Shown: positions 1 through 64,000 of the stretch, piece by piece
Layout of the letters: every line of letters begins with the position of its first letter
Numbering within the stretch: the stretch's first letter is position 1
Assembly (NCBI RefSeq): GCF_000092205.1
Contig: NC_014216.1
Location: 1,240,001 to 1,304,000 of the forward strand
Reading direction: 5' to 3'
DNA from: Desulfurivibrio alkaliphilus AHT 2
GTDB taxonomy: Bacteria > Desulfobacterota > Desulfobulbia > Desulfobulbales > Desulfurivibrionaceae
Length of the DNA: 64,000 nt
The notes under the pieces: generated by a model
Database searches by the model: none
Seen by the model: the letters and a program-made list of their open reading frames with translations, nothing else
What the model was told of the DNA's origin: nothing
Program-made: the position numbers and the translations under genes

Positions 1-284
1 GGCAGGTGCTGGTGGCCGAAGATGGCCGGGTGACCAAACTGACCGGCGGCGAATTCAAGCTGCTGGCCGCCCTGGCCACCGCGGACGGCCGGGTGATCAG
101 CCGCGAGCAGTTAAGTATTTTGGTGGCCAGGGAGACGGGGGGAGGACACCAGCGAACGGTGGATGTACTGGTTTCGCGCCTGCGCAAGAAAATCGAAGAC
201 AACCCCCGCCAGCCGGGAATAATCCTTACGGTAACCGGCGCCGGGTACCGCCTGGAAAAAAACGCAACACCTGCAACCCGGTAA
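1..284 (+). CDS. OmpR-family response regulator, C-terminal DNA-binding domain (5' end outside window)
   Basis: The reading frame is open to the left edge, so only the last 94 codons are visible. They form a winged-helix (Trans_reg_C) domain: the segments TGGEFKLLAAL, ISREQL, RTVDVLVSRLRKKIED and ILTVTGAGYRL match the helix, recognition helix and wing pattern of OmpR/PhoB regulators. The receiver domain must lie upstream. The first in-frame GTG at position 6 is internal to the domain and is not the true start. The HPt gene 35 bp downstream suggests both belong to one phosphorelay; that link is inferred from proximity only. Confidence 0.85.
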   Translation, partial: QVLVAEDGRVTKLTGGEFKLLAALATADGRVISREQLSILVARETGGGHQRTVDVLVSRLRKKIEDNPRQPGIILTVTGAGYRLEKNATPATR

Positions 285-319
285 TCAAAACAGGGTTATC
301 GTTAACCTGGTGCACAATT

Positions 320-721
320 GTGACAAGAGAACAGAAGTTTGATGAAGAGATGCTGCAGAATTTTCAGCGCTGCCTGTCCCTCGATGAGTTGCAGGAATTC
401 TTCCACCAGCACCGGCAAATGATGCAGCAGACAGAACAGCAGATCACCCAGGCGCTGGCCGACAACGACCTGCCGACCCTGGGCAAGGCCATCCATAAAA
501 TCGTCGGCTCCGCCGCCACTCCCTGCTTCCCGATGGTTCACCGGCTGGCCCACTCCCTGGCGGAAGCCGCCCGGGGCAACCGGTTGGAGTTGGCCAGAGC
601 CCTGGCTACAGAACTCCTGGCCGCCAGAACGGAAGCCTGGCAACTCCTGACCAGCCGCTACCCCCAACTCAACAAACCCGCCGCCGCTCAGCCAACCTCA
701 TCCCAGCCCGCCCAACCATAA
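320..721 (+). CDS. HPt-domain phosphotransfer protein
   Basis: A 133-residue, mostly helical protein with the HPt phosphorylation motif HKIVGSAA, placing the phospho-accepting histidine at residue 59. A Leu-rich four-helix pattern surrounds it, and the C-terminus is a low-complexity Pro/Ala/Gln tail. HPt proteins relay phosphate between a hybrid kinase receiver and a terminal response regulator. It starts with GTG, 35 bp after an OmpR-type regulator, so the two may be co-transcribed. No hybrid kinase is visible in the window; it may lie upstream. The motif is slightly divergent from the usual HxLKGSA, but the spacing fits. Confidence 0.75.
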   Translation: MTREQKFDEEMLQNFQRCLSLDELQEFFHQHRQMMQQTEQQITQALADNDLPTLGKAIHKIVGSAATPCFPMVHRLAHSLAEAARGNRLELARALATELLAARTEAWQLLTSRYPQLNKPAAAQPTSSQPAQP

Positions 722-767
722 AAAAACCGGCGCCGTACCGGTAACAAGCAGCAGGGCGCCGATTTCT

Positions 768-1178
768 CTATTGCCGGGGTGATAACGCAAAAAGAGTGTC
801 CAGCCGCAACTCCCGCAACAAGTGGTATATGGGACCGGGAATATTTGTCAGGTGAAAAACACCCCGATTGGCGGTGATTTTTTTATAGAGGGCCAAAATT
901 GTGCCGATCCCGGCCCCTCCCAGATAATTCAAACCATCCAGGTCAATCACCACCTCCTGCCCCTGCTCCACGGGCAGGGAGGAGTTCAGGTGGCGCTGCA
1001 ACAACTCCGCCTCCCTGGTACCGATATCGCCACGCAGGGAAATCTCGATGCGGTTGTCCCGCCGCTGCACCGTGCAACACATTCTGCCCAGGCAGTCCCC
1101 CTGATGAGCAACGGCCCGGTTTCTCACCCCCCCTCCTGTACCCACTCGACTCGACTCCACTGTGTTCCTCACAGCCAT
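768..1178 (-). CDS. STAS-domain protein (anti-sigma factor antagonist-like)
   Basis: The C-terminal ~75 residues resemble a STAS domain: a beta-strand stretch (NRIEISLRGDIG), VVIDLDGLNYLGGAGIGTIL, then helix and strand. STAS proteins bind anti-sigma kinases or other partners and are switched by phosphorylation of a Ser at the start of the loop helix. Here the equivalent loop reads LGGAGIG, without the usual Ser or Thr. The start at 1178 was chosen because AAAGGGG stands 4 bases upstream of that ATG, giving 136 residues; longer in-frame starts lack such a site. The N-terminal ~55 residues resemble nothing I know. The gene converges on the HPt gene. Confidence 0.7.
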   Translation of the reverse strand: MAVRNTVESSRVGTGGGVRNRAVAHQGDCLGRMCCTVQRRDNRIEISLRGDIGTREAELLQRHLNSSLPVEQGQEVVIDLDGLNYLGGAGIGTILALYKKITANRGVFHLTNIPGPIYHLLRELRLDTLFALSPRQ

Positions 1179-1465
1179 TAAACCCCTTTGATGAATCATT
1201 TTTGTCAAGCGCCAAACACAAAGTAGTATGAACCGAATGCCCCAACAATCACCAGACATGGGTATTTACGGGCGAGCACCACCCCGCTCACCACCCCATA
1301 AAGCTCCCTAAAATCAAGCTTAAAGCGCGTAATCACCATCATCGGGCGCCGTTTTTTTTTCGTTAAAAAACACCGCTTTGGTTGATTTTACGTTAGATTG
1401 ACCGGCATTATATTATGACAATACAAGAACAACAACCAAACTCTACAGCCTTGGGAGGGGAGGTT

Positions 1466-1525
1466 ATGAAGAGATGGTTTTTCAACCAGATGGTCACCGC
1501 GTCTGACCCGGACCTGTTCTTATGA
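1466..1525 (+). CDS. 19-codon leader ORF coupled to sensor kinase
   Basis: An ATG preceded by a very strong ribosome site (GGGAGGGGAGG, 2 bases before the ATG) opens a 19-codon frame encoding MKRWFFNQMVTASDPDLFL. Its TGA stop overlaps the kinase ATG as ATGA at 1522-1525. The kinase start itself has no recognisable Shine-Dalgarno sequence, so translation of the kinase probably depends on this short frame. Whether the peptide has a function is unknown. The alternative is that the ribosome site merely serves as a standby site. Confidence 0.55.
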   Translation: MKRWFFNQMVTASDPDLFL

Positions 1526-2871
1526 TCGGCAGGCTTAACCGGTTTCACCGCCACAGCAGGATTGCCGGCCGCCTGGTCCTGCTGACCGCTCTTTCCCTGA
1601 CTGTTTTTGCCCTGATTACGATACCGGTTATTCTGGCAATGGAGCGTCAAACCAGCCTGCAGTACAGTCGCGACCAGGCTCGACTGCTGAGCAAGTTGAT
1701 TGGCGCCCGCTGCCTGCCCGAATGCCAGTGCCGGCAGCACTGCCTGACAGCGTCTAACCTTGCCACCCGGCTGGACCACCACCCCCAGGTGCTTTTTGCC
1801 CGCCTTTACGACCACAAACACCAAAAAACAATGCAGTACCAAACAGACGACTATAACCAAGAGCAATACCCGCCACCAACCGAATTCAACCAGCATCTGT
1901 CCTTCTCCCAGGGTCATGCCATTATCGGCCAACCCCTGTTCAGCGGCGATGATTACCTGGGCTTTGTCAAACTGGTTCTAGACCTGAGGGAATTTAACCG
2001 AAGCTCAAACAAACGGCTCATCCTGCTGTTGACCGCTTTTCTAGCCGGCATCGTGCTGGCCACCGGCCTGAGCCTCAAGATGCGCAACCTGGTGCTGGCC
2101 CCGTTCCGGGAGCTGGCCTCGCTGATGACGGAAGCAACCAGCCAGGATGGCTGCGCGCAGCGAACAAACCACTACAGCCATGATGAGGTGGAGGAACTGG
2201 CAGACTCCTGCAACCTGCTGCTCCAACAGATCGAGAAAAGCCGGGAGGAAAAAAGTCTGCTCATCGATGACCTGCATGACGGCGCCGGCGGGCTGATGAC
2301 CAATATCAACCTGATGGCCGCCGCCGCCCTGCAGAAAGAGTTGGACCCGGCCACCAGAAAGCTGCTGACCACCATCGAGGAACTGTCCCGGGAGGGAGTA
2401 ACGGAGATCCGACGCTTTATCAGTTGTGTCGATCAACAGATCCGCGACTGGCAGCTACTTACCGCCGAGATGCGCCGGTATGGCCATCAGTTGCTGGACA
2501 GTGCCGGTATAAAGCTTGTTTTCAGCCTTACTTTGGATACCCAGGCACCACTGCCCAACAGCTTGTTCATGCTGCAGTTATGGCGCATTTACAGTGAAGC
2601 TTTGAACAATATACGCAAACATGCCCGGCCCAAAAAGGTGTTCGTCCAGTTTGACCTTACCCAATCTCGGCTGAACCTGGTCATCAATGACGACGGCATC
2701 GGCATCAAAGAAGATGCCGGGGCCGGCAGCGGCCTTGTCAATCTGCAAAAAAGGGCGGCGGCCATGGGCGGCAAGCTGGAGATTTTCACCCCGCCCGGCG
2801 GCGGCACCCGGGTCAAACTGGAAGCTCCCCTTAGCCATCCGCTCCCTAGTAACCGGAGGATAACACCTTAA
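1522..2871 (+). CDS. NarL-type membrane sensor histidine kinase with periplasmic Cys cluster
   Basis: A 449-residue kinase. Membrane segments lie near residues 19-39 and 165-184, enclosing a ~125-residue periplasmic region. A HAMP-like linker (APFRELASLM) follows, then a HisKA_3 dimerisation box LLIDDLHDGAGG with His252, and an HATPase domain with WRIYSEALNNIRKHA (N box), DDGIGI (G1 box) and GGTRVKL near the end. This is the NarX/DegS class. The periplasmic region opens with four cysteines at residues 64, 68, 70 and 74 (CX3CXCX3C), suggesting a metal, haem-free iron-sulfur or redox sensor; that role is inferred. Translation is probably coupled to the 19-codon ORF upstream, and the partner regulator starts directly after the stop codon. 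Confidence 0.9.
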   Translation: MIGRLNRFHRHSRIAGRLVLLTALSLTVFALITIPVILAMERQTSLQYSRDQARLLSKLIGARCLPECQCRQHCLTASNLATRLDHHPQVLFARLYDHKHQKTMQYQTDDYNQEQYPPPTEFNQHLSFSQGHAIIGQPLFSGDDYLGFVKLVLDLREFNRSSNKRLILLLTAFLAGIVLATGLSLKMRNLVLAPFRELASLMTEATSQDGCAQRTNHYSHDEVEELADSCNLLLQQIEKSREEKSLLIDDLHDGAGGLMTNINLMAAAALQKELDPATRKLLTTIEELSREGVTEIRRFISCVDQQIRDWQLLTAEMRRYGHQLLDSAGIKLVFSLTLDTQAPLPNSLFMLQLWRIYSEALNNIRKHARPKKVFVQFDLTQSRLNLVINDDGIGIKEDAGAGSGLVNLQKRAAAMGGKLEIFTPPGGGTRVKLEAPLSHPLPSNRRITP

Positions 2872-3495
2872 ATGAAATTAGCTATTCTGGAAGATGACTT
2901 CAGCCTGCGGGAAAATCTGCGCCTGCTTCTGGACGGGGTCCCGGAGTTTACGGTATGCGGCACCTATGCCAACGGGGCAGCGGCGCTGGCGGCAGCCGGG
3001 ACCACCCCCATCGATATCATGCTGGTGGACCTGGGACTGCCCGACATATCCGGGGTGGAGGTGATCAGGAAAGGCAAGGAGTTGCAACCGGCCACGGAAT
3101 TCATGGCCTACACCATTTACGAGGACCGGGAAAAGGTGTTTGCCGCCCTTAAAGCCGGGGCCTCCGGCTACCTGTTGAAAGGTTGCAGTCCCCGGGAGCT
3201 GATCGAAAGCATCCAGGAACTGCACCTGGGCGGTGCCCCCATGAGCCCCAAAATAGCCCGCCGGCTGATCATGGAGTTCCGGGAAAAAGGCAGCCTCCAG
3301 CAGAACCTGCTCAGCACCCGGGAGGTGGAGATCATCCGCGAGGTGGAAAAGGGGTTCAGCTACAAGGATATTGCCGCCAAGCTCTTCATCAGCCCCCACA
3401 CGGTGCACAGTCATATCAAAAAGATCTATGAAAAGCTGCACGCCATGGATCGCCAGGACGCCATCCTCAAGGCCCGTAAATGCGGCCTGCTTTAA
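2872..3495 (+). CDS. NarL/LuxR-family response regulator
   Basis: A 207-residue two-domain regulator. The receiver starts MKLAILEDD (acidic pocket), has the phospho-acceptor Asp53 in LVDLGLPD, and the conserved Lys in GYLLKG. A LuxR/GerE helix-turn-helix occupies roughly residues 143-205 (STREVEIIREVEKGFSYKDIAAKL, broken here as STREVEIIREV and FSYKDIAAKL, then SPHTVHSHIKKIYEKL). The ATG is immediately after the kinase TAA, with a ribosome site (CCGGAGGA) inside the end of the kinase gene. This is the cognate regulator of the upstream kinase. Its target genes cannot be read from the window. Confidence 0.92.
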   Translation: MKLAILEDDFSLRENLRLLLDGVPEFTVCGTYANGAAALAAAGTTPIDIMLVDLGLPDISGVEVIRKGKELQPATEFMAYTIYEDREKVFAALKAGASGYLLKGCSPRELIESIQELHLGGAPMSPKIARRLIMEFREKGSLQQNLLSTREVEIIREVEKGFSYKDIAAKLFISPHTVHSHIKKIYEKLHAMDRQDAILKARKCGLL

Positions 3496-3505
3496 CGCCC
3501 GAAGA

Positions 3506-4345
3506 CTAAGCCTCAACCACCCGCAACGGCTCAGCCTGGCCCAGTTCACCGTGGAGTTGGCAAATATGCTCAACCTCCCGCCAGTTTAACCCCAGCAAAC
3601 CGGCGCCGTAGGCATCCAGAGCCACGGGGTCGAAAGACGCCGCCAGCAGCCCGGGGGGCGGATCACAGGGCGGCCCGCCCAGGTGCGACTGGGCCAGGCC
3701 GACGGTGGCATCCAGCAGGGTAAAATCCGGGCTGCGGTAACGGTTGAGATCGGCCACCGCCGCCTGGATATCATGGTGGAAAGCGGCCTTCTTCCAGTGC
3801 CCGCCTTGCTGGTAATGCCGGGGTGGCGCCGCGCCCATCATGTTTTTCAGGGTCAGGGTGGCCTTGGCCAGGGTATGCACCTTAAGCACCGGCAAGGAGA
3901 CCAGGAAGGCGTCGAAAAGCAGGGCGGGCAAATGCATCTCGGGCCAGCGCCGGCAATCGGAGCGGGTCAGGCGGATGGATGGCTGGTCATTGAGATCCAC
4001 CAGTTCCACCCCTTTGGCCCGGGCCAGGTCAAGATAGCCCAGCCGTGCAAAGCAGTGCCCGGTGTCGTAGGTTTTGGAACCGCACCCTTCGGCCACGATG
4101 ATCTCCGCCTGCGGCGCGGCGGTTTGCAGAAAATCCAGCACCGCCGCCGTCAGCTCCACCGGGGTGGTGATCGGCGGTTCGGCCGCCTCCACCAGGTTCG
4201 GCTTGACCACGATTCGCTGCTGCCCACCAACCACCGCCGCAAGCCCGGTTTGCGCCAACAACCGCGACACCTCTTCCGCCCAGTCCCCCTGGTGCCGGCA
4301 GATGTATACCGTGCCCGCGGTTTCCGGTTTATTCTGGTGCGGCAT
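3506..4345 (-). CDS. DUF362-domain protein
   Basis: A 279-residue protein of the DUF362 family. Recognisable stretches are VVKPNLVEA near the N-terminus, AEGCGSKTYDTGHCF in the middle, and LPVLKVHTLAKATLTLKNMMG, which carries the family's characteristic KxH...LKNxxG pattern. In other members this domain is often followed by a 4Fe-4S ferredoxin domain; none is present here. The biochemical function is not settled. A good ribosome site (AAGGAG, 5 bases from the ATG) supports the start. The gene converges on the response regulator and stands alone. Confidence 0.85.
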   Translation of the reverse strand: MPHQNKPETAGTVYICRHQGDWAEEVSRLLAQTGLAAVVGGQQRIVVKPNLVEAAEPPITTPVELTAAVLDFLQTAAPQAEIIVAEGCGSKTYDTGHCFARLGYLDLARAKGVELVDLNDQPSIRLTRSDCRRWPEMHLPALLFDAFLVSLPVLKVHTLAKATLTLKNMMGAAPPRHYQQGGHWKKAAFHHDIQAAVADLNRYRSPDFTLLDATVGLAQSHLGGPPCDPPPGLLAASFDPVALDAYGAGLLGLNWREVEHICQLHGELGQAEPLRVVEA

Positions 4346-4561
4346 AACAACTCCTTATCAGTCTGTCCCAAAAGCCTCCATGTTTTTTGGGCTTGGCCCC
4401 TTTGCAACAACCCTTGAGCCATAATTCCCCTCAAAATAACATGGGCCAGCTCAATTGGCAAAACTCCGGTTGTCAACCTCTCGCCGCACAGGTATCCTGA
4501 CTGTATGTTTAGCGGTCACTTGCCCCCATAACCAGGACTGACTAAAGTAAAATTAGCCACC

Positions 4562-6208
4562 ATGACACCGCAAATCCGACATGCCCTCCGCCTGGCCGCC
4601 ATCTATGCATTTTTTGGTGTCTTATGGATTTTCTTCAGCGACCGAGTACTGCTGGCCATGGACCTGGAGCCGGAACCCCTCACCCTGCTACAGACCTATA
4701 AGGGCTGGTTTTACATCCTGTTTACCGCCGTGCTGGTTTTTTTGCTGATTTTACAAGCTGAATACCGCTTTCAATCCACCGATCAGCTATTCCGCCAGGC
4801 GGACTCACAACGCAAACACCTGATCCATTACGACCCCCTGACCGGCCTGCCCAATCGCCAGTTGCTGCAGCTGCGCCTGGAACACGCCCTGGCTTGGGCC
4901 AAACGCCACCGGTCGCTGCTGGCCATTCATTTCATTGATCTGGATCGCTTCAAGGAGGTTAACGACAGCCTGGGGCACCAGGCCGGCGATGAATTATTAC
5001 TCATGGCCGGCCGCCGTTTGAGTGGCATCTTGGGCCAGGACGACACCCTGGCCCGCTTTGGCGGCGACAAATTCATCCTGCTCCAAAAGACCGTCGCGGG
5101 CCCCGAAGAAGCCGCCGTCGCCGCCCAAAAACTGCTGGCCGCTCTGGCAACCCCGTTTCGGGTGACTGACCAGAATGAAATCTTTGTCGGCGCCAGCATC
5201 GGTATCAGCATTTTTCCCAACGACGGCCAAACCGCCGCTGATTTACTGAAAAATGCCGAGGCGGCCATGTATCACGCCAAGGAAGGCGGCCGCAACCAGT
5301 TTCATTTCTACACCGGCCTGATGAACATCGACGCGCTGGAACGGTTGAACCTGGAAAACTCCTTGCGGCAGGCCCTTGCCCGCAACGAACTGGAGCTGTT
5401 CTACCAGCCCAAAATCATGCTCCATGCCCGGCCAACCACCGCCGACCGACAGGCCGCCGCAGCCATCAATACAGCAGCAAACCGCGACAGCGAGTGGCAT
5501 TACCCACTCGTCGGGGCCGAAGCCTTGATCCGCTGGCGCCGGGCCGGGGAACTGGTACCGCCGGGACGCTTTATCCCCCTGGCGGAAAAAAGTGAACTGA
5601 TCGAACAGATCGGCAACTGGGTGATTGATGAAACCTGCCACCAGCTAAAAAAATGGCGCCGGCAGGGCCGCCCGGAGTTGCCGGTGGCGGTCAATGTTTC
5701 GGCCCGCCAATTCCGGGCCGGCAACCTGGCGGAAGTAATCGCCGCCAGCCTGCAAAAATACCAGGTGCCGGCTCACCTGCTGGAACTGGAACTGACCGAA
5801 AGTATCCTGATGGAAAAACCGGAAGAGGCGGTTGACCTGCTGGAAGCATGCACCAAACTGGGCGTGGCGGTCTCCCTGGACGATTTCGGCACCGGTTACT
5901 CCAGCTTCGCCTACCTCAGCCGTTTCCCCATCAGTGCCCTAAAAATCGACCAATCCTTCGTCCGGGATCTGGGACATCGTTCCGAGGCCGCCATGATCGC
6001 CGACTCGATCATTGGCCTGGCTCATCAAATGGGCATTGTCGTGGTGGCCGAAGGGGTGGAAAACATTGTCCAGCTTGACCACCTGCGGCAGCGGGGTTGC
6101 GACCAGGTGCAGGGGTACCTTTTCAGCCCGCCATTGCCGGCCGGGGATTTCACCCAGCTGCCCGCCCTATTCTCGCCAGCCCGAGGAGAACCAGGCCATG
6201 CCCGTTAA
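4562..6208 (+). CDS. membrane GGDEF-EAL protein with altered GGDEF motif (probable c-di-GMP phosphodiesterase)
   Basis: A 548-residue protein. Two membrane helices (about residues 11-31 and 48-67) are joined by a short loop, so there is no large extracellular sensor. The diguanylate cyclase domain follows but its signature is GGDKF (residues 167-171): the catalytic Glu is replaced by Lys, so cyclase activity is doubtful. The EAL domain looks intact: GAEALIRW (EAL at 320-322), NVSARQF, LELTES, DDFGTGYSS, LKIDQSF and AEGVE. A ~25-residue Ala-rich insert sits just before the EAL motif. Predicted activity is c-di-GMP hydrolysis, perhaps with GTP bound by the degenerate domain. The stop overlaps the rtcB start by 11 bp. 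Confidence 0.9.
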   Translation: MTPQIRHALRLAAIYAFFGVLWIFFSDRVLLAMDLEPEPLTLLQTYKGWFYILFTAVLVFLLILQAEYRFQSTDQLFRQADSQRKHLIHYDPLTGLPNRQLLQLRLEHALAWAKRHRSLLAIHFIDLDRFKEVNDSLGHQAGDELLLMAGRRLSGILGQDDTLARFGGDKFILLQKTVAGPEEAAVAAQKLLAALATPFRVTDQNEIFVGASIGISIFPNDGQTAADLLKNAEAAMYHAKEGGRNQFHFYTGLMNIDALERLNLENSLRQALARNELELFYQPKIMLHARPTTADRQAAAAINTAANRDSEWHYPLVGAEALIRWRRAGELVPPGRFIPLAEKSELIEQIGNWVIDETCHQLKKWRRQGRPELPVAVNVSARQFRAGNLAEVIAASLQKYQVPAHLLELELTESILMEKPEEAVDLLEACTKLGVAVSLDDFGTGYSSFAYLSRFPISALKIDQSFVRDLGHRSEAAMIADSIIGLAHQMGIVVVAEGVENIVQLDHLRQRGCDQVQGYLFSPPLPAGDFTQLPALFSPARGEPGHAR

Positions 6209-7376
6209 GCAGGTAATTACCAGCGAAAAACGGCCCATCAAGGCCTGGCTGGGAGATCTTGAAGCCGGCGCCCTGGAGCAGGCCAAAAACCTGGCCAACC
6301 TGCCCTTTATCCATCGCCACGTGGCCCTGATGCCCGATACCCATCTCGGCTACGGCATGCCCATCGGCGGGGTGATCGCCACCACCGACATGGTGATCCC
6401 CAATGCCGTGGGGGTGGATATCGGCTGCGGCATGGGGGCGGTCCAGACTTCACTTACGGAGATCAGCACCGACAAACTTAAGCAGGCGATGGCCTTAATT
6501 CGCCAAAAAATCCCCCTGGGCTTCAAGCACCACCGGCGGCCCCAGGACACAAGAATGATGCCCAAAAGCCCGGTGCCGCTGTCGGAACTGCCGGTGATCT
6601 CGGAGGAATATCGCAATGCCCTGTATCAACTCGGCACCCTGGGCGGCGGCAACCATTTCATTGAAATCCAACGGGGCAGCGACGGCCACATCTGGCTGAT
6701 GGTCCACTCCGGCAGCCGCAACCTGGGGTTCAAGGTGGCCAACTATTTCAACCGGCTGGCCATTAAACTCAACCGTGAACAAAACTCCAAAGTGCCGACC
6801 AACTGGCAACTGGCCTACCTGACCGCCGACAGCCCGGCCGGCCGCAGTTACCTGCTGGCCATGCAGTATTGCGTGGATTTTGCCTACGCCAACCGCGACC
6901 TGATGCTGACCCGAATCAAGGAGACCATCCGGGAGATCCTGGGGCCGCAGGTAACCTTTGCCCCTATGATCAACATCGCCCACAACTACGCGGCCCTGGA
7001 GGAGCATTACGGCCAGAAGGTGATTGTTCACCGCAAAGGCGCCACCCGGGCCCTGGCCGGTGAAATCGGGATCATTCCCGGCTCCCAGGGCACCCCCAGT
7101 TACCTGGTGCGCGGGCTGGGCAACCCGGAAAGCTTTCAGTCCTGCTCCCATGGCGCCGGCCGCAAAATGGGGCGCAAACAGGCCCAGCGGCAGCTCAACC
7201 TGGAAGAGGAAAAAAAGCGGCTGGACGCCCGGGGTATCATCCACGCCATCCGCTCTAAAGGGGATCTTGATGAAGCGGCCGGCGCCTACAAGGAAATTGA
7301 CCAGGTAATCGAAAACCAGCTCGACCTGGTGGAAGTCCTGGTGGAGCTGCACCCCCTGGCGGTTATCAAGGGGTGA
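6198..7376 (+). CDS. rtcB: RtcB-family RNA ligase
   Basis: RtcB joins RNA 2',3'-cyclic phosphate or 3'-phosphate ends to 5'-hydroxyl ends, using GTP and Mn2+. Family markers are all visible: LMPDTHLGYGMPIG, VGVDIGCGM (metal-binding Asp and Cys), GGGNHFIE, and SHGAGRKMGR near the C-terminus carrying the GMP-accepting His. The length of 392 residues fits the shorter bacterial form. The ATG at 6198 has a GAGGAG site about 10 bases upstream, inside the end of the EAL gene, so the two are translationally close. Neither archease nor RtcA or RtcR is nearby. Confidence 0.93.
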   Translation: MPVKQVITSEKRPIKAWLGDLEAGALEQAKNLANLPFIHRHVALMPDTHLGYGMPIGGVIATTDMVIPNAVGVDIGCGMGAVQTSLTEISTDKLKQAMALIRQKIPLGFKHHRRPQDTRMMPKSPVPLSELPVISEEYRNALYQLGTLGGGNHFIEIQRGSDGHIWLMVHSGSRNLGFKVANYFNRLAIKLNREQNSKVPTNWQLAYLTADSPAGRSYLLAMQYCVDFAYANRDLMLTRIKETIREILGPQVTFAPMINIAHNYAALEEHYGQKVIVHRKGATRALAGEIGIIPGSQGTPSYLVRGLGNPESFQSCSHGAGRKMGRKQAQRQLNLEEEKKRLDARGIIHAIRSKGDLDEAAGAYKEIDQVIENQLDLVEVLVELHPLAVIKG

Positions 7377-7386
7377 ATGCTCATAT

Positions 7387-7426
7387 AATAATCAACAAAA
7401 ATGGCAGTCCTAATCGCTTGATTATT
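7387..7426. promoter_or_regulatory. 9-bp inverted repeat in AT-rich spacer
   Basis: AATAATCAA (7387-7395) and its exact reverse complement TTGATTATT (7418-7426) are 22 bases apart in an AT-rich stretch upstream of the receiver-GGDEF-EAL gene. Spacing is about two to three helical turns centre to centre, so it could be an operator. There is no T-run typical of a terminator. Function is a guess. Confidence 0.3.
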
Positions 7427-7484
7427 AATGCTTGTTTATCATTAACCGCCGGTATATATTATTAAGTTCATATTTGTTGTTGGT

Positions 7485-9302
7485 TTGGCAACAGCACTAA
7501 AAGGGACTTACCGGGGCCAATCCTTGCAGGAAAAACAATCATATAACGATTCACTGATCAAGGTTCTGGTGGTGGAGGACGAACCTGGTGATGCTTTGCT
7601 GGTCCAGCGCACCCTGCTGGGGGCCGGCTCGGGGCGTTATGCGGTGGAAACCGCCGCCAGCCTGGCGGAGACTCGCCAGATCATCGCCGGCCGCCAGCCC
7701 GACGTGCTGCTGCTGGATTTGGCCCTGCCCGACTCCACCGGCCTGGAGACGGTGGAAAGCGTACGCCGGCAGGCGCCGCAAACCCCCATCGTGGTGCTCA
7801 CCGGCCACGATGACGAGGAACTGGCCCAGGCCGCCCTGGAGGCCGGGGCGCAGGATTATTTAACCAAAAACACCCTGGGCAGCTACTCGCTGAGCCGGGC
7901 CATCCGTTACGCCGTCACCCGCGCCCGCCTGGAAAACCGCCTGCTGGAATCCAACCGGCGGCTGGAAAACCTGCTGGATGAGGTGCGCAGCCTCAACACC
8001 TACGATGCTCTGACCGGGCTGCCCAATCGCCGCTACCTGCTGGAGCAGTTGGAGCGCGATATTGCCATCCACGCCCGGGCCGAACAGTACGGCGCCCTGC
8101 TGGGTATCGACCTGGGCAATTTTCGCACCGTCAATGACACCCTGGGCAACGACATCGGCGACCTGCTGCTGGTGGAAACCTCCCGGCGCCTGGGTTTCTC
8201 CGTGCGGGAAACCGACACCGTGGCCCGCTTGGGCAGCGACGAATTTGCCGTCATTCTCGATCATCTGGGCCCCGATTACAACCAGGCCGCCGTCAAGGCC
8301 GAAGAGATCGCCAAAAAAATTCGCCGCACCATCAATCGGCAATTTTCCCTCAAGGGCCATGAGTGTCATGTAACCTGCTGCATCGGGGTTTGTATTTTCG
8401 GCCGCCGGGATGAGCTGTTCGACGAACTGCTGATCCGGGCCAATGTCGCCACCTACCAGGCCAAAAAGAGCGGCCCCAACACCATCCGCTTTTTTGACGA
8501 AGCCATGCAAAGCGCCCTGGAAGAACGGGCCCGCCAGGAAGCCGAGTTGCGCCAGGCCCTGAAAGAAAATCAACTGCTGCTCTATTTCCAGCCCCAATTC
8601 AACGGCACCGGCCGCCCCCGCGGCGCGGAAGCCCTGGTGCGCTGGCAGCACCCCAGCCGTGGTCTGGTGGCGCCGGCGGAATTCATTCCCCTGGCCGAGG
8701 AAACCGGCCTGATCCAGCCCATCGGCCGGATGATCCTGGCGCAGGCCTGCTCCCGGCTCAAAGAATGGCAGGAACAGCCCGAACTGGCCGACCAGGTAAT
8801 GGCGGTAAATATCAGTGCCCACCAGTTTCATCAGGCCGATTTTGTCGATCAGGTCCGGGAAGCCCTCACCACCAGCGGGGTGCGCCCCCAAGGGCTGAAA
8901 CTGGAGCTGACCGAAAGCGCCCTGCTGGCCGACCTGCGCGATGCGATCAGTAAAATGCAAACCCTGGTAGAAATGGGGCTTAGCATCTCCCTGGACGATT
9001 TCGGCACCGGCTACTCCTCTCTTTCCTACCTGAAAACCCTGCCGGTCAATCAACTGAAAATCGACCGCTCCTTTATCGCCAACGTCACCAGCGACCCCAG
9101 TGACGCCGCCATTGTCCGGGCAATCCTGGCCATGGCCGCGGAACTGGAAATCGAAGTGGTGGCGGAAGGGGTTGAAGATGAACGGCAACTGGCCTTTTTA
9201 CAGCAACACAACTGCCGTATCTTCCAGGGTTTCCTCTTTGCCCGCCCGATGCCCGCCGACGATTTCTGCCAGCTCGTAAAAAAAACCCCAGCCACCGCTT
9301 AA
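7485..9302 (+). CDS. response regulator with GGDEF and EAL domains
   Basis: A soluble 605-residue protein. The N-terminal receiver (residues ~25-145) has VLVVEDEPGD, phospho-acceptor Asp in LLLDLALPD, and the conserved Lys in DYLTKN. A GGDEF domain follows with the variant GSDEF at residues 250-254, which may not be catalytic. The EAL domain is complete by motif: GAEALVRWQHP, NISAHQF, LELTES, DDFGTGYSS, LKIDRSF, AEGVED. The likely role is phosphorylation-controlled c-di-GMP hydrolysis. The start is uncertain: 7485 is a TTG without a clear ribosome site, and a second TTG at 7524 is equally possible. No partner kinase is adjacent. Confidence 0.9.
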   Translation: MATALKGTYRGQSLQEKQSYNDSLIKVLVVEDEPGDALLVQRTLLGAGSGRYAVETAASLAETRQIIAGRQPDVLLLDLALPDSTGLETVESVRRQAPQTPIVVLTGHDDEELAQAALEAGAQDYLTKNTLGSYSLSRAIRYAVTRARLENRLLESNRRLENLLDEVRSLNTYDALTGLPNRRYLLEQLERDIAIHARAEQYGALLGIDLGNFRTVNDTLGNDIGDLLLVETSRRLGFSVRETDTVARLGSDEFAVILDHLGPDYNQAAVKAEEIAKKIRRTINRQFSLKGHECHVTCCIGVCIFGRRDELFDELLIRANVATYQAKKSGPNTIRFFDEAMQSALEERARQEAELRQALKENQLLLYFQPQFNGTGRPRGAEALVRWQHPSRGLVAPAEFIPLAEETGLIQPIGRMILAQACSRLKEWQEQPELADQVMAVNISAHQFHQADFVDQVREALTTSGVRPQGLKLELTESALLADLRDAISKMQTLVEMGLSISLDDFGTGYSSLSYLKTLPVNQLKIDRSFIANVTSDPSDAAIVRAILAMAAELEIEVVAEGVEDERQLAFLQQHNCRIFQGFLFARPMPADDFCQLVKKTPATA

Positions 9303-9401
9303 ACTCTTCAGCCACGCAATGGCCGCAACCTTGATTTTTCCGGGCGGCCAGTGCTGTTTTGTGTTATTTTAGTCACTTTTTAATTGGAAAAGTGTGCACC
9401 C

Positions 9402-11408
9402 ATGTTAACCATCCAGAATCTCTCCATCCAATTCGGCGACAAGCACCTGTTCAAGGAAGTGTCGGCCCGGGTCAGCCCCCAGGATCGCATCGGCCTGGTG
9501 GGGGTTAACGGGGCCGGCAAATCCACCCTGATGAAGATCATGGCCGGCCTCCGGCTGATCGATGAAAAGGTGGTGAGCCGGGCCAAACGCGCCACCGTGG
9601 GGTATCTGCCCCAGGAGCTGGAAGGTTTTGCCCCGGGCCGCACCCTGTACCAGGAGGCGGAAAGCGCCTTTGCCGAGGCGCTGGCCCTGCAGCAAGAACT
9701 CGATGAGGTCAACGGGCAACTCTCTACCATAACCGAGGCCGACCCCGACTGCCAGGCCTTGCTGGAGCGCCAAGGGGAGCTGCAGGACGCCCTGGAGAGC
9801 CAGGATATTTTTCGCATTCGCTCCCAGGTGGAAAAGGTTTTGGTGGGGCTTGGTTTCAAGGAAGAAGAATTCGATAAAGACTGCCACGCCTTTTCCGGCG
9901 GCTGGCAGATGCGGCTGCAACTGGCCAAGCTGCTGCTGGCCCGCCCCGCCTTGCTGCTGCTCGATGAGCCCACCAACCACCTGGACCTGGAATCGCTGAC
10001 CTGGCTGGAGGATTTTCTGCAAGGCTACCAGGGCGCCCTGGTGATGATCTCCCACGACCGGACCTTTTTAAACAACATCTGCAACGCCATCTGGGAGTTG
10101 AGCCTGGGCAACCTTACGGTTTACAAGGGCAACTACGACCAGTACCTGCGCCAGAAGGAAGAGCGGCTGGAGATCCAACGGGCCGCCTGGGAAAACCAGC
10201 AGGCCAACATTCAGCAGACCATGCGCTTTGTCGACCGCTTCCGGGCCAAGTCCACCAAGGCCAGCCAGGTCCAGAGCCGGCTCAAGCAACTGGAAAAAAT
10301 GGACAAGGTGGAGCTGGAGGAAACCGAGGCCAGGGTGGACTTCCGTTTTCCGCCGGCCCCGCCCAGCGGTCGCCTGGCCGTGGAGGTGCGGGGGCTGACC
10401 AAAAACTACGGGCCGCTTAAGGTCTTCAACGGGCTTGATTTCATTATGCAGCGCGGCGAGAAGCTGGCGGTGGTGGGGGTCAACGGGGCCGGTAAATCCA
10501 CCCTGGTCAAAATCATGGCCGGTCTGCTCCGCCCCGACGGCGGCGAGGTCCGTTTCGGACACAACGTCAAACCATCCTACTTCGGCCAGCACCAGGCCCA
10601 GGAACTGGACCCGGAATTAACGGTCTTCGACACCGTCTTCCAGGCCACCCCCAACCTCACCGTAACCCAGGTTCGCTCCCTGCTGGGCGCCTTTCTCTTT
10701 CGCGGCGAGGATGCCGACAAACGGGTTTCCGTCCTTTCCGGCGGCGAAAAAAGCCGCCTGGCCCTGGCCAAGATGATTGCCGTGCCGGCCAACCTGCTGA
10801 TCCTGGACGAACCCACCAACCATTTGGACATGGTCTCCCAGGAAGTGCTGCAGGAGGCCATGGACCGTTACGACGGCACCATCATCGTGGTGTCCCATAA
10901 CCGCCATTTCGTCAACGCCTTTGCCGGCAAGGTGCTGGAAATCAGCCAGGGCCGGGGCACCATGTACGAAGGCAACATCGACGAATACCTCGACAAGGTT
11001 CGCCGGGATCGGGAGGCCGCCTTAACCCCAACCTCGGCGGCAACCAAGCAGGACCGCGCCCCAGTTGGGGACGGGTCGCCCGGCGCCACCGAGCCGGGTG
11101 GGCAGCGGGCCAGCGGTCACGGGGGCAAGGAGGCGCGCCGCCGGCAGGCGCAAGAACGCCAACGGCTTAATCAACTCCTGGGACCGCTGCGCAAAAAAGC
11201 CGCCCAAGCGGAAAGTGAAGTAGAAAAACAGGAGCAGCGCAAGGATGAACTGGAAAAACTGCTGGCCGACCCGGAAATCTACCACCGCCAGGAGGAATTT
11301 GCCGAGCTGAGCAAAGAGTACGCCGAACTGGAACGCCGCCTGGAACGCCTTTACGACCAGTGGGAAAAAGTAAACAGCGAAATCGAAGAGATCCTTACTT
11401 CTGCTTGA
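9402..11408 (+). CDS. ABC-F family ATPase (Uup/YheS-like)
   Basis: A 668-residue protein with two ABC ATPase domains and no membrane segments. The first has VGVNGAGKSTLMKIM (Walker A), FSGGWQMRLQLAKLL (signature) and LLLLDEPTNHLDLES (Walker B). The second has VGVNGAGKSTLVKIM, LSGGEKSRLALAK and LILDEPTNHLDM. A charged linker lies between them, and the C-terminal ~90 residues form a predicted coiled coil after a low-complexity stretch. ABC-F proteins act on ribosomes or DNA rather than in transport; the C-terminal coiled coil points to the Uup/YheS branch. ATG at 9402 is preferred over TTG 9384, having GGAAAAG at a suitable distance. Confidence 0.9.
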   Translation: MLTIQNLSIQFGDKHLFKEVSARVSPQDRIGLVGVNGAGKSTLMKIMAGLRLIDEKVVSRAKRATVGYLPQELEGFAPGRTLYQEAESAFAEALALQQELDEVNGQLSTITEADPDCQALLERQGELQDALESQDIFRIRSQVEKVLVGLGFKEEEFDKDCHAFSGGWQMRLQLAKLLLARPALLLLDEPTNHLDLESLTWLEDFLQGYQGALVMISHDRTFLNNICNAIWELSLGNLTVYKGNYDQYLRQKEERLEIQRAAWENQQANIQQTMRFVDRFRAKSTKASQVQSRLKQLEKMDKVELEETEARVDFRFPPAPPSGRLAVEVRGLTKNYGPLKVFNGLDFIMQRGEKLAVVGVNGAGKSTLVKIMAGLLRPDGGEVRFGHNVKPSYFGQHQAQELDPELTVFDTVFQATPNLTVTQVRSLLGAFLFRGEDADKRVSVLSGGEKSRLALAKMIAVPANLLILDEPTNHLDMVSQEVLQEAMDRYDGTIIVVSHNRHFVNAFAGKVLEISQGRGTMYEGNIDEYLDKVRRDREAALTPTSAATKQDRAPVGDGSPGATEPGGQRASGHGGKEARRRQAQERQRLNQLLGPLRKKAAQAESEVEKQEQRKDELEKLLADPEIYHRQEEFAELSKEYAELERRLERLYDQWEKVNSEIEEILTSA

Positions 11409-11441
11409 CCGGGTCTTGTTTTGTCAGTATCTTCCGCCGCC

Positions 11442-12491
11442 ATGAGCCTGATTCGTCGACAAATAGAAGAGCGCGAGGCCCTCAACCTGGCACCCGCCGC
11501 CACCCGCAGCAGCGAGTCTCGGGGCCGGGCGCGGCCGGAGGAAGAGTGTACCATCCGGGTGGCCTTCCAGCGCGACCGCGATCGGATCATCCACTGCAAG
11601 GCCTTCCGGCGCCTGAAGCACAAAACCCAGGTTTTTCTGGCCCCGGCCGGTGACCATTACCGCACCCGCCTGACCCACGTGCTGGAGGTTTCCCAGATCG
11701 CCCGCACCATTTCGGTGGCCCTGCGCTTAAACGGCCATCTCACCGAGGCCATCGCCCTGGGCCACGATCTGGGCCACACCCCCTTCGGCCATGCCGGCGA
11801 GGCAGTGCTCAGCGAGTTGCACCCGGAAGGCTTCCACCACTACCAGCAGAGTCTGCGGGTGGTGGACCTGCTGGAAAACAAGGGCCGCGGCCTGAACCTG
11901 ACCTGGGAGGTGCGCGACGGGATCGCCCGGCACTCCAAGGGCCGGGGCGCCATCCTGCCGCCGGTAACCGCCGATAGCGACCTGCTGCCCGCCACCCTGG
12001 AGGGTCAGGTGGTGCGCCTCTCCGACATCATCGCTTATGTCAATCACGACCTCGACGACGCGGTGCGGGCCGGGCTGTTACGGGATGACGAGATCCCCCG
12101 GCACCTGATCGAGCGCCTGGGGGCCACCTCCTCCCAGCGGGTCAACACCATGGTCTGCGACCTGGTGCAGCAAACCCTGGCCGGCGGCGGCGAGCAACTG
12201 ACCATGAGCCCGGAGATCGTGGCGGCCATCGACGAGTTGCGCACCTTTCTCTTTGCCCGGGTCTATGAAAACTACAAGGTGCATGCCGATTTTTTCAAGG
12301 CGATGAAGGTGATCCGCGAACTCTACCAGTATTTTCTGGCCCACGACGACCACTGGCAAAAATCCGTCAATTACCCGGAAGACACCAGCCGCGACCGCAT
12401 GGTCTGCGATTTTGTCGCCGGCATGACCGACCGTTACGCCCTGGACCTGTACGCCAGGGTTTTCCTGCCCAAACCCTGGAGTGTTTTGTAA
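11442..12491 (+). CDS. dgt: dGTP triphosphohydrolase-like HD-domain protein
   Basis: A 349-residue HD-superfamily phosphohydrolase of the dGTPase-like group. The metal-binding motif is split as expected: TRLTHVLEVSQIART (first His) and ALGHDLGHTPFGHAGE (His-Asp), followed by HSKGRG and LSDIIAYVNHDLDDA (distal Asp). The N-terminal ARPEEECTIRVAFQRDRDR-like segment and FRRLKHKTQVF are typical of this family. Enzymes of the group hydrolyse dNTPs to nucleoside and triphosphate. It sits 3 bp before valS, suggesting co-transcription. ATG 11442 was chosen; an upstream TTG would add 7 residues. Confidence 0.88.
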   Translation: MSLIRRQIEEREALNLAPAATRSSESRGRARPEEECTIRVAFQRDRDRIIHCKAFRRLKHKTQVFLAPAGDHYRTRLTHVLEVSQIARTISVALRLNGHLTEAIALGHDLGHTPFGHAGEAVLSELHPEGFHHYQQSLRVVDLLENKGRGLNLTWEVRDGIARHSKGRGAILPPVTADSDLLPATLEGQVVRLSDIIAYVNHDLDDAVRAGLLRDDEIPRHLIERLGATSSQRVNTMVCDLVQQTLAGGGEQLTMSPEIVAAIDELRTFLFARVYENYKVHADFFKAMKVIRELYQYFLAHDDHWQKSVNYPEDTSRDRMVCDFVAGMTDRYALDLYARVFLPKPWSVL

Positions 12492-12494
12492 ACC

Positions 12495-15248
12495 ATGAAC
12501 CAACCAACCGCCAACCCGGAAAACAAGCAGCCCGCCCCCACCTCCCGGCAACTCCCCAAGGCCTACGAGTTTCGCGAGGTGGAAGACCGCTGGTACCAGA
12601 ACTGGCTTGAGCACAAAAATTTCCGGGCCACCATGGACGAATCCCGGCCCTCCTTTTCCATTGTCATTCCCCCGCCCAACGTCACCGGGGTGCTGCATGT
12701 GGGCCATGCCCTGAACAACACCCTGCAGGATATCCTGGTGCGCTACCGCCGCATGCAGGGCTACAACGTACTCTGGCTGCCGGGCACCGATCACGCCGGG
12801 ATCGCCACCCAGAACGTGGTGGAGCGGCAACTGGCCGCCAAGGGGGTCAGCCGCCAGGAACTGGGCCGGGACAAATTCATCGAGCGGGTCTGGCAGTGGA
12901 AGGAGGAATCCGGCGGCCAGATCATCAACCAGCTCAAGCGGCTGGGCTGCTCCTGCGACTGGGAGCGGGAGCGCTTCACCATGGACGAGGGGCTGTCGCA
13001 AGCAGTGCGCACGGTCTTTGTCCGCCTTTACAAGGAAGGGTTGATCTACCGGGGCAACTACATCATCAACTGGTGCCCCCGCTGCCATACCGCTTTGGCC
13101 GACGTGGAGGTGGAACACGAAGAGACCGCCGGGGCGCTTTACCACATCCGCTACCCGCTGGCCGACGGCAGCGGCCATGTGGTGGTGGCCACCACCCGCC
13201 CGGAGACCATGCTGGGGGACACGGCGGTGGCGGTGCATCCCGCCGATGAGCGCTACCGCGAGCTTAAGGAAGCGGCAGTAATCCTGCCGCTGGTTAACCG
13301 CAAGATCCCCATCGTGTACGATACCCACGTGGAAAAGGATTTCGGCTCCGGGGCGCTCAAGGTAACCCCGGCCCACGACCTTAACGACTTCGAGATCGGC
13401 CGCCGCCACCAACTGCCGGTGCTGAAGGTGATGGACGACCACGGGATGATGAACGAAGAGGCCGGCGCCTATGCCGGGCTGGATCGTTTCGCCTGCCGGG
13501 AAAAGATCGTGGCCGACCTGAAGGCCGCCGGCCTGCTGGAAAAAATCGAAGATTACCAGCACGGTGTGGGCCACTGCTACCGCTGCCAGACGGTGGTGGA
13601 GACGGCCCTGTCGCGGCAGTGGTTCGTGGCGGTCAAGCCTTTGGCCCAAAGGGCCGCCGACACCGTGCGGCAGGGAGAGATCAACCTGCTGCCCAAGATG
13701 TGGCACAACACCTTTTACGAGTGGATGGACAATATCCGCGACTGGTGCATCTCCCGCCAGATCTGGTGGGGCCACCGCATCCCCGCCTGGACCTGCGAGG
13801 CCTGCGGCGAGCTGATCGTCGAGGAACACGACCCGGATCTCTGCCCCAAGTGCGGCTCCAGCAGCCTGCACCGGGAAGAGGACGTGCTGGACACCTGGTT
13901 TTCTTCGGCCCTCTGGCCATTTTCCACCCTGGGCTGGCCGGAGAAAACCAAAGAGTTGCAGATGTTCTACCCCACCAGCGTGCTGATCACCAGCTTCGAC
14001 ATCCTCTTCTTCTGGGTGGCCCGGATGATGATGATGGGCCTGCACTTCATGGACCAGGTACCCTTCCGGGATGTCTACCTGCACGCCCTGGTGCGGGACA
14101 AGCACGGCAAGAAGATGAGCAAGTCCAAGGGCAACGTGCTGGACCCCCTGGAGTTGATGGACCAGTACGGCACCGACGCCCTGCGCTTCACCATGGCCGC
14201 CTTCGCCGCCCAGGGCCGGGACATCAAGCTGGCCGAAGAGCGGATTGAAGGTTACCGCCACTTCATCAACAAACTGTGGAATGCCGCCCGCTTCACCTTG
14301 ATGCAGATAAGCGATCACCAGGCACCGCACCTTGCGGCACCTGGAGACCGCTTATCCCGGGAGCAATCACTGGCGCAAGGTGGCAAGGCCGACGGCACAA
14401 CCGACGAGCTTTCCCTGCCCCACCGCTGGATTCTGAGCCGGGCCGGCAAGGTGGCCGGCGAAGTTGGCCGGGCCCTTGATGATTACCGTTTCAACGACGC
14501 CGCCAACGCCGCCTACCAGTTTGTCTGGAAGGAGTTCTGCGACTGGTACCTGGAGTGGATCAAGCCCGAGCTGTACGGCGACGACCCGGCGCTCAAGGCC
14601 CGCAGCCGGGCGGTACTGCTGCGGGTGCTGGAGGATATCCTGAAAATTCTCCACCCCATGATCCCCTTTGTTACCGAGGAGATCTGGCACGCCCTGCCTG
14701 GCGCACGCTCTTCCATCATGGTGGAGCCCTTCCCGGTGGCCGACCCGGCCCGGCAGGACGAGGCGGCCGAGGCCCAGGCCGAGTTGCTGATGGAGGTGGT
14801 GGGCGGCATCCGCAACATCCGCAGTACCTACCTGCTGCACCCCTCGGCCACCATCAAGGTCGGCATTATCTGCAGCGATCCGGCCAAGCTGGCCACCCTG
14901 CAGGAGTTGGGCGAGGCCGTTAAAGGCCTGACCCGCAGCGACCAGTTGGAGATCAGCAGCGAAGGCCGAATACCCGCCGGCAACGCCACCCACATCCTGC
15001 CCGAACTGGAGATCTTCGTCCCCCTGGCCGGCCTGGTGGATGTGGCCGCCGAATGCGCCAAGCTGGACAAGGAAGAAAAAAAGCTCAACCAGGAATTGCA
15101 GCGCATCCAAGGCAAGCTGGGCAACGAAAAATTCCTGGCCAAGGCCCCGCCGGAAGTGGTGGCCAAGGAACAGGCCAAAAAAGACGAACTAATGGCCACC
15201 CTGGGCACCATCGAGGAAAACCGCCGTCGTCTGCAGGCCATCGGCTGA
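12495..15248 (+). CDS. valS: valyl-tRNA synthetase
   Basis: Attaches valine to tRNA-Val. The 917-residue class I synthetase has PPPNVTGVLHVGHAL (HIGH-type motif), a CP1 editing domain with TTRPETMLGDTAVAVHP, zinc-binding cysteines (CEACGE, CPKCGS), KKMSKSKGNVLDP (KMSKS motif), an anticodon-binding domain with WILSR and FCDWYLEW, and a C-terminal coiled coil (LDKEEKKLNQELQRIQGK). Unusually, a 51-bp imperfect palindrome (14306-14356) is inserted in frame, adding about 16 residues at positions 605-620 at the junction between the catalytic and anticodon-binding domains. It starts 3 bp after dgt. A palindrome lies downstream, before the convergent pentapeptide gene. Confidence 0.97.
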   Translation: MNQPTANPENKQPAPTSRQLPKAYEFREVEDRWYQNWLEHKNFRATMDESRPSFSIVIPPPNVTGVLHVGHALNNTLQDILVRYRRMQGYNVLWLPGTDHAGIATQNVVERQLAAKGVSRQELGRDKFIERVWQWKEESGGQIINQLKRLGCSCDWERERFTMDEGLSQAVRTVFVRLYKEGLIYRGNYIINWCPRCHTALADVEVEHEETAGALYHIRYPLADGSGHVVVATTRPETMLGDTAVAVHPADERYRELKEAAVILPLVNRKIPIVYDTHVEKDFGSGALKVTPAHDLNDFEIGRRHQLPVLKVMDDHGMMNEEAGAYAGLDRFACREKIVADLKAAGLLEKIEDYQHGVGHCYRCQTVVETALSRQWFVAVKPLAQRAADTVRQGEINLLPKMWHNTFYEWMDNIRDWCISRQIWWGHRIPAWTCEACGELIVEEHDPDLCPKCGSSSLHREEDVLDTWFSSALWPFSTLGWPEKTKELQMFYPTSVLITSFDILFFWVARMMMMGLHFMDQVPFRDVYLHALVRDKHGKKMSKSKGNVLDPLELMDQYGTDALRFTMAAFAAQGRDIKLAEERIEGYRHFINKLWNAARFTLMQISDHQAPHLAAPGDRLSREQSLAQGGKADGTTDELSLPHRWILSRAGKVAGEVGRALDDYRFNDAANAAYQFVWKEFCDWYLEWIKPELYGDDPALKARSRAVLLRVLEDILKILHPMIPFVTEEIWHALPGARSSIMVEPFPVADPARQDEAAEAQAELLMEVVGGIRNIRSTYLLHPSATIKVGIICSDPAKLATLQELGEAVKGLTRSDQLEISSEGRIPAGNATHILPELEIFVPLAGLVDVAAECAKLDKEEKKLNQELQRIQGKLGNEKFLAKAPPEVVAKEQAKKDELMATLGTIEENRRRLQAIG
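14306..14356 (+). repeat. palindromic repeat element inserted in frame in valS
   Basis: The 51 bases run from GATAAGCGATCACC to GACCGCTTATC and pair with themselves nearly end to end, leaving CCT as loop. Comparing the left arm with the reverse complement of the right arm shows four mismatches in 24 positions, two of them a tandem CA/CA mismatch. The outer arm (AAGCGATCAC) and the CA/CA mismatch recur in the intergenic copies at 25.5, 29.2 and 48.3 kb. The length is a multiple of three, and the frame stays open through it. Confidence 0.8.
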
Positions 15249-15290
15249 TTTGCCGGAACTTTTCTAACTGTAAGGATGTGCCAAGGGATA

Positions 15291-15317
15291 AGCGATCACG
15301 AGGTTTGCGTGATCGCT
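15291..15317. terminator. 10-bp hairpin between convergent valS and pentapeptide gene
   Basis: AGCGATCACG (15291-15300) and its exact reverse complement CGTGATCGCT (15308-15317) flank a 7-base loop. The arm is the same sequence as the outer arm of the dispersed palindrome family, and it is preceded by CCAAGGGAT, resembling the CCAAGGAGT found beside other copies. It lacks a clear T-run, so it may be a minimal repeat copy that also serves as a transcription barrier for both genes. Confidence 0.6.
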
Positions 15318-15321
15318 CACA

Positions 15322-17814
15322 CTAAGATCGGCGGCCGGCAGGTGGGGTCACCGTCAGTTCCTGCTCGCTGATGGCCCGCTCCTGGTAGTAGAAGCGGAGT
15401 TTCCAGAGACCGTTGACGTTGTTCGCCTCGGGGGGGATGGTATGCGAAATCAGTTGGCGGCGGCCGTTGTGCACCGTCTGCCGCTGGCTGGCCACCTGGC
15501 GGCCGTCGGGACCGAACCAGCGGATTTCCAACTCCAGCGGGCTATCGGCGGGGATGAAATTTACCGCAAACAGGGCCCCGAAGGTAACCCCCGGCCGGCC
15601 GGGGATGCTGTCCGGGGCCGAGGCAAACAACTGGCGGCGCAACAGGGCCGCCTCGATATTGCTGGACTCACCGATCACCCTTCCCAGTTCGCTCATCCCC
15701 TGGTACTGCTCGGCAATCATCCCGGCCCCTTCAATATCCACCCCCCAGATCTTCACCGGCCGTCCATCATCACCACCGGTCGCTTCTTCTTCCAGCATCA
15801 GGGCCGCCAATGTGGCCGACTGCTCGGGCCGTGAATCATCACCGGCCTTGGGCTCGTACCCCTGGGCCTGATCCAGCATTCTTGCTTTGTCGAGATTTTT
15901 AACATTGAACAGGCTGGCCCGGGTGAGGTTGGCCTCGGCAAAGACGGCCCGGTTGAAATCGGCGTCATTGAGGCTGGCGCCGCTTAAAATCGCCCCGGAA
16001 AGATCGGCGTCGGTGAGATTGACCCAGCGCAGATCGGACCGGCTGAGGTTGGCCCGGGCGAGATTAGCCTGGCGCAGATCGGCATTGCTCAGGTCGGCAT
16101 CGGCCAGGTCGGCATCCCGCAAGTTGGCGTTGACCAGGTTGGCGTTGCGCAAGTCGTAACGGATCATCCGGCCGCCCAGGGAAACGGCGCTGCGCAGGCT
16201 CTGCAGTACCGAGGCCCCGGCTCCCAGGTTGACCCCGGTAAGATTGGCCTCCCGCAGGTCGGTATTGCTCAGGTCGGCATCCACGATGGTGGCCCAGGAG
16301 AGGTCGGCCCGGTTCAAAGAGGCATGGCTCAATCGCACCCGCCGGAGATTAGCCTCGCGAAGCACCGCCCCGGTGACAATGGCATTGCTGAGATCAGCCC
16401 CATGCAGGTCGGCCTTCTGCAAAGAGGCGTTGGTCAGGTTACCCCGGATCATCGAGACCCGGGAAGTCAGGTCGGCCCCATCCAGGTTGGCATTGGTCAG
16501 GTTGGCCTCCAGCAGCTTGGCCCCGGCCATTATTGCTTCACTGAACACCGCGGCGGTGAGGTTGGCCCCGGTGAAATCGGCCTGGCTGAAATCCGCTTGC
16601 TGGGCCGCCACCCGGGTCAAATTGGCGGCCCGAAAATCGGCATTTCTGGCCACCGCCGACAGCAGCCGGGCCCCATGGAGGGTACCGCCGGCAAATACCG
16701 CCTTGTCCAGCCGGGCACCGGCCAGATCGGCGGCACTGAGATCGGCCTCCAGCAGGCTGGCGTCGGTGAGATCCACCCCACGTAAATCGGCCCCATAAAG
16801 GTTGCTCCCGGCTAGATTAGCTTTGACCATCTTTACTCCGGCCAGGGCCAGCCGGCTTAAATCGGCCCCCTCTAAAACTGCTCCGGCCAGGTTGGCCTGC
16901 TGAAAAACCCCGCCGGTAAGATCGGTGCCGCTGAAAATAGCCCTGGAAAGATCGGCGCCGCTGAAATTGGCCTGCCGCAATGTGGCCTCGCGAAAATCGG
17001 CCCGGCGGGCGTCAGCATGGCGGAAATCGCTTTCGCTGAACAATACCTGCCGCAAATCCGCCTGCCGCAAGCGGGCCTGGCTGAAATTGGCCCGGGAAAG
17101 ATCGGCCCGGCGCAGGTCCGCCCCACCCAAATCGGCCAAAGCCAGGCTGGCTCGCGCCAGGTTGGCGTCCACCAGCTTGGCCTCCCGCAAGTCTGCCTCG
17201 CTGAGGTCGGCGTGCATCAAGTCCGCCCGGCTGAAATCAGCACCACGCAAGTTGGCCCCTTGCAGGTTAACCCCATGCAGACGGCTATCGGCAAAGTTCA
17301 CGCCCCGCAGATCCAGCCCGGCCAGGTTCAGGGTGCTGAGGTCTTTCCCCTGCAGATTGCGATCTCCAGCCAGGGCCTGTTGCACCTGGCCCATGGCGAT
17401 CTGTTCCCGGGCCTCGAGGTCATCCAGCACCGCCGGGGCCGCGGGTGGGGCCGGAATCATCATGGTGGCAAAGGGGAGCCTGGAGGCCAGCGGTTGCTTG
17501 CCGCCCTCCCCCATCAGATAACCGGCCAGGGCCGCAGCGCCCACCAGCAGCAGAATCCCGGCCACCGTAACCCCGCGCCCGGGGCGCAACCATGGCCGCC
17601 GGTGAGCCGGTCGTCCCGCTTTGGCCTGCTTCACCGCCTGCACCGGAGCTGCAGCCTGGACCTGCCCTTTGGTTTTGCACTGCGGGCAGGGAACGGTTTT
17701 ACCGGCATGACGCCCGGCCACCTCCCGCCTGAAATCACAGGCCGGGCAGTGGAAAACCGCCGGCGGCTCCGCCGCCGCCCCTTCCGGGTTCTGTTTGGTA
17801 ACTGGTTGTTTCAT
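15322..17814 (-). CDS. membrane-anchored zinc-ribbon protein with very long pentapeptide-repeat domain
   Basis: An 830-residue protein. An N-terminal zinc ribbon has Cys pairs at 23/26 and 43/46 (FHCPACDF, VPCPQCK). Arg-rich sequence then precedes one membrane helix (about 81-101), predicting the ribbon in the cytoplasm and the rest outside. Roughly residues 152-668 are pentapeptide repeats of the A(D/N)Lxx type, e.g. ANLRGADFSRADLMHADLSE, about 100 in a row. They should form a right-handed beta-solenoid of some 25 coils. The C-terminal ~150 residues look like a beta-sandwich (LELEIRWFGPDGRQV, GLWKLRFYYQ). Function is unknown. It is divergent from a penicillin-binding protein gene, which hints at an envelope role. 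Confidence 0.85.
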   Translation of the reverse strand: MKQPVTKQNPEGAAAEPPAVFHCPACDFRREVAGRHAGKTVPCPQCKTKGQVQAAAPVQAVKQAKAGRPAHRRPWLRPGRGVTVAGILLLVGAAALAGYLMGEGGKQPLASRLPFATMMIPAPPAAPAVLDDLEAREQIAMGQVQQALAGDRNLQGKDLSTLNLAGLDLRGVNFADSRLHGVNLQGANLRGADFSRADLMHADLSEADLREAKLVDANLARASLALADLGGADLRRADLSRANFSQARLRQADLRQVLFSESDFRHADARRADFREATLRQANFSGADLSRAIFSGTDLTGGVFQQANLAGAVLEGADLSRLALAGVKMVKANLAGSNLYGADLRGVDLTDASLLEADLSAADLAGARLDKAVFAGGTLHGARLLSAVARNADFRAANLTRVAAQQADFSQADFTGANLTAAVFSEAIMAGAKLLEANLTNANLDGADLTSRVSMIRGNLTNASLQKADLHGADLSNAIVTGAVLREANLRRVRLSHASLNRADLSWATIVDADLSNTDLREANLTGVNLGAGASVLQSLRSAVSLGGRMIRYDLRNANLVNANLRDADLADADLSNADLRQANLARANLSRSDLRWVNLTDADLSGAILSGASLNDADFNRAVFAEANLTRASLFNVKNLDKARMLDQAQGYEPKAGDDSRPEQSATLAALMLEEEATGGDDGRPVKIWGVDIEGAGMIAEQYQGMSELGRVIGESSNIEAALLRRQLFASAPDSIPGRPGVTFGALFAVNFIPADSPLELEIRWFGPDGRQVASQRQTVHNGRRQLISHTIPPEANNVNGLWKLRFYYQERAISEQELTVTPPAGRRS

Positions 17815-18085
17815 CGCCCCACACTTATTTGCTACCAGATCTGTAACTCAAACAAAGATATTATTGTACCTGCGGCTGCCGCCACCTGCCATAGCATATC
17901 GGCATTCCCCGGCGGCACCTGAGAACTTTTCCGCCAATTATCCCCCTTTTGTTTTGCCTGGCATCACCCGGGTCGGTTATATTCACCCCCGGGCGGCAAC
18001 TTGCCGACAAGTTAGTAATCGTTCAGCCGCACCATTAAATAATCCGTACCTGCAACCTGAACAGGCTTACCGGCAGATCGTTATC

Positions 18086-20941
18086 GTGAGCAGCCCCAAA
18101 GATCAAAAAACCACCGACCAGGCAACCGGCACCGCCAAACAATCTGCGGCCGCCGGCCGGCAGGACTCGCGCCGGCGTGACCCCCGGGAACAGGCCCTCA
18201 AATACAAGGCCTTCAAACACACCTTTTCCGAGGACGCCATCCGCCGCGGTTTAAGCGACAAGGCCCTGGACAAAAAATTGCGTCGCAGCAACAGCCTGGT
18301 GGAACGCTACCGGCATTACCTGGAGTTGCGCCAGCAGGCCGGGCTTGTCAACCTGGCCTACCCCTGGCGCAACCCCTTCAACTGGCTGATGTTCGCCACT
18401 TTTTTCTGGCTGCCGCGCGTGCTGCGCTGGGGGGTGCTGACCCTGCTGGCTTTGCTGGCCATCAATTACATCCCAGGCCCCACTCAGCATATTGTGGAAA
18501 TCCTGGCCGCCCGGGCCGTCTACGACACCGCTCCCATCGCCCGTCTGCCCGCCAGCCTGGAAAGCTATGCCCATTCGGCCCGGATTGTCGACCGCCAGGG
18601 CAATACCATCAAGTCTTACGGGCGGCGCCAGGTTACCCTGGAGGTGCCGGAACCGGCCAGAAAAGCGATCCTGGCCTGTGAAGACCACTACTTCCTGCCC
18701 CACGATGCTTATCCCTGGTATGTTAATGCCTTCCTGATTCACCCCGGGGTAAGTTGGTTCAACATGGCCGGTGCCGTCCGCGACACCCTGCGCGGCACCC
18801 CCCGCGGGGCCAGCACCGTGGTCATGCAGAACGCCAAAAAGATTCTGGGCAATACCCAGCGGACGGTGGCCAACAAGCTGGAGGAGATCATCCTGGCCTA
18901 CATGATGGTGGCCCGTTTCGGCAAAGAGCAGAACCTGGATTTTTATATCAACACCGTGCCGGTGGGGGCCAATATTTACGGCCTGCCGGCGGCCGCCGAG
19001 AGCTATTTCCGCAAAGACCTGGAGGAACTTAACTACCAGCAACTGGTGGCCATCGGCGCTTTCATTCCCAACCACTTCCGCCAGGTCGCCTTTTACCGGA
19101 TCGTCAACGGGCGGAATTTCGACGAGCTGGACCCCAACCTGGCCGGCCATGCCCGGGCCGCCATCAACAAGGTCAACCTGGCCCTTGCTCATCTCCACCG
19201 CCTGGGGGAGATCAGTGAGCGCGAATACCGGCAGTGGCGCTTGCACGACGAGGAATCGATCCGCAACATCGGCTTCCGCGACTTTCGCTCACCCTTGTAC
19301 GGCGAAGAGGAGTGGACCTCGTGGAACGTTATCCGGGAAGTAACCTCACGGAGCTACCGGATCAACGGCCGCGAAGTCAGCGGCAGCCAACTGCTGCTGG
19401 ACCAGCCGGGCGATGTGGTCATCGAAACCGCCATCGACCTTAACCTTACGGAAAACGCCAAAAAGATCATTGACGACTTTCTAAACTCGCCTGAATATCG
19501 CAATGTCCTGCGCCGCAGCAACCGCAATCTGTGGCGGCGGGAACTGGCACGCTACGACCACCTGCCCCGCCAGGCCCCTTTCGAAGATTTTGCCGGCTTT
19601 ATGGAGCAGCTTGAACGGCACCTTAATGTCGGCGTCATCGCCGTCAATCAGCACGGAGAAATAGTCTCTTACGTGGGCGGCAAGGAGTTTGGCGGCGCCG
19701 AGGGGGCCGCCAACCTGATCGCCGCCGAAACGGACAATACCGACGGAACCGATGGCCAGGCCGCCTCCCCGCCCCGCCCGGTGATCATCGACCTGATGAA
19801 CCGCCGGGCCACCGTAACGCCATCCTCCACCATCAAGCCGGTGGTGGGTTACTACGCCATGGTGGCCGCCGATGTTAAACCGGAGCACACCTTTGCCGAC
19901 GAGCCGGTGGAGTTCAAGTACATGGAGGAAGAAGGGCGGCAGATCTGGCTGCCCCGCAACTGGTACGACTACGACCAGCGCGGCAGCGGCAACAACCGTT
20001 ATCGCGGCCGGCAATACAGCCTGACCGAGGCCCAGGTGCTGTCGGTAAATACCATCTTCGCCCGGCTCTACACCAACCGCCTGGTGCAAAACGCCATGCT
20101 CAGCGCCTTCGACCGCCTCGGCCTGGAGTACAACCGGGAAGATGCCCGCTACTGGCCCTTCGGCATCGGCGCCACCGACCTGCCGGTGCAACAGTGGCTG
20201 GCGGTTTACAACGCCTTTCTGGACGGCTTTTACCGGGAACCGACCTTTGTCAGCCGAATCACGGTCAACGACCGGGTGATCTACCAGCGAGCCGAAGACC
20301 CGGCCTTGCGCCCCCTGCCGCTTTTCGATGCCCGGCGGGAGCGGGAGGCCAGCCTGAAAATTTTACATGAAGTGGTCAGCCGGGGCACCGGCGTAGCCAT
20401 GCGGGACAACTTCCCTTACTTCCGCAACCTGGTTTCCGGCAAAACCGGCACCGCCCCCCAGGGGCGCTCCTCGCTGTTTGTCAGCCACTTCAACCCGCAG
20501 CGGGACCGCGGCCGTTACCAGGATGAAACCCTGACCATGATGGTGCTTTTCACCACCAATACCGGCGGCTTTAAAAGTGTGGGAATGTCCAGCGAAGGCC
20601 CGGTTAAAGTGGCCGGCGAGATTTACAACCACCTTTTTCAGCAACGCCTGCAAGAGATGATGGACCGCAAAATCGACCAGGCCCGCCAGGACAACGCCCA
20701 TTTTCGCAACAACCACGTCTACTGGGCCAACGTCAACCGGTACCTGGACACGCTGCTTAACGACCGTTGCCCGGACAGCCGCCACCATATCCATGAATAC
20801 GTGGTGGGAGTTGACGGCTTTGCCGAGGCGGTGGAACAGATCCTGAGCCCCAACAACCAGATTTATACCGGCCGGGACGAAATTTTCAACGCTCTGGTCC
20901 GCTACTATTGCGACCAGGAACGCATAATCCGTATCGACTAA
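18086..20941 (+). CDS. class A penicillin-binding protein (GT51 plus transpeptidase)
   Basis: A probable bifunctional peptidoglycan synthase, 951 residues from GTG 18086. One membrane segment (about 102-130) is followed by a transglycosylase domain: [11 protein letters not shown] (catalytic Glu199) and [15 protein letters not shown], a variant of the usual GGSTITQQ motif, then [11 protein letters not shown]. The transpeptidase motifs are all present: STIK at 581-584 (nucleophile Ser581), SVN at 653-655 and KTG at 786-788. The ~100-residue Lys/Arg-rich N-terminus before the membrane helix is long. The frame stays open further upstream, but that stretch overlaps the divergent gene. The true start is uncertain because GTG 18086 lacks a good ribosome site. 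Confidence 0.85.
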
Positions 20942-20967
20942 CCGAAATAAAAAGGAGAGCGGCAACC

Positions 20968-21528
20968 ATGGCTAAAATAGGACGCAACGACCCCTGCCCT
21001 TGCGGCAGCGGCAAGAAATTCAAAAAATGCTGCCTGGAAAAACAGCGCCTGGCAGGGCGCACCCCGGCCGCGGCCAGCCAGCCGCCGTCACTGACCGGCG
21101 AGATCAAGACCCTGCAGGAAGCCGCCGCGGGCCGGCAGGTGCTCTTTAAAACCCTGGGGGTTTTTGTGCTCTTCACCACCCAACCGGGTGATGCCTGGGT
21201 GCTGGAGGTTACCGAGATGGACGCAGTGCAGGTGGCCCGAGAAGGCGAAGCCATCGCGGTGGAAATCGAGGAGACCCCCGAGACCCTGGAGATCAACTGG
21301 ACCCACCGCTTCCAGCTTACCGACAAAGGCCGGAAGCTGGAGCTGGAAAGTTATGCCGATCAGGGCACGAGCACCATTCCCCAGTGCCCCACCCAGCAGA
21401 TCCGGGCCGCCGTGAAAAAGATCAAGTCCCGGCTCTCGCCGGAGTTGCTGGAGTCGATCCACCTGCAGCAACAGCAGGAAGAAGAAAATGCGCTGAGGCG
21501 AGGGGTTAAAAGTAGTAGCCGAAGTTGA
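20968..21528 (+). CDS. SEC-C motif protein
   Basis: A 186-residue protein starting with [22 protein letters not shown], split here as MAKIGRND and [13 protein letters not shown], the zinc-binding SEC-C motif also found at the end of SecA. The remainder is acidic and mixed alpha/beta without a recognised domain; it may be a small-molecule or protein adaptor. The ATG at 20968 has AAAGGAGAG 8 bases upstream, favouring it over an upstream frame extension. It lies 26 bp after the penicillin-binding protein gene, probably in the same transcript. Its last 23 bases overlap the convergent porin gene. Confidence 0.8.
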
Positions 21529-22693
21529 TATTGAAGCGATACTCCCACTTATCGTCGGGGTTGGCCCCGAAGCGCTCCCAGCCGGAGGTGTTGCCGACAA
21601 AGTCGTTACCGTTGGAGTAGGCCAGATCGGTGTAGCTGTACCAGTTGCCGCGGGCCCAGGCCGCTCCGATGACCAGCATTTCGCTGTCGTTGAAGCCGCT
21701 CTCGGTCTTCATCAGCGAGCTGTACTCAATGTAGGGCAGCAGGTAATCCAGCCAGTCCAGGCCCGGGGTTTCCAGGTAATAGCTTAACGATACCGCCGGA
21801 ATCCAGGCCTCGGCCGCTACTTCCGTGGTGTAGTCGTGGGCGCCCATTTTCACCAGGGTATCGGTGCCCAGGGGCTGATCTTCGTCCACATCATATTTGT
21901 AGTAGGTCAACTGGGTGGCCAGGGTCCAGTTCTGCCATTTGGTCACCACGTGCAACGAGCCGGCGTAATGATCGCCATCGCTTTGCGGGCCGTTGCTCTT
22001 CAACTGGCCGTACTGGGCTGAGGCGCCAAGGTCCAGGGCCACCCCGGCGGCGGTGGTTAAGTGATAAATACCGCGGATATTGAACTGGTTGCGCTCCTCA
22101 TAGCCATCCCCGCTGGTATCGACCACGTCGTAGGAGTAACGGGCGGCCTTGGTATTGCTGCCGGCGTAAGCCCCTTCATCGGCATAATAGTAGGCGACAT
22201 CAAGGGTCCAGTTATCGAAGGGCCGGGTGTATTTGACCCCCAGGTCCATATCGTCGGCCAGCCCCACGTAGTAGTGCTGGTCGAACATCCAGCTCTGGGA
22301 CACCCCGTAGGGACCGGGGCCGAAGGGCACCCGGTTGACCCCCACCTGCAGTTGCGCATCATCCGGGAAGTTGTAACCCAGCCAACCGGTGTGGAGAAAG
22401 TGATAGCCGTCGTAGAAACGGTACTCGACCTTGCCCACCCATTGATCCTGGGCGTAATCCAGGTTGAGCCGGAAGGTGTCCAGGGTAAAGTTGCCGCCAT
22501 CCCCTTCCGCCCGGGAGGGGGAACCGATTTCCGGCTCATAGTCGCCGATGGTGTAGTTAACCCGCATGGCGCCGCCCAAGGTGAGCGGGCCGAGTTCAAT
22601 GGAGGCGGCAACCGGGGTCGGCAGCAGCAGCCCCGCGGTCAGCAGGCCGGCGGTCAGCAGGCTGCCGCCGGTTTTGGCAAAAATTATCCGCAT
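21506..22693 (-). CDS. outer-membrane porin-like beta-barrel protein
   Basis: A 395-residue exported protein. The N-terminus ([10 protein letters not shown], then [19 protein letters not shown]) is a signal peptide, probably cut after AAS or VAA. The mature part alternates hydrophobic and polar residues with many aromatic strand ends ([30 protein letters not shown]), and it ends in NINFGYYF with the terminal Phe used by the BAM machinery. These are the marks of an outer-membrane barrel. Substrate is not readable. The ATG at 22693 has CAGGGGAG nine bases upstream; an ATG 30 bases earlier is less likely. It may function with the adjacent BCCT transporter, with only 84 bp between them. Confidence 0.82.
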
Positions 22694-22777
22694 GGTTGTT
22701 TTCTCCCCTGTGGTTATGTTCATGTCTGTTTTCCTGGCTGGGTACCCCGTAATCGCTTCCCCTTCTGCAACGGGCCG

Positions 22778-24772
22778 CTAGCGCACCGCCTGGAGAAAAT
22801 GGACATGCCGTTCGTACTGCTCAAGCACGTCACTGATCACATAATCCTTGCTCCAGCCCATGATGTCGTAATCCTGCCCCCCTTCCAGCAGATGAACCTC
22901 GGCCCGGTAATACTTCAGGGCCTCCGCCCGGCTGGCACGGGTGTCGCGCATGACCAGGGTGGGTGCTTCATAGGGGCGGGGGCGCACCGAATACAGGAAG
23001 TCGACATCATCTTCGGCGGCATGTCGCACCTCGACCCAGACCCGGCCGTCCTCGCCTTCTTCCACCCGGGCGTCAAGCTGCTGCCGGCGAAACTCATCGG
23101 CCACCTCATGCAGCGCCGGCTTGACCACCGTCTCGAGAAACTCCCTGACCTCCCTTTTGCTGGGCTGATGGATCAGGGTCCGCAGCCGCTGTTTCCAACT
23201 CAGCGCCGCATGGGGTCCCCGGGGCATCACCCGGGCTTCGCGCAGGCTGACCCTTTTAACCCCCTCGATCTGCAGGGCCCGCAACAGCCCCCAGCACATC
23301 AGGATCATGATTACCGTAAAAGGCAGGGCGCTGGCGATGGTGGCGGTCTGCAGGGCCGCCAGGCCACCGGCCAGCAGCAGCGCCGCAGCCACCACCCCTT
23401 CCACCAGGGCCCAGAAAATCCGCTGCCAGGTGTGCGATTCATCCGCCCCGCCGGAAGTCAGGATATCCACCACCAGTGAGCCGGAGTCCGACGAGGTGAC
23501 AAAAAAGGTGATGACCAGCAGGGTGGCAATTAAGGCGGTGATGGATGAAAGGGGCAGGTGCTCGAAGAATTGAAAGAGCGCCACCGAGGTATCCGCCGCC
23601 ACCGCCTCGGAGAGGGCGGCAAGCCCCTGGATCATGATCATGTGCAGGGCGGTATCGCCGAAAAAGGTCATCCACATGAAGGTAAAACCCACCGGCACCA
23701 GCAACACCCCGACCACAAACTCCCGGATGGTGCGCCCCCTGGAAACCCGGGCGATGAACATGCCGACAAAGGGGGCCCAGGCAATCCACCAGCCCCAGTA
23801 AAACAGGGTCCAGCCGCCGATCCAGTCGGTGGGCTCATAGGCATACAGGTTGAAGGTCATTTCAAACAGCGAGGATATATACATCCCGGTGTTCTGGACC
23901 ATGGTCTGGAGCAGAAAAACCGTGGGCCCGGCCACCAGTACAAAGGCCAGCAGGGCGGCGGCCAGGATCATGTTGAGCAGAGAAAGGCGGCGAATGCCGG
24001 CGTCCAGCCCCAGGGCCACCGAGACAGTGGCAATGGCGGTGATCACCGCAATCAGGATCACCTGCACCCCCACCGTGCTGGGCACCGAAAAGAGATAGTT
24101 CAAACCCGAGTTGATCTGGATCACCCCGAAGCCAAGGGAGGTGGCCACCCCGAAAATGGTCCCCAGCACCGCAAAAATATCCACCGCGTGGCCGATGGGG
24201 CCGTAAATCCGCTCGCCGATCAACGGGTAAAAAGCCGAGCGGATGGTCAGGGGCAGGCCCTGGCGGAAGGAAAAGTAGGCCAGCGACAGGGCCACCACCG
24301 CGTAAATGGCCCAGGCATGAACCCCCCAGTGAAAAAAGGTGATCCGCATGGACTGCTTGGCCGCCTCGGCGGTTTCCGCATCGCCCACCGGTGGGCTGAC
24401 GTAGTGCATTACCGGTTCCGCCACCCCGAAAAACATCAGCCCGATCCCCATCCCGGCGGAAAAGAGCATGGCAAACCAGGACCAGTAGCTGTAATCGGGC
24501 TCGCTGTGGTCACTGCCCAGCTTTACCCGGCCATGCCCGGAAACCGCCAGGCCGACGACAAAGACCAAAAAACCGGCCACCGCCAGTACGTAAAACCAGC
24601 CGGCGGACTCGATAATCCAGCTCTGGGTGGCATCAAACAGGGTCCCGGCGGTTTCGGTGGCCACCATGGCGAAGGTGACGAAGGTCACCGTAAGCACGGC
24701 GGACAGAATAAAAACCGGAGGGTTCATCTGAATCCAGGAACTGCGCTGGGCGTTACCGGCTTGCTCTTCCAC
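22778..24772 (-). CDS. BCCT-family betaine/carnitine/choline transporter (BetT-like)
   Basis: A 664-residue inner-membrane transporter with twelve hydrophobic segments. The BCCT signature is clear: SAGMGIGLMFFGVAEPVMHY, FFHWGVHAWAIYAV, and GWTLFYWGWWIAWAPFVGMF. The C-terminal ~150 residues form a hydrophilic cytoplasmic tail ending LEQYERHVHFLQAVR, as in long BetT-type choline transporters that sense osmolarity. It would import a quaternary ammonium osmolyte or its precursor using an ion gradient; the exact substrate is not certain. The start was set at GTG 24772, which has AAGGAG five bases upstream. No betaine-synthesis genes are nearby. Confidence 0.93.
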   Translation of the reverse strand: MEEQAGNAQRSSWIQMNPPVFILSAVLTVTFVTFAMVATETAGTLFDATQSWIIESAGWFYVLAVAGFLVFVVGLAVSGHGRVKLGSDHSEPDYSYWSWFAMLFSAGMGIGLMFFGVAEPVMHYVSPPVGDAETAEAAKQSMRITFFHWGVHAWAIYAVVALSLAYFSFRQGLPLTIRSAFYPLIGERIYGPIGHAVDIFAVLGTIFGVATSLGFGVIQINSGLNYLFSVPSTVGVQVILIAVITAIATVSVALGLDAGIRRLSLLNMILAAALLAFVLVAGPTVFLLQTMVQNTGMYISSLFEMTFNLYAYEPTDWIGGWTLFYWGWWIAWAPFVGMFIARVSRGRTIREFVVGVLLVPVGFTFMWMTFFGDTALHMIMIQGLAALSEAVAADTSVALFQFFEHLPLSSITALIATLLVITFFVTSSDSGSLVVDILTSGGADESHTWQRIFWALVEGVVAAALLLAGGLAALQTATIASALPFTVIMILMCWGLLRALQIEGVKRVSLREARVMPRGPHAALSWKQRLRTLIHQPSKREVREFLETVVKPALHEVADEFRRQQLDARVEEGEDGRVWVEVRHAAEDDVDFLYSVRPRPYEAPTLVMRDTRASRAEALKYYRAEVHLLEGGQDYDIMGWSKDYVISDVLEQYERHVHFLQAVR

Positions 24773-24923
24773 GCTCTCTCCTTCTGCGGCTCGAAATTGA
24801 GCCAACATAAAGCAATAGTGATATTTTACAGGTAAAAATCGGCCCTACCCTAACATGCTCAGCCAAGCCAGCAAGAATAATTTTTCGGGCAAACTTTTTG
24901 GGGAAGAAAATCTATGGGCTGTC

Positions 24924-25475
24924 TCAGGCAGAGCCGCTGACACTGCCGAACAGGCCGATATCAACGCCGTGCGCCAGCGCTGCCTGCCGCCATTTACGGT
25001 GGTCGGGGGTGGCAAAGATGATTTCGTCGAGGGCCGGCAGCACCAGCCAGCCGTCAACACTCAGTTCGGCCTCCAACTGCCCCGGCCCCCAGCCGGCATA
25101 ACCCAGGGTGACCAGATAATGCTGCGGCCCATCGCCGGCGGCCAGGTCGTAAAACAAGCGCGGGTCTCGGGTCAGGGAGATGGTGGAACTTACCCGCAGC
25201 TGATTGCCGATTTGATAATCGACGGAATAGATCACAAAAACATGGCTGGTTTCCACCGGCCCGCCCAGGTAAACCGGCCCCAGCGGACTGCTGGGCAGGG
25301 GAATCTCGGCGTTGCGGAAGATATCCTCCAGTTGCACATCTTTAAGCGGCTGGTTGATGATCAGCCCCATGGCCCCTTCATCGTTGTGGGCGCAAAGATA
25401 AATCACCGTTTCCATGAAACGGGGATCGGACATCTGGGGGGTGGCAATTAAAAACTGACCTTGCAGGCTGTCCAC
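24924..25475 (-). CDS. yqgE: YqgE/AlgH family protein
   Basis: A 183-residue protein of the YqgE/AlgH (DUF179) family: GQFLIATPQMSDPRF at the N-terminus, VIYLCAHNDEGAMGLIINQP, VYLGGPV and YAGWGPGQLEAEL are all family hallmarks. Biochemical function is unknown; AlgH was originally linked to alginate regulation. Members normally begin with a MxSLxGxFLIA-like segment, which fits a GTG start at 25475 with AGGGG about 10 bases upstream. The open frame continues upstream into the palindromic repeat at 25.5 kb, so that longer version is unlikely to be translated. Confidence 0.9.
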   Translation of the reverse strand: MDSLQGQFLIATPQMSDPRFMETVIYLCAHNDEGAMGLIINQPLKDVQLEDIFRNAEIPLPSSPLGPVYLGGPVETSHVFVIYSVDYQIGNQLRVSSTISLTRDPRLFYDLAAGDGPQHYLVTLGYAGWGPGQLEAELSVDGWLVLPALDEIIFATPDHRKWRQAALAHGVDIGLFGSVSGSA

Positions 25476-25534
25476 GGTTGCAATACCCCTGGGTGGAATA
25501 ACAACGGTACAACCCGGCCGCATGACCGGATAAT

Positions 25535-25690
25535 GTAAGCGATCACGGGGCACCCCACCTTGCGGCGATCAGCCCGGCTTGAGTACCCGGTGGTGTACGC
25601 TGCGCCGGTCTGCTTGCCGCAATCTGGGGCACCCCGTGACCGCTTACTCCTTGGAAGATCGTCAGGCATGGGGTGTCCCGTGATCAGTTA
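25535..25690 (+). repeat. long palindromic repeat, type A copy 1
   Basis: The core element is 25535-25647 (113 bp), running from GTAAGCGATCACGGGG to CCCCGTGACCGCTTAC. The arms pair over 23 bp with three mismatches, and inside them TTGCGGCGATCAG faces CTGCTTGCCGCAA. A further arm in the same orientation as the right arm lies 18 bp beyond (about 25668-25690, ending GTCCCGTGATCAGTTAC), so the unit has three arms. It fills most of the yqgE-glgB spacer. A close copy lies at 33072-33224, and relatives at 29192 and 48254. Confidence 0.85.
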
Positions 25691-25905
25691 CGGATAATTC
25701 ACGCTACTGCTGTAGCTTGAGCCTACCTGATGGGTCTGGCAAAATCAATTGCAAAAAGCAGCGGGGCCAGGCAGTTGCAAGCCATTGGTGTTTGCACCGG
25801 ACATCTCATGATCTTTGCTTGTCAGCCCCGGCCAACCTGTGCTACAACAAACAGGCGTCCAGCCGTAAATTCACCAATATTACAATTTAAACCGAGCCAA
25901 CCCCC

Positions 25906-28110
25906 ATGACCCATCCCTTGTCTTCCGATTTCGAGCGGATCATCAACTCCGACCACCACGACCCCTTTCAAGTCCTGGGCTTTCACCTGCAAGACGGCGA
26001 GCTGCCCGCAGCGGTGGTGCGCTGCTTTCAACCCGCCGCCAGCCAGGTTTTTCTGCTGATCCAGGGAGAACGCCGGGAGATGTACAAGGTCCGCGATGAA
26101 GGCATTTTTGAATTCAGCCTGCCCGGCTGCCGGGAATTTTTCCCCTACCGGCTGGAGGCCCACTACCCCGACGGTGCCAGCCACCAGTTCGAGGATCCTT
26201 ACCGTTTCTGGCCGCAGTTGAGCGACTTCGACCGTTATCTGCTCAACAACGGCACCCACTACCAGCTTTACGACAAGCTGGGGGCGCACCCGGTCACCAT
26301 CGACGGCATCAACGGCACCATTTTCCGTGTCTGGGCCCCCAACGCCCGCCGAATCAGCGTGCTGGGCAATTTCAACTTCTGGGACGGCCGCCTGCACCAA
26401 ATGCGGGTGCTGGGCGGTTCGGGGATCTGGGAGCTTTTTATCCCGGAAGTCGGGGCCGGCGAGCCTTACAAGTTTGAAATTCGCACCCAGCAGGGCGACA
26501 TCCTGGAAAAAGCCGATCCTTGCCAGTTTTTCAGCGAGATTCGCCCCAAGAGTGCGTCGGTGGTATGGGACACCGGCAATTTCCAGTGGAGCGACGATGA
26601 ATGGCTGGCCAAGCGCCGGGAAAGCTCCAGCTACCGCCAGCCCCTGTCCATTTACGAGATGCACCTGGGCTCCTGGCGCCGGGACCCGGCGGACCCTTCC
26701 CGCTTTCTCTCCTACCGGGAAATCGCCGATGTCCTGATCCCTTATCTGCTGGAGATGGGCTTTACCCACGTGGAGTTTCTACCGGTGGCCGAGCATCCCC
26801 TGGATGAATCCTGGGGCTACCAGGTAATCGGCTTTTACGCGGTGACCAGCCGTTTCGGCACTCCGGACGATTTCGCCTACCTGGTCAACGAATGTCACCG
26901 CCACGGGATCGGGGTGATCCTGGACTGGGTACCCTCCCACTTCCCCACCGACGGTCACGGGTTGAGCCGCTTTGACGGCACCTGCCTCTACGAACATGAA
27001 GACCCCCGCAAAGGAGCCCACCAGGAATGGGGCACCCTGGTGTTCAACTACAGCCGGGCCGAGGTGGCCAATTTCATGATCGCCAACGCCCTGTTCTGGC
27101 TTGAACGTTACCACATCGACGGCCTGCGGGTGGATGCGGTGGCCTCCATGCTTTACCTGGATTACGGCCGCCAGGAGGGAGAATGGCTGCCCAACGAATA
27201 TGGCGGCCGGGAAAACATCGAGGCCATCGAATTCCTCAAGCACCTCAACAGCATCGTTTACGACCGGCACCCGGATATTATGATGATCGCCGAGGAGTCC
27301 ACCAGCTATTTCGGGGTTTCCAAGCCCACCGACTGTGGCGGGCTGGGGTTTGGCTACAAGTGGAACATGGGCTGGATGAACGACACCTTGAGTTTCTTCC
27401 AGTATGACTCCCTGTTTCGCAAATACCACCATAGCGCCCTGACCTTTTCCCTGCTCTATGCCTTCAGTGAAAATTTTATCCTGCCGTTGTCTCACGACGA
27501 GGTGGTCCACGGCAAGCGCTCCCTGCTCAACAAGATGCCCGGCGACAACTGGCAGAAATTTGCCAACCTGCGCCTGCTGCTCTTTTTCCTCTGGACCCAT
27601 CCCGGCAAGAAACTACTGTTCATGGGCGGTGAGTTTGGTCAACTGTCCGAGTGGTACTGCAAGGTCAGCCTGGACTGGCACCTGTTGGAGGAAGGGGAAA
27701 AACACCGTCAGTTACAGCATTTTGTCCGGGACTTGAACCATTTTTACCGCCGCAACCCGGCCCTGTGGGACGACGACTTCTCGCCGGCGGGTTTTCAGTG
27801 GCTGGATTTCAACGATGTCGACAATTCCATCATCAGTTTTGCCCGTTTCACCGAAAACCGGGAAAAATTTGTGATCTGCCTGCTGAACTTCACCCCCCAG
27901 GTGCATTATAATTACAAGCTTGGCGTTCCCCGGGGCGGCCGGTACCGGGAGGTTTTCAACTCGGACCTGGCCGCAGCGGGCGGCAGCGGGGTAAGCAACC
28001 CGGAACCGCTGGAGAGTATCAACGAACCCTGCGGCCAGGCCCCTGAACATCTGCTGGTTAAAGTGCCGCCGCTGGGAGGCGTCATCTTTAAACTGGAGGA
28101 AGACCCATGA
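25906..28110 (+). CDS. glgB: 1,4-alpha-glucan branching enzyme
   Basis: Introduces alpha-1,6 branches into glycogen. The 734-residue GH13 enzyme has N-terminal carbohydrate-binding modules (NGTIFRVWAPNARRISVLGNF, split as NGTIFRVWAPNA and ISVLGNFN), then the catalytic barrel with YEMHLGSW, DWVPSHFP, DGLRVDAVASMLY (nucleophile Asp410), MMIAEEST (acid Glu463) and LPLSHDEVVHGK. The full-length N-terminus matches the E. coli-type enzyme. It is followed by a small gene overlapping its stop codon. malQ lies 5 kb away on the other strand, so alpha-glucan synthesis and turnover are both encoded locally. Confidence 0.97.
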   Translation: MTHPLSSDFERIINSDHHDPFQVLGFHLQDGELPAAVVRCFQPAASQVFLLIQGERREMYKVRDEGIFEFSLPGCREFFPYRLEAHYPDGASHQFEDPYRFWPQLSDFDRYLLNNGTHYQLYDKLGAHPVTIDGINGTIFRVWAPNARRISVLGNFNFWDGRLHQMRVLGGSGIWELFIPEVGAGEPYKFEIRTQQGDILEKADPCQFFSEIRPKSASVVWDTGNFQWSDDEWLAKRRESSSYRQPLSIYEMHLGSWRRDPADPSRFLSYREIADVLIPYLLEMGFTHVEFLPVAEHPLDESWGYQVIGFYAVTSRFGTPDDFAYLVNECHRHGIGVILDWVPSHFPTDGHGLSRFDGTCLYEHEDPRKGAHQEWGTLVFNYSRAEVANFMIANALFWLERYHIDGLRVDAVASMLYLDYGRQEGEWLPNEYGGRENIEAIEFLKHLNSIVYDRHPDIMMIAEESTSYFGVSKPTDCGGLGFGYKWNMGWMNDTLSFFQYDSLFRKYHHSALTFSLLYAFSENFILPLSHDEVVHGKRSLLNKMPGDNWQKFANLRLLLFFLWTHPGKKLLFMGGEFGQLSEWYCKVSLDWHLLEEGEKHRQLQHFVRDLNHFYRRNPALWDDDFSPAGFQWLDFNDVDNSIISFARFTENREKFVICLLNFTPQVHYNYKLGVPRGGRYREVFNSDLAAAGGSGVSNPEPLESINEPCGQAPEHLLVKVPPLGGVIFKLEEDP

Positions 28111-28313
28111 GCGATGGCCAAAGCGTTCAGCCCCCGGGAGAAAAAATGCGACGCGCCCTGGCCTGGGTCGGCGAATGCCTGGCCGACGAGCCCCAGCGTA
28201 ATCGCCTTACTCTTCTGCGCGAGGCGGAGATCCGTTTCGATCTGTCACCGGCGGAGTGCGAGTTTCTGGACCAGAACTTCGGCTGCCGCCGCCGCAGTCA
28301 ACATCACGGCTAA
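28107..28313 (+). CDS. small hypothetical protein downstream of glgB
   Basis: A 68-residue frame whose ATG overlaps the glgB stop as ATGA, implying coupled translation. It is charged and helical (GEKMRRALAWVGECLADEP, then LTLLREAEIRFDLSPAECEFLDQNF), without signal peptide or membrane segment. I recognise no domain. The overlap with glgB and coding-like composition support it being real. The ribosome site is AGGAAGA within the glgB end. Confidence 0.6.
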   Translation: MSDGQSVQPPGEKMRRALAWVGECLADEPQRNRLTLLREAEIRFDLSPAECEFLDQNFGCRRRSQHHG

Positions 28314-28355
28314 CCATAAACTGGAAGCAGGCTATTACATTTTGGAGGAACCGGA

Positions 28356-29195
28356 ATGAAAGTTATTCTGGCCCAACACGCCGGATTTTGCATGGGAGTC
28401 CGGCGGGCCGTGGAAACCACCCTGAAACTGGTGGACCTGCGGCAAGGGCCCATCGCCACATACGGGCCGCTGATCCACAACCCCCAGGTGCTGGAGATGC
28501 TCGAGGAAAAAGGCGTTAAGGTGCTGGAAGAAGTACCCGCCGACACCACCGGCACGGTGGTAATCCGGGCGCACGGGGTGCCGCCGGAGCGTAAACACCG
28601 CCTGGAAGCAAGCGGGGTGGTGGTGGAAGACGCCACCTGCCCCCGGGTGGTCAAGGTACAGGCAATTATCGACAAGTACCAGAAAGAAGGCTATACTACG
28701 GTGATTGTCGGCGACCGGGATCACGCCGAAGTGGAGGGCCTGATGGGGCATGCCGGGGCGGCGGGGCTGGTGGTCAGCCGACTGACCGATCTCGACGAAT
28801 TGCAACTTGCCCCCCCTTACATCGTCGTCAGCCAGACCACCCAGGACGAAGAACTCTTCCGGGAGATCACCGATGAGATCCTTAAACGCTTTCCCGGCGG
28901 CAAAGTGTTCAATACCATCTGCGATTCCACCCACAAGCGCCAGGACGAGGTCCGGGAGATGTGCCGGGAAATCGATGCGCTGGTGGTGGTGGGCGGCCGT
29001 AACAGCGCCAACACCAAGCGCCTGGCGGAAATTGCCCACGGCCTTAACTGCCCGGTCTTTCTGGTGGAAACAGAAGACGAACTGGAGCCCGACAAGCTGA
29101 AAAAATTCCACTGTGTGGGGGTAACCGCCGGGGCCTCGACCCCGGCCTGGATCATTCGCCAAGTAGTGGCAGCCCTAGAGTCAATTCCTGGGTAA
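28356..29195 (+). CDS. ispH: 4-hydroxy-3-methylbut-2-enyl diphosphate reductase
   Basis: Last enzyme of the MEP isoprenoid pathway, converting HMBPP to IPP and DMAPP with a 4Fe-4S cluster. The 279-residue protein shows the three cluster cysteines in HAGFCMGVRRAVE, DATCPRVVK and TICDSTHKRQ, plus IRAHGVPPE, VVGGRNSANTKRLAEI and GVTAGASTP. A good ribosome site (TTGGAGGAA) precedes the ATG. The TAA stop at 29193-29195 is formed by the first bases of a palindromic repeat copy, so the end of the gene and the repeat overlap by four bases. Confidence 0.97.
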   Translation: MKVILAQHAGFCMGVRRAVETTLKLVDLRQGPIATYGPLIHNPQVLEMLEEKGVKVLEEVPADTTGTVVIRAHGVPPERKHRLEASGVVVEDATCPRVVKVQAIIDKYQKEGYTTVIVGDRDHAEVEGLMGHAGAAGLVVSRLTDLDELQLAPPYIVVSQTTQDEELFREITDEILKRFPGGKVFNTICDSTHKRQDEVREMCREIDALVVVGGRNSANTKRLAEIAHGLNCPVFLVETEDELEPDKLKKFHCVGVTAGASTPAWIIRQVVAALESIPG

Positions 29196-29298
29196 GCGCT
29201 CAGCAGCACCGCATCTTCGGGCGATCAGCCAGGCTTACGTACAGGGGTACGCTGCGCCTGGCTGCTTGCCCGAACCTGCGGCACTGCTGAACGCTTAC
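29192..29298 (+). repeat. long palindromic repeat, type B copy 1
   Basis: 107 bp from GTAAGCGCTCAGCAGC to GCTGAACGCTTAC. The left arm pairs with the right over 21 bp with three mismatches, including the tandem CA/CA. Inner arms TTCGGGC/GCCCGAA and CAGCCAGGC/GCCTGGCTG also pair. The copy at 48254 is nearly identical through the central ~80 bp. The element lies between ispH and ftsY, and its first TAA is the ispH stop codon. Confidence 0.85.
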
Positions 29299-29408
29299 CC
29301 TATCTTTGCCTCGCTGATCAGTTTCGTTGCTCTCACGGTTTTTTGTGACCGTTAGGTTACGGTGCTGAAGCACAGTCGTTTCAAGCAAGCTACAAGGAAA
29401 CAACACCA

Positions 29409-30602
29409 ATGCTGAGCTGGTTTAAGAAAAAATTGGGGCGCGGGGAGGAGGAACCGACTCCCACCGCCCCGCCATTGGTTGAACAGACCACTGAAGAGTG
29501 GCCGGCGCCGGAAGAAGAGGCGGTGCAGCCGTCGGCCGCCGCCGTTGAACGCGCTGAACCCGCGCCAACCGAGGCGCCGGCCGCGGCAGCCGAGCCGCCG
29601 CCGGCGGCCGCCAACGGCTTTTTCAACCGGCTGCGGCAGGGACTGAGCCGGACCCGGGAAAACCTGGTCAGCCGCATGGATGAGCTGTTCCTGGGGAAAA
29701 AGGTCATCGATGCCGAGCTGTTTGATGAGCTGGAAGAGATCCTGATCACCGCCGATCTCGGGACCGCCACCACCCACGAGTTGTTGGAACGGGCCCGGGA
29801 GCAAGTCAAACGGGATCAGTTGAGCGACCCCAAGGCCCTGGAGGGAATCCTCCAGCAACTGTTGCAGGATTACCTGGTGCAGGCCGACCGCCCCGCCGAA
29901 CTGGTGATGCCGGCCAGCGGCCCCTTTGTCATCATGGTCCTGGGGGTCAACGGGGTGGGCAAAACCACCACCATCGGCAAACTGGCCTACAAGTTCAAAC
30001 AAGCCGGCCAACAGGTACTGCTGGTGGCCGCCGACACCTTCCGCGCCGCCGCCATTGAACAACTGCAGGCCTGGGGGCAGCGGGTGGACGCCGAAGTGAT
30101 CGCCCAGCAGCAGGGGGCCGACCCCTCCTCGGTGATCTACGACGCCTTCGATTACGCCCGGCCCCGGAATTTCGACGTGATCATCGTCGACACCGCCGGC
30201 CGGCTGCACACCAAAGTAAATTTAATGGAAGAGTTACGCAAAATCAAACGGGTAATGAACCAGAAGATCCCCGGCGCCCCCCACGAGGTGATGCTGGTCA
30301 TCGACGCCACCACCGGCCAGAACGGCATCTCTCAGGCGCGATTGTTTCACGAGGCGGTGGAGGTCAGCGGTATTGCCTTAACCAAGCTGGACGGCACCTC
30401 CCGGGGGGGGATCGTGGTCAATATCTGCCGGGAGTTCAAGATCCCCATCCGCTTTGTCGGTATCGGCGAGCAAATGGAAGATTTGCGCGACTTCGAACCT
30501 CGAGAGTTTGTCAAGGCCCTGTTTACCAGGGGACAGGACGATAATGACCAGTCCCATCCCCCCACCTCCGGGGCTCAGGCAGGCACCCCCGCCCAATCAT
30601 GA
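29409..30602 (+). CDS. ftsY: signal recognition particle receptor FtsY
   Basis: SRP receptor GTPase that docks ribosome-SRP complexes at the inner membrane. The 397-residue protein has an acidic Glu/Pro/Ala-rich A domain (about residues 12-70), then an N domain (GFFNRLRQGLSRTRENL) and a G domain with LGVNGVGKTTTIGKLA (G1), AADTFRAAAIEQL, DTAGRLH (G3), TKLDGTSRGG (G4/G5). The A domain is Ala/Pro-rich, in line with high GC. Its last four bases overlap the DnaJ-domain gene (ATGA), suggesting an operon. Confidence 0.96.
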   Translation: MLSWFKKKLGRGEEEPTPTAPPLVEQTTEEWPAPEEEAVQPSAAAVERAEPAPTEAPAAAAEPPPAAANGFFNRLRQGLSRTRENLVSRMDELFLGKKVIDAELFDELEEILITADLGTATTHELLERAREQVKRDQLSDPKALEGILQQLLQDYLVQADRPAELVMPASGPFVIMVLGVNGVGKTTTIGKLAYKFKQAGQQVLLVAADTFRAAAIEQLQAWGQRVDAEVIAQQQGADPSSVIYDAFDYARPRNFDVIIVDTAGRLHTKVNLMEELRKIKRVMNQKIPGAPHEVMLVIDATTGQNGISQARLFHEAVEVSGIALTKLDGTSRGGIVVNICREFKIPIRFVGIGEQMEDLRDFEPREFVKALFTRGQDDNDQSHPPTSGAQAGTPAQS

Positions 30603-31447
30603 TTGTCTATCGCCGCCCCACCAGTGGGCCCGGTTGCGGCGGCTGCCTGCTGCTGCTGATCCTGCTTTTGTTGCTGCTGGGCGGCGCCCCGCTGCTGCTC
30701 AACATCGTCGGCGCCCTGTTACTGGGCCTGGGGATTGTGGTGCTGGGCGCCATCGGTGCCCTGTGGGCCTTTACCTGGTACGTCCGCCGCAAGGTTAGGC
30801 TTTACGAGCAGTCTCAAACGGAAAGCCACAACCTTTTTGTTTATCTGCTGGTCCATATTCTGGTGCGAATCGCCCAGTTGGACGGCGAAGTCAGCCGGGC
30901 GGAGACCGCAGCCATCAGCGATTTTTTCCGGGTTCACCTCCATTACAACCACCAGCAGATGCTCTGGGTCAAGGGACTGGTCAAAGAGGCCATGGCCTCA
31001 CAGTTGACCCTGGATGACCTGCTAAATGAATTCCGCCGCCGCTTTGGCTATGAACCCCGGCTGATCCTGCTGGAGTTGATCTACCGGGTGATGTACGTCA
31101 AGGAGGTCTCACCGCGGGAATTGCAGACCCTGCAGCAAATTGCCGACTTCCTGGCCATCAACCCCTATGACCACCAGGCCATCCGGGCCCGCTACCAGGC
31201 GGGAGCCGGCCGAGCCGCCGGCACTCGCCCCGCCGCCGACCAGGAAGCTCGTTATTACCATACCCTGGGCCTGGAGCCCGGGGCCGACTTCGAACAGGTG
31301 AAAAGCGCCTACCGCAACCTGAGCAAGCAGTATCACCCGGACAAGGTCAACCATCTGGGGGAAGAATTCAGGAAGGTGGCGGAAGAGAAGATGAAGGAGA
31401 TCAACCAGGCTTACCAGTATCTCAAAACCCGGCAGGAACAGGGCTGA
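30599..31447 (+). CDS. membrane DnaJ-domain protein (DjlA-like)
   Basis: A 282-residue protein with Leu-rich membrane helices near residues 18-60, a central TerB-like helical domain (AQLDGEVSRAETAAISDFF), and a C-terminal J domain: YYHTLGLEPGADFEQVKSAYRN, split as YYHTLGLEPGAD and SAYRNLSKQYHPDK, with the HPD motif that stimulates Hsp70 ATPase. This layout, membrane anchor then TerB then J domain, is that of DjlA. It would recruit DnaK at the inner membrane. The start overlaps the ftsY stop by four bases. Confidence 0.88.
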   Translation: MIVYRRPTSGPGCGGCLLLLILLLLLLGGAPLLLNIVGALLLGLGIVVLGAIGALWAFTWYVRRKVRLYEQSQTESHNLFVYLLVHILVRIAQLDGEVSRAETAAISDFFRVHLHYNHQQMLWVKGLVKEAMASQLTLDDLLNEFRRRFGYEPRLILLELIYRVMYVKEVSPRELQTLQQIADFLAINPYDHQAIRARYQAGAGRAAGTRPAADQEARYYHTLGLEPGADFEQVKSAYRNLSKQYHPDKVNHLGEEFRKVAEEKMKEINQAYQYLKTRQEQG

Positions 31448-31500
31448 GGCATGGTGCTGCAACAGCCGCTGGGGGCAGGCCGCGGCCGGGGGGCGGCGGC

Positions 31501-32220
31501 ATGAGCTTTTTTGCCAGACTCACCAACCGCACCGCCTTCGGCCATCTGCGGGCAAACCGCAACTTTCTGCTGCTGCTGATCTTTTTTGCGGTTCTCCCCC
31601 TTACCGTATCTTCGCTGTTTATCTATTTCGCCCAGGCCAATCAACACCTGCTGACAACCCAGACCATGCCGGCGCTGCTGATTTTTCACCTGGCAGCCAT
31701 CCCGGCCATGGCCCTGGCCTTGACCCCCACCACTTTCGTCGCCATAGTCAGCGGTTACTTCTTCTCCTGGTACGGGCTGGCAGGCCTTCTGCTGTCTTAT
31801 CCGCTGGCCGCCTTGCTCGGCCTGAGGCTGGGCGGCGCGGCCAAAGCGCTGGTACTGAGCGAGGACTTCTACCTCAACCCCAAAATCCAGCAATTTCTTG
31901 AACAGATCCGCCGGGACGAGTTCACCATGATTATCTTTACCCGCCTGTCGCCGGTGCTCCCCTTTGCCATGACCAACGTGGCCCTTTCGGTCCTGAAACT
32001 GGGCCTGACCTCCTTCATGCTCGGCACCATGATCGGCATGCTGCCGCGAACCCTGATCTTCTTCATGCTGGGCCGAGACGCCCCGGAAATCTGGGCCTTT
32101 GCCCAAAACCCCTCCCTGGAGGGGTTGCACCGGCTGATCCCCCTGCTGCTGATCATCACCTCCACCGTCGGCCTGCTGTGGATCGCCCAGAGGACCCTGA
32201 CCCGGATGAACAGCCAGTAA
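31501..32220 (+). CDS. VTT/TVP38-family (DedA-like) membrane protein
   Basis: A 239-residue inner-membrane protein with five to six hydrophobic segments. The VTT-domain features are SGYFFSWYGLAGLLLSYPLAALLG (glycine-rich re-entrant region, quoted here only for FFSWYGLAG and YPLAALLG), RLSPVLPFAMTN, and GMLPRTLIF. Family members are linked to lipid scrambling or undecaprenyl-phosphate handling in bacteria; the substrate here is not determined. A GC-rich 53-bp gap separates it from the DnaJ gene, so it may be part of the ftsY transcript. Confidence 0.85.
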   Translation: MSFFARLTNRTAFGHLRANRNFLLLLIFFAVLPLTVSSLFIYFAQANQHLLTTQTMPALLIFHLAAIPAMALALTPTTFVAIVSGYFFSWYGLAGLLLSYPLAALLGLRLGGAAKALVLSEDFYLNPKIQQFLEQIRRDEFTMIIFTRLSPVLPFAMTNVALSVLKLGLTSFMLGTMIGMLPRTLIFFMLGRDAPEIWAFAQNPSLEGLHRLIPLLLIITSTVGLLWIAQRTLTRMNSQ

Positions 32221-32228
32221 AAAAACAC

Positions 32229-32260
32229 AGGGGCCTTTTCAGCCAATAACACCGGCCCCT
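32229..32260 (-). terminator. terminator for tRNA-Glu
   Basis: AGGGGCC (32229-32235) pairs with GGCCCCT (32254-32260) around an 18-base loop. Read on the minus strand the hairpin is followed by TGTG and a run of T residues, as expected downstream of the minus-strand tRNA-Glu. It may also slow readthrough from the VTT gene on the plus strand. Confidence 0.6.
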
Positions 32261-32340
32261 TGTTGGATATAAAGTTGGATATCTGTTTGGAAAAGAAAAA
32301 AGGGACTCAGCCTGAACCAGGCTAAATCCCTGTTTTTACT

Positions 32341-32416
32341 TGGTGACCCCTACGGGACTCGAACCCGTGTTACCGGCGTGAGAGGCCGGCGTCCTAGACC
32401 GCTAGACGAAGGGGCC
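32341..32416 (-). tRNA. tRNA-Glu (anticodon CTC)
   Basis: The minus strand begins GGCCCCTTCGTCTAGCGG and ends GGGGTCACCA. The acceptor arms pair over 7 bp (one G-U), the D loop is CTAGCGGTCTAGG, the anticodon stem CCGGC/GCCGG encloses TCTCA with anticodon CTC, and the T arm has GGGTTCGAGTCCC. CCA is encoded. It reads GAG codons. Confidence 0.96.
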
Positions 32417-32466
32417 AGATAATGGAAGCCGTCCTTTTACCTGATCGGCGCGGCGGCTGTCAAGGT

Positions 32467-33045
32467 TTATTCTTGCACCAGGGCGTAACCAAACTTGGTG
32501 GCCCGTTGCAGGCTTTCCGGCTGTTGCACCGCATCGCCGGGAGCGTCCAGCCCCCGCACCAATAATTCGCCGCCGTGGGCAAACCCCATGGCATCGAAGG
32601 CGTACTTGGCGGTGAGAATGGCGCCTTCAAAGACCCGGGGCCCCTTGGTGGCGGCCACCGCCAGCAGCAGGCCCCGACGCTGCGGCGCCTGCGGGCCCCG
32701 CTCCAGCCCCAGACGACCACGGTTCCACAAGGCCTGGCTGCGATCCACCAGGGCCTTGGTCTGGGCAGTGAGGCCGTAAAAGTAAATGGGCGAGGCCAGC
32801 ACCAGCCGGTCGGCCGCCATAATTCGGGGGTAAAGAGCTGCCATATCGTCTTCGATGATACACTCCCCGGTCTCGTCACAAGCCCCGCAAGCCGTGCAGG
32901 GCTGAATATCCAAATCACAGACCCGGATGGTAACCATTTCGCCCCCGGCGCCAACCACTCCTTCCTCCAAGGCGGCCAGCATGGCGGCGGTATTGCCCCC
33001 GAGCCGCGGGCTGCCGTTGAAGGCCAGCACTTTAAGTTTGCTCAT
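32467..33045 (-). CDS. iron-sulfur flavoprotein-like NAD(P)H-dependent FMN reductase
   Basis: A 192-residue flavodoxin-fold protein: VLAFNGSPRLGGNTAAML forms the FMN phosphate-binding loop, and SPIYFYGLTAQTKALVDR the second flavin loop. Between them PCTACGACDETGEC gives CX2CX2CX5C, the compact cluster motif of the archaeal and bacterial iron-sulfur flavoproteins, so a 4Fe-4S cluster is likely in addition to FMN. Such proteins pass electrons in anaerobes and detoxify oxygen species in some cases. The ATG at 33045 has AGGGAGA close upstream; the longer frame reaches into the adjoining repeat. Confidence 0.85.
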   Translation of the reverse strand: MSKLKVLAFNGSPRLGGNTAAMLAALEEGVVGAGGEMVTIRVCDLDIQPCTACGACDETGECIIEDDMAALYPRIMAADRLVLASPIYFYGLTAQTKALVDRSQALWNRGRLGLERGPQAPQRRGLLLAVAATKGPRVFEGAILTAKYAFDAMGFAHGGELLVRGLDAPGDAVQQPESLQRATKFGYALVQE

Positions 33046-33071
33046 TATCTTCTCCCTGCTCCATTTTTTCC

Positions 33072-33224
33072 GTAAACGATCACGGGGCACCCCACCTTGC
33101 GGCGATCAGCCCGGCTTGAGTACCCGGTGTACGCTGCGCCGGTCTGCTTGCCGCAATCTGGGGTGCCCCGTGACCGTTTACTCCTTGGATTATCGTTACG
33201 CATGGGTATCCCGCGATCAGTTAC
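33072..33224 (+). repeat. long palindromic repeat, type A copy 2
   Basis: The core 33072-33181 (110 bp) runs from GTAAACGATCACGGGG to CCCCGTGACCGTTTAC, pairing over 23 bp with a single mismatch. A third arm, about 33203-33224, ends CCCGCGATCAGTTAC. Relative to the copy at 25535, arm bases changed in pairs (GTAAGC/GCTTAC becomes GTAAAC/GTTTAC; CA/CA becomes CA/TG). The third arm overlaps the last codons of malQ and provides its TGA stop. Confidence 0.85.
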
Positions 33225-34776
33225 TTTTTTCCTGGTCGTTTAATGGCGGCGGTAGCCGGTTGTAAAAGCCGGTCTCCTCCCGCAGCTCAGCCGCCACCTC
33301 GGCGGTAAGAAAACGGCTCGCCACCCGCCAGCGCCAGTTGCCCTCGGCGGTACCGGGAACGTTCATCCGGCAGTCACTGCCGAAACCCAGCACATCCTGG
33401 AGGGGAATAATCACCACCGCACCCACCGAAGAGAGGGCCAGGCGGATAAAATCCCGGTGCACCGGCCGACCGTCCCGGCTGTTGGCATAGCGCAAAAAGC
33501 GCTCTTTGGCCGTCTCGCTGACCTGGTCGCTCAGATACCAGCCCAGGGAGGTGTCGTTGTCGTGGGTGCCGGTATAGACCACACAGTTGGGACCGGCGTA
33601 GTTATGGGGCAGGTAGGCGTTGGTTTCATCGGAATCGAAGGCAAACTGCAGCACCTTCATCCCGGGAAACCCCAGCCGGTCACGCAACTCCTCCACCTCC
33701 GGGGTGATCAGCCCCAGATCCTCGGCGATAATCGGCAACTTGCCCAGGCTTATTTCCATTTTACGAAAAAACTCCCGCCCCGGGCCGGCCACCCACTGGC
33801 CCCGAACCGCGTCGGGCTCCTCGGCGGGAACCTGCCAGAAGGCCTCAAAACCCCGAAAATGGTCAATCCGGACAATATCGGCCTGCGCGAACTGGTGGGC
33901 GAATCGCCTCTGCCACCATCGATGCAGGCTCTTTTGCACCGTCGCCCCTCCTCCGTGCCAGCGAAATAGCGGATTGCCCCAGCGCTGGCCGGTGGCACTG
34001 AAATAATCCGGCGGCACCCCGGCCACATGGGTGGGCCGGTGGGTTTTGGGGTCCAGCAGGAAACATTCCGGCCAGGCCCACACCTCGGCACTGTCCAGGG
34101 CCACGTAGATGGGCAGGTCACCGATCAAACTAATCCCGCGGGCCGCCGCATGGGCGTGCAGTTGTTGCCACTGGCGGTAAAAGATAAACTGGACGAATTC
34201 GTGATAGTCGATTCGGGCCGCCAACCGCCGCCGCTGTTCCGCCAGGGCCGCCGGTTCCCGTCGCGCCAGAGGCTCGGGCCAGTCATACCAGGGCAGGCCC
34301 TGTTGCTCTTCGTGGATACTGATGAACAGAGCGTAATCCGCCAGCCAGGGATGACCGGCCTTAAATTCAGCCAGTTGCCCGGCCAACTCACTTTCCTGCG
34401 ACTGCCGCTCAAAGAGGGCAAAAGCCTCGGCCAGCACCTGCTCCTTGAAGGCGCGCACTTGAGCAAAATCCACCAGGTACTCGGAAAACTCCGGGGCCGA
34501 GCGCAGCGACTCATCGCCAAGCAGGCCCTCTTCCCGCAGCCCTTCAAGGCTGATCAGCAAGTTGTTACCGGCAAAGGCGGAAAGCCCCATGTACGGCGAA
34601 TTATCCAGGCCGGGGCTGGTGGGACACAGCGGCAGAAACTGCCAGTAGCTCTGCCCGGCGGCGGCCAGAAAGTCCACAAAGGCATGGGCCTGGGGGCCCA
34701 GTTCGCCGATCCCGTAAGGGCCCGGCAGGGAGGTTATGTGCAGCAGAACACCACTTCCACGGTGGAAATCCGTCAA
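33217..34776 (-). CDS. malQ: 4-alpha-glucanotransferase (amylomaltase)
   Basis: Transfers maltosyl or longer alpha-1,4-glucan segments between malto-oligosaccharides (GH77). The 519-residue protein shows LLHITSLPGPYGIGELG at the start, PYMGLSAFAGN, LIGDLPIYVALDSAEVWAWP, ADIVRIDHFRGFEAFW (nucleophile Asp), IAEDLGLITPEVEELR (acid Glu) and GTHDNDT. TTG at 34776 is preferred as start: AGGAG lies seven bases upstream and the product begins just before the family's first conserved block. The stop codon TGA falls inside the third arm of a palindromic repeat. With glgB it suggests glycogen turnover. Confidence 0.93.
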   Translation of the reverse strand: MTDFHRGSGVLLHITSLPGPYGIGELGPQAHAFVDFLAAAGQSYWQFLPLCPTSPGLDNSPYMGLSAFAGNNLLISLEGLREEGLLGDESLRSAPEFSEYLVDFAQVRAFKEQVLAEAFALFERQSQESELAGQLAEFKAGHPWLADYALFISIHEEQQGLPWYDWPEPLARREPAALAEQRRRLAARIDYHEFVQFIFYRQWQQLHAHAAARGISLIGDLPIYVALDSAEVWAWPECFLLDPKTHRPTHVAGVPPDYFSATGQRWGNPLFRWHGGGATVQKSLHRWWQRRFAHQFAQADIVRIDHFRGFEAFWQVPAEEPDAVRGQWVAGPGREFFRKMEISLGKLPIIAEDLGLITPEVEELRDRLGFPGMKVLQFAFDSDETNAYLPHNYAGPNCVVYTGTHDNDTSLGWYLSDQVSETAKERFLRYANSRDGRPVHRDFIRLALSSVGAVVIIPLQDVLGFGSDCRMNVPGTAEGNWRWRVASRFLTAEVAAELREETGFYNRLPPPLNDQEKSN

Positions 34777-35208
34777 AACACCGCTCCTGGCAACAAAGGG
34801 ATAATGGTCGGCGTCGCAAAAAACCACGCCGCCGACCGGGCACCCTTTGTAACTAGTTGTTCTCGCGTTACCGACCAACCAGTTTGGTGGTTTTTTGCGA
34901 GGCTATCATTATGCTGGGTCCAGCACTCATTGGAAATAAAATCGTTACACTGGGAGATGGACCCATGATAAAATGACTTTGCAACGTTTGACAGCATACC
35001 ATCGAACAAGATATCAGTCCAAGATGAATATCCACACTGTTCCACCAAACTGCAATTTTCTAATTTTCCCCTTGCTCTTTAAGCAAACAATTATTAATGT
35101 ATAGTGTTCGACGAAACTACACTTTGTGGGGCCTCAGCCCCCTGCAGGATCAGCCGGGCCACCCCGTGTGTGCTTGAGATAACCGCCACAAACCAGGAGA
35201 AAAGCCAA
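34777..35208. other. 432-bp spacer upstream of the sigma factor gene
   Basis: No convincing gene. AT-rich compared with its surroundings. TGGGTCCA (34915-34922) and TGGACCCA (34958-34965) form an 8-bp inverted repeat around a 35-bp spacer. A possible plus-strand promoter is TTACAC (34945) with TAAAAT (34969), 18 bases apart; a second -35-like TTGACA stands at 34988 but has only a poor -10. Either could drive the sigma factor gene through a leader of about 200 bases. Confidence 0.35.
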
Positions 35209-36546
35209 GTGTCCGCCAATATTAAAAACAAGTTGCTTGAAGCCGGCAAGGACGACGGCTGCATCACCCTTTCCTTCCTGAACGATCTGATTCCCGACGA
35301 CAAAGATCCCGACGCCATAGATGGCATTTTCGACTTCCTGCAGGAACACAACATCGAGGTTATCACCCACGACAAGCACGGCGGCAAGAAAAACCTGGAC
35401 GGCAAACGTCTTGACGACAAAGATCAGGACGATTCTTCCGACATGGAAGACGAAGAGCCGCTGGCCGCGAAAATGGCCGGTCGCGAGGACCTGGCCGAAC
35501 CCGAGGAAACCACCACCACCTACCTCCGGGAGATGGGCCAGTTCGACCTGCTGACCCCGGAAGAGGAAGAGAAATATTCCAAAACCATTCGGGAAGGCTT
35601 CAACGCCATCATCAGCGCCATCCGTAAAGACCGCTCCGGCCTGGCGGAGATGAAGGAACTGGCGGAACGCATTGACATGTGGGAAAAGCGGGACCCCACC
35701 CTGAAGCCCAAAAAACAGCACCTCAACAACATGGTGCGCAGCATGACCGCCATCTGCCACAAATACCCGGACAAAAAGCGGTTGCGCCAGTGCTACTGCC
35801 GGATCGAGCTTTACGCGCGCTCCATTGAAGTGGCCAAGGACGCCATGATCAAGGCCAACCTGCGGCTGGTGGTGAGCATAGCCAAGCGTTACATGCACCA
35901 GGGCCTGACCCTGGCCGACCTGATCCAGGAAGGCAACCTGGGCCTGATGCGGGCGGTGTTCCGCTTCGACTACACCAAGGGCAACAAATTCAGCACCTAT
36001 GCCAGCTGGTGGATCCGCCAGGCCATTACCCGGGCCATCTTGGACAAGACCCGCACCATCCGCCTTCCGGTCCACTTTCTGGAGTTGCGCAGCCAATTTT
36101 TCAAGGCCTTTTACTCCCTGCTCAAAGAGTTGGGCCGGGAGCCGACCCCGGCGGAGATCTCGGAAAAAACCGGCCTGCCCATGGAGAAGATCCTGGCCAT
36201 CTTCGAGGCCTCCCGCGAGCCCATCTCCCTGGAAACACCGGTGGGCGACGATGATTCCACCCTGGGCGACTTCCTGGAGAATCAGGAGTCGGTTTCGCCC
36301 TACGAAGCGGTCAAGGGCAATCAACTGGCCGAGCGGGTTACCACCATCCTCTCCACCTTGAGCCCGCGGGAGGAAAAAATCATCCGGCTGCGCTTCGGCA
36401 TCGGCGAAGACGCCGAATATACCCTGGAAGAGATCGGCAAACGCTTCAACGTTTCCCGGGAACGCATTCGCCAGATTGAAAAAAAGGCTTTGAACCGGCT
36501 GCGCCATTCCAGCCGCCGGGAAAAGCTGAAAAACTTCCTCGATTAG
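35209..36546 (+). CDS. RpoD/SigA-family RNA polymerase sigma factor
   Basis: A 445-residue sigma-70 protein. A region 1.1-like N-terminus (LNDLIPDDKDPDAIDGIFDF) is followed by region 1.2 (TTTYLREMGQFDLLTPEEE), region 2 (ANLRLVVSIAKRY, DLIQEGNLGLMRAV, KFSTYASWWIRQAITRAI), region 3 and region 4 (LSPREEKIIRLRFG, TLEEIGKRFNVSRERIRQIE). It lacks the large non-conserved insertion usual in proteobacterial RpoD, so it may be a compact primary sigma or a second RpoD-like factor. The GTG at 35209 has AGGAG nine bases upstream. dnaG, the usual rpoD neighbour, is absent; comEC follows 13 bp later. Confidence 0.9.
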   Translation: MSANIKNKLLEAGKDDGCITLSFLNDLIPDDKDPDAIDGIFDFLQEHNIEVITHDKHGGKKNLDGKRLDDKDQDDSSDMEDEEPLAAKMAGREDLAEPEETTTTYLREMGQFDLLTPEEEEKYSKTIREGFNAIISAIRKDRSGLAEMKELAERIDMWEKRDPTLKPKKQHLNNMVRSMTAICHKYPDKKRLRQCYCRIELYARSIEVAKDAMIKANLRLVVSIAKRYMHQGLTLADLIQEGNLGLMRAVFRFDYTKGNKFSTYASWWIRQAITRAILDKTRTIRLPVHFLELRSQFFKAFYSLLKELGREPTPAEISEKTGLPMEKILAIFEASREPISLETPVGDDDSTLGDFLENQESVSPYEAVKGNQLAERVTTILSTLSPREEKIIRLRFGIGEDAEYTLEEIGKRFNVSRERIRQIEKKALNRLRHSSRREKLKNFLD

Positions 36547-36559
36547 ACCGGGGCAGCCA

Positions 36560-39124
36560 GTGGCCGCCCCTGACCCCGCCGGCACCCACCTGCATGGCCG
36601 CCTGATTCTGCCGGCCCTGGCTTTCGCCGCCGGCATAGCCGCTGCCCATCGCCTGGGCTTACCGCCAGCGGCCGTCGCCCTTCCCTCCCTCGCCGGCCTG
36701 CTGCTGTTGCTGGGAGGGTTGTTGCTGAGGAAGGGGATGCTTGCCTGGAAGCCGGCCCTGCCCCGGCCCCTTCCGCTTTTCTCCGGGCTGTTGCTGCTGA
36801 TCTTCTTTACCGCCGGCCACCAGCTGGCCCAGCCCCAACTGACCCTGCCCACCGATCCCGATCACCTTTACAACCTGTTGCCGGCCCAGGAACAGCGCGA
36901 CCCGGCCCACCTAACTGCGGACCTGTCCCATGATGTGGTGCTGGTGGGCGTTTTACAGGAGCTGCCGCGACAAAGCGGCCCCCGCACCAGGCTGGTCGTG
37001 GCGGCGGAAGAGTTGCACCGGCCGGAGGCAACTTTGCCCGCCCGGGGCCTGGTTCAACTTACCCTCAACGGTCATCCGGAGCAGGAGATCAGGCCTGGCG
37101 AGCGGCTGCTGGTCCGAACCCGGCTGGGGCCGGTGCGGGCCTTTACCGTCCCGGGGGCCTTTGATTACCGGCAGTTTTTAGCCCACCGCGGGATTCATCT
37201 AAGCGGCTGGGTGGCCGACCCCCTGCAACTGGCGCCAGTGAAGGAAATTGCCCCGGAAAAGCTGGGGCACCGACTGGCTTATCTGCCGGAACGGCTGCGT
37301 ACCGGAGCCGGCCAGCGACTGGAGCATTATCTGGCGGGAGAAGATAATCTGCCGGTGCTCAGGGCCTTGCTCATCGGCGATCGCAGCGGCATCGCCGCCG
37401 ACACCCTGGAGGCCTTCAAGGCCGGCGGCGCCATGCACCTGTTGGCCATTTCCGGCATGCACCTGGGGCTGATCGCCCTGCTCAGCATGGCCGCCCTGGA
37501 GTGGCTGCTCAAACGCTCCCCTTACCTGCTGCAAGCCCTGCATGTCCGCAAGGCCGCCCTGTTGCTGGCCTTACTCCCCATTGTCGGCTATGCCCTGATC
37601 ACCGGCCTGCAACCGCCCGCCCAGCGGGCCCTGATCATGACGCTGGTGTTCATCGGCGCCGTGCTTTGCAATCGCCAATGGTGCAGCCTCAACAACCTGG
37701 CCCTGGCTGGGCTGATCATCCTGGCGCTGGACCCGCCGGCCCTGTTCGGCGCTTCTTTTCAGCTTTCCTTTGCCGCCACCGCCGGCATCATCATGCTGGT
37801 GCCATCCCTGCAGGATCGCTACCGGGAGGCAACCACCCCGGGCCGCCGACTGCTCTTCTGGGTCATAACCAGCCTGCTGGTCTCGGCGGTGGCCACCCTG
37901 GTCACCGCCCCGCTGGCCATGCACCATTTTCACCGGGTTTCGCTGCTCAGCCCGCTGACCACCCTGCTGGCCACCCCCTTAATCTTCTTCTGGACCCTGC
38001 CGCTGGCCCTTATCGGTCTGGCCCTGAGCACCTTCGGCCAAGCCGGCGTCTTGGGCTGGCTGGCCGGAATTCTGCTAACCGCCGCCAGCCGTGGCCTTGA
38101 CCTTACCGTGACCATGACCGTCTGGCTGGCCGAACTGCCCGGCAGCTTTTTTTACTTTGCCCCGCCATCGGTGGCGGAGTTTGCCGCCTGGGGGATCTTA
38201 CTGACCACCCTGGCCCTGCTACGCCGCCACCTGCTCTTCCCGGTAACGGCCGCCACGATGGTCCTGCTGCTGCTCCTGCTGCCCGTTTACCATCAATGGC
38301 AACGGCAGCAGGATACCGGCAGCCGGGTCAGTTTCATCGAGGTGGGCCACGGCAACGCCACCGTGGTCGAGATGCCGGGCAACCGTATCATTCTGGTGGA
38401 TGGCGGCGGCCCGGCCACCCTGACCACCAACGTAGGAGAACAACTGATCGCCCCCTTTCTCCGGCGGCAACGCATCAGGCGCCTGGAGTCGGTGGTGATC
38501 AGCCACCCCCACGCCGACCATTACAATGGCATCCCTTTTCTCCTGCGCCACTTCCGGCCCCAAACGCTCTGGGTCAACGGCCATACGGAAGGCCGGCGGG
38601 ATTATGATGCGTTACTGAAGCTGGCCGGGGAACTGGGGGTGGAAATCAGAGTTCCGGAGGCCGGAGAAATCCTGGCCGCCGGAGAAAATTTTTCTTTGAT
38701 CAACCTCAGCGACTTTCACCGGCGGCCGGCCGCCACCTTTGAGCCGCCCCTGGAAGACCGGGTCAATGACCAGAGCCTGATCATCAGCTACCGTCACCAG
38801 AAATTTTCCCTGCTACTGCCGGGCGATATCAGCAAAGGCCAGGAACGGCGCCTGCTTGCCGAAATGGCCGCCGAAAACCCCAAAACCGGCCATCTGCTCT
38901 TGGCCGCCTCCCACCACGGCCGGGCCACCTCCATGGCCCCGGAGTTCATCGCGGCGGTAAACCCGGCCTTTATCGCGGTTTCCGACGACCAGCGCCGCAC
39001 CGATTACCAAAGGGTGGCAAAATGGCAACAAACCGGCACCACCGTTCTCACCACCGGCCGCCACGGCACCATCACCTGCGACAACCGCCAGGAACCGGTT
39101 TGCGCCCCAGCCCTGAAAAGGTAA
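36560..39124 (+). CDS. comEC: ComEC/Rec2-type DNA uptake channel
   Basis: An 854-residue inner-membrane protein that carries single-stranded DNA into the cytoplasm during natural transformation. It has an N-terminal membrane and OB-like DUF4131 region, the Competence domain (AGGAMHLLAISGMHLGL, LQPPAQRALIM, FQLSFAATAGII) with many membrane helices, and a C-terminal metallo-beta-lactamase-like domain (VSFIEVGHGNATVVEMPG, VISHPHADHYNGIP, LLAASHHG). It is full length. The GTG start lies 13 bp after the sigma factor gene. Its TAA stop comes from a GTAAGCGG repeat arm. pilT lies convergently downstream, so type IV pili and DNA uptake may go together. Confidence 0.94.
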   Translation: MAAPDPAGTHLHGRLILPALAFAAGIAAAHRLGLPPAAVALPSLAGLLLLLGGLLLRKGMLAWKPALPRPLPLFSGLLLLIFFTAGHQLAQPQLTLPTDPDHLYNLLPAQEQRDPAHLTADLSHDVVLVGVLQELPRQSGPRTRLVVAAEELHRPEATLPARGLVQLTLNGHPEQEIRPGERLLVRTRLGPVRAFTVPGAFDYRQFLAHRGIHLSGWVADPLQLAPVKEIAPEKLGHRLAYLPERLRTGAGQRLEHYLAGEDNLPVLRALLIGDRSGIAADTLEAFKAGGAMHLLAISGMHLGLIALLSMAALEWLLKRSPYLLQALHVRKAALLLALLPIVGYALITGLQPPAQRALIMTLVFIGAVLCNRQWCSLNNLALAGLIILALDPPALFGASFQLSFAATAGIIMLVPSLQDRYREATTPGRRLLFWVITSLLVSAVATLVTAPLAMHHFHRVSLLSPLTTLLATPLIFFWTLPLALIGLALSTFGQAGVLGWLAGILLTAASRGLDLTVTMTVWLAELPGSFFYFAPPSVAEFAAWGILLTTLALLRRHLLFPVTAATMVLLLLLLPVYHQWQRQQDTGSRVSFIEVGHGNATVVEMPGNRIILVDGGGPATLTTNVGEQLIAPFLRRQRIRRLESVVISHPHADHYNGIPFLLRHFRPQTLWVNGHTEGRRDYDALLKLAGELGVEIRVPEAGEILAAGENFSLINLSDFHRRPAATFEPPLEDRVNDQSLIISYRHQKFSLLLPGDISKGQERRLLAEMAAENPKTGHLLLAASHHGRATSMAPEFIAAVNPAFIAVSDDQRRTDYQRVAKWQQTGTTVLTTGRHGTITCDNRQEPVCAPALKR

Positions 39125-39219
39125 GCGGTCCCGGACCAAGCGGAACGTTACCCGAGGCAAGTTATCAGACGAAGAACAAGAGGATGAGGATAGGGTAAAC
39201 GGTGATCAGCACCGTTTAC
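39121..39219. repeat. short palindrome-family sites between comEC and pilT
   Basis: Two sites share the family's arm start. GTAAGCGGTCCCGG (39121) overlaps the comEC stop. GTAAACGGTG (39195-39204) and its exact reverse complement CACCGTTTAC (39210-39219) form a 10-bp hairpin with loop ATCAG, touching the pilT stop codon. The pair fills the space between the convergent genes and could act as a bidirectional terminator, although no T-run is seen. Confidence 0.6.
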
Positions 39220-40301
39220 TAGGCGTCGGTGAAATCCGCCGGCGGGGTTTTCAGGTACTGCACGAACTTGCTTTTCTCGATGGCGTTGACATAGGCATCT
39301 TCCCCGGAAATCCAGCCTTTTTGCAATACATCCATAATGGCGTCATCCAGGGTTTGCATGCCGAATTTTTTGCCGGTCTGCATGGCCGAGGGAATCTGGT
39401 AGGTCTTGCCTTCCCGGATCAGGTTGCGCACCGCCGGGGTGCAGATCAGGATCTCCAGGGCGGCACAGCGCCCTTTTTTATCGATGCGTTTAAAGAGGTT
39501 CTGGGAAACCACCGCTTTCAGCGCGTCGGCCAGGGTAGAACGGACCTGGGCCTGCTGACTGGCAGGAAAAATTTCGATGATCCGATCCACGGTCTTGTTG
39601 GCGTTCAGGGTGTGCAGGGTGCCAAAAACCAGGTGCCCGGTCATGGCCGCCTCCATGGCCAGCGCGATGGTTTCCAGATCCCGCATTTCGCCCACCAGAA
39701 TAATGTCCGGATCCTCGCGCAGGGCACCGCGCAGGGCGGCGGAAAAGCTCTGGGTATGCAGGCCCACCTCACGGTGGTTGACGATGCAATTGTGGCTCTT
39801 GTGCACAAATTCTATGGGGTCTTCGATGGTAAGGATATGGTCCTTGCGGGTCTTATTGGCCTGATCAATAATGGCCGCCAGGGTCGTCGATTTACCGCTG
39901 CCGGTGGGACCGGTAACCAGCACCAGCCCCTTGGGCAGAGTGGCCAGGCGAGAAACCACGGCCGGCAACCCCAACTGCTCACAGCTTAGAATCTCACTGG
40001 GGATCTCCCGAAAAACAGCGCCGATCCCGTTTTTTTGCATAAAAAGGTTACCCCGGTAACGGGCCAGCCCCGTTATTTCGTAACCAAAATCGATATCGCC
40101 GGTTTCCTCGAATACCTTAATCTTTTCTTCCGAAACGATCTCGTAGAGCATCGACTTTAGCGCATCGTTTTCCATCACATTATATTTAACCTTCTCCATA
40201 TCCCCGCGAATCCGCAGTACCGGTTGCTGACCCGCTACCATGTGAAGGTCGGAAGCCCCCTGGTCGTTCATCAATTTAAAAAATGCATCGATCTGAGCCA
40301 T
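39219..40301 (-). CDS. pilT: twitching motility ATPase PilT
   Basis: Retraction ATPase of type IV pili, a cytoplasmic hexamer. The 360-residue protein starts MAQIDAFFKLMNDQGASDLH and contains VTGPTGSGKSTTLA (Walker A), ILTIEDPIEFVH (Asp box), DIILVGEMRDLETI (Walker B), and the His box GHLVFGTLHT. Length suits PilT rather than PilB. The ATG at 40301 has AAAGGAA about ten bases upstream. No other pilus genes are in the window. The stop codon abuts a 10-bp family hairpin. Confidence 0.95.
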   Translation of the reverse strand: MAQIDAFFKLMNDQGASDLHMVAGQQPVLRIRGDMEKVKYNVMENDALKSMLYEIVSEEKIKVFEETGDIDFGYEITGLARYRGNLFMQKNGIGAVFREIPSEILSCEQLGLPAVVSRLATLPKGLVLVTGPTGSGKSTTLAAIIDQANKTRKDHILTIEDPIEFVHKSHNCIVNHREVGLHTQSFSAALRGALREDPDIILVGEMRDLETIALAMEAAMTGHLVFGTLHTLNANKTVDRIIEIFPASQQAQVRSTLADALKAVVSQNLFKRIDKKGRCAALEILICTPAVRNLIREGKTYQIPSAMQTGKKFGMQTLDDAIMDVLQKGWISGEDAYVNAIEKSKFVQYLKTPPADFTDA

Positions 40302-40451
40302 GACAAAAGGTTCCTTTATGGTTAAATTTGTTTCGACGGGGCCACAAACGCCGCCGTAGCCGGAATCAGCCCGGCCACCGGCGGCTTGCTCTGGTGCCAG
40401 CAAAACCTTTCCGAATTTTTGGCCAAAGTTGTCAAATTTACCCGGCTAGTG

Positions 40452-40460
40452 TGGTATAAT
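40452..40460 (+). promoter_or_regulatory. extended -10 promoter upstream of PHP gene
   Basis: TGGTATAAT matches the extended -10 consensus (TGnTATAAT) in the pilT-PHP intergenic space, about 84 bases before the PHP start. A -35-like TTGTCA lies at 40429 but is 20 bases away, longer than usual; extended -10 promoters tolerate a weak -35. Confidence 0.5.
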
Positions 40461-40543
40461 AAGGATTCAATATCACAAAATATCGCCTCCTCGGCAAGCG
40501 TTTTTCTTGCCGGCCGCGACTTCAACGGCGGAACCACTGCTCC

Positions 40544-41449
40544 ATGAACTGGATAGACCTGCATACCCATTCAACCTTCTCCGACGGGGCCCTAACCCCG
40601 TCTGAGCTTGTCGACCTCGCCCTGCAGCGCGGTCTGCAGGCCCTGGCCCTGACCGACCACGACACCGTGGCCGGCCTGCCGGACTTTCTTGCCGCCGCCA
40701 CCGATAAGCCGATTCAACTGATAGGGGGGATCGAGATCAGCGCCTGGCACAAGCTTGGCTCACTGCACATTCTCGGCTACGGCCTGAACCACAGCGACGC
40801 CGCCCTGGGCCGGACCCTGGCGGAACTCCAGCAGGCCCGCCACCAGCGCAATCTGGACATCCTGACCAGGCTCAACGACCTGGGGATTGAGATCGACTAT
40901 TTTGACCTGCAACACCAGGAAAACGGCCAGGTGGGCCGCCCCCATATCGCCCGGGCCCTGGTGCGCAAAGGAGTGGTGAACGGGTTTCAGGAGGCCTTTT
41001 ACCGTTATCTCCGGCGGGGTTCGGCTGCTTACGTCAACAGTGCCCGCATCCATGCCCTGGATGCCATCCGGTTGATCAGCGCCGCCGGCGGGGCGCCGGT
41101 GCTGGCCCACCCGGCAGTCAATGATGCCGGCCTCAACCACCTGCCGGAACTGCTGCCGGAGTTGCGCCGGGCCGGGCTGGCGGGGCTGGAAATACATTAT
41201 CCGGCCCACAACCACAAGCAGCACCAGCAGCTGCTGCGGCTGGCGGCTCAGCACCGCCTGCTGGTCACCGGCGGCACCGATTTCCACGAACCCATGGCCA
41301 ACGGGGTGCCGCTGGGCGGCAACTGCCGCAGTGGTCGCACCCCGTACGCCTGTTATCAGGAGTTACGCGATTTTCTCGACCTGCAGGAGCAAAATCATAC
41401 CTCTCTGGCCAACCCCCATCCTCAAAACTTGTCCGGGGAAAAAGCATGA
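40544..41449 (+). CDS. PHP-domain phosphoesterase (RNase AM/YciV-like)
   Basis: A 301-residue metal-dependent phosphoesterase. Motifs IDLHTHSTFSDG, ALTDHDTVAG, GGIEISAW, GRPHIARALV, PVLAHPAV and VTGGTDFHEP supply the metal ligands of the PHP domain. The pattern matches the YciV/TrpH group, which includes 3',5'-nucleoside bisphosphate phosphatase and 5'-3' RNase AM. It probably removes nucleotides from short RNA or hydrolyses pAp. pAp is the by-product of PAPS-dependent sulfotransferases, so a link to the sulfation island is possible but unproved. Its last bases overlap the next gene as ATGA. Confidence 0.85.
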   Translation: MNWIDLHTHSTFSDGALTPSELVDLALQRGLQALALTDHDTVAGLPDFLAAATDKPIQLIGGIEISAWHKLGSLHILGYGLNHSDAALGRTLAELQQARHQRNLDILTRLNDLGIEIDYFDLQHQENGQVGRPHIARALVRKGVVNGFQEAFYRYLRRGSAAYVNSARIHALDAIRLISAAGGAPVLAHPAVNDAGLNHLPELLPELRRAGLAGLEIHYPAHNHKQHQQLLRLAAQHRLLVTGGTDFHEPMANGVPLGGNCRSGRTPYACYQELRDFLDLQEQNHTSLANPHPQNLSGEKA

Positions 41450-42831
41450 AGACCATTCTGGTCGTCGATGACGAACCCAACTACCTGGTAATCCTCTCTG
41501 AATTGCTGCGGGATGAGGGGTATGAAACCTTCACCGCGGGTAGCGCCGAAGAAGGGCTGGAGATCGCCCGGCACACCGATCTCGACCTGATTATCACCGA
41601 CATGCGGATGCCAGGGATGGACGGCCTGGAGCTGTTAAAAACCATCAAGGGCATCAATCCGTCACTGCCGGTGATCATGATCACCGCCTTCGGGGAGGTG
41701 GACAAGGCAGTGGCCGCCATGCGGGCCGGAGCCTTCAATTACCTCACCAAACCCTTTGACAACGACGAACTGCTGGTGAGCATCCGCAAGGCCCTGGAAC
41801 ACTACGAGGTGGTCCGCGAAAACACCCGACTGCGAGCCGAGATCAGCGAGCGGACCTCTTATGCAAGCATGGTGGGCAAAAGTCATCGCATGCGGGAGAT
41901 CTACGGCCTGATTGAAAAAGTAGCCCCCACCCCGACCTCGGTACTGATCACCGGGGAGTCCGGCACCGGCAAAGAGCTGGTGGCACGGGCGGTGCACAGC
42001 AACAGCCCGCGCAGCCAGGCCCCTTTTATCTCGATCAACTGTGCCGGCCTGCCGGAGAGTTTGTTGGAAAGCGAGCTTTTCGGGCATGAAAAAGGGGCCT
42101 TCACCGGCGCAGTGGCGCTGCGCAAAGGGCGCTTTGAACTGGCCGACGGGGGCACTTTGTTTTTGGATGAAGTGGGCGAGATGCCACTGAGCCTGCAGGC
42201 CAAGCTGTTACGGGTCATTCAGGAGCGAGCCTTTGAACGGGTCGGCGGCAGCCGCACCATCAGGGTAGAGGTGCGGCTCATTGCCGCCACCAACAAAGAC
42301 CTGAAAGAAGAGGTTGAGGCCGGCAATTTTCGCGAAGACCTCTACTATCGCCTCAATGTGGTACATATCCACCTGCCCCCCCTGCGGGAAAGGACCGACG
42401 ACATCCCCGCGCTGGCCCACCACTTCGTGGCCAAATTCGCCCGGGAACTGCATCGTCCCGGCCTGCAGATCATGCCGGAAACCATCAGCTTTCTAAGCAC
42501 CCTGCCCTGGGAGGGCAATATCCGCGAGCTGGAAAACACCATTGAGCGAGCCGCCGTGCTTTGCAGCAAAGAGCTGATCACCCCGGCTGACGTGCAACCG
42601 GAAAGCAGCGGCGATCAGCCATCCATCGGCTGGGGTGACAACCTGCAGTTGGAGCAGCTCATCCCCCCCGAAACCCCTTTGCCGGAAATCATGAACACCA
42701 TCGAGAAAAAGATGGTGGCCGAAGCCCTGGCCAAAGCCGACCATGTGCAGACCCGGGCGGCCGACAGCCTGGGGATTACCAAAAGCCTGCTGCAGTACAA
42801 AATGAAAAAATACGGGCTGCAGAAAAAGTAA
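41446..42831 (+). CDS. sigma-54-dependent response regulator (NtrC/AtoC family)
   Basis: A 461-residue activator with a receiver (VVDDEPNY, phospho-Asp in IITDMRMPGMDG, LTKPFDNDEL), a sigma-54 AAA+ domain (GESGTGKELVARAVH, ESELFGHEKGAFTGA with the GAFTGA loop, DGGTLFLDEVGEM, NVVHIHLPPLRER) and a C-terminal Fis-type HTH (ADSLGITKSLLQYKMKK). It opens promoters bound by sigma-54 polymerase in response to a kinase. No kinase gene is adjacent. It overlaps the PHP gene by four bases. Confidence 0.94.
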   Translation: MKTILVVDDEPNYLVILSELLRDEGYETFTAGSAEEGLEIARHTDLDLIITDMRMPGMDGLELLKTIKGINPSLPVIMITAFGEVDKAVAAMRAGAFNYLTKPFDNDELLVSIRKALEHYEVVRENTRLRAEISERTSYASMVGKSHRMREIYGLIEKVAPTPTSVLITGESGTGKELVARAVHSNSPRSQAPFISINCAGLPESLLESELFGHEKGAFTGAVALRKGRFELADGGTLFLDEVGEMPLSLQAKLLRVIQERAFERVGGSRTIRVEVRLIAATNKDLKEEVEAGNFREDLYYRLNVVHIHLPPLRERTDDIPALAHHFVAKFARELHRPGLQIMPETISFLSTLPWEGNIRELENTIERAAVLCSKELITPADVQPESSGDQPSIGWGDNLQLEQLIPPETPLPEIMNTIEKKMVAEALAKADHVQTRAADSLGITKSLLQYKMKKYGLQKK

Positions 42832-42953
42832 TTCCGGCCGCAAAAATTTCCCACCCGACTCTTTCTGATTATCATCGGGATATGATAAACTGCCTGCATA
42901 CTGCCGGCCTTACCGCCGAGCTCTCAACCAACCAGCCGCCGGGAGGAAAAATT

Positions 42954-43334
42954 TTGACCCCTCTGGACATTTTCCTGATTTTCACCGCCGGGAGCATCCT
43001 GATTCTTACCGCCGTTTTAGTACCCACCCTGCTCCAGCTTAAGCGGACCTACAAAAAAGCCGAAGAAACCCTGCAGGTGCTGGAACGGGAACTGGTGCCG
43101 ATGAGCAAAAAAATTACCGCCGGGGCAGCCGAAGTGGAACTGCTGGCGGCCTCCTGCACGGCCAAACTTGAAGAAACCGATGAGGCGATCAGGGCTGTCC
43201 GCCGGGCCGGCGACACCTTACTGCTGACCTCCCAGGCGCTGAAAGATTCGGTACGCCCGGTAATCAGCGGGGTCGGCGGCATTACCGCCGGGTTGCAAAT
43301 GTTCGCCCGCGTACTTTTGGGCGGCAAAAAATGA
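42954..43334 (+). CDS. DUF948-like membrane protein
   Basis: A 126-residue protein with one N-terminal membrane helix (LDIFLIFTAGSILILTAVLV, residues ~4-24) followed by a long amphipathic helical region resembling DUF948 or methyl-accepting-type coiled coils. TTG at 42954 is chosen as start because GGAGG stands eight bases upstream; the upstream ATG at 42882 has none. The neighbouring YtxH gene, 33 bp away, often accompanies DUF948 genes in other bacteria. Role unknown, possibly envelope stress. Confidence 0.75.
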   Translation: MTPLDIFLIFTAGSILILTAVLVPTLLQLKRTYKKAEETLQVLERELVPMSKKITAGAAEVELLAASCTAKLEETDEAIRAVRRAGDTLLLTSQALKDSVRPVISGVGGITAGLQMFARVLLGGKK

Positions 43335-43367
43335 AAAACCAGCCAAACCAAGCAAGGAGGTAGCACC

Positions 43368-43760
43368 ATGAGTCATCACCAAGAGAACTGCAGCGCCGGG
43401 TTAACCGTTATTTCTTTTCTGGCCGGGGCAGTCACCGGCGCCGCCGTGGCTCTGCTGCTCGCCCCCCAGTCCGGACGCGAAACCAGGGAGAAACTGGCCG
43501 GCTACAGCGAAGAACTACGGGAGAAATGCCGTCATTTTCCCGACGAGGTCAAGGAACATGCCGGTAGTGCGGTGGATCGGGGCAAGGCCATGATCGAACA
43601 GGGGCGTGAGCTCATCGAACGCGGCAATAAACTGGCCGGTCAGGGCAAGGACTATCTCGACCAGAAGCGAAAAACCCTGAGTGCCGCCATCGAAGCCGGT
43701 CGGCAAGCCATGGCTGAGGAGAAGGAAGCCCTGGATCGGACCCTGGAGGAAAAGGAATAG
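43368..43760 (+). CDS. YtxH-family protein
   Basis: A 130-residue protein. Its N-terminal hydrophobic helix (TVISFLAGAVTGAAVALLLAP) and the following SGRETREKL match the YtxH domain. The rest is a charged helical tail with repeated spacing (VDRGKAMIEQGRELIERGNK). AAGGAGG lies eight bases before the ATG. Family function is uncertain; in Bacillus it is a general-stress protein. It converges on nadK with three bases between stop codons. Confidence 0.8.
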   Translation: MSHHQENCSAGLTVISFLAGAVTGAAVALLLAPQSGRETREKLAGYSEELREKCRHFPDEVKEHAGSAVDRGKAMIEQGRELIERGNKLAGQGKDYLDQKRKTLSAAIEAGRQAMAEEKEALDRTLEEKE

Positions 43761-43763
43761 CCC

Positions 43764-44597
43764 TCAGCGGCCACCGCCCCAGTTGAGCTTGCCCCGCAGA
43801 ATCTCAAAATAGCTTTTCCAGGGGGAGGTCATCAGGCGCAGTTTTTTTGCCGCCGCCGCAACCTCCAGGGTATCTCCCGGCAGCAATTCGCCGTAACGGC
43901 GGCCGTCGGCGATAACCTGGAGTTTGCCGGCGCCGTCGGCCGCCACCCTGCTTCGCGCAGCTATCCTGACCTCCAGGCGGCAGGAACCGGCCAGCAGCAC
44001 CGGACGGCTTTCCAGCATGAAAGGGCAGATCGGGGTCACCACAATGGCATCAAGACGCGGATGCACCACCGGCCCACCGGCAGAGAGATTGTAGGCGGTG
44101 GAGCCGGTGGAACTGGCCATGATCAAGCCGTCGGCCCGGTAGGTGGCCAGATACTCGCCATCCACCCAGGCCTCCAGTTCCACCATCTGATCCACCGCCC
44201 CTTTGCTGACCACCACGTCATTAAGGGCATAGCCCGGCCCACCGGGTTCGGAGCCATGGAGGCGGACTTGTAACATCATCCGCTCCTCCAGGGGCAACGC
44301 CTCGGCCAGCAGTTTTTCCAGTACCGCCCACCGGTCCTCCACCGCTATCTCGGTGAGAAAACCCAGGCCGCCGAAGTTGATGCCCAGCACCGGTATTCCG
44401 TGGCGGCTGGCCTCGGCCGCCACATGCAGCAGGGTGCCGTCCCCCCCCAGCACGATGAGCAGGTCCTGGCCGGCCGCAATATGATCGATGACCACCTCGA
44501 CGCCGCGGGCGGCAAGCCAGTCCGCCATCTCACCGCCGACGCGCCGCGGCTCGGCGCTGTCCCGCTTAATGATAATCCCGACTTTAGCCAGTTTCAT
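43764..44597 (-). CDS. nadK: NAD kinase
   Basis: Phosphorylates NAD to NADP. The 277-residue protein has the GGDGT loop (VLGGDGTLLHVAAE), GINFGGLGFLTE, VVSKGAVDQM and ASSTGSTAYNLSAGGPVVHP, all conserved in PpnK. ATG 44597 is one base beyond the proC stop, so proC-nadK are co-transcribed and probably coupled. A longer frame upstream lies within proC and is unlikely. Confidence 0.95.
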   Translation of the reverse strand: MKLAKVGIIIKRDSAEPRRVGGEMADWLAARGVEVVIDHIAAGQDLLIVLGGDGTLLHVAAEASRHGIPVLGINFGGLGFLTEIAVEDRWAVLEKLLAEALPLEERMMLQVRLHGSEPGGPGYALNDVVVSKGAVDQMVELEAWVDGEYLATYRADGLIMASSTGSTAYNLSAGGPVVHPRLDAIVVTPICPFMLESRPVLLAGSCRLEVRIAARSRVAADGAGKLQVIADGRRYGELLPGDTLEVAAAAKKLRLMTSPWKSYFEILRGKLNWGGGR

Positions 44598-44598
44598 C

Positions 44599-45423
44599 TC
44601 AGTTGCTGCCCAGTTCGCGGGACCGGCGGGTGGCGGCTTCCACCGCATCCATGATCAGGGCGCGGAAAGCCCCGCGCTCCAAGGCATGCAGACCGGCGAT
44701 GGTGGTTCCGCCGGGCGAGGTTACCATGGCCCGCAGTTCGGCGGGCGACTGCCGGCTTTCCTCGACCAACTGCAAAGACCCGGCGATGGTCTGCCGAGCC
44801 AGCACTGCGGCCACTTCCCGGCTCAACCCCACCTTGACCCCGGCATCAATCAGGGACTCTAAAAAGGTAAAAACATACGCCGGGCCGCTGCCGCTAAGAC
44901 CGGTAACCGCATCCATGGCGGTTTCGGGCAGGATTACCGTTTTACCCACGGCGGCAAAAATTCCTTCCGCCAGCTTGAGATCCTCCTCACCGGCAGCCCG
45001 ACCGGGGCACAAGGCCGAGGCGCCGGCCAGCACCAGCGCCGGCGTATTGGGCATCACCCGCACTACCGGCACCGAGCGCGGAGCCAGCGCCTCTTCAATA
45101 AAGGCCGTGGAAACACCGGCAGCTATAGAGATCAGCAGTTGCCGACGCTCGCCAGCCAAGGGACCGGCCTGCGCCAGCACCGTGCCCATGACCTGCGGCT
45201 TGACGGCCAGCACCAGCACATCGCACCCCGCCCACAAAGGCCCGGATTGCTGACAAACCGGCACATCGTAGCGATCGGCCAGCAATTGCCGGCGCGGCTC
45301 GCTGGGTTCCGCCACCACCAGCTCGGCGGAACGGTACAAACCAGCCGCCAGCACCCCTTTGATCAGGGCCTCACCCATCTGGCCGCCACCGATAAAACCA
45401 AGTTTTTTTCGCTTTTCCGTCAT
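44599..45423 (-). CDS. proC: pyrroline-5-carboxylate reductase
   Basis: Last step of proline synthesis, reducing pyrroline-5-carboxylate with NAD(P)H. The 274-residue protein starts with a Rossmann loop (LGFIGGGQMGEALIKG) and has VLAVKPQVM, RVMPNTPALV, DAVTGLSGSGPAYVF and MVTSPGGTTIAGL, the last close to the ProC signature. Its stop precedes the nadK ATG by one base. Having proC next to the NADP-forming kinase is metabolically sensible but not a known fixed arrangement. Confidence 0.96.
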   Translation of the reverse strand: MTEKRKKLGFIGGGQMGEALIKGVLAAGLYRSAELVVAEPSEPRRQLLADRYDVPVCQQSGPLWAGCDVLVLAVKPQVMGTVLAQAGPLAGERRQLLISIAAGVSTAFIEEALAPRSVPVVRVMPNTPALVLAGASALCPGRAAGEEDLKLAEGIFAAVGKTVILPETAMDAVTGLSGSGPAYVFTFLESLIDAGVKVGLSREVAAVLARQTIAGSLQLVEESRQSPAELRAMVTSPGGTTIAGLHALERGAFRALIMDAVEAATRRSRELGSN

Positions 45424-45601
45424 CTTGTCACGCCTCTTAGCCTGGGCTCCGGCCTGGCATTGCCTGGCAAAAAACTATAATCTACCTGCTGAGCTTCCGT
45501 TGCGATGCGAAAGCAAGAATAGCCGATTAACAGTGCCAGGTCCAGCACCCAGTCCCAAAAAAGGTTAACCTTTAGCGGCGACGATCGTTTGCCCACAGAA
45601 A

Positions 45602-45629
45602 AACCCGCAGAGGATTTCCCCTGCGGGTT
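45602..45629 (-). terminator. Rho-independent terminator of lpxC
   Basis: AACCCGCAGAGG and CCCCTGCGGGTT pair over 12 bp with one A-C mismatch and a four-base loop. On the minus strand the hairpin is followed by TTTTTCTG, and it lies 55 bp after the lpxC stop, so it should end the lpxC transcript ahead of proC. Confidence 0.8.
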
Positions 45630-45683
45630 ACATGAAAAAGCGGGCGGCGTTCAGCGGCTCGCCCGAAAGATGAAGGCAAAAAC

Positions 45684-46664
45684 TTATCCGCGGGCGGGGC
45701 TTAAGGCCAGCGAGGGCGGCAACAGATAGGGCAGAATCCGATCGCCCACCGCTTTGGTGCTCTCGGCCAGTTGCTGCAGAACCCGGTACTCGCCGCCGTT
45801 TTCCAGGGCGACGATATCCCAGGCTTCAGGATGGGCGGAAACCGCCTGCATCAGGCCAAGATGCTGGCCGTGCCCCGATTTCTCCGCCACCACCCGGCCC
45901 AGCAGCGGAAAGCCCAGCAGGGCCAGGTCGCCAACCAGGTCAAGCACCTTGTGTCGCACAAACTCATCGGCATAACGCAGGCCGTCGCTGTTCATGACCC
46001 CTTGGTCATTGATTACCACGGCGTTATCCAGGGAGCCGCCAAGGGCCAGGCCGTTTTTCCGCAACTGCTCTACTTCACGGAAAAAGCCAAATGTTCTGGC
46101 ACCGGCGATCTCGGTTGCGAAATTGTGCGGGGTGAGATCAATCTCAAATTGCTGGCTGCCGATCTCGGCATGGGCAAAATCAATCCGACAGTCTACCTGA
46201 AAACCACTGTAGGGCTCAATTCGCACCGAACGCCCCTGATCATCCTGGAAGCACACCTCCCGGTTGAACTTGAGCATCCAGCGCCGGGCCTGCTGCCGGC
46301 GGCGACCAACCCGGCGCAGCACCCGGACAAAGGGGGCGGCGCTACCGTCCATGATCGGCACTTCCGGACCGTCCACCACGATTACCGCGTTATCAATACC
46401 CAGGCCGTACAGCGCGGCCAACACGTGCTCCACCGTGGAAACCGAAGCCTTTCCCACGGTCTCAACGGTGGTTGCCAGGCGGGTATCTACCACCCGATCC
46501 ATAAATGCCGGAGTAGGCTCAAGTTGACCAAGATCGGAACGCAGCAGACGAATGCCGCTGTTGACTTCATCAGGGTAGATCGCCATCCGCACCGGTTTAC
46601 CGCTGTGCAAGCCGATCCCGGCAAAGCTGACGCTTTTCTTCAGGGTATGTTGCAGTGCATCCAT
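45684..46664 (-). CDS. lpxC: UDP-3-O-acyl-N-acetylglucosamine deacetylase
   Basis: Zinc enzyme for the committed step of lipid A synthesis. The 326-residue protein has QHTLKKSVSFAGIGLHSG, TVEHVLAALYGLGIDNA (metal His), EVPIMDGSAAPFV, RTFGFFREVEQLRKNGLALGG-type sequence (TFGFFREVEQL), RYADEFVRHKVLDLVGDLAL (metal His and Asp), and SGHGQHLGLM (general acid His in family position). The C-terminus is slightly extended. It forms a single-gene unit on the minus strand with its own terminator; lpxK lies upstream on the same strand but 374 bp away. Confidence 0.96.
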   Translation of the reverse strand: MDALQHTLKKSVSFAGIGLHSGKPVRMAIYPDEVNSGIRLLRSDLGQLEPTPAFMDRVVDTRLATTVETVGKASVSTVEHVLAALYGLGIDNAVIVVDGPEVPIMDGSAAPFVRVLRRVGRRRQQARRWMLKFNREVCFQDDQGRSVRIEPYSGFQVDCRIDFAHAEIGSQQFEIDLTPHNFATEIAGARTFGFFREVEQLRKNGLALGGSLDNAVVINDQGVMNSDGLRYADEFVRHKVLDLVGDLALLGFPLLGRVVAEKSGHGQHLGLMQAVSAHPEAWDIVALENGGEYRVLQQLAESTKAVGDRILPYLLPPSLALSPARG

Positions 46665-47038
46665 TTTTCGTTACATCCATGTGTCGCTGGGGTTAGGCTG
46701 CTGGTAATTTTGCTGGTCGGTGATGCGACGCAACGGTGCAGCCGGTTGCTCAATAAACACATGCAAGTTGCAAGCCAACGGCCCAACAAATAAATTAACC
46801 AGCCAAAAAACACTAAAATTCAGGAAATAAAAAAGAAGATGGCTGACCATCGCCCTTACCTCACCCCCATTTACTGTGGCAAAAAAAACACACACATCTG
46901 CGGCAGCCCAAAAATTTGCCACAGCCAGAGGCCAGGCTTATCACTGCAACAACGAGCATCCCGCCACGGTTTTGAGGCAAGCGACAACCGTTCACCAGGG
47001 ATACTAACCTACCGGTATAACGGAGGGTAAGCGTTCGG
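46665..47038. other. 374-bp spacer between lpxK and lpxC with 10-bp inverted repeat
   Basis: No gene is apparent. CTGTGGCAAA (46874-46883) and its exact reverse complement TTTGCCACAG (46915-46924) enclose 31 bases that include A-rich tracts. Read on the minus strand the structure follows lpxK and precedes lpxC, so it could be an operator or a leader hairpin. The spacer also contains a lone GTAAGCGTTC at 47027, the arm start of the palindrome family, next to the lpxK stop. Confidence 0.4.
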
Positions 47039-48124
47039 CTACTTCTTGACAACTTTCAGTCGCGCGCGGACAAAGCACTCAAAGCGCTCTTCCATGACCA
47101 GGCCCACCCGCAAGGCCAGCAAGGGAAGTTGCCCCTGCAGCGGGGCCAGCTTAACCAAATCTTTTTCGGTGGTGATCAGGGCATCGGCCCCCTGCTGGGC
47201 GGCCATCTGCACCAACGCCCGGTAATCCGCCGCCGTGTAACGGTGATGATCGGCATAAGCGCGAAAGCCGTTTAAGCGAAACCCCTCCTGCAACAAGGTC
47301 TGGCGAAACGATTCCGGCTGGGCGATCCCGGCAAAACCAAACCAGGATTTACCTTTACCTTCTTCCAAGGCCAAAGGGGCGACACCGTCACCGGCCAACA
47401 GGCAGAGCGGCCGATAGGCCCCGGTGAAACAGGGAAGCTGCGGAAAACGGCGATTAAGAAAACGGATAAAAGATTCTACTTGCGACGAGAACGCCGGGGT
47501 TACCCCGGTTATCACCACGCCATCGGCCCGCGCCAGTGCCGACCAGGGTTCGCGCAATGGTCCTCCCGGAAAAACCCTGGCCCCCACCGGGAGGTTGCGG
47601 GCGCTGAACAGGGCCAGGTTCAGATCCCGGGCCAAGGCCAGATGTTGGAAGCCGTCATCCAGGATCAAGCTGTCTACCCCCAGCCTGTCGACCCCGTAAC
47701 GGCCACTTACCGCCCGGCACGCATCGACCAGCACCGGAACCCCGGGAAGTGCCCGGGCCAACAGCACCGGCTCATCCCCCGCCACCTCCGGCCCCAGCAA
47801 CAGCCGGCGGCCATCGGCCACCACCAAAGGCCGGCCACCATCGGCAACGGTTCTCTTGCCGGCCTTTTTGACCCGGCCGTAACCACGGCTCAAAATGGCC
47901 GGCCGGTAACCCAACTCTTTAAGCAGGCGGGCCAGGTAAAGCACCAGCGGGGTTTTGCCGGTACCTCCCAGGGTTAGATTACCCACACTAACCACCGGCA
48001 CGATCATTTTTTCCTGCCCCAGCCAACCCCGCCGATAGAGCCAGGCCCGCAAACGCATCAGCCCGGCATACAGGGGGGCAAAGGGGCGCCCCAAGGCAAA
48101 CAATAGAGTAAGACGCAAACGCAC
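47039..48124 (-). CDS. lpxK: tetraacyldisaccharide 4'-kinase
   Basis: Phosphorylates the lipid A disaccharide at the 4' position at the inner membrane. The 361-residue protein shows VSVGNLTLGGTGKTPLVLYLA (P-loop; cited for GGTGKTP), ILSRGYGR, DEPVLLARALPGVPVLVD, ILDDGFQHLALARDLNL and FAGIAQPESF. The N-terminal hydrophobic segment provides membrane contact. GTG 48124 is preferred: GGAGGAGG lies three bases upstream, whereas the longer TTG start has none. Confidence 0.95.
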   Translation of the reverse strand: MRLRLTLLFALGRPFAPLYAGLMRLRAWLYRRGWLGQEKMIVPVVSVGNLTLGGTGKTPLVLYLARLLKELGYRPAILSRGYGRVKKAGKRTVADGGRPLVVADGRRLLLGPEVAGDEPVLLARALPGVPVLVDACRAVSGRYGVDRLGVDSLILDDGFQHLALARDLNLALFSARNLPVGARVFPGGPLREPWSALARADGVVITGVTPAFSSQVESFIRFLNRRFPQLPCFTGAYRPLCLLAGDGVAPLALEEGKGKSWFGFAGIAQPESFRQTLLQEGFRLNGFRAYADHHRYTAADYRALVQMAAQQGADALITTEKDLVKLAPLQGQLPLLALRVGLVMEERFECFVRARLKVVKK

Positions 48125-48253
48125 TATCCTCCTCCGCCCAGAAAAAGGCAACCCCCACCCTTCCGGAGCGCCGCAAAATTAACCATAATCCGACAACCTG
48201 CCGCATACATCATTACGACTTTGACTAACCCCCCAGCAACGGCTAGAATTGCG

Positions 48254-48360
48254 GTAATCGTGCAGCAGCACCGCATCTTCGGGCGATCAGCCAGGCTTAC
48301 GTACAGGGGTACGCTGCGCCTGGCTGCTTGCCCGAATATACGGCACTGCTGCACGATTAC
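48254..48360 (+). repeat. long palindromic repeat, type B copy 2
   Basis: 107 bp from GTAATCGTGCAGCAGC to GCTGCACGATTAC, lying between divergent lpxK and rsmE. The middle ~80 bp is almost identical to the copy at 29192. The outer arms differ from it in a matched way (GTAAGCG/CGCTTAC becomes GTAATCG/CGATTAC), and pairing extends three bases further into the flanks (GCG/CGC). Confidence 0.85.
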
Positions 48361-48452
48361 CGCCCGTTAAACCGGCAGGTTAGCACCCCTGGCAAACGGT
48401 TACAAATTGCGGACAAATCAACCCTAAAGCCCGAGAGTACAAAGCCCAGGCC

Positions 48453-49247
48453 ATGAACATCATCCTTGTTGAGCACCATGAAATAACCGCCGACACCATT
48501 ACGCTCCGAGACCGGCGGGCCGAGCATATCAGCCGGATTCTCAAGAGCCGGCCCGGGGATCTGCTGCGGGCCGGCATTATCGACGGCCCCATGGGATCAG
48601 CCCAGGTGCTGGCCGTTGCTCGCCGGGAGGTCACTATCCGGCTTGACTGCCGCCAGGAGCCGCCGGCCAAGGCCGCCACCGCCCTGATTTTGGCCATTCC
48701 CCGGCCAATCATGCTCAAAAGGGTGCTGGCCCAGGCCGCCGCCATGGGAGTCCAGCGCATTATGCTGATCAACGCCCGGCGGGTGGAAAAAAGTTTTTTC
48801 CATTCCTCACAGCTCTCGCCGGCCGGCATCCGCGCAGCCCTGTTGCAGGGGCTGGAGCAAGCCGGCGATACGCGACTGCCGGAAGTTACCCTGCACCCAC
48901 GTTTTCGCCCCTTCATTGAAGATCAACTGCCGCCGCCCCGGCCAAACGGCCCCTTGCGCCTGCTGGCTCATCCCACCAAAAAGCCCGTCGAGATGGCCAC
49001 GGCCAGCCTCCGGCAGTCGGAAACCGGCCCCGATGATCCATTACCTGCGGGCAATTTGCGAGGCGCTGCTCCCGCCGCCGTCCCGGCTCGGCGCCAAATG
49101 CTGGCCATCGGCCCCGAAGGCGGCTGGGTGGACTTTGAAATCAACTGTTTTGCCAAACAAGGCTTCACCCCCTTCTCCTGGGGGCCCCGCATCCTGCGGG
49201 TGGACACCGCCGTACCGGTACTGCTGGCCCTGGCAGAGGCCTTGTAA
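48453..49247 (+). CDS. rsmE: 16S rRNA m3U1498 methyltransferase
   Basis: Methylates U1498 of 16S rRNA using S-adenosylmethionine. The 264-residue SPOUT enzyme has an N-terminal PUA-like domain (HISRILKSRPGDLLRAG), the KRVLAQAAAMGVQRIML segment, and the C-terminal knot motifs LAIGPEGGWVDFEI and RILRVDTAVPVLLAL. A ~15-residue linker before the knot is longer than average. The ATG has a weak ribosome site. It converges on murJ with 15 bp between. Confidence 0.93.
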   Translation: MNIILVEHHEITADTITLRDRRAEHISRILKSRPGDLLRAGIIDGPMGSAQVLAVARREVTIRLDCRQEPPAKAATALILAIPRPIMLKRVLAQAAAMGVQRIMLINARRVEKSFFHSSQLSPAGIRAALLQGLEQAGDTRLPEVTLHPRFRPFIEDQLPPPRPNGPLRLLAHPTKKPVEMATASLRQSETGPDDPLPAGNLRGAAPAAVPARRQMLAIGPEGGWVDFEINCFAKQGFTPFSWGPRILRVDTAVPVLLALAEAL

Positions 49248-49262
49248 CACCCACGCTGCTGC

Positions 49263-50852
49263 TTACCCGCGCCGCAGCAGGCGTCGGACCAGGAGGTTCA
49301 TCTCCTCGAGTTTCAGCAGTTGCAAAGCCAGGCCGTAAAGCAGAGCGCTGCTGCCGATGCAGACCGCCACCGCCGCGATATCGAGCAACAGCCGCTCTTC
49401 TGAAATTCCCCCGGGGAAAAACAGCCGCTGCAGCCCATAGAGCCAACCGGCCATCAACAGGGAGGCCAGGACAATTTTGCCCAACCCACGAGCCAATCCG
49501 GCCAGGGGATAACCGCCCATCAACCGGTAGAGCATGACGCTTAAAAAAATGAAGTTAACCGTCATCGCCCCGGAGATGGAAAGGGCCAGCGCCCGGTGCT
49601 CCAGATGCTCTAAAACTGCTAAAATGATCAACAAGTTAACCAGCATGGTCAGAAAACTGCCGATCACCGGATAGCGGGGCCGGTCCAAGGCATAGAAGAT
49701 CGGCACCATGATCTTGACCGCCGCGTAAGCAAACAAGCCCACGGCATAGCAGGCCAGCACCTCGGCGGTGCCCACCGTGGCAGCCACATCAAAACGGCCG
49801 TGCTGAAAAATCACCCGCACAATGGGCTGGGCCAGGATGATCAGCCCCACCGAGGCCGGCACACTCAAACAAAAGGCCATGGTCAGCGAGGAGACATAGG
49901 TGTTTTTCAGGTTGGGCATGTCCTTTTGCGCGGCAAAGCGGGAAACCACCGGCATGGTGGCCACCGACAGGGCCACCCCGAAAAGCCCCACCGGCAGCCA
50001 GAACAGCCGAAAGGCGTAATTAAGCCAGGAGAGCGTGCCCTCGGCCAGCGAGGAGGCGAAATAGGTGTTGATCACGATGTTGAACTGTAATGGCGCCAGG
50101 CCAATAACCGCCGGCATCATCAACACCAGGATCCGCCTTAGGCCGGGATCGCGCAGGTCAAGGTGGGGAACAAAACGAAAGCCGGTGCGGCGCAGGGTCG
50201 GCAACTGGCAGCCCAGTTGCAGCACCCCGCCGATCAGCACCCCGATGGCCATACCGACGATGGCCGGCTGGTCGAAACGCGGCATCAGCAGGGAAAGCGA
50301 AACACCGCCAATCAGGGCCCCGAGATTGAAAAAACTGCCGGCCATGGCCGGCACAAAAAACCGCCCCTTGGTATTCAGCACTCCCATCACCACCGCCGCC
50401 AGTGAGACCAGGGTCAGAAAGGGGAACATGATGGCCGTGAGCCGGGCGGTAAGCTCCACCTTGCCCGGCACCTGGATATATTCATCCTGCACCAGCAGGC
50501 GAACGATGTGCTCCGAGGCGAAAATCCCCACCAGGGTGAGAACGCTTAAAAAGAGTCCGAAAAAAACCAGCACATTACTGGCCAGCCGCCAGGTTTCTTT
50601 TTCGCCCTTCTCGTTATAGGCGGCAAAAACGGCAACAAAGGCCGCACTCAAAGCCCCTTCGCCAAAAAGATCGCGCAGCATGTTGGGGATCCGAAAGGCC
50701 ACCACAAAGGCATCGAAGGCATAACCGGCCCCAAAGAGAATGGCAAAGGCCTGCTCCCGCACCAGCCCCAGGATTCGGCTGCACAGCACCGCAAAGCTGA
50801 CCACGGCGGCTGAACGGGCAATGGTGCCGGTCTGGTCGGATTTTTTGGCCAT
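49263..50852 (-). CDS. murJ: lipid II flippase MurJ (MviN)
   Basis: Flips the peptidoglycan precursor lipid II across the inner membrane. The 529-residue protein has about fourteen hydrophobic segments. VVSFAVLCSRILGLVREQAF, FRIPNMLRDLFGEGALSAAFV and SVATMPVVSRFAAQKD match the MurJ/MviN pattern, including charged residues of the central cavity. ATG 50852 was chosen since the product then starts just before the first conserved helix. The longer frame upstream is non-coding in character and includes a short repeat. Confidence 0.94.
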   Translation of the reverse strand: MAKKSDQTGTIARSAAVVSFAVLCSRILGLVREQAFAILFGAGYAFDAFVVAFRIPNMLRDLFGEGALSAAFVAVFAAYNEKGEKETWRLASNVLVFFGLFLSVLTLVGIFASEHIVRLLVQDEYIQVPGKVELTARLTAIMFPFLTLVSLAAVVMGVLNTKGRFFVPAMAGSFFNLGALIGGVSLSLLMPRFDQPAIVGMAIGVLIGGVLQLGCQLPTLRRTGFRFVPHLDLRDPGLRRILVLMMPAVIGLAPLQFNIVINTYFASSLAEGTLSWLNYAFRLFWLPVGLFGVALSVATMPVVSRFAAQKDMPNLKNTYVSSLTMAFCLSVPASVGLIILAQPIVRVIFQHGRFDVAATVGTAEVLACYAVGLFAYAAVKIMVPIFYALDRPRYPVIGSFLTMLVNLLIILAVLEHLEHRALALSISGAMTVNFIFLSVMLYRLMGGYPLAGLARGLGKIVLASLLMAGWLYGLQRLFFPGGISEERLLLDIAAVAVCIGSSALLYGLALQLLKLEEMNLLVRRLLRRG

Positions 50853-50930
50853 AAACGTTAAACCTTGCTTCCAAGCTTGCGTTCGCGGGGTTGTTGACGG
50901 GGCAGGCAGCCGGCCATAGGGTACCCCGGA

Positions 50931-50982
50931 CGTAACGATATTCCAAGGAGTAAGCGATCCCGGTGGGAGCCGTGACCACTTA
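50931..50982. repeat. short derivative of the palindromic repeat
   Basis: CGTAACGATATTCCAAGGAG (50931-50950) matches the reverse complement of the linker of the copy at 33072 in 19 of 20 positions. It leads into GTAAGCGATCCCGG and, after a short loop, CCGTGACCACTTA, a stem of about 13 bp with three mismatches. The orientation is opposite to the long copies. The inner core is missing. Confidence 0.65.
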
Positions 50983-51113
50983 GCGGGCAACAGCCGCTTG
51001 ACTTCCCCGGCCTACCCGGAATAACATAGCCCGCAATGATGATGAACGGAAAGCAGCCGGCTGCAGCTGGGGCTGCGCCGGCGGCAAAACCTGTTTTACC
51101 AGGAGAAAAGCAC

Positions 51114-51614
51114 ATGACCACCTACACCTGTGCCGTGCTCACCACCAGCGACAAAGGGGCCAAGGGCGAACGGGAAGACACCAGCGGCCCGGCCCTGCGG
51201 GAGTTGCTGGCCGCCCACGGCTTCAAGGTGGCCGCCCACGCCCTGGTTCCCGACCGGATCGAAGATATTCGCCGGGTGCTGAAAAGCTGGACGGATCATG
51301 ACAAAATCGACCTGATCATCACCACCGGCGGCACCGGCCTGACCCCCAGTGATGTCACCCCCGAAGCCACCCGCCCCCTGCTGGACCGGGAAATCCCCGG
51401 TATGGCCGAGGCCATGCGGGCTGCCAGCTTTGCCAAAACCCCCCACGCCGTGATGTCCCGGGGGCTGGCCGGCACCCGAGGGGAAAGCCTGTTGATCAAC
51501 CTGCCGGGCAGCCGCCGGGCGGCCCTGGAAAACATCGAGGTTCTGCTGCCCGCCCTGCCCCATGCCCTGGCTAAAATCAAGGGCGACCCCGAGGACTGCC
51601 AAGCCCATCCATAA
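51114..51614 (+). CDS. MogA/MoaB-family molybdenum cofactor protein
   Basis: A 166-residue protein resembling molybdopterin adenylyltransferase, which adenylates molybdopterin before metal insertion. Motifs are LTTSDKGAKGEREDTSG, DLIITTGGTGLTPSDVTPEAT (split for citation as IITTGGTGL and SDVTPEAT), EIPGMAEAMR, and LAGTRGESLLINLPGS. Length and sequence fit MogA or MoaB, which are hard to separate by eye. AGGAG lies eight bases before the ATG at 51114. It is followed by a strong terminator. Confidence 0.9.
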   Translation: MTTYTCAVLTTSDKGAKGEREDTSGPALRELLAAHGFKVAAHALVPDRIEDIRRVLKSWTDHDKIDLIITTGGTGLTPSDVTPEATRPLLDREIPGMAEAMRAASFAKTPHAVMSRGLAGTRGESLLINLPGSRRAALENIEVLLPALPHALAKIKGDPEDCQAHP

Positions 51615-51615
51615 A

Positions 51616-51652
51616 AAAAGGCGGTTGTTCCGCTCACCGGAAACCGCCTTTT
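51616..51652. terminator. bidirectional terminator between mogA/moaB gene and purM
   Basis: AAAAGGCGGTT (51616-51626) and AACCGCCTTTT (51642-51652) are exact reverse complements around a 15-base loop. T-runs follow the hairpin in both directions, which suits the convergent genes on either side. Confidence 0.85.
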
Positions 51653-51679
51653 ACAAAAAATGGGGATTAGAAGCAAAAA

Positions 51680-52744
51680 CTAACAGCAGTCAATTTCCAC
51701 CAAAGGTTCATTTTTCTTTTTCTTCGACCGTGCGGCAACCTCACCGATCACAAAGGGTTTTTCCCCCAACGCCTGCAGTTGCATGCGGACATCGTCGGCC
51801 TCTTTGGCATCTACCACCACCACCATGCCGATCCCGTTGTTGAAGGTCCGGCACATCTCTTGCGCCGACACCTTGCCGTTTTGCCGCAAAAACTCAAACA
51901 CCGGCGGCACCTCCCAGCTCTTGCCGTCCAGCACGGCCTTGCAACCGTTGGGCAGCACCCGCGGCAGGTTATCGATGATGCCGCCACCGGTGATGTGCAC
52001 CAGCCCTTTCACTCTAAAGTTTTTGACCAGATTAAGCAAAGGCTCGGTATAAATCCGGGTGGGACGCAACAGTTCCTCGCCCAGGGTGCAGCCAAACTCA
52101 TCGATACGGTCATTGACCGACAACTTCATCTCTTCAAAACAGATCTTCCGGACCAAAGAGTAGCCATTGCTGTGCAGGCCGCTGGAGGCCAGCCCGATCA
52201 GGGTGTCACCCACCCGGATATCGGAACCGTCGATAATCTTGTCCCGCTCGCAAATCCCCACCACAAAGCCGGCCAGGTCGTACTCGCCCGGGGCATACAT
52301 CCCCGGCATCTCGGCGGTTTCCCCACCGATCAAAGAGCAACGGGAAATCTCGCAACCTTGGGCAATCCCCTGCACCACGGCGGCAGCCACCTCCAGGTCC
52401 AGACCGCCGGAAGAAAAATAATCGAGGAAAAACAGCGGCTGCGCCCCGGAAACCACAATGTCGTTGACACACATGGCGACCAGATCAATCCCGATGGTGT
52501 CATGCCGGTTGCACATCTGGGCGATCAGCAGCTTGGTTCCCACACCATCGGTGGAAGAGACCAGCACCGGATCCTTGTACTTGCCGCTGCCCAGGGCAAA
52601 AAGGCCGCCAAACCCGCCAATCCCGGTCAAAACCCCGGAACGGAAGGTGGAAGCCACCATGGGCTTGATCCGTTCAACAAACTCATTGCCTTTGTCAATA
52701 TCAACCCCGGCCTCGGCGTACCGGGAACTTTCTTGCTTAGCCAT
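51680..52744 (-). CDS. purM: phosphoribosylformylglycinamidine cyclo-ligase
   Basis: Fifth step of purine synthesis, closing the imidazole ring to AIR using ATP. The 354-residue protein has YAEAGVDIDKGNEFVERIKP, LVSSTDGVGTKLLIA, DLVAMCVNDIVVSGAQPLFF, LIGGETAEMPGMY and HITGGGIIDNLPRVLP, all standard in PurM. The C-terminus carries an unusual KKKKNEPLVEIDCC tail. ATG 52744 is preferred because AAAGAG stands six bases before it. The upstream region contains strong hairpins (52892-52963). Confidence 0.95.
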   Translation of the reverse strand: MAKQESSRYAEAGVDIDKGNEFVERIKPMVASTFRSGVLTGIGGFGGLFALGSGKYKDPVLVSSTDGVGTKLLIAQMCNRHDTIGIDLVAMCVNDIVVSGAQPLFFLDYFSSGGLDLEVAAAVVQGIAQGCEISRCSLIGGETAEMPGMYAPGEYDLAGFVVGICERDKIIDGSDIRVGDTLIGLASSGLHSNGYSLVRKICFEEMKLSVNDRIDEFGCTLGEELLRPTRIYTEPLLNLVKNFRVKGLVHITGGGIIDNLPRVLPNGCKAVLDGKSWEVPPVFEFLRQNGKVSAQEMCRTFNNGIGMVVVVDAKEADDVRMQLQALGEKPFVIGEVAARSKKKKNEPLVEIDCC

Positions 52745-52891
52745 AAAATTCTCTTTCATACCCCAAAAAGCCCGCCTGCCAGGCCTGTGGTGATAACCGG
52801 AGGGCGAGCGGATCTTAATAACTGGTTCGGCAGCATCACCCACCGCCTGCCTGCTCCGCTCGCTGCCAACGCACAAACCAACTTCGCAGGA

Positions 52892-52963
52892 TCTCCGAAC
52901 GGAGAACAGCCCAGGCAAGCGAGAACCAGCGAGACGCTCCCTCTTGGCTCTTGCCAGGGCTGT
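52892..52963 (-). other. structured 5' leader candidate upstream of purM
   Basis: Within the 418-bp spacer between purM and the next gene, ACAGCCCAGGCAAG (52906-52919) pairs with CTTGCCAGGGCTGT (52950-52963) over 14 positions with one mismatch. Directly beside it TCTCCG and CGGAGA (52892-52905) form a second hairpin with a two-base centre. Transcribed towards purM these would form two successive hairpins about 150-220 bases before its start. It does not resemble the purine riboswitch, and no ligand can be proposed. Nothing else was seen in this spacer. Confidence 0.4.
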
Positions 52964-53162
52964 AAAAAAGGTTATTATTTACTGAGCGGACGGCCAAAAG
53001 TCAATGAATTTTGACTCCCCTTGGACAGCCCGCCCTGTGTATTCAGCCACCCAACCGCCGGCGACAATTTTACCGGCTTCACATTGACCCCATCCCTCTT
53101 GTGCATTAATGTCCTTTGAGCCTGCAAACTGCTTTTTCAATATATCTTAAGGAGCAACAACA

Positions 53163-53825
53163 ATGATTGAAGACCGTACCGAACGCTGCCTGCGCCTGGC
53201 GCAGGAAGAACATTACTGCCCACACTGCCAGCAGCGGCTGTCCTGCTGCCAGGCGCCGCCATTTCATGTCGGCGACGGCCTTGGCTGGGGGTCCGACATT
53301 CTTTTTATCTGCCTTAACGACGAGTGCTCACTGTACGTGAGAAGCTGGCAGGAATTTGAGGATCGCTACGGTCATGCCGCTTCCTGCCGCTACATTCTCT
53401 GCCCCGGCAACGAAAAGGGCGAGGCGATGATGGTTGGCGGCCAGCAGGCCTTCAAGGGCCTGGAGGTGAACGTCGAAGCCCTGCAGCAGCAGAACCAGCG
53501 CCATGCCGCAGAGCAGGAGGCGGCGGCCAAACTGGCGGGCTGTGTCGAGGCGGGCGACCTGGCCCCGGTAATCCACCTGCTCACCGACGAACACGCCGAT
53601 TTGGCCACCCGTAAACAGGCCTGCGAGGCACTGGCCAGGTTTCAGGATCTTTCCTGCCTGGACCCCTTGCGCAACCACAAATTCCGCAATCCCGAACTGG
53701 AGCAGGAGGTCAATCTGGCCATCGGCACCATGCTGAAAAAAATGTATAAGAAGGAATGCCCCAACTGTGCCGAAATCGTCAAAAGCCAGGCCCCGACCTG
53801 CAAACATTGCGGCCATTCGTTTTAA
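53163..53825 (+). CDS. zinc-ribbon protein with HEAT-like middle region
   Basis: A 220-residue protein. The N-terminus has CPHCQQRLSCC and further cysteines (FICLNDECSLY, SCRYILC), suggesting a zinc-binding module. The middle region resembles a HEAT-like helical repeat (VIHLLTDEHADLATRKQACEALARF, cited for ATRKQACEALARF). The C-terminus is a clear zinc ribbon CPNCAEIVKSQAPTCKHCG. AAGGAG lies nine bases before the ATG. No membrane segment. The function is unknown; such proteins may bind nucleic acid or protein partners. Confidence 0.75.
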   Translation: MIEDRTERCLRLAQEEHYCPHCQQRLSCCQAPPFHVGDGLGWGSDILFICLNDECSLYVRSWQEFEDRYGHAASCRYILCPGNEKGEAMMVGGQQAFKGLEVNVEALQQQNQRHAAEQEAAAKLAGCVEAGDLAPVIHLLTDEHADLATRKQACEALARFQDLSCLDPLRNHKFRNPELEQEVNLAIGTMLKKMYKKECPNCAEIVKSQAPTCKHCGHSF

Positions 53826-53915
53826 GCAGATTTTTCCTTGCCAAAGCGGGGGCTATTAGCTATATAGAGAGCCTTCTCGGAACCGTTGGCTCAACCTGGC
53901 GGCTCCGGAACCTGT

Positions 53916-53993
53916 GGTGGGCGTGGCTCAGTTGGTTAGAGCACCGGGTTGTGGCCCCGGAGGTCGTGGGTTCAAGTCCCATCGCTCACCCCA
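53916..53993 (+). tRNA. tRNA-His (anticodon GTG)
   Basis: The cloverleaf starts GTGGGCGTGGCTCAGTTGG and ends CGCTCACCCCA. Acceptor arms pair over 7 bp, the anticodon stem CCGGG/CCCGG encloses TTGTGGC (anticodon GTG), and the T arm has GTGGGTTCAAGTCCCAT. The extra G at 53916 opposite C73 is the encoded G-1 used by histidyl-tRNA synthetase. CCA is encoded. Confidence 0.97.
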
Positions 53994-54032
53994 TTGGATA
54001 CCATACGGCGCCTTAACCGCGTCGCTTTAAAG

Positions 54033-54062
54033 CCCGCCTCCCATCAGGAAGGCGGGTTTTTT
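54033..54062 (+). terminator. Rho-independent terminator of tRNA-His
   Basis: CCCGCCT (54033-54039) and AGGCGGG (54050-54056) form a GC-rich 7-bp stem followed by six T residues, 40 bp after the tRNA. Confidence 0.85.
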
Positions 54063-54074
54063 CGTGCCGCTCGA

Positions 54075-55412
54075 TTATGAAGTTGGCCGGACGGCAGCCA
54101 GCTCGGCTTGCAGTTGTTGCCGAAAAAGATGCCAATGGCGGGCGAAGGCGGAACCCCGGAATGAATGCAGAACAACAGCGGTGGCATCGATGATGTGCAG
54201 TTGCCGGCCATCCCACCCCAAAACGTTGAGGCTATTGCCGACCAGGGTGATGCGGCCGGCTTGCATCAAGGCAAGCTGGTGATTAAGCTGCTCCTGCAGG
54301 GCTGATCGTTCCCGATCCCCTAAAGTTGACAGGCAGTCGGCCAGGGGCCTGACCCCGGTCGCCGACTGCAGCATAACCGCCGCCTCCCCCTTCCCTTTCA
54401 GCGCCGCAGGCCAAACCAGGGCCAGGTGTCTTTCCGTGCCAAGCCCCAAGCGGTTTGCGGTAAGCAGCGCCACCCAGATGCGAAAGGCCGCCCGACGAAC
54501 AAGCCACGGCCGCAGTGGTGCAAAAAAGCCGGTTGCAACCCCAATGGGCAGCCAGCGCACCGCTTGCCCGTCCAGCTCCAGCAGCCCACCAGCCGGCTTT
54601 AACTCCGCCTCACGCCGCCAGCCGGCCAACAGGCGCAAAGAGCTGGACTGGTCCAGGTGGCGCCGATCGCGAATAAGCCAGAACCCATCATGGCGCAGCC
54701 GGGGATAATGTTTCCAGCCCCGGCAAGCCCGGCGGGCAACCTGTTCCGCCTGTTGCCGCCGGGCGCGCCGTACCCGGGTGATGAAATCCTCTTCCTCACC
54801 CTGGCCGGCCAGCCATTGCCGCTGTTGCAAATACAATCGGAAGCCATCCCGAACCGTAGCTTCAGGCAACCTGGTTTTGGAGGCATACAGGCGAACCAGA
54901 TGCGCCAGGCCTTGCTTCCGGTTCAGGGGGGAGCGCAGACGGCGGACACGATCACCGTCGACGGCATAAAGGCGCCCCTGGCGGGGGATAAAATTCAGCC
55001 AGTTGAGATCGTTCTGCACGATTCCCGCCCGGTGATGCTCGGCCAGGGTCAAAATCAGCCGGGCATGGGCATCGCCGCAACGCTCGCTGTCCTCCGGTGG
55101 CCAGGGTTCATCGGCCTCGACCCACTCCTGCACCGTCAACCAGGCCCCGACCTCCGGCCGGTAACCGGCGTAATACAGAGCCGGAGCCGCCACCCCCGAG
55201 CTAAGCAAAGCCCGGGTGCCGCGTAACCCCCGGTACCACTCGTAAGCCTGGCCCACAGGAGCAACGTAAAACTTGGCCACCACCGCCACCCCGTCAAGTT
55301 CCCCTTTAAGCAACGCCCGCTTGCCGGGATAACGATGAAAAACCCGGCCGGTAAGCAGGGTCCCGAACCGGCCCAGGTCAAACCGGCGGTTGGCCAGATA
55401 GTCGTCGCCCAT
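54075..55412 (-). CDS. LPS kinase-like protein with two kinase-fold halves
   Basis: A 445-residue cytoplasmic protein. The N-terminal half looks like a WaaP/KdkA-type LPS kinase: GVAVVAKFYVAP (ATP-binding Lys), LTLAEHHRAGIVQNDLNWLNFI (catalytic Asp and Asn, with Gln-Asn where His-Gly/Arg is usual), YAVDGDRVRRL (metal Asp). The C-terminal half seems to repeat the fold in degenerate form: LMQAGRITLVGNSLNVLGWDG, then LHIIDATAV, keeping the Asn and Asp but not the catalytic Asp. The likely substrate is a lipid A/core sugar. TGATG links it to cysC, so both are in one operon. Confidence 0.72.
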   Translation of the reverse strand: MGDDYLANRRFDLGRFGTLLTGRVFHRYPGKRALLKGELDGVAVVAKFYVAPVGQAYEWYRGLRGTRALLSSGVAAPALYYAGYRPEVGAWLTVQEWVEADEPWPPEDSERCGDAHARLILTLAEHHRAGIVQNDLNWLNFIPRQGRLYAVDGDRVRRLRSPLNRKQGLAHLVRLYASKTRLPEATVRDGFRLYLQQRQWLAGQGEEEDFITRVRRARRQQAEQVARRACRGWKHYPRLRHDGFWLIRDRRHLDQSSSLRLLAGWRREAELKPAGGLLELDGQAVRWLPIGVATGFFAPLRPWLVRRAAFRIWVALLTANRLGLGTERHLALVWPAALKGKGEAAVMLQSATGVRPLADCLSTLGDRERSALQEQLNHQLALMQAGRITLVGNSLNVLGWDGRQLHIIDATAVVLHSFRGSAFARHWHLFRQQLQAELAAVRPTS

Positions 55413-56011
55413 CACTGCATGTTCATCTTGGCCAGGATAAACTCAACGGTGGTATCCACGCACTCTTCGAGGGAAGAAGCAACGGTATCCAAAACAAGGT
55501 CGGGCTGCCCAGGCTCTTCGTAAGGCGCGGAAACCCCGGTGTAATTTTTGATCTTACCTTGCCGGGCCAGCTTGTACAGACCCTTGACATCCCGCCGCTC
55601 ACACTCCTCAAGCGAGCATTTAACGTAAATTTCAAAAAACCGGCCGCAATCGATCAGATCGCGACACTTTTGGCGGTCGGCCCGCAGGGGGGAGATAAAG
55701 GCGGTCAGACAGATAATGCCGGCATCAAGGAAAAGCTTGACCATTTCCGAGATCCGGCGCAGGTTTTCCGCCCGACCCTCGGGGGAAAAGCTTAAGTCGC
55801 TGCAAAGCCCATGGCGAACGTTGTCGCCGTCAAAGACGTAGGTCAGCCGGCCCAGATCATAAAGCTTTTCCTCGACGGCATGAGCGATGGTGGATTTTCC
55901 GGAACCCGACAGGCCGGTAAACCACATCACCATGCTCTTCTGGCCCAGCAACTGCTGACGCAGATCACTGGTGATCTTTCCCCGATAGGGAACGGTATTA
56001 GGACTTTTCAT
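55412..56011 (-). CDS. cysC: adenylylsulfate (APS) kinase
   Basis: Phosphorylates APS at the 3' position to give PAPS, the sulfate donor. The 199-residue enzyme has the P-loop GLSGSGKST, DGDNVRHGL, FISPLRADR, and the KGLYKLARQGKIKNYTGVS region (cited for YTGVSAPYEEP), all standard for CysC. There is no fused sulfurylase. Its position, coupled to an LPS-kinase-like gene and near four sulfotransferases, suggests a supply of PAPS for glycan sulfation rather than cysteine synthesis. No PAPS reductase (CysH) is seen nearby. Confidence 0.95.
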   Translation of the reverse strand: MKSPNTVPYRGKITSDLRQQLLGQKSMVMWFTGLSGSGKSTIAHAVEEKLYDLGRLTYVFDGDNVRHGLCSDLSFSPEGRAENLRRISEMVKLFLDAGIICLTAFISPLRADRQKCRDLIDCGRFFEIYVKCSLEECERRDVKGLYKLARQGKIKNYTGVSAPYEEPGQPDLVLDTVASSLEECVDTTVEFILAKMNMQ

Positions 56012-56176
56012 AAGATAAGTTGCTTTTTAAAAAATGGTTGAAAACATCAGTGAAGCCCCACCGGATCATTTCAAGTGGGAGAAGAGGGGTTCCCGGGCCC
56101 AAGACATAAACCCCGGTCGCGATGACTTATTAGCTGTTTAAAGGTTTATTGTCAACCCGAAGATGCCATGCACCTT

Positions 56177-57391
56177 TCAGCCATTCACACCCAGCGCCGC
56201 CAGATATTGCCCGGCAGCCACCTCGGTGTGATTGGCCACAACCGCCTGACGCAAAAAATCAGGATCGGGGGGAGCCTTCAGGGTTGCATTAATCGCCTGC
56301 GCCATCGCCTGAACATCTCCCACCGGCACCAAGCGGCCATAACGACCGTTGGCCAGAGTTTCCGCCGGGCCGCTGGGGCAGTCCGTCGAGACCACCGGCG
56401 TCCCGCAGGCCAACGCCTCGACGATTACGGCGGAAGCACCCTCTCGTTGCGAAGCCAGCACAAACAGCCCGGCCTGCTGCATATGCCGGTAGGGGTTTGG
56501 GTCAAAACCGGGCAGATCGACATCGTCCGCCACCCCAAGCTGCGCCGCCAGTGCCAACAATTCCGACCGCTGCCGGCCTTTGCCAAGAATGATCAAGCAG
56601 CAGCGGCGATCACGGCGGACCAGGGCAAACGCCTGTATCAGGGTGGCAAAATCTTTTCGCGGCTCCAGCGAACCCACCCCCAAGATCACGGGATTATCTG
56701 CCTTGCCATACCAGGGATGGGCCACCGGCTCGGCAGCAAGCCGAAAAAAACGCGCATTGACAATGGGATTGCGAATAACCGACAGGCGTTCCGGTTGCAC
56801 CCCGGCAATTTCAATCAGATCATCGGCCACCCCCTGGGACGGAGTAACGGCTGCATCCGCCAACGGATACCAGCGACGCATGGAAGCAAACAGGGCCTTA
56901 CGTTGCGCCGGCTTCAGGTCTTTGCCCTTGGCCGTCACCGACATCCCCATCCGAATCACCACCCGGGTCGGCACCCCGGTGAGCCTGCGCGCCAACAACA
57001 GTGCCCGGTTGAGCTCATGGTTGGCGGTCAGCATCGCCTGGGGCCGATGGCGCCACAAGTACCAGAGCAGGCAGGGCAACACCGTTTTTTTGCTGCTCAC
57101 CGGCAGCCGGATCACCCGGACATTGTCGGGCACCTCTTCCAGGTAAGGCCCGTGCCCGCGAATTTGCAGCAAATCGAAGCGATGGGAGGTACGGCCAAAT
57201 TCCGGCAGCAGGTTTTGCACCACCCGATCCACCCCGCTGTGGCCGGAGGTGGCAAACAGCAAAGCCAGGTGCCGGCTTAAAACTTCCTTTGCCTGTTTAG
57301 AGTTTGAGGAATTATTTTGAGTTCCTGCCACAGTATTGTGTCCGTTTAGGGTACGAAAAGTGGTGAGCGAAAATCGGTTGACAACCGGCAT
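56177..57391 (-). CDS. GT4-family glycosyltransferase
   Basis: A retaining GT-B glycosyltransferase of up to 404 residues. The C-terminal Glycos_transf_1 domain contains ILGVGSLEPRKDFATLI, CLIILGKGRQRSEL, VDLPGFDPNPYRHMQQAGLFV, and REGASAVIVEALACGTPVV with the nucleotide-sugar Glu (EALACGTP). The N-terminal acceptor domain begins LALLFATSGHSGVDRVV, about residue 42, so the first ~40 residues may not be translated; no clear ribosome site identifies the start. It resembles the GT at 61947, suggesting related donors. It probably adds a core or O-antigen sugar. Confidence 0.88.
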   Translation of the reverse strand: MPVVNRFSLTTFRTLNGHNTVAGTQNNSSNSKQAKEVLSRHLALLFATSGHSGVDRVVQNLLPEFGRTSHRFDLLQIRGHGPYLEEVPDNVRVIRLPVSSKKTVLPCLLWYLWRHRPQAMLTANHELNRALLLARRLTGVPTRVVIRMGMSVTAKGKDLKPAQRKALFASMRRWYPLADAAVTPSQGVADDLIEIAGVQPERLSVIRNPIVNARFFRLAAEPVAHPWYGKADNPVILGVGSLEPRKDFATLIQAFALVRRDRRCCLIILGKGRQRSELLALAAQLGVADDVDLPGFDPNPYRHMQQAGLFVLASQREGASAVIVEALACGTPVVSTDCPSGPAETLANGRYGRLVPVGDVQAMAQAINATLKAPPDPDFLRQAVVANHTEVAAGQYLAALGVNG

Positions 57392-57515
57392 GGCAGCCGA
57401 TACAAGAAAAGCCTTTGCTTATGGTGGACGAACAGTGGCTACGCCTATGCTCTCCGATATCATTACTGACTTACTACGGTATCCGACGCAACACTCCAAT
57501 GCAACTGCACAAAGG

Positions 57516-57556
57516 GTAAGCGTTCATGTCGTTGTTGGTGAACCGTAATCGTTCAG
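57516..57556. repeat. tandem short arms of the palindrome family
   Basis: GTAAGCGTTCA (57516-57526) and GTAATCGTTCAGC (57544-57556) lie 17 bases apart in the divergent spacer between the GT4 and first sulfotransferase genes. Both match the arm start of the long copies, and GTTCA/TGAAC pairs between them. No longer palindrome is seen, so this may be a remnant. Confidence 0.4.
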
Positions 57557-57592
57557 CGGCTCACTGGCGACAGTACCGGAGGCGACACTTCT

Positions 57593-58405
57593 TTGAAAAG
57601 AGCAGAAAAAACCTATATTCAACGAATTACCAGCCGAATACGCTCGTTTCGCTACAGCTGGAAACCATTTTATCGTCATTGCGGGCTAAACCGTTTCGAC
57701 CATCCGGTACACGCCAACGCCAATGTCCCGACCATTGATGCCCGCATTGCCATAAGCCACGCCAATCGTTTTCTCTTCGTGCGCATTCCCAAATGCGCCA
57801 ACACCACCATCCTGAGTACTCTATGGTTATGTGAAAATGGTATGTCTCCCGAGGACCTGGCATCATTGCCAGCCCAGGAACAAAAAAAAATGATGCGCAA
57901 GCAAAACATGATGCAGTTGTTCAGCCGACCTTCCGAACTGTCCAGCAGTGCGGCCCAAACCGTGCTGAAAAAATACTGCAAAGCCGTTATTGTCCGCAAC
58001 CCCTTTAGCAGAGCGGCCTCAGCTTATCTGCACAAATTTCGCAACGGCAATGCCGCGCAAAAATTCGGGCTGCCAAGCAACCTTTCCTTTGCCGGATTTT
58101 GTGACTACCTGCGTGACGGCGGACTCCATGACGATATCCACTGGATGCCCCAGAGCCATATCTGTCCTCTGCCGCCGGGAACAATGGATTTCATCGGCAA
58201 AATGGAAAACCTGGCCATTGATCTGCCACGCCTTACCAATATTGTTTACGGACGTTCGGCCACAATCTTTACCCGCCAACATCATACCACACAAGCGAAC
58301 AACCATTTACGAGAACTCTACGGCACACATGAAAAAAGGCGGGTAGCGGAACTCTACGCCGAAGATTTCACTTGCTTTGGTTACCAACCCGACAAATTAT
58401 CATAA
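57593..58405 (+). CDS. PAPS-dependent sulfotransferase (family 2-like)
   Basis: A 270-residue protein. The 5'-phosphosulfate binding loop is FLFVRIPKCANTTIL and the 3'-phosphate site VIVRNPFSRAASAYLHKF, the hallmarks of Sulfotransfer_2 carbohydrate enzymes. Later MDFIGKMENLAIDLPRL matches the region following the acceptor site. It has no signal peptide or membrane segment, so it would act on nucleotide- or lipid-linked sugars in the cytoplasm. TTG at 57593 has GGAGG ten bases upstream. First of three sulfotransferase genes on the plus strand. Confidence 0.87.
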   Translation: MKRAEKTYIQRITSRIRSFRYSWKPFYRHCGLNRFDHPVHANANVPTIDARIAISHANRFLFVRIPKCANTTILSTLWLCENGMSPEDLASLPAQEQKKMMRKQNMMQLFSRPSELSSSAAQTVLKKYCKAVIVRNPFSRAASAYLHKFRNGNAAQKFGLPSNLSFAGFCDYLRDGGLHDDIHWMPQSHICPLPPGTMDFIGKMENLAIDLPRLTNIVYGRSATIFTRQHHTTQANNHLRELYGTHEKRRVAELYAEDFTCFGYQPDKLS

Positions 58406-58463
58406 GTTTTCTCACAACACCCTCCCGTTATAACGGGCCATAACACCCTTTGGATCAACACCA

Positions 58464-59225
58464 ATGCACCTGTCTCGCCGGCTCAGTGAACTTTTCAACC
58501 CCCTTCTGAATTCATTGGATGGCCGCGTGCAACGCCATCGCGTTAACAGTCGCATCCTGATTTCCGAACCCAACCGGTTTGTTTTTTACCGGATTCCCAA
58601 GGCTGGCCATTCAACGGTGGGCAAAACCCTGGTTTACTACGATCCGCATCTCACCTCGGAAGAGCGCCAAGAAATTACGCTCAGCGGCAGCAAATCCGGG
58701 CCTTATCTCCACCCCAGGGAACTGGGACGCAGCCGGGCGCGGGTTGCCTGGCGGGAGTACTTCAAACTGACCTTTGTGCGTAACCCCTATCGTCGGGTGC
58801 TCTCGGCCTATCTCGATAAGATTGCCCGTATTAAGCCCGCCACCAAGAATCTGGGAACATCCCCCGTCGACGAACAGGGTCAACCACTGCCCTTTCTTGC
58901 GTTTCTGGATCAAATCAAAGGGGCCGCCCTTTACGAAGGACCCCATTGGGCGCCGCAAGTTGCCCTGCTGCCCCGCGATCTTGCTCGCTTGGATTTCATT
59001 GGTCGCCTGGAAAAAATCGACACCGACCTGGCCACGGTGATTGAACGCGTTTACGGACGCAAAATGGCCAGCGGGGTGCAAAATTGGGATAGCCACAAAA
59101 CCAAATCGGGAGACGATTTTCACCGCTATTACGACGGATCAGCCATCGACACGGTGCGCCATCTGTACCGGGAGGATTTCGAGGCCTTTGGCTATTCCCT
59201 GGACCCGGAAACGGCACTCCGCTGA
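58464..59225 (+). CDS. PAPS-dependent sulfotransferase (family 2-like)
   Basis: A 253-residue relative of its upstream neighbour. FVFYRIPKAGHSTVGKTL is the phosphosulfate loop and LTFVRNPYRRVLSAYLDKI the 3'-phosphate site; LDFIGRLEKIDTDL matches the FIGR/K-x-E block shared by all three plus-strand enzymes. The C-terminus LYREDFEAFGYSLD is nearly the same phrase as LYAEDFTCFGYQPD in the previous protein, pointing to duplication. The loop has His-Ser in place of Asn-Thr. Likely acceptor is a sugar of the locally made glycan. Confidence 0.88.
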   Translation: MHLSRRLSELFNPLLNSLDGRVQRHRVNSRILISEPNRFVFYRIPKAGHSTVGKTLVYYDPHLTSEERQEITLSGSKSGPYLHPRELGRSRARVAWREYFKLTFVRNPYRRVLSAYLDKIARIKPATKNLGTSPVDEQGQPLPFLAFLDQIKGAALYEGPHWAPQVALLPRDLARLDFIGRLEKIDTDLATVIERVYGRKMASGVQNWDSHKTKSGDDFHRYYDGSAIDTVRHLYREDFEAFGYSLDPETALR

Positions 59226-59258
59226 CCAGGCACCACTTAACCGTAAGAGGAAATTGCC

Positions 59259-60011
59259 ATGATCATCAGCCACCGCCACCGTTTTATCTTTGTCCACTGC
59301 CGCAAGGTGGCCGGTAGCTCCATGAAAGTGACCATTGCCCCTCACCTGGGCCCGGCCGATATTATCCTGGGCAGCTACCAGGAGCTTTTCCGGGACAGCA
59401 GTTTTTTTACCCCTCAGGTCCTGGGTGAAGCCCTGCGTCCCCATGGGTTGCGAGAATTGGCCTCCGGCTTGCTCCGGGGGCGTAATTGGCGCAACTCCAT
59501 AAACAAGGCTGTCAAGCGGCGTTACAAAAAGGCCTTTGGCCTCTCATCATCCGGTCATCCCACCGCCACCGATATCCGCCAGGCTTTCCCGGAGGCCTGG
59601 AACAGTTATTTCAAGTTCTGCTTTGTGCGCAATCCCTACGAACGGGCGGTTTCCGATTACCTTTATCTAACGCGCAGGGATGCCGCCTCGCCCTCGTTCA
59701 GCGACTACCTTCGCCAACTTAGTGAATCCAAACGGGATCTCCATGGCCGGGATAAATACGACAACTGGCCCATGTACACCATTGGAGAGCAACCGGTCAT
59801 GGATTTCATCGGCCGTTACGAGAACTTATCGTCAGATTTCAGCAAAGCAATGGAGAAGGTCGGACTTTCAGGAGTTAAGCTGACTGCCTCGGAAAAGCGC
59901 CGAAACTATCAAAAGCCTTGGCGTGAATACTACGGGCCCGGCGACCGCGAGCTGGTGGAAGCTCTGTACAGCAAAGAGATAGGTTATTTCGGCTATACTT
60001 TCGAAGCATAA
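59259..60011 (+). CDS. PAPS-dependent sulfotransferase (family 2-like)
   Basis: A 250-residue enzyme with FIFVHCRKVAGSSMKVTI (phosphosulfate loop) and FKFCFVRNPYERAVSDYLYL (cited for FCFVRNPYERAVSDYL). MDFIGRYENLSSDF and LYSKEIGYFGYTFE repeat the conserved tail seen in the other two. AGAGGAA lies eight bases before the ATG. The three tandem enzymes have different loop residues, suggesting different acceptor positions or sugars. Confidence 0.88.
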   Translation: MIISHRHRFIFVHCRKVAGSSMKVTIAPHLGPADIILGSYQELFRDSSFFTPQVLGEALRPHGLRELASGLLRGRNWRNSINKAVKRRYKKAFGLSSSGHPTATDIRQAFPEAWNSYFKFCFVRNPYERAVSDYLYLTRRDAASPSFSDYLRQLSESKRDLHGRDKYDNWPMYTIGEQPVMDFIGRYENLSSDFSKAMEKVGLSGVKLTASEKRRNYQKPWREYYGPGDRELVEALYSKEIGYFGYTFEA

Positions 60012-60080
60012 CCAGGACACACCAGCAAAACCCTGCCGTCGTCTTTAGGCACCCCCACAAAGGTCGAAATTATCCGCCTT

Positions 60081-60833
60081 TCACCCGGCGCAAGCTTTGC
60101 CGATCAGAGCGGCCGCCTTAGCCACCGCCTCCCGCGGTCGCTGCCCAGTATCAACCCTGACCACAACCGCTCCCCGTTGGGCCAGCATACGGCACCCATC
60201 CTCACTAATCGCCCGGGCCGATTCCACCATGGCATGAAAACGCTGCACCGCCGGGTTACGCTGCGTCAGCCGGGCGTGAATAACCTCGGTTGGCGCGGTA
60301 ACGTTGATCACCACCTTCGGCAATGGCATGAGTCGAAAATAAACCTGGCTGACCGCCGGCTCAGACCCCTGCCCCAGACTTACTCCCCGCTGGGCCAAAC
60401 CTTCGTCGAACAAGACCAGCTCCCTGCCCGGCAGGCGATCGACCGCATGGGCCAAGGCAACCTGGCGAATAAAGCTGAGCAGGCGCTCAAGCCGCAAGGC
60501 TGGATCAACTTCAGTGGAACCGGCGTTTTCCAGGCCATGGGCCAAGAATTCCGGCCAGGGCGATGCCGCCTCCCGCAAGCGCTTGTACTCCCCGCGCACC
60601 ATCTCTTTTTCATACTTGTGGCGCATCCAGCGCTGCAATCCTTGGCGGCCATAAAACCAGCTTTCAAGCCGGCGCGACAACAAACCGGCCCGTTGCTGCT
60701 CCTGTTTAACCACCAAGGGAACCCAGCGGGCAGACAAAACCGCCCGCCCCTGCCTGAGCAGAGCTTGCTGCAGGGCGCCCATAACCGTTGTCTTGCCCAC
60801 TCCGGGGGGACCGATAAGCTCAAGACGTTCCAT
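60081..60833 (-). CDS. P-loop kinase-like protein
   Basis: A 250-residue P-loop NTPase. MERLELIGPPGVGKTTVM gives a clear Walker A. ELVLFDEGLAQRGV is a Walker-B-like strand, and VINVTAPTEVIHARLTQRN resembles the lid region of nucleoside or sugar kinases. No partner domain is present. It may phosphorylate a small molecule or a sugar in the glycan pathway; the substrate is unknown. ATG 60833 starts two bases after the stop of the upstream kinase-fold gene, so they are one operon; an earlier TTG would overlap that gene. Confidence 0.7.
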   Translation of the reverse strand: MERLELIGPPGVGKTTVMGALQQALLRQGRAVLSARWVPLVVKQEQQRAGLLSRRLESWFYGRQGLQRWMRHKYEKEMVRGEYKRLREAASPWPEFLAHGLENAGSTEVDPALRLERLLSFIRQVALAHAVDRLPGRELVLFDEGLAQRGVSLGQGSEPAVSQVYFRLMPLPKVVINVTAPTEVIHARLTQRNPAVQRFHAMVESARAISEDGCRMLAQRGAVVVRVDTGQRPREAVAKAAALIGKACAG

Positions 60834-60835
60834 GC

Positions 60836-61930
60836 CTAGCCCATTTTGCAATCATGGCGAATTTTTTCTGCCGCCCCGATCAGTTTTTCCCGGCGCCGGG
60901 CGGAACTGGAACTGCTGAACTGGGGGCGAAAGGCGTGGGCAACAACCATCGCCAGAAGGGCGGGAACCCGCCACCGGGCTTGCCACTTTCTTCCTGCCAC
61001 CGCCCAAATGGCAGCCAGTTCGGCATCATAGTCACCAGCCAGATAAGCTTGGCGCAGCACGGCATTAACTTCACCGGAACCGCGCAACAGCGAGAGGGCG
61101 TCAAAAAAGAACGGCAGTGGTTGTACTCGTTCAAGGTCGATCAGAATCAGGCTGCCATCGGGCTGGACCACCACATTGCCGTTATGGCAATCTCCATGGC
61201 CGGCCAATAGCGGGCAGTCCGCCAAAAGCTCCTGTAAACCCGTCTGGTGTTCACTGAAAGCACGAGCCAGCCAAGGGGGGATTTGCCAGCGGCTCAGCTC
61301 GGCCATAACCGGGGCAAAACCAAAACGGCCCTCACACCAGGCGGCATGCTTTTGACACACACTAAGCAGTTGGCGAAAAACCGGGTCCCATTGCCTCGGT
61401 ACGGCAGCACGGATGGGACATCCAGCGACAAAATCTTCGCGCACACCGTACAGCCCCTCCAGATCCAGCCGGGCTTCTTCAATCCAGGGCACCGGATAGG
61501 AGCGGCGCAACCACTCGGCATTGCGGGTCAGCCGCGCCACCAGTTCCGGGCGGGAAGTCAAACGAAGGACGTGATCCCGGCCGGCCGCCACCAGAATAAC
61601 CCAATCCCTCCGCTGAATGAGCGTATCATAAAGGGGGGTGGCCGCTCCTGCCGGCGGCGCAATTTTATACGGACGCCCCACGAGCCGGTGCAGTAGCCAG
61701 GGAAAGTGGTCAGTGCCGGCCTCCTGCAAGCCCCGCTGGTAATCATCCGGTTGCCCTGTCGGCCCGGCGGGAGCCAAGGCCAAACCACCGCTTATGTGAT
61801 AATTTCCCGGGAGCATCAGCGGCTGCAAACGTTCCAAGGATCGCCTGACATCATTTTGCCGCCGCAGCTTCGCCAGCAGCCCGTTACCCGTCTTCATCGG
61901 CTTACCTGTTGCAAACAAGTTGGGAACCAT
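60836..61930 (-). CDS. APH-fold phosphotransferase
   Basis: A 364-residue protein with the aminoglycoside phosphotransferase/choline kinase fold. LAGHGDCHNGNVVV is the catalytic loop (Asp and Asn) and LILIDLERVQPLPF the metal-binding Asp. The N-terminal ~120 residues have no recognised domain and may bind the acceptor. In a glycan island it may phosphorylate a sugar or lipid head group, or transfer a choline-like group; antibiotic modification is less likely. The start could be 61930 or an ATG at 61897. Confidence 0.75.
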   Translation of the reverse strand: MVPNLFATGKPMKTGNGLLAKLRRQNDVRRSLERLQPLMLPGNYHISGGLALAPAGPTGQPDDYQRGLQEAGTDHFPWLLHRLVGRPYKIAPPAGAATPLYDTLIQRRDWVILVAAGRDHVLRLTSRPELVARLTRNAEWLRRSYPVPWIEEARLDLEGLYGVREDFVAGCPIRAAVPRQWDPVFRQLLSVCQKHAAWCEGRFGFAPVMAELSRWQIPPWLARAFSEHQTGLQELLADCPLLAGHGDCHNGNVVVQPDGSLILIDLERVQPLPFFFDALSLLRGSGEVNAVLRQAYLAGDYDAELAAIWAVAGRKWQARWRVPALLAMVVAHAFRPQFSSSSSARRREKLIGAAEKIRHDCKMG

Positions 61931-61946
61931 GGCAACAGCGGCAACA

Positions 61947-63038
61947 TTATTGCAACCCCATGGTTCGCAAGTAATGGGCCGCTACCTTATCACTGCGAAA
62001 TCGCTCCAGCCCTTCCTGCAACAAGCCGGCAGGGGGCGGTTCGGCCAGCACCGCCGCCATAGCTTCGCTCATGGCAAGCTCCTCGCCGATGGGCACTAAA
62101 GGCCCCAGCCGCCCCCCCAGCAGAATTTCATCGGGACCGCTGGGGCAATCGGTACAAACCACCGGCGTGCCGGCCGCCAAGGCCTCAATAACCACATTGG
62201 CCAAGCCTTCATAGCGGGAAGAAAGGACAAAAAGCGAGGCCCTGGCCAGCCAGGGGATCGGATCCTGCACGTAGCCCGGCAGGTCAACATCCTCAGCTAT
62301 GCCCAACTCCCTGGCCTCAGCTTGCAGATCGTTCCGCAACGGTCCCTCCCCCAAGATAATCAAGCGGCAAAGCCGTTGCCGGCGCAAGCGAGCAAAGGCC
62401 CGCAGCAGAGTGACAAAATCTTTCTGCGGGGTAAGTCGGCCGATACCCATCACCACCGGCGGGCCATCGCCCGCCAACCAGGGATGACCCATCGGCAAGC
62501 GGCGACGTTCGGCGATATCCGGGGTTACCGTCGGATTGTAAATCACCTCCACCTGCTCGGGATCAACGGCAAAGTTGTCAATCAGATCACTGCGCACCCC
62601 ACTGGAAACCGCAATCAACCGGTTTGCCCGTGGGTAGAGCCAGCGTGCGGAATACCTTTTAACCGGCCGCCGCAAAGTTTCGCTTAAGGTGTTGGTGACC
62701 TTAACATAGATGGGCACCTGGGAGCGTGCCAAAGCTCGGCCAACCAGAGCTATCTTGGCGGCATGATCCTTGGCGGTCAACAGGGCCCGCGGCTGGCAAC
62801 GCCGCAGATAACGGGCCACTTTCAACACCCCGTCCTGTTTACCCCGATTTCGCAGATCGACCACCTCGACCCCGTCGGGAAATTCATCCGGATAAGGCAC
62901 CTCCCCGCCCCGGGCCAGCAGCAGCTGCACCCGTACCCCCTGGGCCAGAAATTCCCGGCACAAAATCATGATCTTGCGCTCAATCCCTCCCCAGGCTTTA
63001 AGCGGGGCCAAAATGGTGAGATCCGGTGGCTGGCTCAT
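61947..63038 (-). CDS. GT4-family glycosyltransferase
   Basis: A 363-residue GT-B enzyme. The N-terminal half has PLKAWGGIERKIMILCREFL (acceptor-binding loop with Gly-Gly), and the C-terminal half VVMGIGRLTPQKDFVTLLRA, LIILGEGPLRNDL, VDLPGYVQDPIPWLARASLFV and RYEGLANVVIEALAAGTPVV. It is similar to the GT at 56177 in the last 150 residues. Its start overlaps the sulfotransferase stop as ATGA. It probably builds the glycan that the sulfotransferases modify. Confidence 0.93.
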   Translation of the reverse strand: MSQPPDLTILAPLKAWGGIERKIMILCREFLAQGVRVQLLLARGGEVPYPDEFPDGVEVVDLRNRGKQDGVLKVARYLRRCQPRALLTAKDHAAKIALVGRALARSQVPIYVKVTNTLSETLRRPVKRYSARWLYPRANRLIAVSSGVRSDLIDNFAVDPEQVEVIYNPTVTPDIAERRRLPMGHPWLAGDGPPVVMGIGRLTPQKDFVTLLRAFARLRRQRLCRLIILGEGPLRNDLQAEARELGIAEDVDLPGYVQDPIPWLARASLFVLSSRYEGLANVVIEALAAGTPVVCTDCPSGPDEILLGGRLGPLVPIGEELAMSEAMAAVLAEPPPAGLLQEGLERFRSDKVAAHYLRTMGLQ

Positions 63039-63943
63039 GCGCTCTCCTCTGGAGCAAGGTCTTCGGGTTTACCTGCATAGCCATACTTGGCCAACACCGA
63101 CTGGTAGCGGCGGCTGAACTCACGTAATTCTTCGCGCCGGGTCCAGGCGTGGGCCCGTTCGGGCCGAAAGGCGGCAGCGGCTGCCTGCAGGCTGCTTTCA
63201 TCCGCTTTACAACCGCAAAAAGCCAAGGCCCGGCGCAAGTTCGGCAACGGGTCGGCCAGCATTGCTTCATATTGCATGGTAACCGCCTGCGCCCCCAGCT
63301 GCTGCACGTGCTCCAAAGCCCGCGCAACATAAAGCTGCCAGAGCTCAAAACCGCCCTCCAACGTGCGGCACCGCACCTGGGGACCAAAACCGCGCCACTT
63401 GGGCGCCAGGGGATTCAGCCAGGACCAGTGGCGCCGCTGCTGATAGCGCTCGATGCGCCGTTCAAATTCCTGCTGGCGGCGCTGGCGCAGACTGGCAGCC
63501 ACATCAACGCCATGGCGGACGATGTGCAACACTTTGGCGTCTGGAAAAAGTTCCAGCCATAGGGGCAGGGTAAAGGTGTTACGCGGATCTTTCCAGCCCC
63601 AGGGCCCTTGCTGGCCGGGCAAGCCACCGCGCTGCAAACCGCGCTTTAACCCCAAAAAGCGCAGCGCCGCCGGCCCCCGGATAATCCCCCCCATATAGTC
63701 CAGCAACCAGGGCTTGAGCGCGTTATCGGCCAGCAACAGGTCCATGGGCTCCGGGCAATCCCAGGTGGCCGAGGCCTGCCGAAACAGCCAGGCGTTGATG
63801 GCGTTGGTAAAGGCCGCTTCCTCGTTGCGACTGGTACCCCGGCCCATGAAAAAACCGGCCTGCTGCAGCACCCGGGTCAGCAAGCTGGTGCCCGAGCGAT
63901 GCATGCCGATGATGATTACCGGGGGAGTCGTGGGTGTCTTCAT
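63035..63943 (-). CDS. PAPS-dependent sulfotransferase (Sulfotransfer_3-like)
   Basis: A 302-residue protein distinct from the three plus-strand enzymes. VIIIGMHRSGTSLLTRVLQQ is the phosphosulfate loop and KVLHIVRHGVDVAASLRQR the 3'-phosphate site, both as in the Sulfotransfer_1/3 families. WGWKDPRNTF is typical of this class. The C-terminus RYQSVLAKYGY is also common. It overlaps the downstream GT4 gene by four bases and probably an unseen upstream gene likewise, so it belongs to the minus-strand glycan operon. Confidence 0.88.
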   Translation of the reverse strand: MKTPTTPPVIIIGMHRSGTSLLTRVLQQAGFFMGRGTSRNEEAAFTNAINAWLFRQASATWDCPEPMDLLLADNALKPWLLDYMGGIIRGPAALRFLGLKRGLQRGGLPGQQGPWGWKDPRNTFTLPLWLELFPDAKVLHIVRHGVDVAASLRQRRQQEFERRIERYQQRRHWSWLNPLAPKWRGFGPQVRCRTLEGGFELWQLYVARALEHVQQLGAQAVTMQYEAMLADPLPNLRRALAFCGCKADESSLQAAAAAFRPERAHAWTRREELREFSRRYQSVLAKYGYAGKPEDLAPEESA

Positions 63944-64000
63944 GGGACGGCCCGTTCACTCTCAGCCGGCTTGCAGCGGGGGGAGAGCCCAAAAAAATCC
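63940..64000 (-). CDS. C-terminal end of an upstream gene (partial)
   Basis: On the minus strand a frame open to the window edge ends DFFGLSPRCKPAESERAVP with a TGA that overlaps the sulfotransferase ATG (ATGA). The same four-base overlap joins the next two genes of this operon, so this is probably the tail of a co-transcribed gene. Nothing can be said of its function. Confidence 0.4.
   Translation of the reverse strand, partial: DFFGLSPRCKPAESERAVP

Follow-up and report, generated by a model that had tools for sequence, protein, structure and literature searches.

Actin-guided peptidoglycan synthesis is a known kind of process. In the elongasome, it involves an actin filament (MreB), a single-pass membrane partner (RodZ or MreC) and a peptidoglycan synthase (PBP2). 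Activators of class A PBPs include the outer-membrane lipoproteins LpoA and LpoB and the small membrane protein MacP. Volactin of Haloferax volcanii belongs to another actin family (PF25216). It is reported to form dynamic filaments in cells, the tips of which bind the membrane, and to act in the change to the disk shape (PMC10869688).

The window analysed here is a stretch of 64,000 nucleotides from Desulfurivibrio alkaliphilus AHT 2 (NC_014216.1, positions 1,240,001 to 1,304,000). On its minus strand, positions 15322–17814 form an ORF of 830 aa with an ATG start, which encodes a zinc ribbon, a membrane helix, a pentapeptide rod and an Ig-like domain, according to ORF analysis, Pfam and an AlphaFold2 model. 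Judged by genome comparison, the gene of this rod protein behaves as a unit with the genes of a divergent class A PBP and a Volactin-family actin. The reading favoured here, with a probability of about 0.55, is that the three proteins constitute one wall-synthesis module, in which the rod protein would bridge the membrane and its rod would set a fixed reach. No description of such a module appeared among the titles and abstract openings listed from the open-licence literature on pentapeptide repeats, volactin, class A PBPs and the organism.

Architecture of the rod protein

A sequence-only reading of this DNA had proposed the order zinc ribbon, membrane helix, pentapeptide repeats and C-terminal beta domain. 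This order is borne out by Pfam, by invariant cysteines and by structure prediction, which had been suggested as a check and returned a confident solenoid and an Ig-like C-terminal domain. The full-length AlphaFold2 model was built from 31 aligned family members, the window's protein included, to which the relatives are 34–44% identical, except for one at 87%. The model has a mean pLDDT of 80.9 and a pTM of 0.59; at this pTM, the placement of the domains relative to one another is not fixed.

The zinc ribbon (residues 16–56; 17647–17769, minus strand), predicted to be cytoplasmic, is modelled at a pLDDT of ~90. The Pfam scan gave no above-cut-off match for it; its cysteines C23, C26, C43 and C46 are invariant in 31/31 aligned members. 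Most relatives possess two zinc ribbons (four CxxC), of which the genus of the window retains the membrane-proximal one only. The membrane helix (residues 83–100; 17515–17568, minus strand) is predicted from the model and the charge bias to have its N-terminus inside. Within 20 residues, lysine and arginine are more frequent before this helix than after it in 58 of 61 rows, a count that includes duplicate genomes. This positive-inside charge supports the envelope location proposed earlier, and the periplasmic position of the solenoid stays a prediction. A proline-rich linker, which is poorly modelled, and a further helix (residues 129–149; 17368–17430, minus strand) precede the solenoid.

The layout had been considered unfamiliar. 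Its order of zinc ribbon, membrane helix and periplasmic domain has a precedent in the DUF3426 proteins, but we know of no protein of this layout with such a solenoid. Neither a DUF3426 nor a RodZ or MreC domain was detected in the rod protein by the Pfam scan (E ≤ 1).

The repeat region matches PF00805 (Pentapeptide) with an E value of 1.1e-105 and 344.9 bits against a cut-off of 20.2. About 96 repeat centres, forming ~24 coils, lie between residues 153 and 651, in agreement with the ~100 repeats and ~25 coils counted earlier, and are split by an insert at 530–552. A beta-helix solenoid fold is predicted. Its first part (residues 151–529; 16228–17364, minus strand) is modelled at a pLDDT of mostly 93–98 over residues 150–529, and its second part (residues 553–650; 15865–16158, minus strand) runs to ~650. 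At the rise of a pentapeptide solenoid, 4.8 Å per coil, a rod of ~24 coils would span ~115 Å. The loop/helix insert (16159–16227, minus strand) is poorly modelled over residues 531–550; it measures 23–24 residues and breaks the solenoid at the same site in 31/31 members.

The first solenoid block measures 379 residues in 13 of the 31 aligned members, 384 residues, equal to 379 plus one extra repeat, in 17, and 238 residues in one (L082). The second block, counted over residues 553–640, has 88 residues in 31/31. Across these members, the length of the N-terminal part ranges from 63 to 98 residues, that of the first linker from 39 to 50, and that of the second linker, which joins the solenoid to the Ig-like domain and is again poorly modelled, from 31 to 57. 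The aligner might mask compensating indels among similar repeats, but it cannot mask equal total lengths. Since the rod is constant and the linkers are variable, the comparison suggests that rod length is under selection. The length is not universal, because the rod of L082 is about seven coils shorter (238 + 88).

In permutations that treat the repeats as exchangeable, the exposed positions along residues 154–530 are more conserved on one face (p ~1e-4; 154–449 alone, p 0.001), and the distal end (495–640) is conserved as well (p ~1e-4); the best face by itself is not significant in 455–530 (p 0.07) or 555–640 (p 0.11). The conserved face carries a ladder of N-L-T at residues 398–400, 418–420, 438–440 and 459–461. 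At the distal end, the exposed residues R596 and W597 are kept in 29/31 and 30/31 members, respectively.

Foldseek matches of the solenoid are HetL (3.9e-12), NP275/276 (6.2e-10) and also Qnr and MfpA. By repeat content, the protein passes the NCBIfam equivalog cut-offs of HetL (NF047416; 265.1 bits vs. 260) and Alr5209 (249 bits vs. 125), so automatic annotation could misname it; the membrane helix, the ribbon and the Ig head are additional to HetL, a short soluble repeat protein whose cut-off is passed only just. The family scores of Qnr (141 bits vs. 240) and MfpA (121 vs. 360) are not reached. The net charge of residues 151–650 is −5 in the window's protein, with a mean of −8 over the 31 members.

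The C-terminal domain (residues 687–825; 15340–15756, minus strand) is tentatively DUF3859/MG2-like. Modelled separately, it forms an Ig-like sandwich (residues 688–823), with a pLDDT of mostly 82–95 over residues 51–190 of that model and one block at 70. The best fold match is PA1606 (PDB 3n6y; Foldseek 6.7e-6, Z 10.7, rmsd 3.7 over 115 residues), and macroglobulin/complement proteins and a xylosyltransferase are less close (Z ~8–9.5). The window's domain scores 13.4 bits against the DUF3859 (PF12975) cut-off of 24. Weak matches to DUF3859 occur in 14 of 30 members at E ≤ 0.1 (best 9.8e-5), and MG2 is matched by 16 of 30. A search of open-licence full texts yielded no literature on DUF3859.

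Distribution

A query made of the C-terminal 194 residues detected one homologue each in 28 of 58 near relatives, including the window's genome, and the gene is therefore not a chance reading frame. Open frames of 826–913 aa contain 26 of the 28 homologues; the remaining two lie at contig ends, in frames of 147 aa (G018) and 763 aa (G031). The earlier suggestion to search relatives for the architecture and its neighbours proved fruitful: a profile search located the rod protein in 42 of 257 genomes of the window's order, nearly always accompanied by the PBP and the actin. An even sample of the phylum gave matches in 8 of 395 genomes, six of them in the order and two being weak matches to other proteins. 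The latter, small proteins of G387 and a CHAT-TPR protein of G447, were rejected as relatives, as they share the domain type and not the architecture. The G387 proteins, of 173 and 177 aa, adjoin each other (L149, 2582–3103 and 3732–4265) at the places hit by the profile of the Ig-like C-terminal domain; Pfam assigns the first to DUF3859.

A single short peptide pattern, scanned against contigs, picked out 35 named loci. They come from Desulfurivibrio, Desulfurivibrionaceae, Desulfobulbaceae and MAGs labelled Deltaproteobacteria, Proteobacteria or Pseudomonadota, with one Desulfobacterales and one Desulfobacteraceae MAG among them (L079 and L082). Almost all relatives located belong to the window's order, Desulfurivibrio and its kin. 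Candidate relatives on plasmids were discarded: their 30 records showed local repeat matches only, and in no record did a single place cover 80% of the query. A relationship to the periplasmic fibre proteins of cable bacteria was likewise set aside: open-licence literature that pairs cable bacteria with pentapeptide repeats was not found, and none of the 35 locus record titles names a cable bacterium.

The divergent class A PBP and gene order

Divergently to the rod gene, the window encodes a class A PBP with GT51 and transpeptidase domains (17795–20941, plus strand). Translation probably begins ~100 codons downstream of the ORF start at 17795; untruncated relatives mostly measure 917–958 aa. 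Pfam recognises PF00912 (1.9e-30) and PF00905 (3.3e-8). The GT51 glutamates and the SxxK, SxN and KTG motifs are present in 33/33 PBPs. The protein stays below the NCBIfam cut-offs of PBP1A, PBP1B and PBP1C (TIGR02074, 156 vs. 509; TIGR02071, 60 vs. 718; TIGR02073, 79 vs. 494), and among the three GT51 proteins in the window's genome it has diverged furthest, as judged by GT51 score.

Neighbouring genes were grouped over 43 locus rows (the window, L021–L047 and L068–L082), among which L078 duplicates L042 and L077 duplicates L046. The rod and PBP genes are adjacent in 37 of them, with gaps of −22 to 651 nt and at most small ORFs between. Rows L022 and L024, dropped by ORF selection, hold the pair by their coordinates. 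The PBP side is cut off by contig ends in L046/L077 and L068, and other genes occupy it in L047. With the duplicate removed, adjacency is observed in 38 of the 39 loci readable on the PBP side. In L082, the rod, PBP (12-nt gap) and actin genes follow one another on one strand; the linkage of the three has thus outlasted a rearrangement.

The usual gene order is SEC-C, PBP, rod protein, actin, HrpA. In the window, the SEC-C gene (20908–21528, plus strand) overlaps the PBP gene at the 3' end of the latter and represents, by Pfam and neighbour comparison, a conserved flank outside the module. HrpA is found on the actin side in 24 of the 43 rows, over which the other neighbours are less well kept than the PBP and the actin. 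A 405-aa ORF at 21506–22723 (minus strand), adjoining a BetT-type BCCT transporter gene, has no match in Pfam (E ≤ 1) or NCBIfam (E ≤ 0.1).

The Volactin-family actin

On the side opposite the PBP, a gene for a Volactin-family actin occurs in 29 of the 43 rows, a figure that includes two duplicates, and one such neighbour scanned against Pfam matched PF25216 with an E value of 9.9e-89. This main partner, which tracks the same genomes as the rod protein, had been overlooked by the sequence-only reading. The actin gene lies at most ~4 kb from the rod gene in 30 of the 42 genomes that possess the latter. In 11 of the 42 (G000, G002, G009, G011, G024, G026, G030, G031, G230, G237 and G243), the two genes lie on different contigs or more than ~9 kb apart; the contig of G026 stops close to the rod gene. 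The genome of the window carries all three genes, with the actin at 864,206–865,291 beside HrpA (288.4 bits vs. the PF25216 cut-off of 35). As this actin gene stands beside HrpA and away from the rod gene, the usual order seems to be broken between the rod gene and the actin gene.

PF25216 is matched above the cut-off in 44 of the 257 genomes of the order and in 11 genomes of the phylum sample outside it. Around the out-of-order Volactins of seven of these 11 genomes, the other four being weak matches of 35–39 bits, the stretches fetched contain neither the rod protein nor the PBP (E ≤ 1e-4); in L145 and L147, the stretch stops at the actin gene. In L142 (G458), the neighbour of an out-of-order Volactin-family actin, encoded on the same strand, is a class A PBP other than that of the module (7646–9490 and 9894–11120), perhaps a second actin–PBP pairing.

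MreB itself is strongly matched (E below 1e-140) in 49 of the 58 relatives, including the window's genome, and the other nine show weaker or partial MreB-family matches. Given the strong matches, the module is to be seen as an addition to MreB.

Joint presence and absence

In the 257 genomes of the order, the rod protein was detected in 42, the actin in 44 and the PBP, scored by its C-terminal extension, in 46. Rod protein and actin occur together in 41 genomes, the rod protein without the actin in one, the actin without the rod protein in three, and neither in 212. The corresponding figures for rod protein and PBP are 41, one, five and 210. Fisher values for this co-occurrence are descriptive only, since genomes drawn from a single order cannot count as independent.

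Among the exceptions, three genomes scored as PBP-only (G057, G252 and G253) do have the rod gene beside the PBP gene, cut off where the contig stops. In G021, the PBP is truncated at the end of its contig (L034), and G003, a MAG of 77% completeness, has a partial actin alone. G250 (95% complete) and G252 (73%) have the rod protein and the PBP and no actin above the cut-off. In G005 (60% complete), the PBP gene lies beside purF, named by eye from its sequence, and the rod gene was not found. In G031, the rod and PBP genes are on separate contigs, and other genes adjoin the former. G240 retains a PBP remnant of 38–41 residues only.

The link with the divergent PBP, which had been proposed from the window alone, is supported by this shared presence and absence as well as by adjacency. 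In G240 (L133, 158–655 and 1035–4823) and G019 (L150, 803–1336 and 1432–5178), which belong to two different families, SEC-C and HrpA stand side by side and the three genes of the module are absent. The block has apparently been deleted in these genomes, judging from the retained flanks; later insertion of the block elsewhere may be the explanation instead. As a control, HrpA was found in 26 of the 27 genomes of the window's family. A close SEC-C homologue is present in G013, G016 and G019, all without the module, but this flank is not always independent: in G001 and G004, a close SEC-C homologue is absent along with the module. SEC-C and HrpA lie on different contigs in the module-less G013 and G016, G004 has HrpA only, and the stretch fetched from the module-less G244 gave no match; with flanks split, partly found or without match, these four genomes show neither scar nor remnant.

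A possible actin–rod–PBP module

The existence of an actin–PBP–rod module is well supported by these comparisons, while the topology, direct binding, bridging and ruler function are inferred. Points against this reading are the distant or separate actin gene in 11 of the 42 genomes, the genomes that have only part of the set, the shorter rod of L082, and the Volactins outside the order that have no rod protein or PBP of this type in the stretches covered. In the favoured mechanism, the zinc ribbon or ribbons would bind the actin filament in the cytoplasm. The membrane helix would cross the inner membrane, and the flexible linker and second helix would lead into the rigid rod of ~24 coils. The conserved exposed residues on one rod face and at the distal end may serve as contacts to the PBP or to an adjacent rod, and the Ig-like head would sit near the peptidoglycan layer. 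In this way, the actin would place or switch on a single PBP dedicated to it, and the rod, being of near-invariant length, would determine the distance from the membrane at which this PBP acts. The best-kept elements, namely the membrane-proximal ribbon and the length, face and tip of the rod, are those expected to serve as contacts and spacers of a bridge. An adaptor with a small cytoplasmic head would also suit filaments whose tips touch the membrane, as reported for the Volactin of H. volcanii (PMC10869688). A further-reaching version can be advanced only tentatively: a second, MreB-independent actin-directed machine in which Volactin filaments steer the class A PBP and the rod is the ruler that sets the height of the PBP or of the new glycan above the membrane.

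The rod protein could also be a dedicated regulator of the PBP alone, an activator or a periplasmic organiser in the manner of LpoA/LpoB or MacP, with an actin that merely shares its neighbourhood and lifestyle. PBP adjacency (38/39 loci) is indeed tighter than actin adjacency (30/42 genomes), and the window's genome pairs the PBP with the rod protein and has its actin elsewhere. This explanation is rather unlikely, since the presence of the actin tracks the rod protein as closely as that of the PBP does (41/42 each), also where the genes are unlinked, and L082 keeps the actin in its rearranged three-gene order.

A spacer or scaffold role had been suggested for the solenoid from the start, and the near-constant rod length fits a spacer; its action as such stays a prediction. 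Taken by itself, an envelope scaffold would tie the inner membrane and the peptidoglycan together at a set spacing, and the PBP and the actin would serve a special cell form without contacting the rod. The variable linkers and the Ig-like head agree with this as well, but a scaffold alone does not account for the tight gene pairing and the joint absence, which makes it improbable. A cytoplasmic pentapeptide protein, such as a DNA mimic like Qnr or MfpA, whose PBP linkage is a by-product of gene order, would explain the HetL and Alr5209 scores and the Foldseek matches and is nevertheless most improbable, given the membrane helix with its positive-inside charge, the Qnr and MfpA scores far under their cut-offs, the low net charge, the poorer conservation of other neighbours and the flanking genes that persist without the module; a DNA-mimic function of the Qnr/MfpA type was rejected on topology, score and charge.

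If the actin–rod–PBP module is real, it would join an actin, a membrane adaptor and a PBP in a system whose parts are unrelated to those of the MreB elongasome. An actin family that has been characterised in a haloarchaeon would acquire a role in bacteria, and pentapeptide repeats would acquire a structural one in the envelope. Because the repeat number is nearly invariant, the idea of a periplasmic ruler can be tested directly by removal or addition of whole coils.

Comparison with known systems

The PA1606 structure and probably DUF3859 share the fold predicted for the rod protein's C-terminal domain. PA1606 differs in sequence (14% identity), and its PDB entry is a stand-alone chain of 123 residues. 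HetL, NP275/276, Qnr and MfpA have the repeat sequence and the beta-helix solenoid that is predicted for the rod protein. The solved repeat proteins matched are chains of ~130–240 residues, whereas the rod protein combines ~96 repeats, a number that hardly varies, with a membrane helix, a ribbon and an Ig head.

LpoA/LpoB and MacP are dedicated partners of one class A PBP, as the rod protein would be; to our knowledge, they contain no solenoid of this kind. The Volactin of H. volcanii is of the same Pfam family as the neighbouring actin (PF25216) but archaeal, and the available part of its description mentions neither a PBP nor a pentapeptide rod (PMC10869688).

The proposed module most resembles the MreB–RodZ/MreC–PBP2 system, which also unites an actin-family filament, a single-pass partner with cytoplasmic and periplasmic parts, and a synthase. 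In the module, by contrast, the actin is of the Volactin family, the synthase is a class A PBP, and the partner carries a zinc ribbon and a pentapeptide rod. What sets it apart from known actin-guided wall synthesis is an adaptor of another make and an actin of another family.

Follow-up and report, generated by a model that had tools for sequence, protein, structure and literature searches.

The co-location of PAPS synthesis genes with sulfotransferase genes in a polysaccharide cluster is regarded as a hallmark of sulfated polysaccharides (PMC11641403). Two described clusters carry this combination beside glycosyltransferase genes: that of Vibrio sp. KMM 8419, a capsule locus that duplicates cysNDC and has three sulfotransferase genes and an ABC exporter (PMC11641403), and, as reported, the capsule locus of Cobetia marina KMM 1449 (PMC11766843). 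LPS itself is modified by LpsS of Sinorhizobium meliloti, an LPS sulfotransferase of the Stf0 family described as the product of a single regulated gene (PMC12445080, citing Cronan and Keating 2004). The enterobacterial waa (rfa) core locus combines HldE/GmhA/GmhB supply, a heptosyltransferase, GT4 enzymes, LPS kinases and a WaaL-like ligase, and its decoration is phosphate. The Desulfurivibrio locus described here has counterparts of these waa components, the WaaL-like ligase as a candidate, to which it adds a sulfation module and a Kdo kinase of the KdkA type, and it presents the hallmark combination, with CysC and sulfotransferases co-located with glycosyltransferases. Its sulfotransferases are of the PAPS type, like LpsS; unlike that one Stf0 enzyme, they number seven, fall in PF03567, PF13469 and PF00685 rather than in Stf0, and lie in a core locus with an APS kinase. 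Compared with the KMM 8419 cluster, the locus has cysC only (there is no CysD in the genome), seven sulfotransferases and heptose-core genes, the last of which also set it apart from the KMM 1449 capsule locus as described. LPS sulfation and polysaccharide loci that pair CysC with sulfotransferases are known; what is new is the core location, the multiplicity and the proposed respiratory source of APS. Our searches of the open-access literature turned up neither a heptose-core locus with multiple sulfotransferases nor any account of sulfated LPS or core in the Desulfobulbales.

Desulfurivibrio alkaliphilus AHT2 is a haloalkaliphile from Egyptian soda lakes (PMC5016858). During sulfide oxidation its dissimilatory sulfate pathway is proposed to operate in the reverse direction, sulfur disproportionation is reported as well, and growth is not by sulfate reduction (PMC5516251). 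An earlier note on this DNA had considered a sulfate-reducing host, a description that agrees with the gene content but not with the physiology, the enzymes being thought to run oxidatively (PMC5516251). By examining the gene content of the locus, its conservation in related genomes, and the supply of and demand for PAPS in the whole genome, we hypothesize, with a probability of about 0.7, that this is an LPS-core locus whose product is sulfated, the sulfotransferases acting on core sugars with PAPS made by CysC. More broadly, this bacterium probably sulfates its surface sugars, taking the activated sulfate from its energy metabolism.

The window, that is, the whole stretch of 64,000 nucleotides analysed, comprises bases 1240001-1304000 of a complete, single-contig genome of 3,097,763 bp. 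Gene calling in the window and the next 20 kb placed the locus at window-equivalent positions 54075-74685 (20.6 kb, ending at genome position 1314685), such that it runs 10.7 kb beyond the window edge and includes a further three sulfotransferases there. The 10-kb island of the earlier note was therefore made of real genes, all ten of which were confirmed at their coordinates, but was incomplete in extent; likewise, its four sulfotransferases of two types (three PF03567, one PF13469) and two GT4 enzymes (56177-57391 and 61947-63038) stand for the window and become seven sulfotransferases of three Pfam types and four GT4 enzymes for the whole locus. The overlapping gene ends it had pointed out are there, with 4 bp shared at 55412-55415, 16 bp at 60836-60851, 4 bp at 63035-63038 and 4 bp at 63940-63943. 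A tRNA-His gene adjoins the locus. Gene order is the same throughout the locus in D. dismutans AMeS2, a distinct species whose mean amino-acid identity is 84.9% (PMC12142623); no locus gene is missing there, the Kdo kinase is in place, and ST1-ST3 are inverted as in D. alkaliphilus. The genes are as follows, with window-equivalent coordinates for those past the window end (from GT4c to HldE) and with two lipid A genes, which lie some 6 kb away on the other side, given first as context only:

45684-46664, minus strand: LpxC
47039-48151, minus strand: LpxK
54075-55415, minus strand: LPS-kinase-like protein, Kdo/WaaP superfamily, two-lobed
55412-56011, minus strand: CysC, APS kinase (PF01583, E=1e-63)
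56177-57391, minus strand: GT4 glycosyltransferase a (GT4a), 87% identity with its AMeS2 counterpart
57593-58405, plus strand: sulfotransferase ST1 (PF03567; motifs RIPKCANTT and VRNPFSRAASAY; dN/dS 0.11)
58464-59225, plus strand: sulfotransferase ST2 (PF03567; dN/dS 0.06)
59259-60011, plus strand: sulfotransferase ST3 (PF03567; dN/dS 0.09)
60081-60851, minus strand: P-loop protein, conserved in AMeS2
60836-61930, minus strand: APH-fold phosphotransferase (PF01636, E=8e-8)
61947-63038, minus strand: GT4 glycosyltransferase b (GT4b)
63035-63943, minus strand: sulfotransferase ST4 (PF13469, Sulfotransfer_3)
63940-65121, minus strand: GT4c
65128-66579, minus strand: WaaL-like protein (PF04932 Wzy_C, E=4e-18; 11 hydrophobic segments)
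66576-67436, minus strand: sulfotransferase ST5 (PF00685, Sulfotransfer_1)
67452-68177, minus strand: sulfotransferase ST6 (Sulfotransfer_2)
68243-69346, minus strand: GT4d
69415-70089, minus strand: sulfotransferase ST7 (Sulfotransfer_2)
70137-70877, minus strand: Kdo kinase KdkA (251 bits, cut-off 142)
70876-71928, plus strand: GT9 heptosyltransferase (E=8.5e-48)
72097-72645, minus strand: GmhB (184 bits, cut-off 149.6)
72653-73237, minus strand: GmhA (212 bits, below the equivalog cut-off)
73234-74685, minus strand: HldE (715 bits, cut-off 521)

Judged by its gene content, the whole 20.6-kb region is an LPS-core locus that contains a sulfation module. By sequence the ADP-heptose supply set (HldE, GmhA and GmhB) is complete. 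HldE and the Kdo kinase score over their curated cut-offs, and the best-scoring family for GmhA is phosphoheptose isomerase. Heptose supply, Kdo kinase and GT9 heptosyltransferase, together with the nearby LpxC and LpxK, identify the locus as one for the LPS core, which also holds a WaaL-like ligase candidate, the four GT4 enzymes and two further phosphotransferases. It had been proposed to search the flanks for Wzx/Wzy, WaaA and further transferases, and that search yielded HldE, GmhA, GmhB, the Kdo kinase, the GT9 enzyme and the WaaL-like protein. Among the locus genes there is no Kdo transferase WaaA, flippase, capsule or ABC exporter, initiating sugar-phosphate transferase or NDP-sugar pathway other than that for heptose, and all but the first of these absences argue against the alternative that the sulfotransferases act on O-antigen or another exported polysaccharide instead of the core, with the Wzy_C protein as a polymerase and the GT4 enzymes building a repeat unit beside heptose genes. 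The Wzy_C family (PF04932) includes ligases and polymerases alike and does not tell them apart, and predicted O-antigen sulfotransferases are known elsewhere (PMC11641403). The Wzy_C gene is also the sole fast diverger of the locus (40% identity with AMeS2 versus 62-90% for the remaining genes), as expected of an O-chain enzyme; such divergence is likewise expected where two species have the same core but different O-chains, and, unlike the Wzy_C proteins, the GT4 enzymes and sulfotransferases are conserved from one species to the other. We consider O-antigen or another exported polysaccharide an unlikely target, and prefer the core.

Eight recognised sulfotransferases were found in a whole-genome search with PF03567, PF13469 and PF00685, seven of them in the locus. 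That 7 of 8 fall within 21 of the 2,676 genes (hypergeometric P about 5e-15) means that their clustering is not due to chance. They span three Pfam types, PF03567 (ST1-ST3, ST6, ST7), PF13469 (ST4) and PF00685 (ST5), and all seven have the 5' and 3' PAPS-binding motifs: K67 and RNP...S are invariant across the aligned Sulfotransfer_2 (PF03567) set, while ST4 has RSGTS and IVRHGVDVAAS and ST5 has PKCGRTW and IRDPRDVLVSS. Recent tandem duplication was rejected as their origin, since the Sulfotransfer_2 members of the locus share only 26-39% pairwise identity and a tree splits ST1/ST2 from ST3/ST6/ST7. Given this divergence, and given that ST4 and ST5 belong to other families, the enzymes look to have been acquired one at a time, as would suit different acceptor positions. 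A tblastn search of phages with ST1 returned no matches, so there is no sign of a phage origin for this gene. The eighth sulfotransferase (PF03567; genome 1178694-1179467, minus strand) stands alone, near unrelated glucokinase-like and 6-phosphogluconolactonase-like genes.

PAPS synthesis and LPS core assembly both take place in the cytosol, and the lack of any predicted membrane segment in the seven sulfotransferases fits action there. Sulfotransferase families are broad in the acceptors they use, and some or all of these enzymes could be imagined to target small metabolites, lipids or peptides, their LPS neighbourhood being incidental; ST5 in particular is most like plant cytosolic and steroid sulfotransferases, its closest solved relatives being cytosolic small-molecule enzymes (5e-16). 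PF03567, by contrast, is chiefly a carbohydrate sulfotransferase family, and the best match of the Sulfotransfer_2 profile among solved structures is heparan sulfate 6-O-sulfotransferase (HS6ST), at a weak E=0.0035. Moreover, seven such genes in one LPS locus, alternating with glycosyltransferases in an order kept between species, would be hard to reconcile with an incidental neighbourhood, and we regard small acceptors as improbable and core sugars as the better candidates. A predicted structure of ST2 (pLDDT 41, from a 6-row alignment) gave no usable fold or acceptor pocket.

The APS kinase of the earlier note, at 55412-56011, was confirmed by PF01583 and by an apsK score of 239.8 bits against a cut-off of 138.7. 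Aligned to 3uie, its active-site region is almost identical to that of Arabidopsis APK1, and the P-loop and APS-binding motifs GLSGSGKST, DGDNVRHGL, RAENLRR and KGLYKLARQGKIKNYTG are present. It is the sole intact APS kinase in the genome; another apparent one, at 1176235, was rejected as a CooC-like ATPase. In Campylobacter a CysC homologue is used in capsule phosphoramidate synthesis, and stand-alone cysC genes do occur in relatives beside polysaccharide genes without detected homologues of the locus sulfotransferases, a point against the sulfation proposal as well. Were the Desulfurivibrio protein such an enzyme, the sulfotransferases would be idle or would draw PAPS from elsewhere; the score and active site just described, the absence of another intact APS kinase and the strong purifying selection on the sulfotransferases make this very improbable, and we take CysC to be a genuine APS kinase. 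A second cysC (genome about 2133383-2133640, minus strand) breaks off after about 105 residues at an IS3-type element, within another polysaccharide locus that has UDP-Glc dehydrogenase, a mannose-1-P guanylyltransferase-like protein, a glycosyltransferase and a heparinase II/III-like protein; this suggests a decayed second glycan-sulfation locus. The nearest relatives of the intact CysC are from Desulfurivibrio; outside the genus, close relatives include those of Desulfonatronovibrio MAGs, from a different order, at 75-78%, with most Desulfobulbales copies at 55-67%, which hints at exchange of CysC between lineages.

In most bacteria APS kinase serves assimilation as well as sulfation. Here, a search of five Desulfurivibrio genomes found no PF01507 protein in any, whereas all 14 control genomes had one; PF01507 covers both the PAPS reductase CysH and CysD, so its absence means that neither is present. 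Without PAPS reductase, PAPS has no known consumer other than the sulfotransferases and no detectable assimilatory use. The genome has a single, stand-alone ATP sulfurylase (Sat) and no dedicated CysQ to recycle the by-product PAP was found in it, its one Inositol_P protein scoring better as an inositol monophosphatase, a point that counts against the proposal. Gene content and the sole intact CysC thus uphold the idea of a locus that sulfates surface glycan and makes the PAPS for this itself, and the related suggestion that the locus diverts respiratory APS gains strength from the one Sat, the one intact CysC and the lack of PF01507. PAPS would here have only sulfation to serve, and its precursor would come from energy metabolism, through a pathway whose proposed direction is towards sulfate.

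Conservation points the same way for the sulfotransferases: against AMeS2, dN/dS is 0.05-0.15 across the seven and 0.05 for CysC, values by which the sulfotransferases are under purifying selection. In a third genome, MAG CSSed10_361, fragments carry CysC, the LPS-kinase-like gene and ST4-ST7. Of the five Desulfurivibrio genomes, three have both Sulfotransfer_2 and strong apsK, and two smaller ones are without Sulfotransfer_2, strong apsK and HldE, so that, in this small sample, these features come and go together. Sulfotransfer_2 occurs in 26 of 194 genomes of the order, D. alkaliphilus having the most matches (six), and strong apsK was found in 25 of these 26 versus 110 of the 168 others (Fisher P=5e-4), a test that is only supporting evidence because it ignores relatedness and because many of the APS kinases are bifunctional Sat-CysC proteins. 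A recent, laterally acquired, tRNA-linked island is unsupported: the gene order and the flanking protein genes are shared with AMeS2, and heptose core genes lie inside the locus. The GC contents of ST1 (49%) and of ST3 and CysC (54%), lower than that of the genome (60%), allow an older acquisition of these genes. AMeS2 has two additional genes between ST1 and GT4a, for a GT4 enzyme and an FkbM-type methyltransferase, which D. alkaliphilus is without, and the cores of the two species therefore probably differ by one methylated sugar.

From gene content, conservation and pathway logic we infer a core sulfate, its positions and its role along the following lines. APS would arise through AprAB, from the sulfite of sulfide or sulfur oxidation, or through Sat, and CysC would phosphorylate it to PAPS in the cytosol. 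As the GT4 enzymes lengthen the core on the cytoplasmic side, the sulfotransferases would O-sulfate different sugars in it with PAPS as the donor; the sulfated core would then be flipped, and O-antigen could be added by the WaaL-like ligase. Together with phosphates from the kinases, the sulfates might provide the surface with a negative charge that stays fixed at pH 9.5-10 and high Na+, a role that is our guess. The most specific version of this proposal, in which the soda-lake Desulfurivibrio core bears several sulfates, up to seven distinct O-sulfations, with APS from the reversed dissimilatory sulfate pathway, stands at about even odds. If true, an LPS with many sulfates on its core oligosaccharide would be out of the ordinary and could help to keep the envelope strongly anionic at pH 10, and energy metabolism would directly supply the decoration of the outer membrane. 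The presence of the locus in two cultured species makes the proposal directly testable, and the seven sulfotransferases, divergent and conserved, are candidate glycan-sulfating enzymes.

The other phosphotransferases may contribute phosphate. The LPS-kinase-like protein has no Pfam match by itself; 3 of the 7 members of its homologue alignment match Kdo/WaaP PF06293, and the family profile matches the RfaP structure weakly, through the second half. This bears out the earlier reading of the protein, as PF01636 does for the APH-fold phosphotransferase, while the supposed P-loop kinase survives as a P-loop protein at 60081-60851 with AAA matches that are sub-threshold only. In the LPS-kinase-like protein, the N-terminal catalytic residues H128, G131, D136, N141 and D153 are invariant in seven homologues, and the C-terminal half looks degenerate, with its catalytic loop apparently missing. 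The family has the appearance of a tandem double kinase, one homologue retaining a second catalytic loop, HGDMKGQN, which seems to have been lost from the Desulfurivibrio protein; a predicted structure of the latter reached pLDDT 39 from a 3-row alignment. Just outside the locus, window positions 53163-53825 encode a 220-aa protein that has no NCBIfam match, with a C-terminal zinc-ribbon-like motif, a HEAT-like middle and 93% identity with its AMeS2 counterpart.
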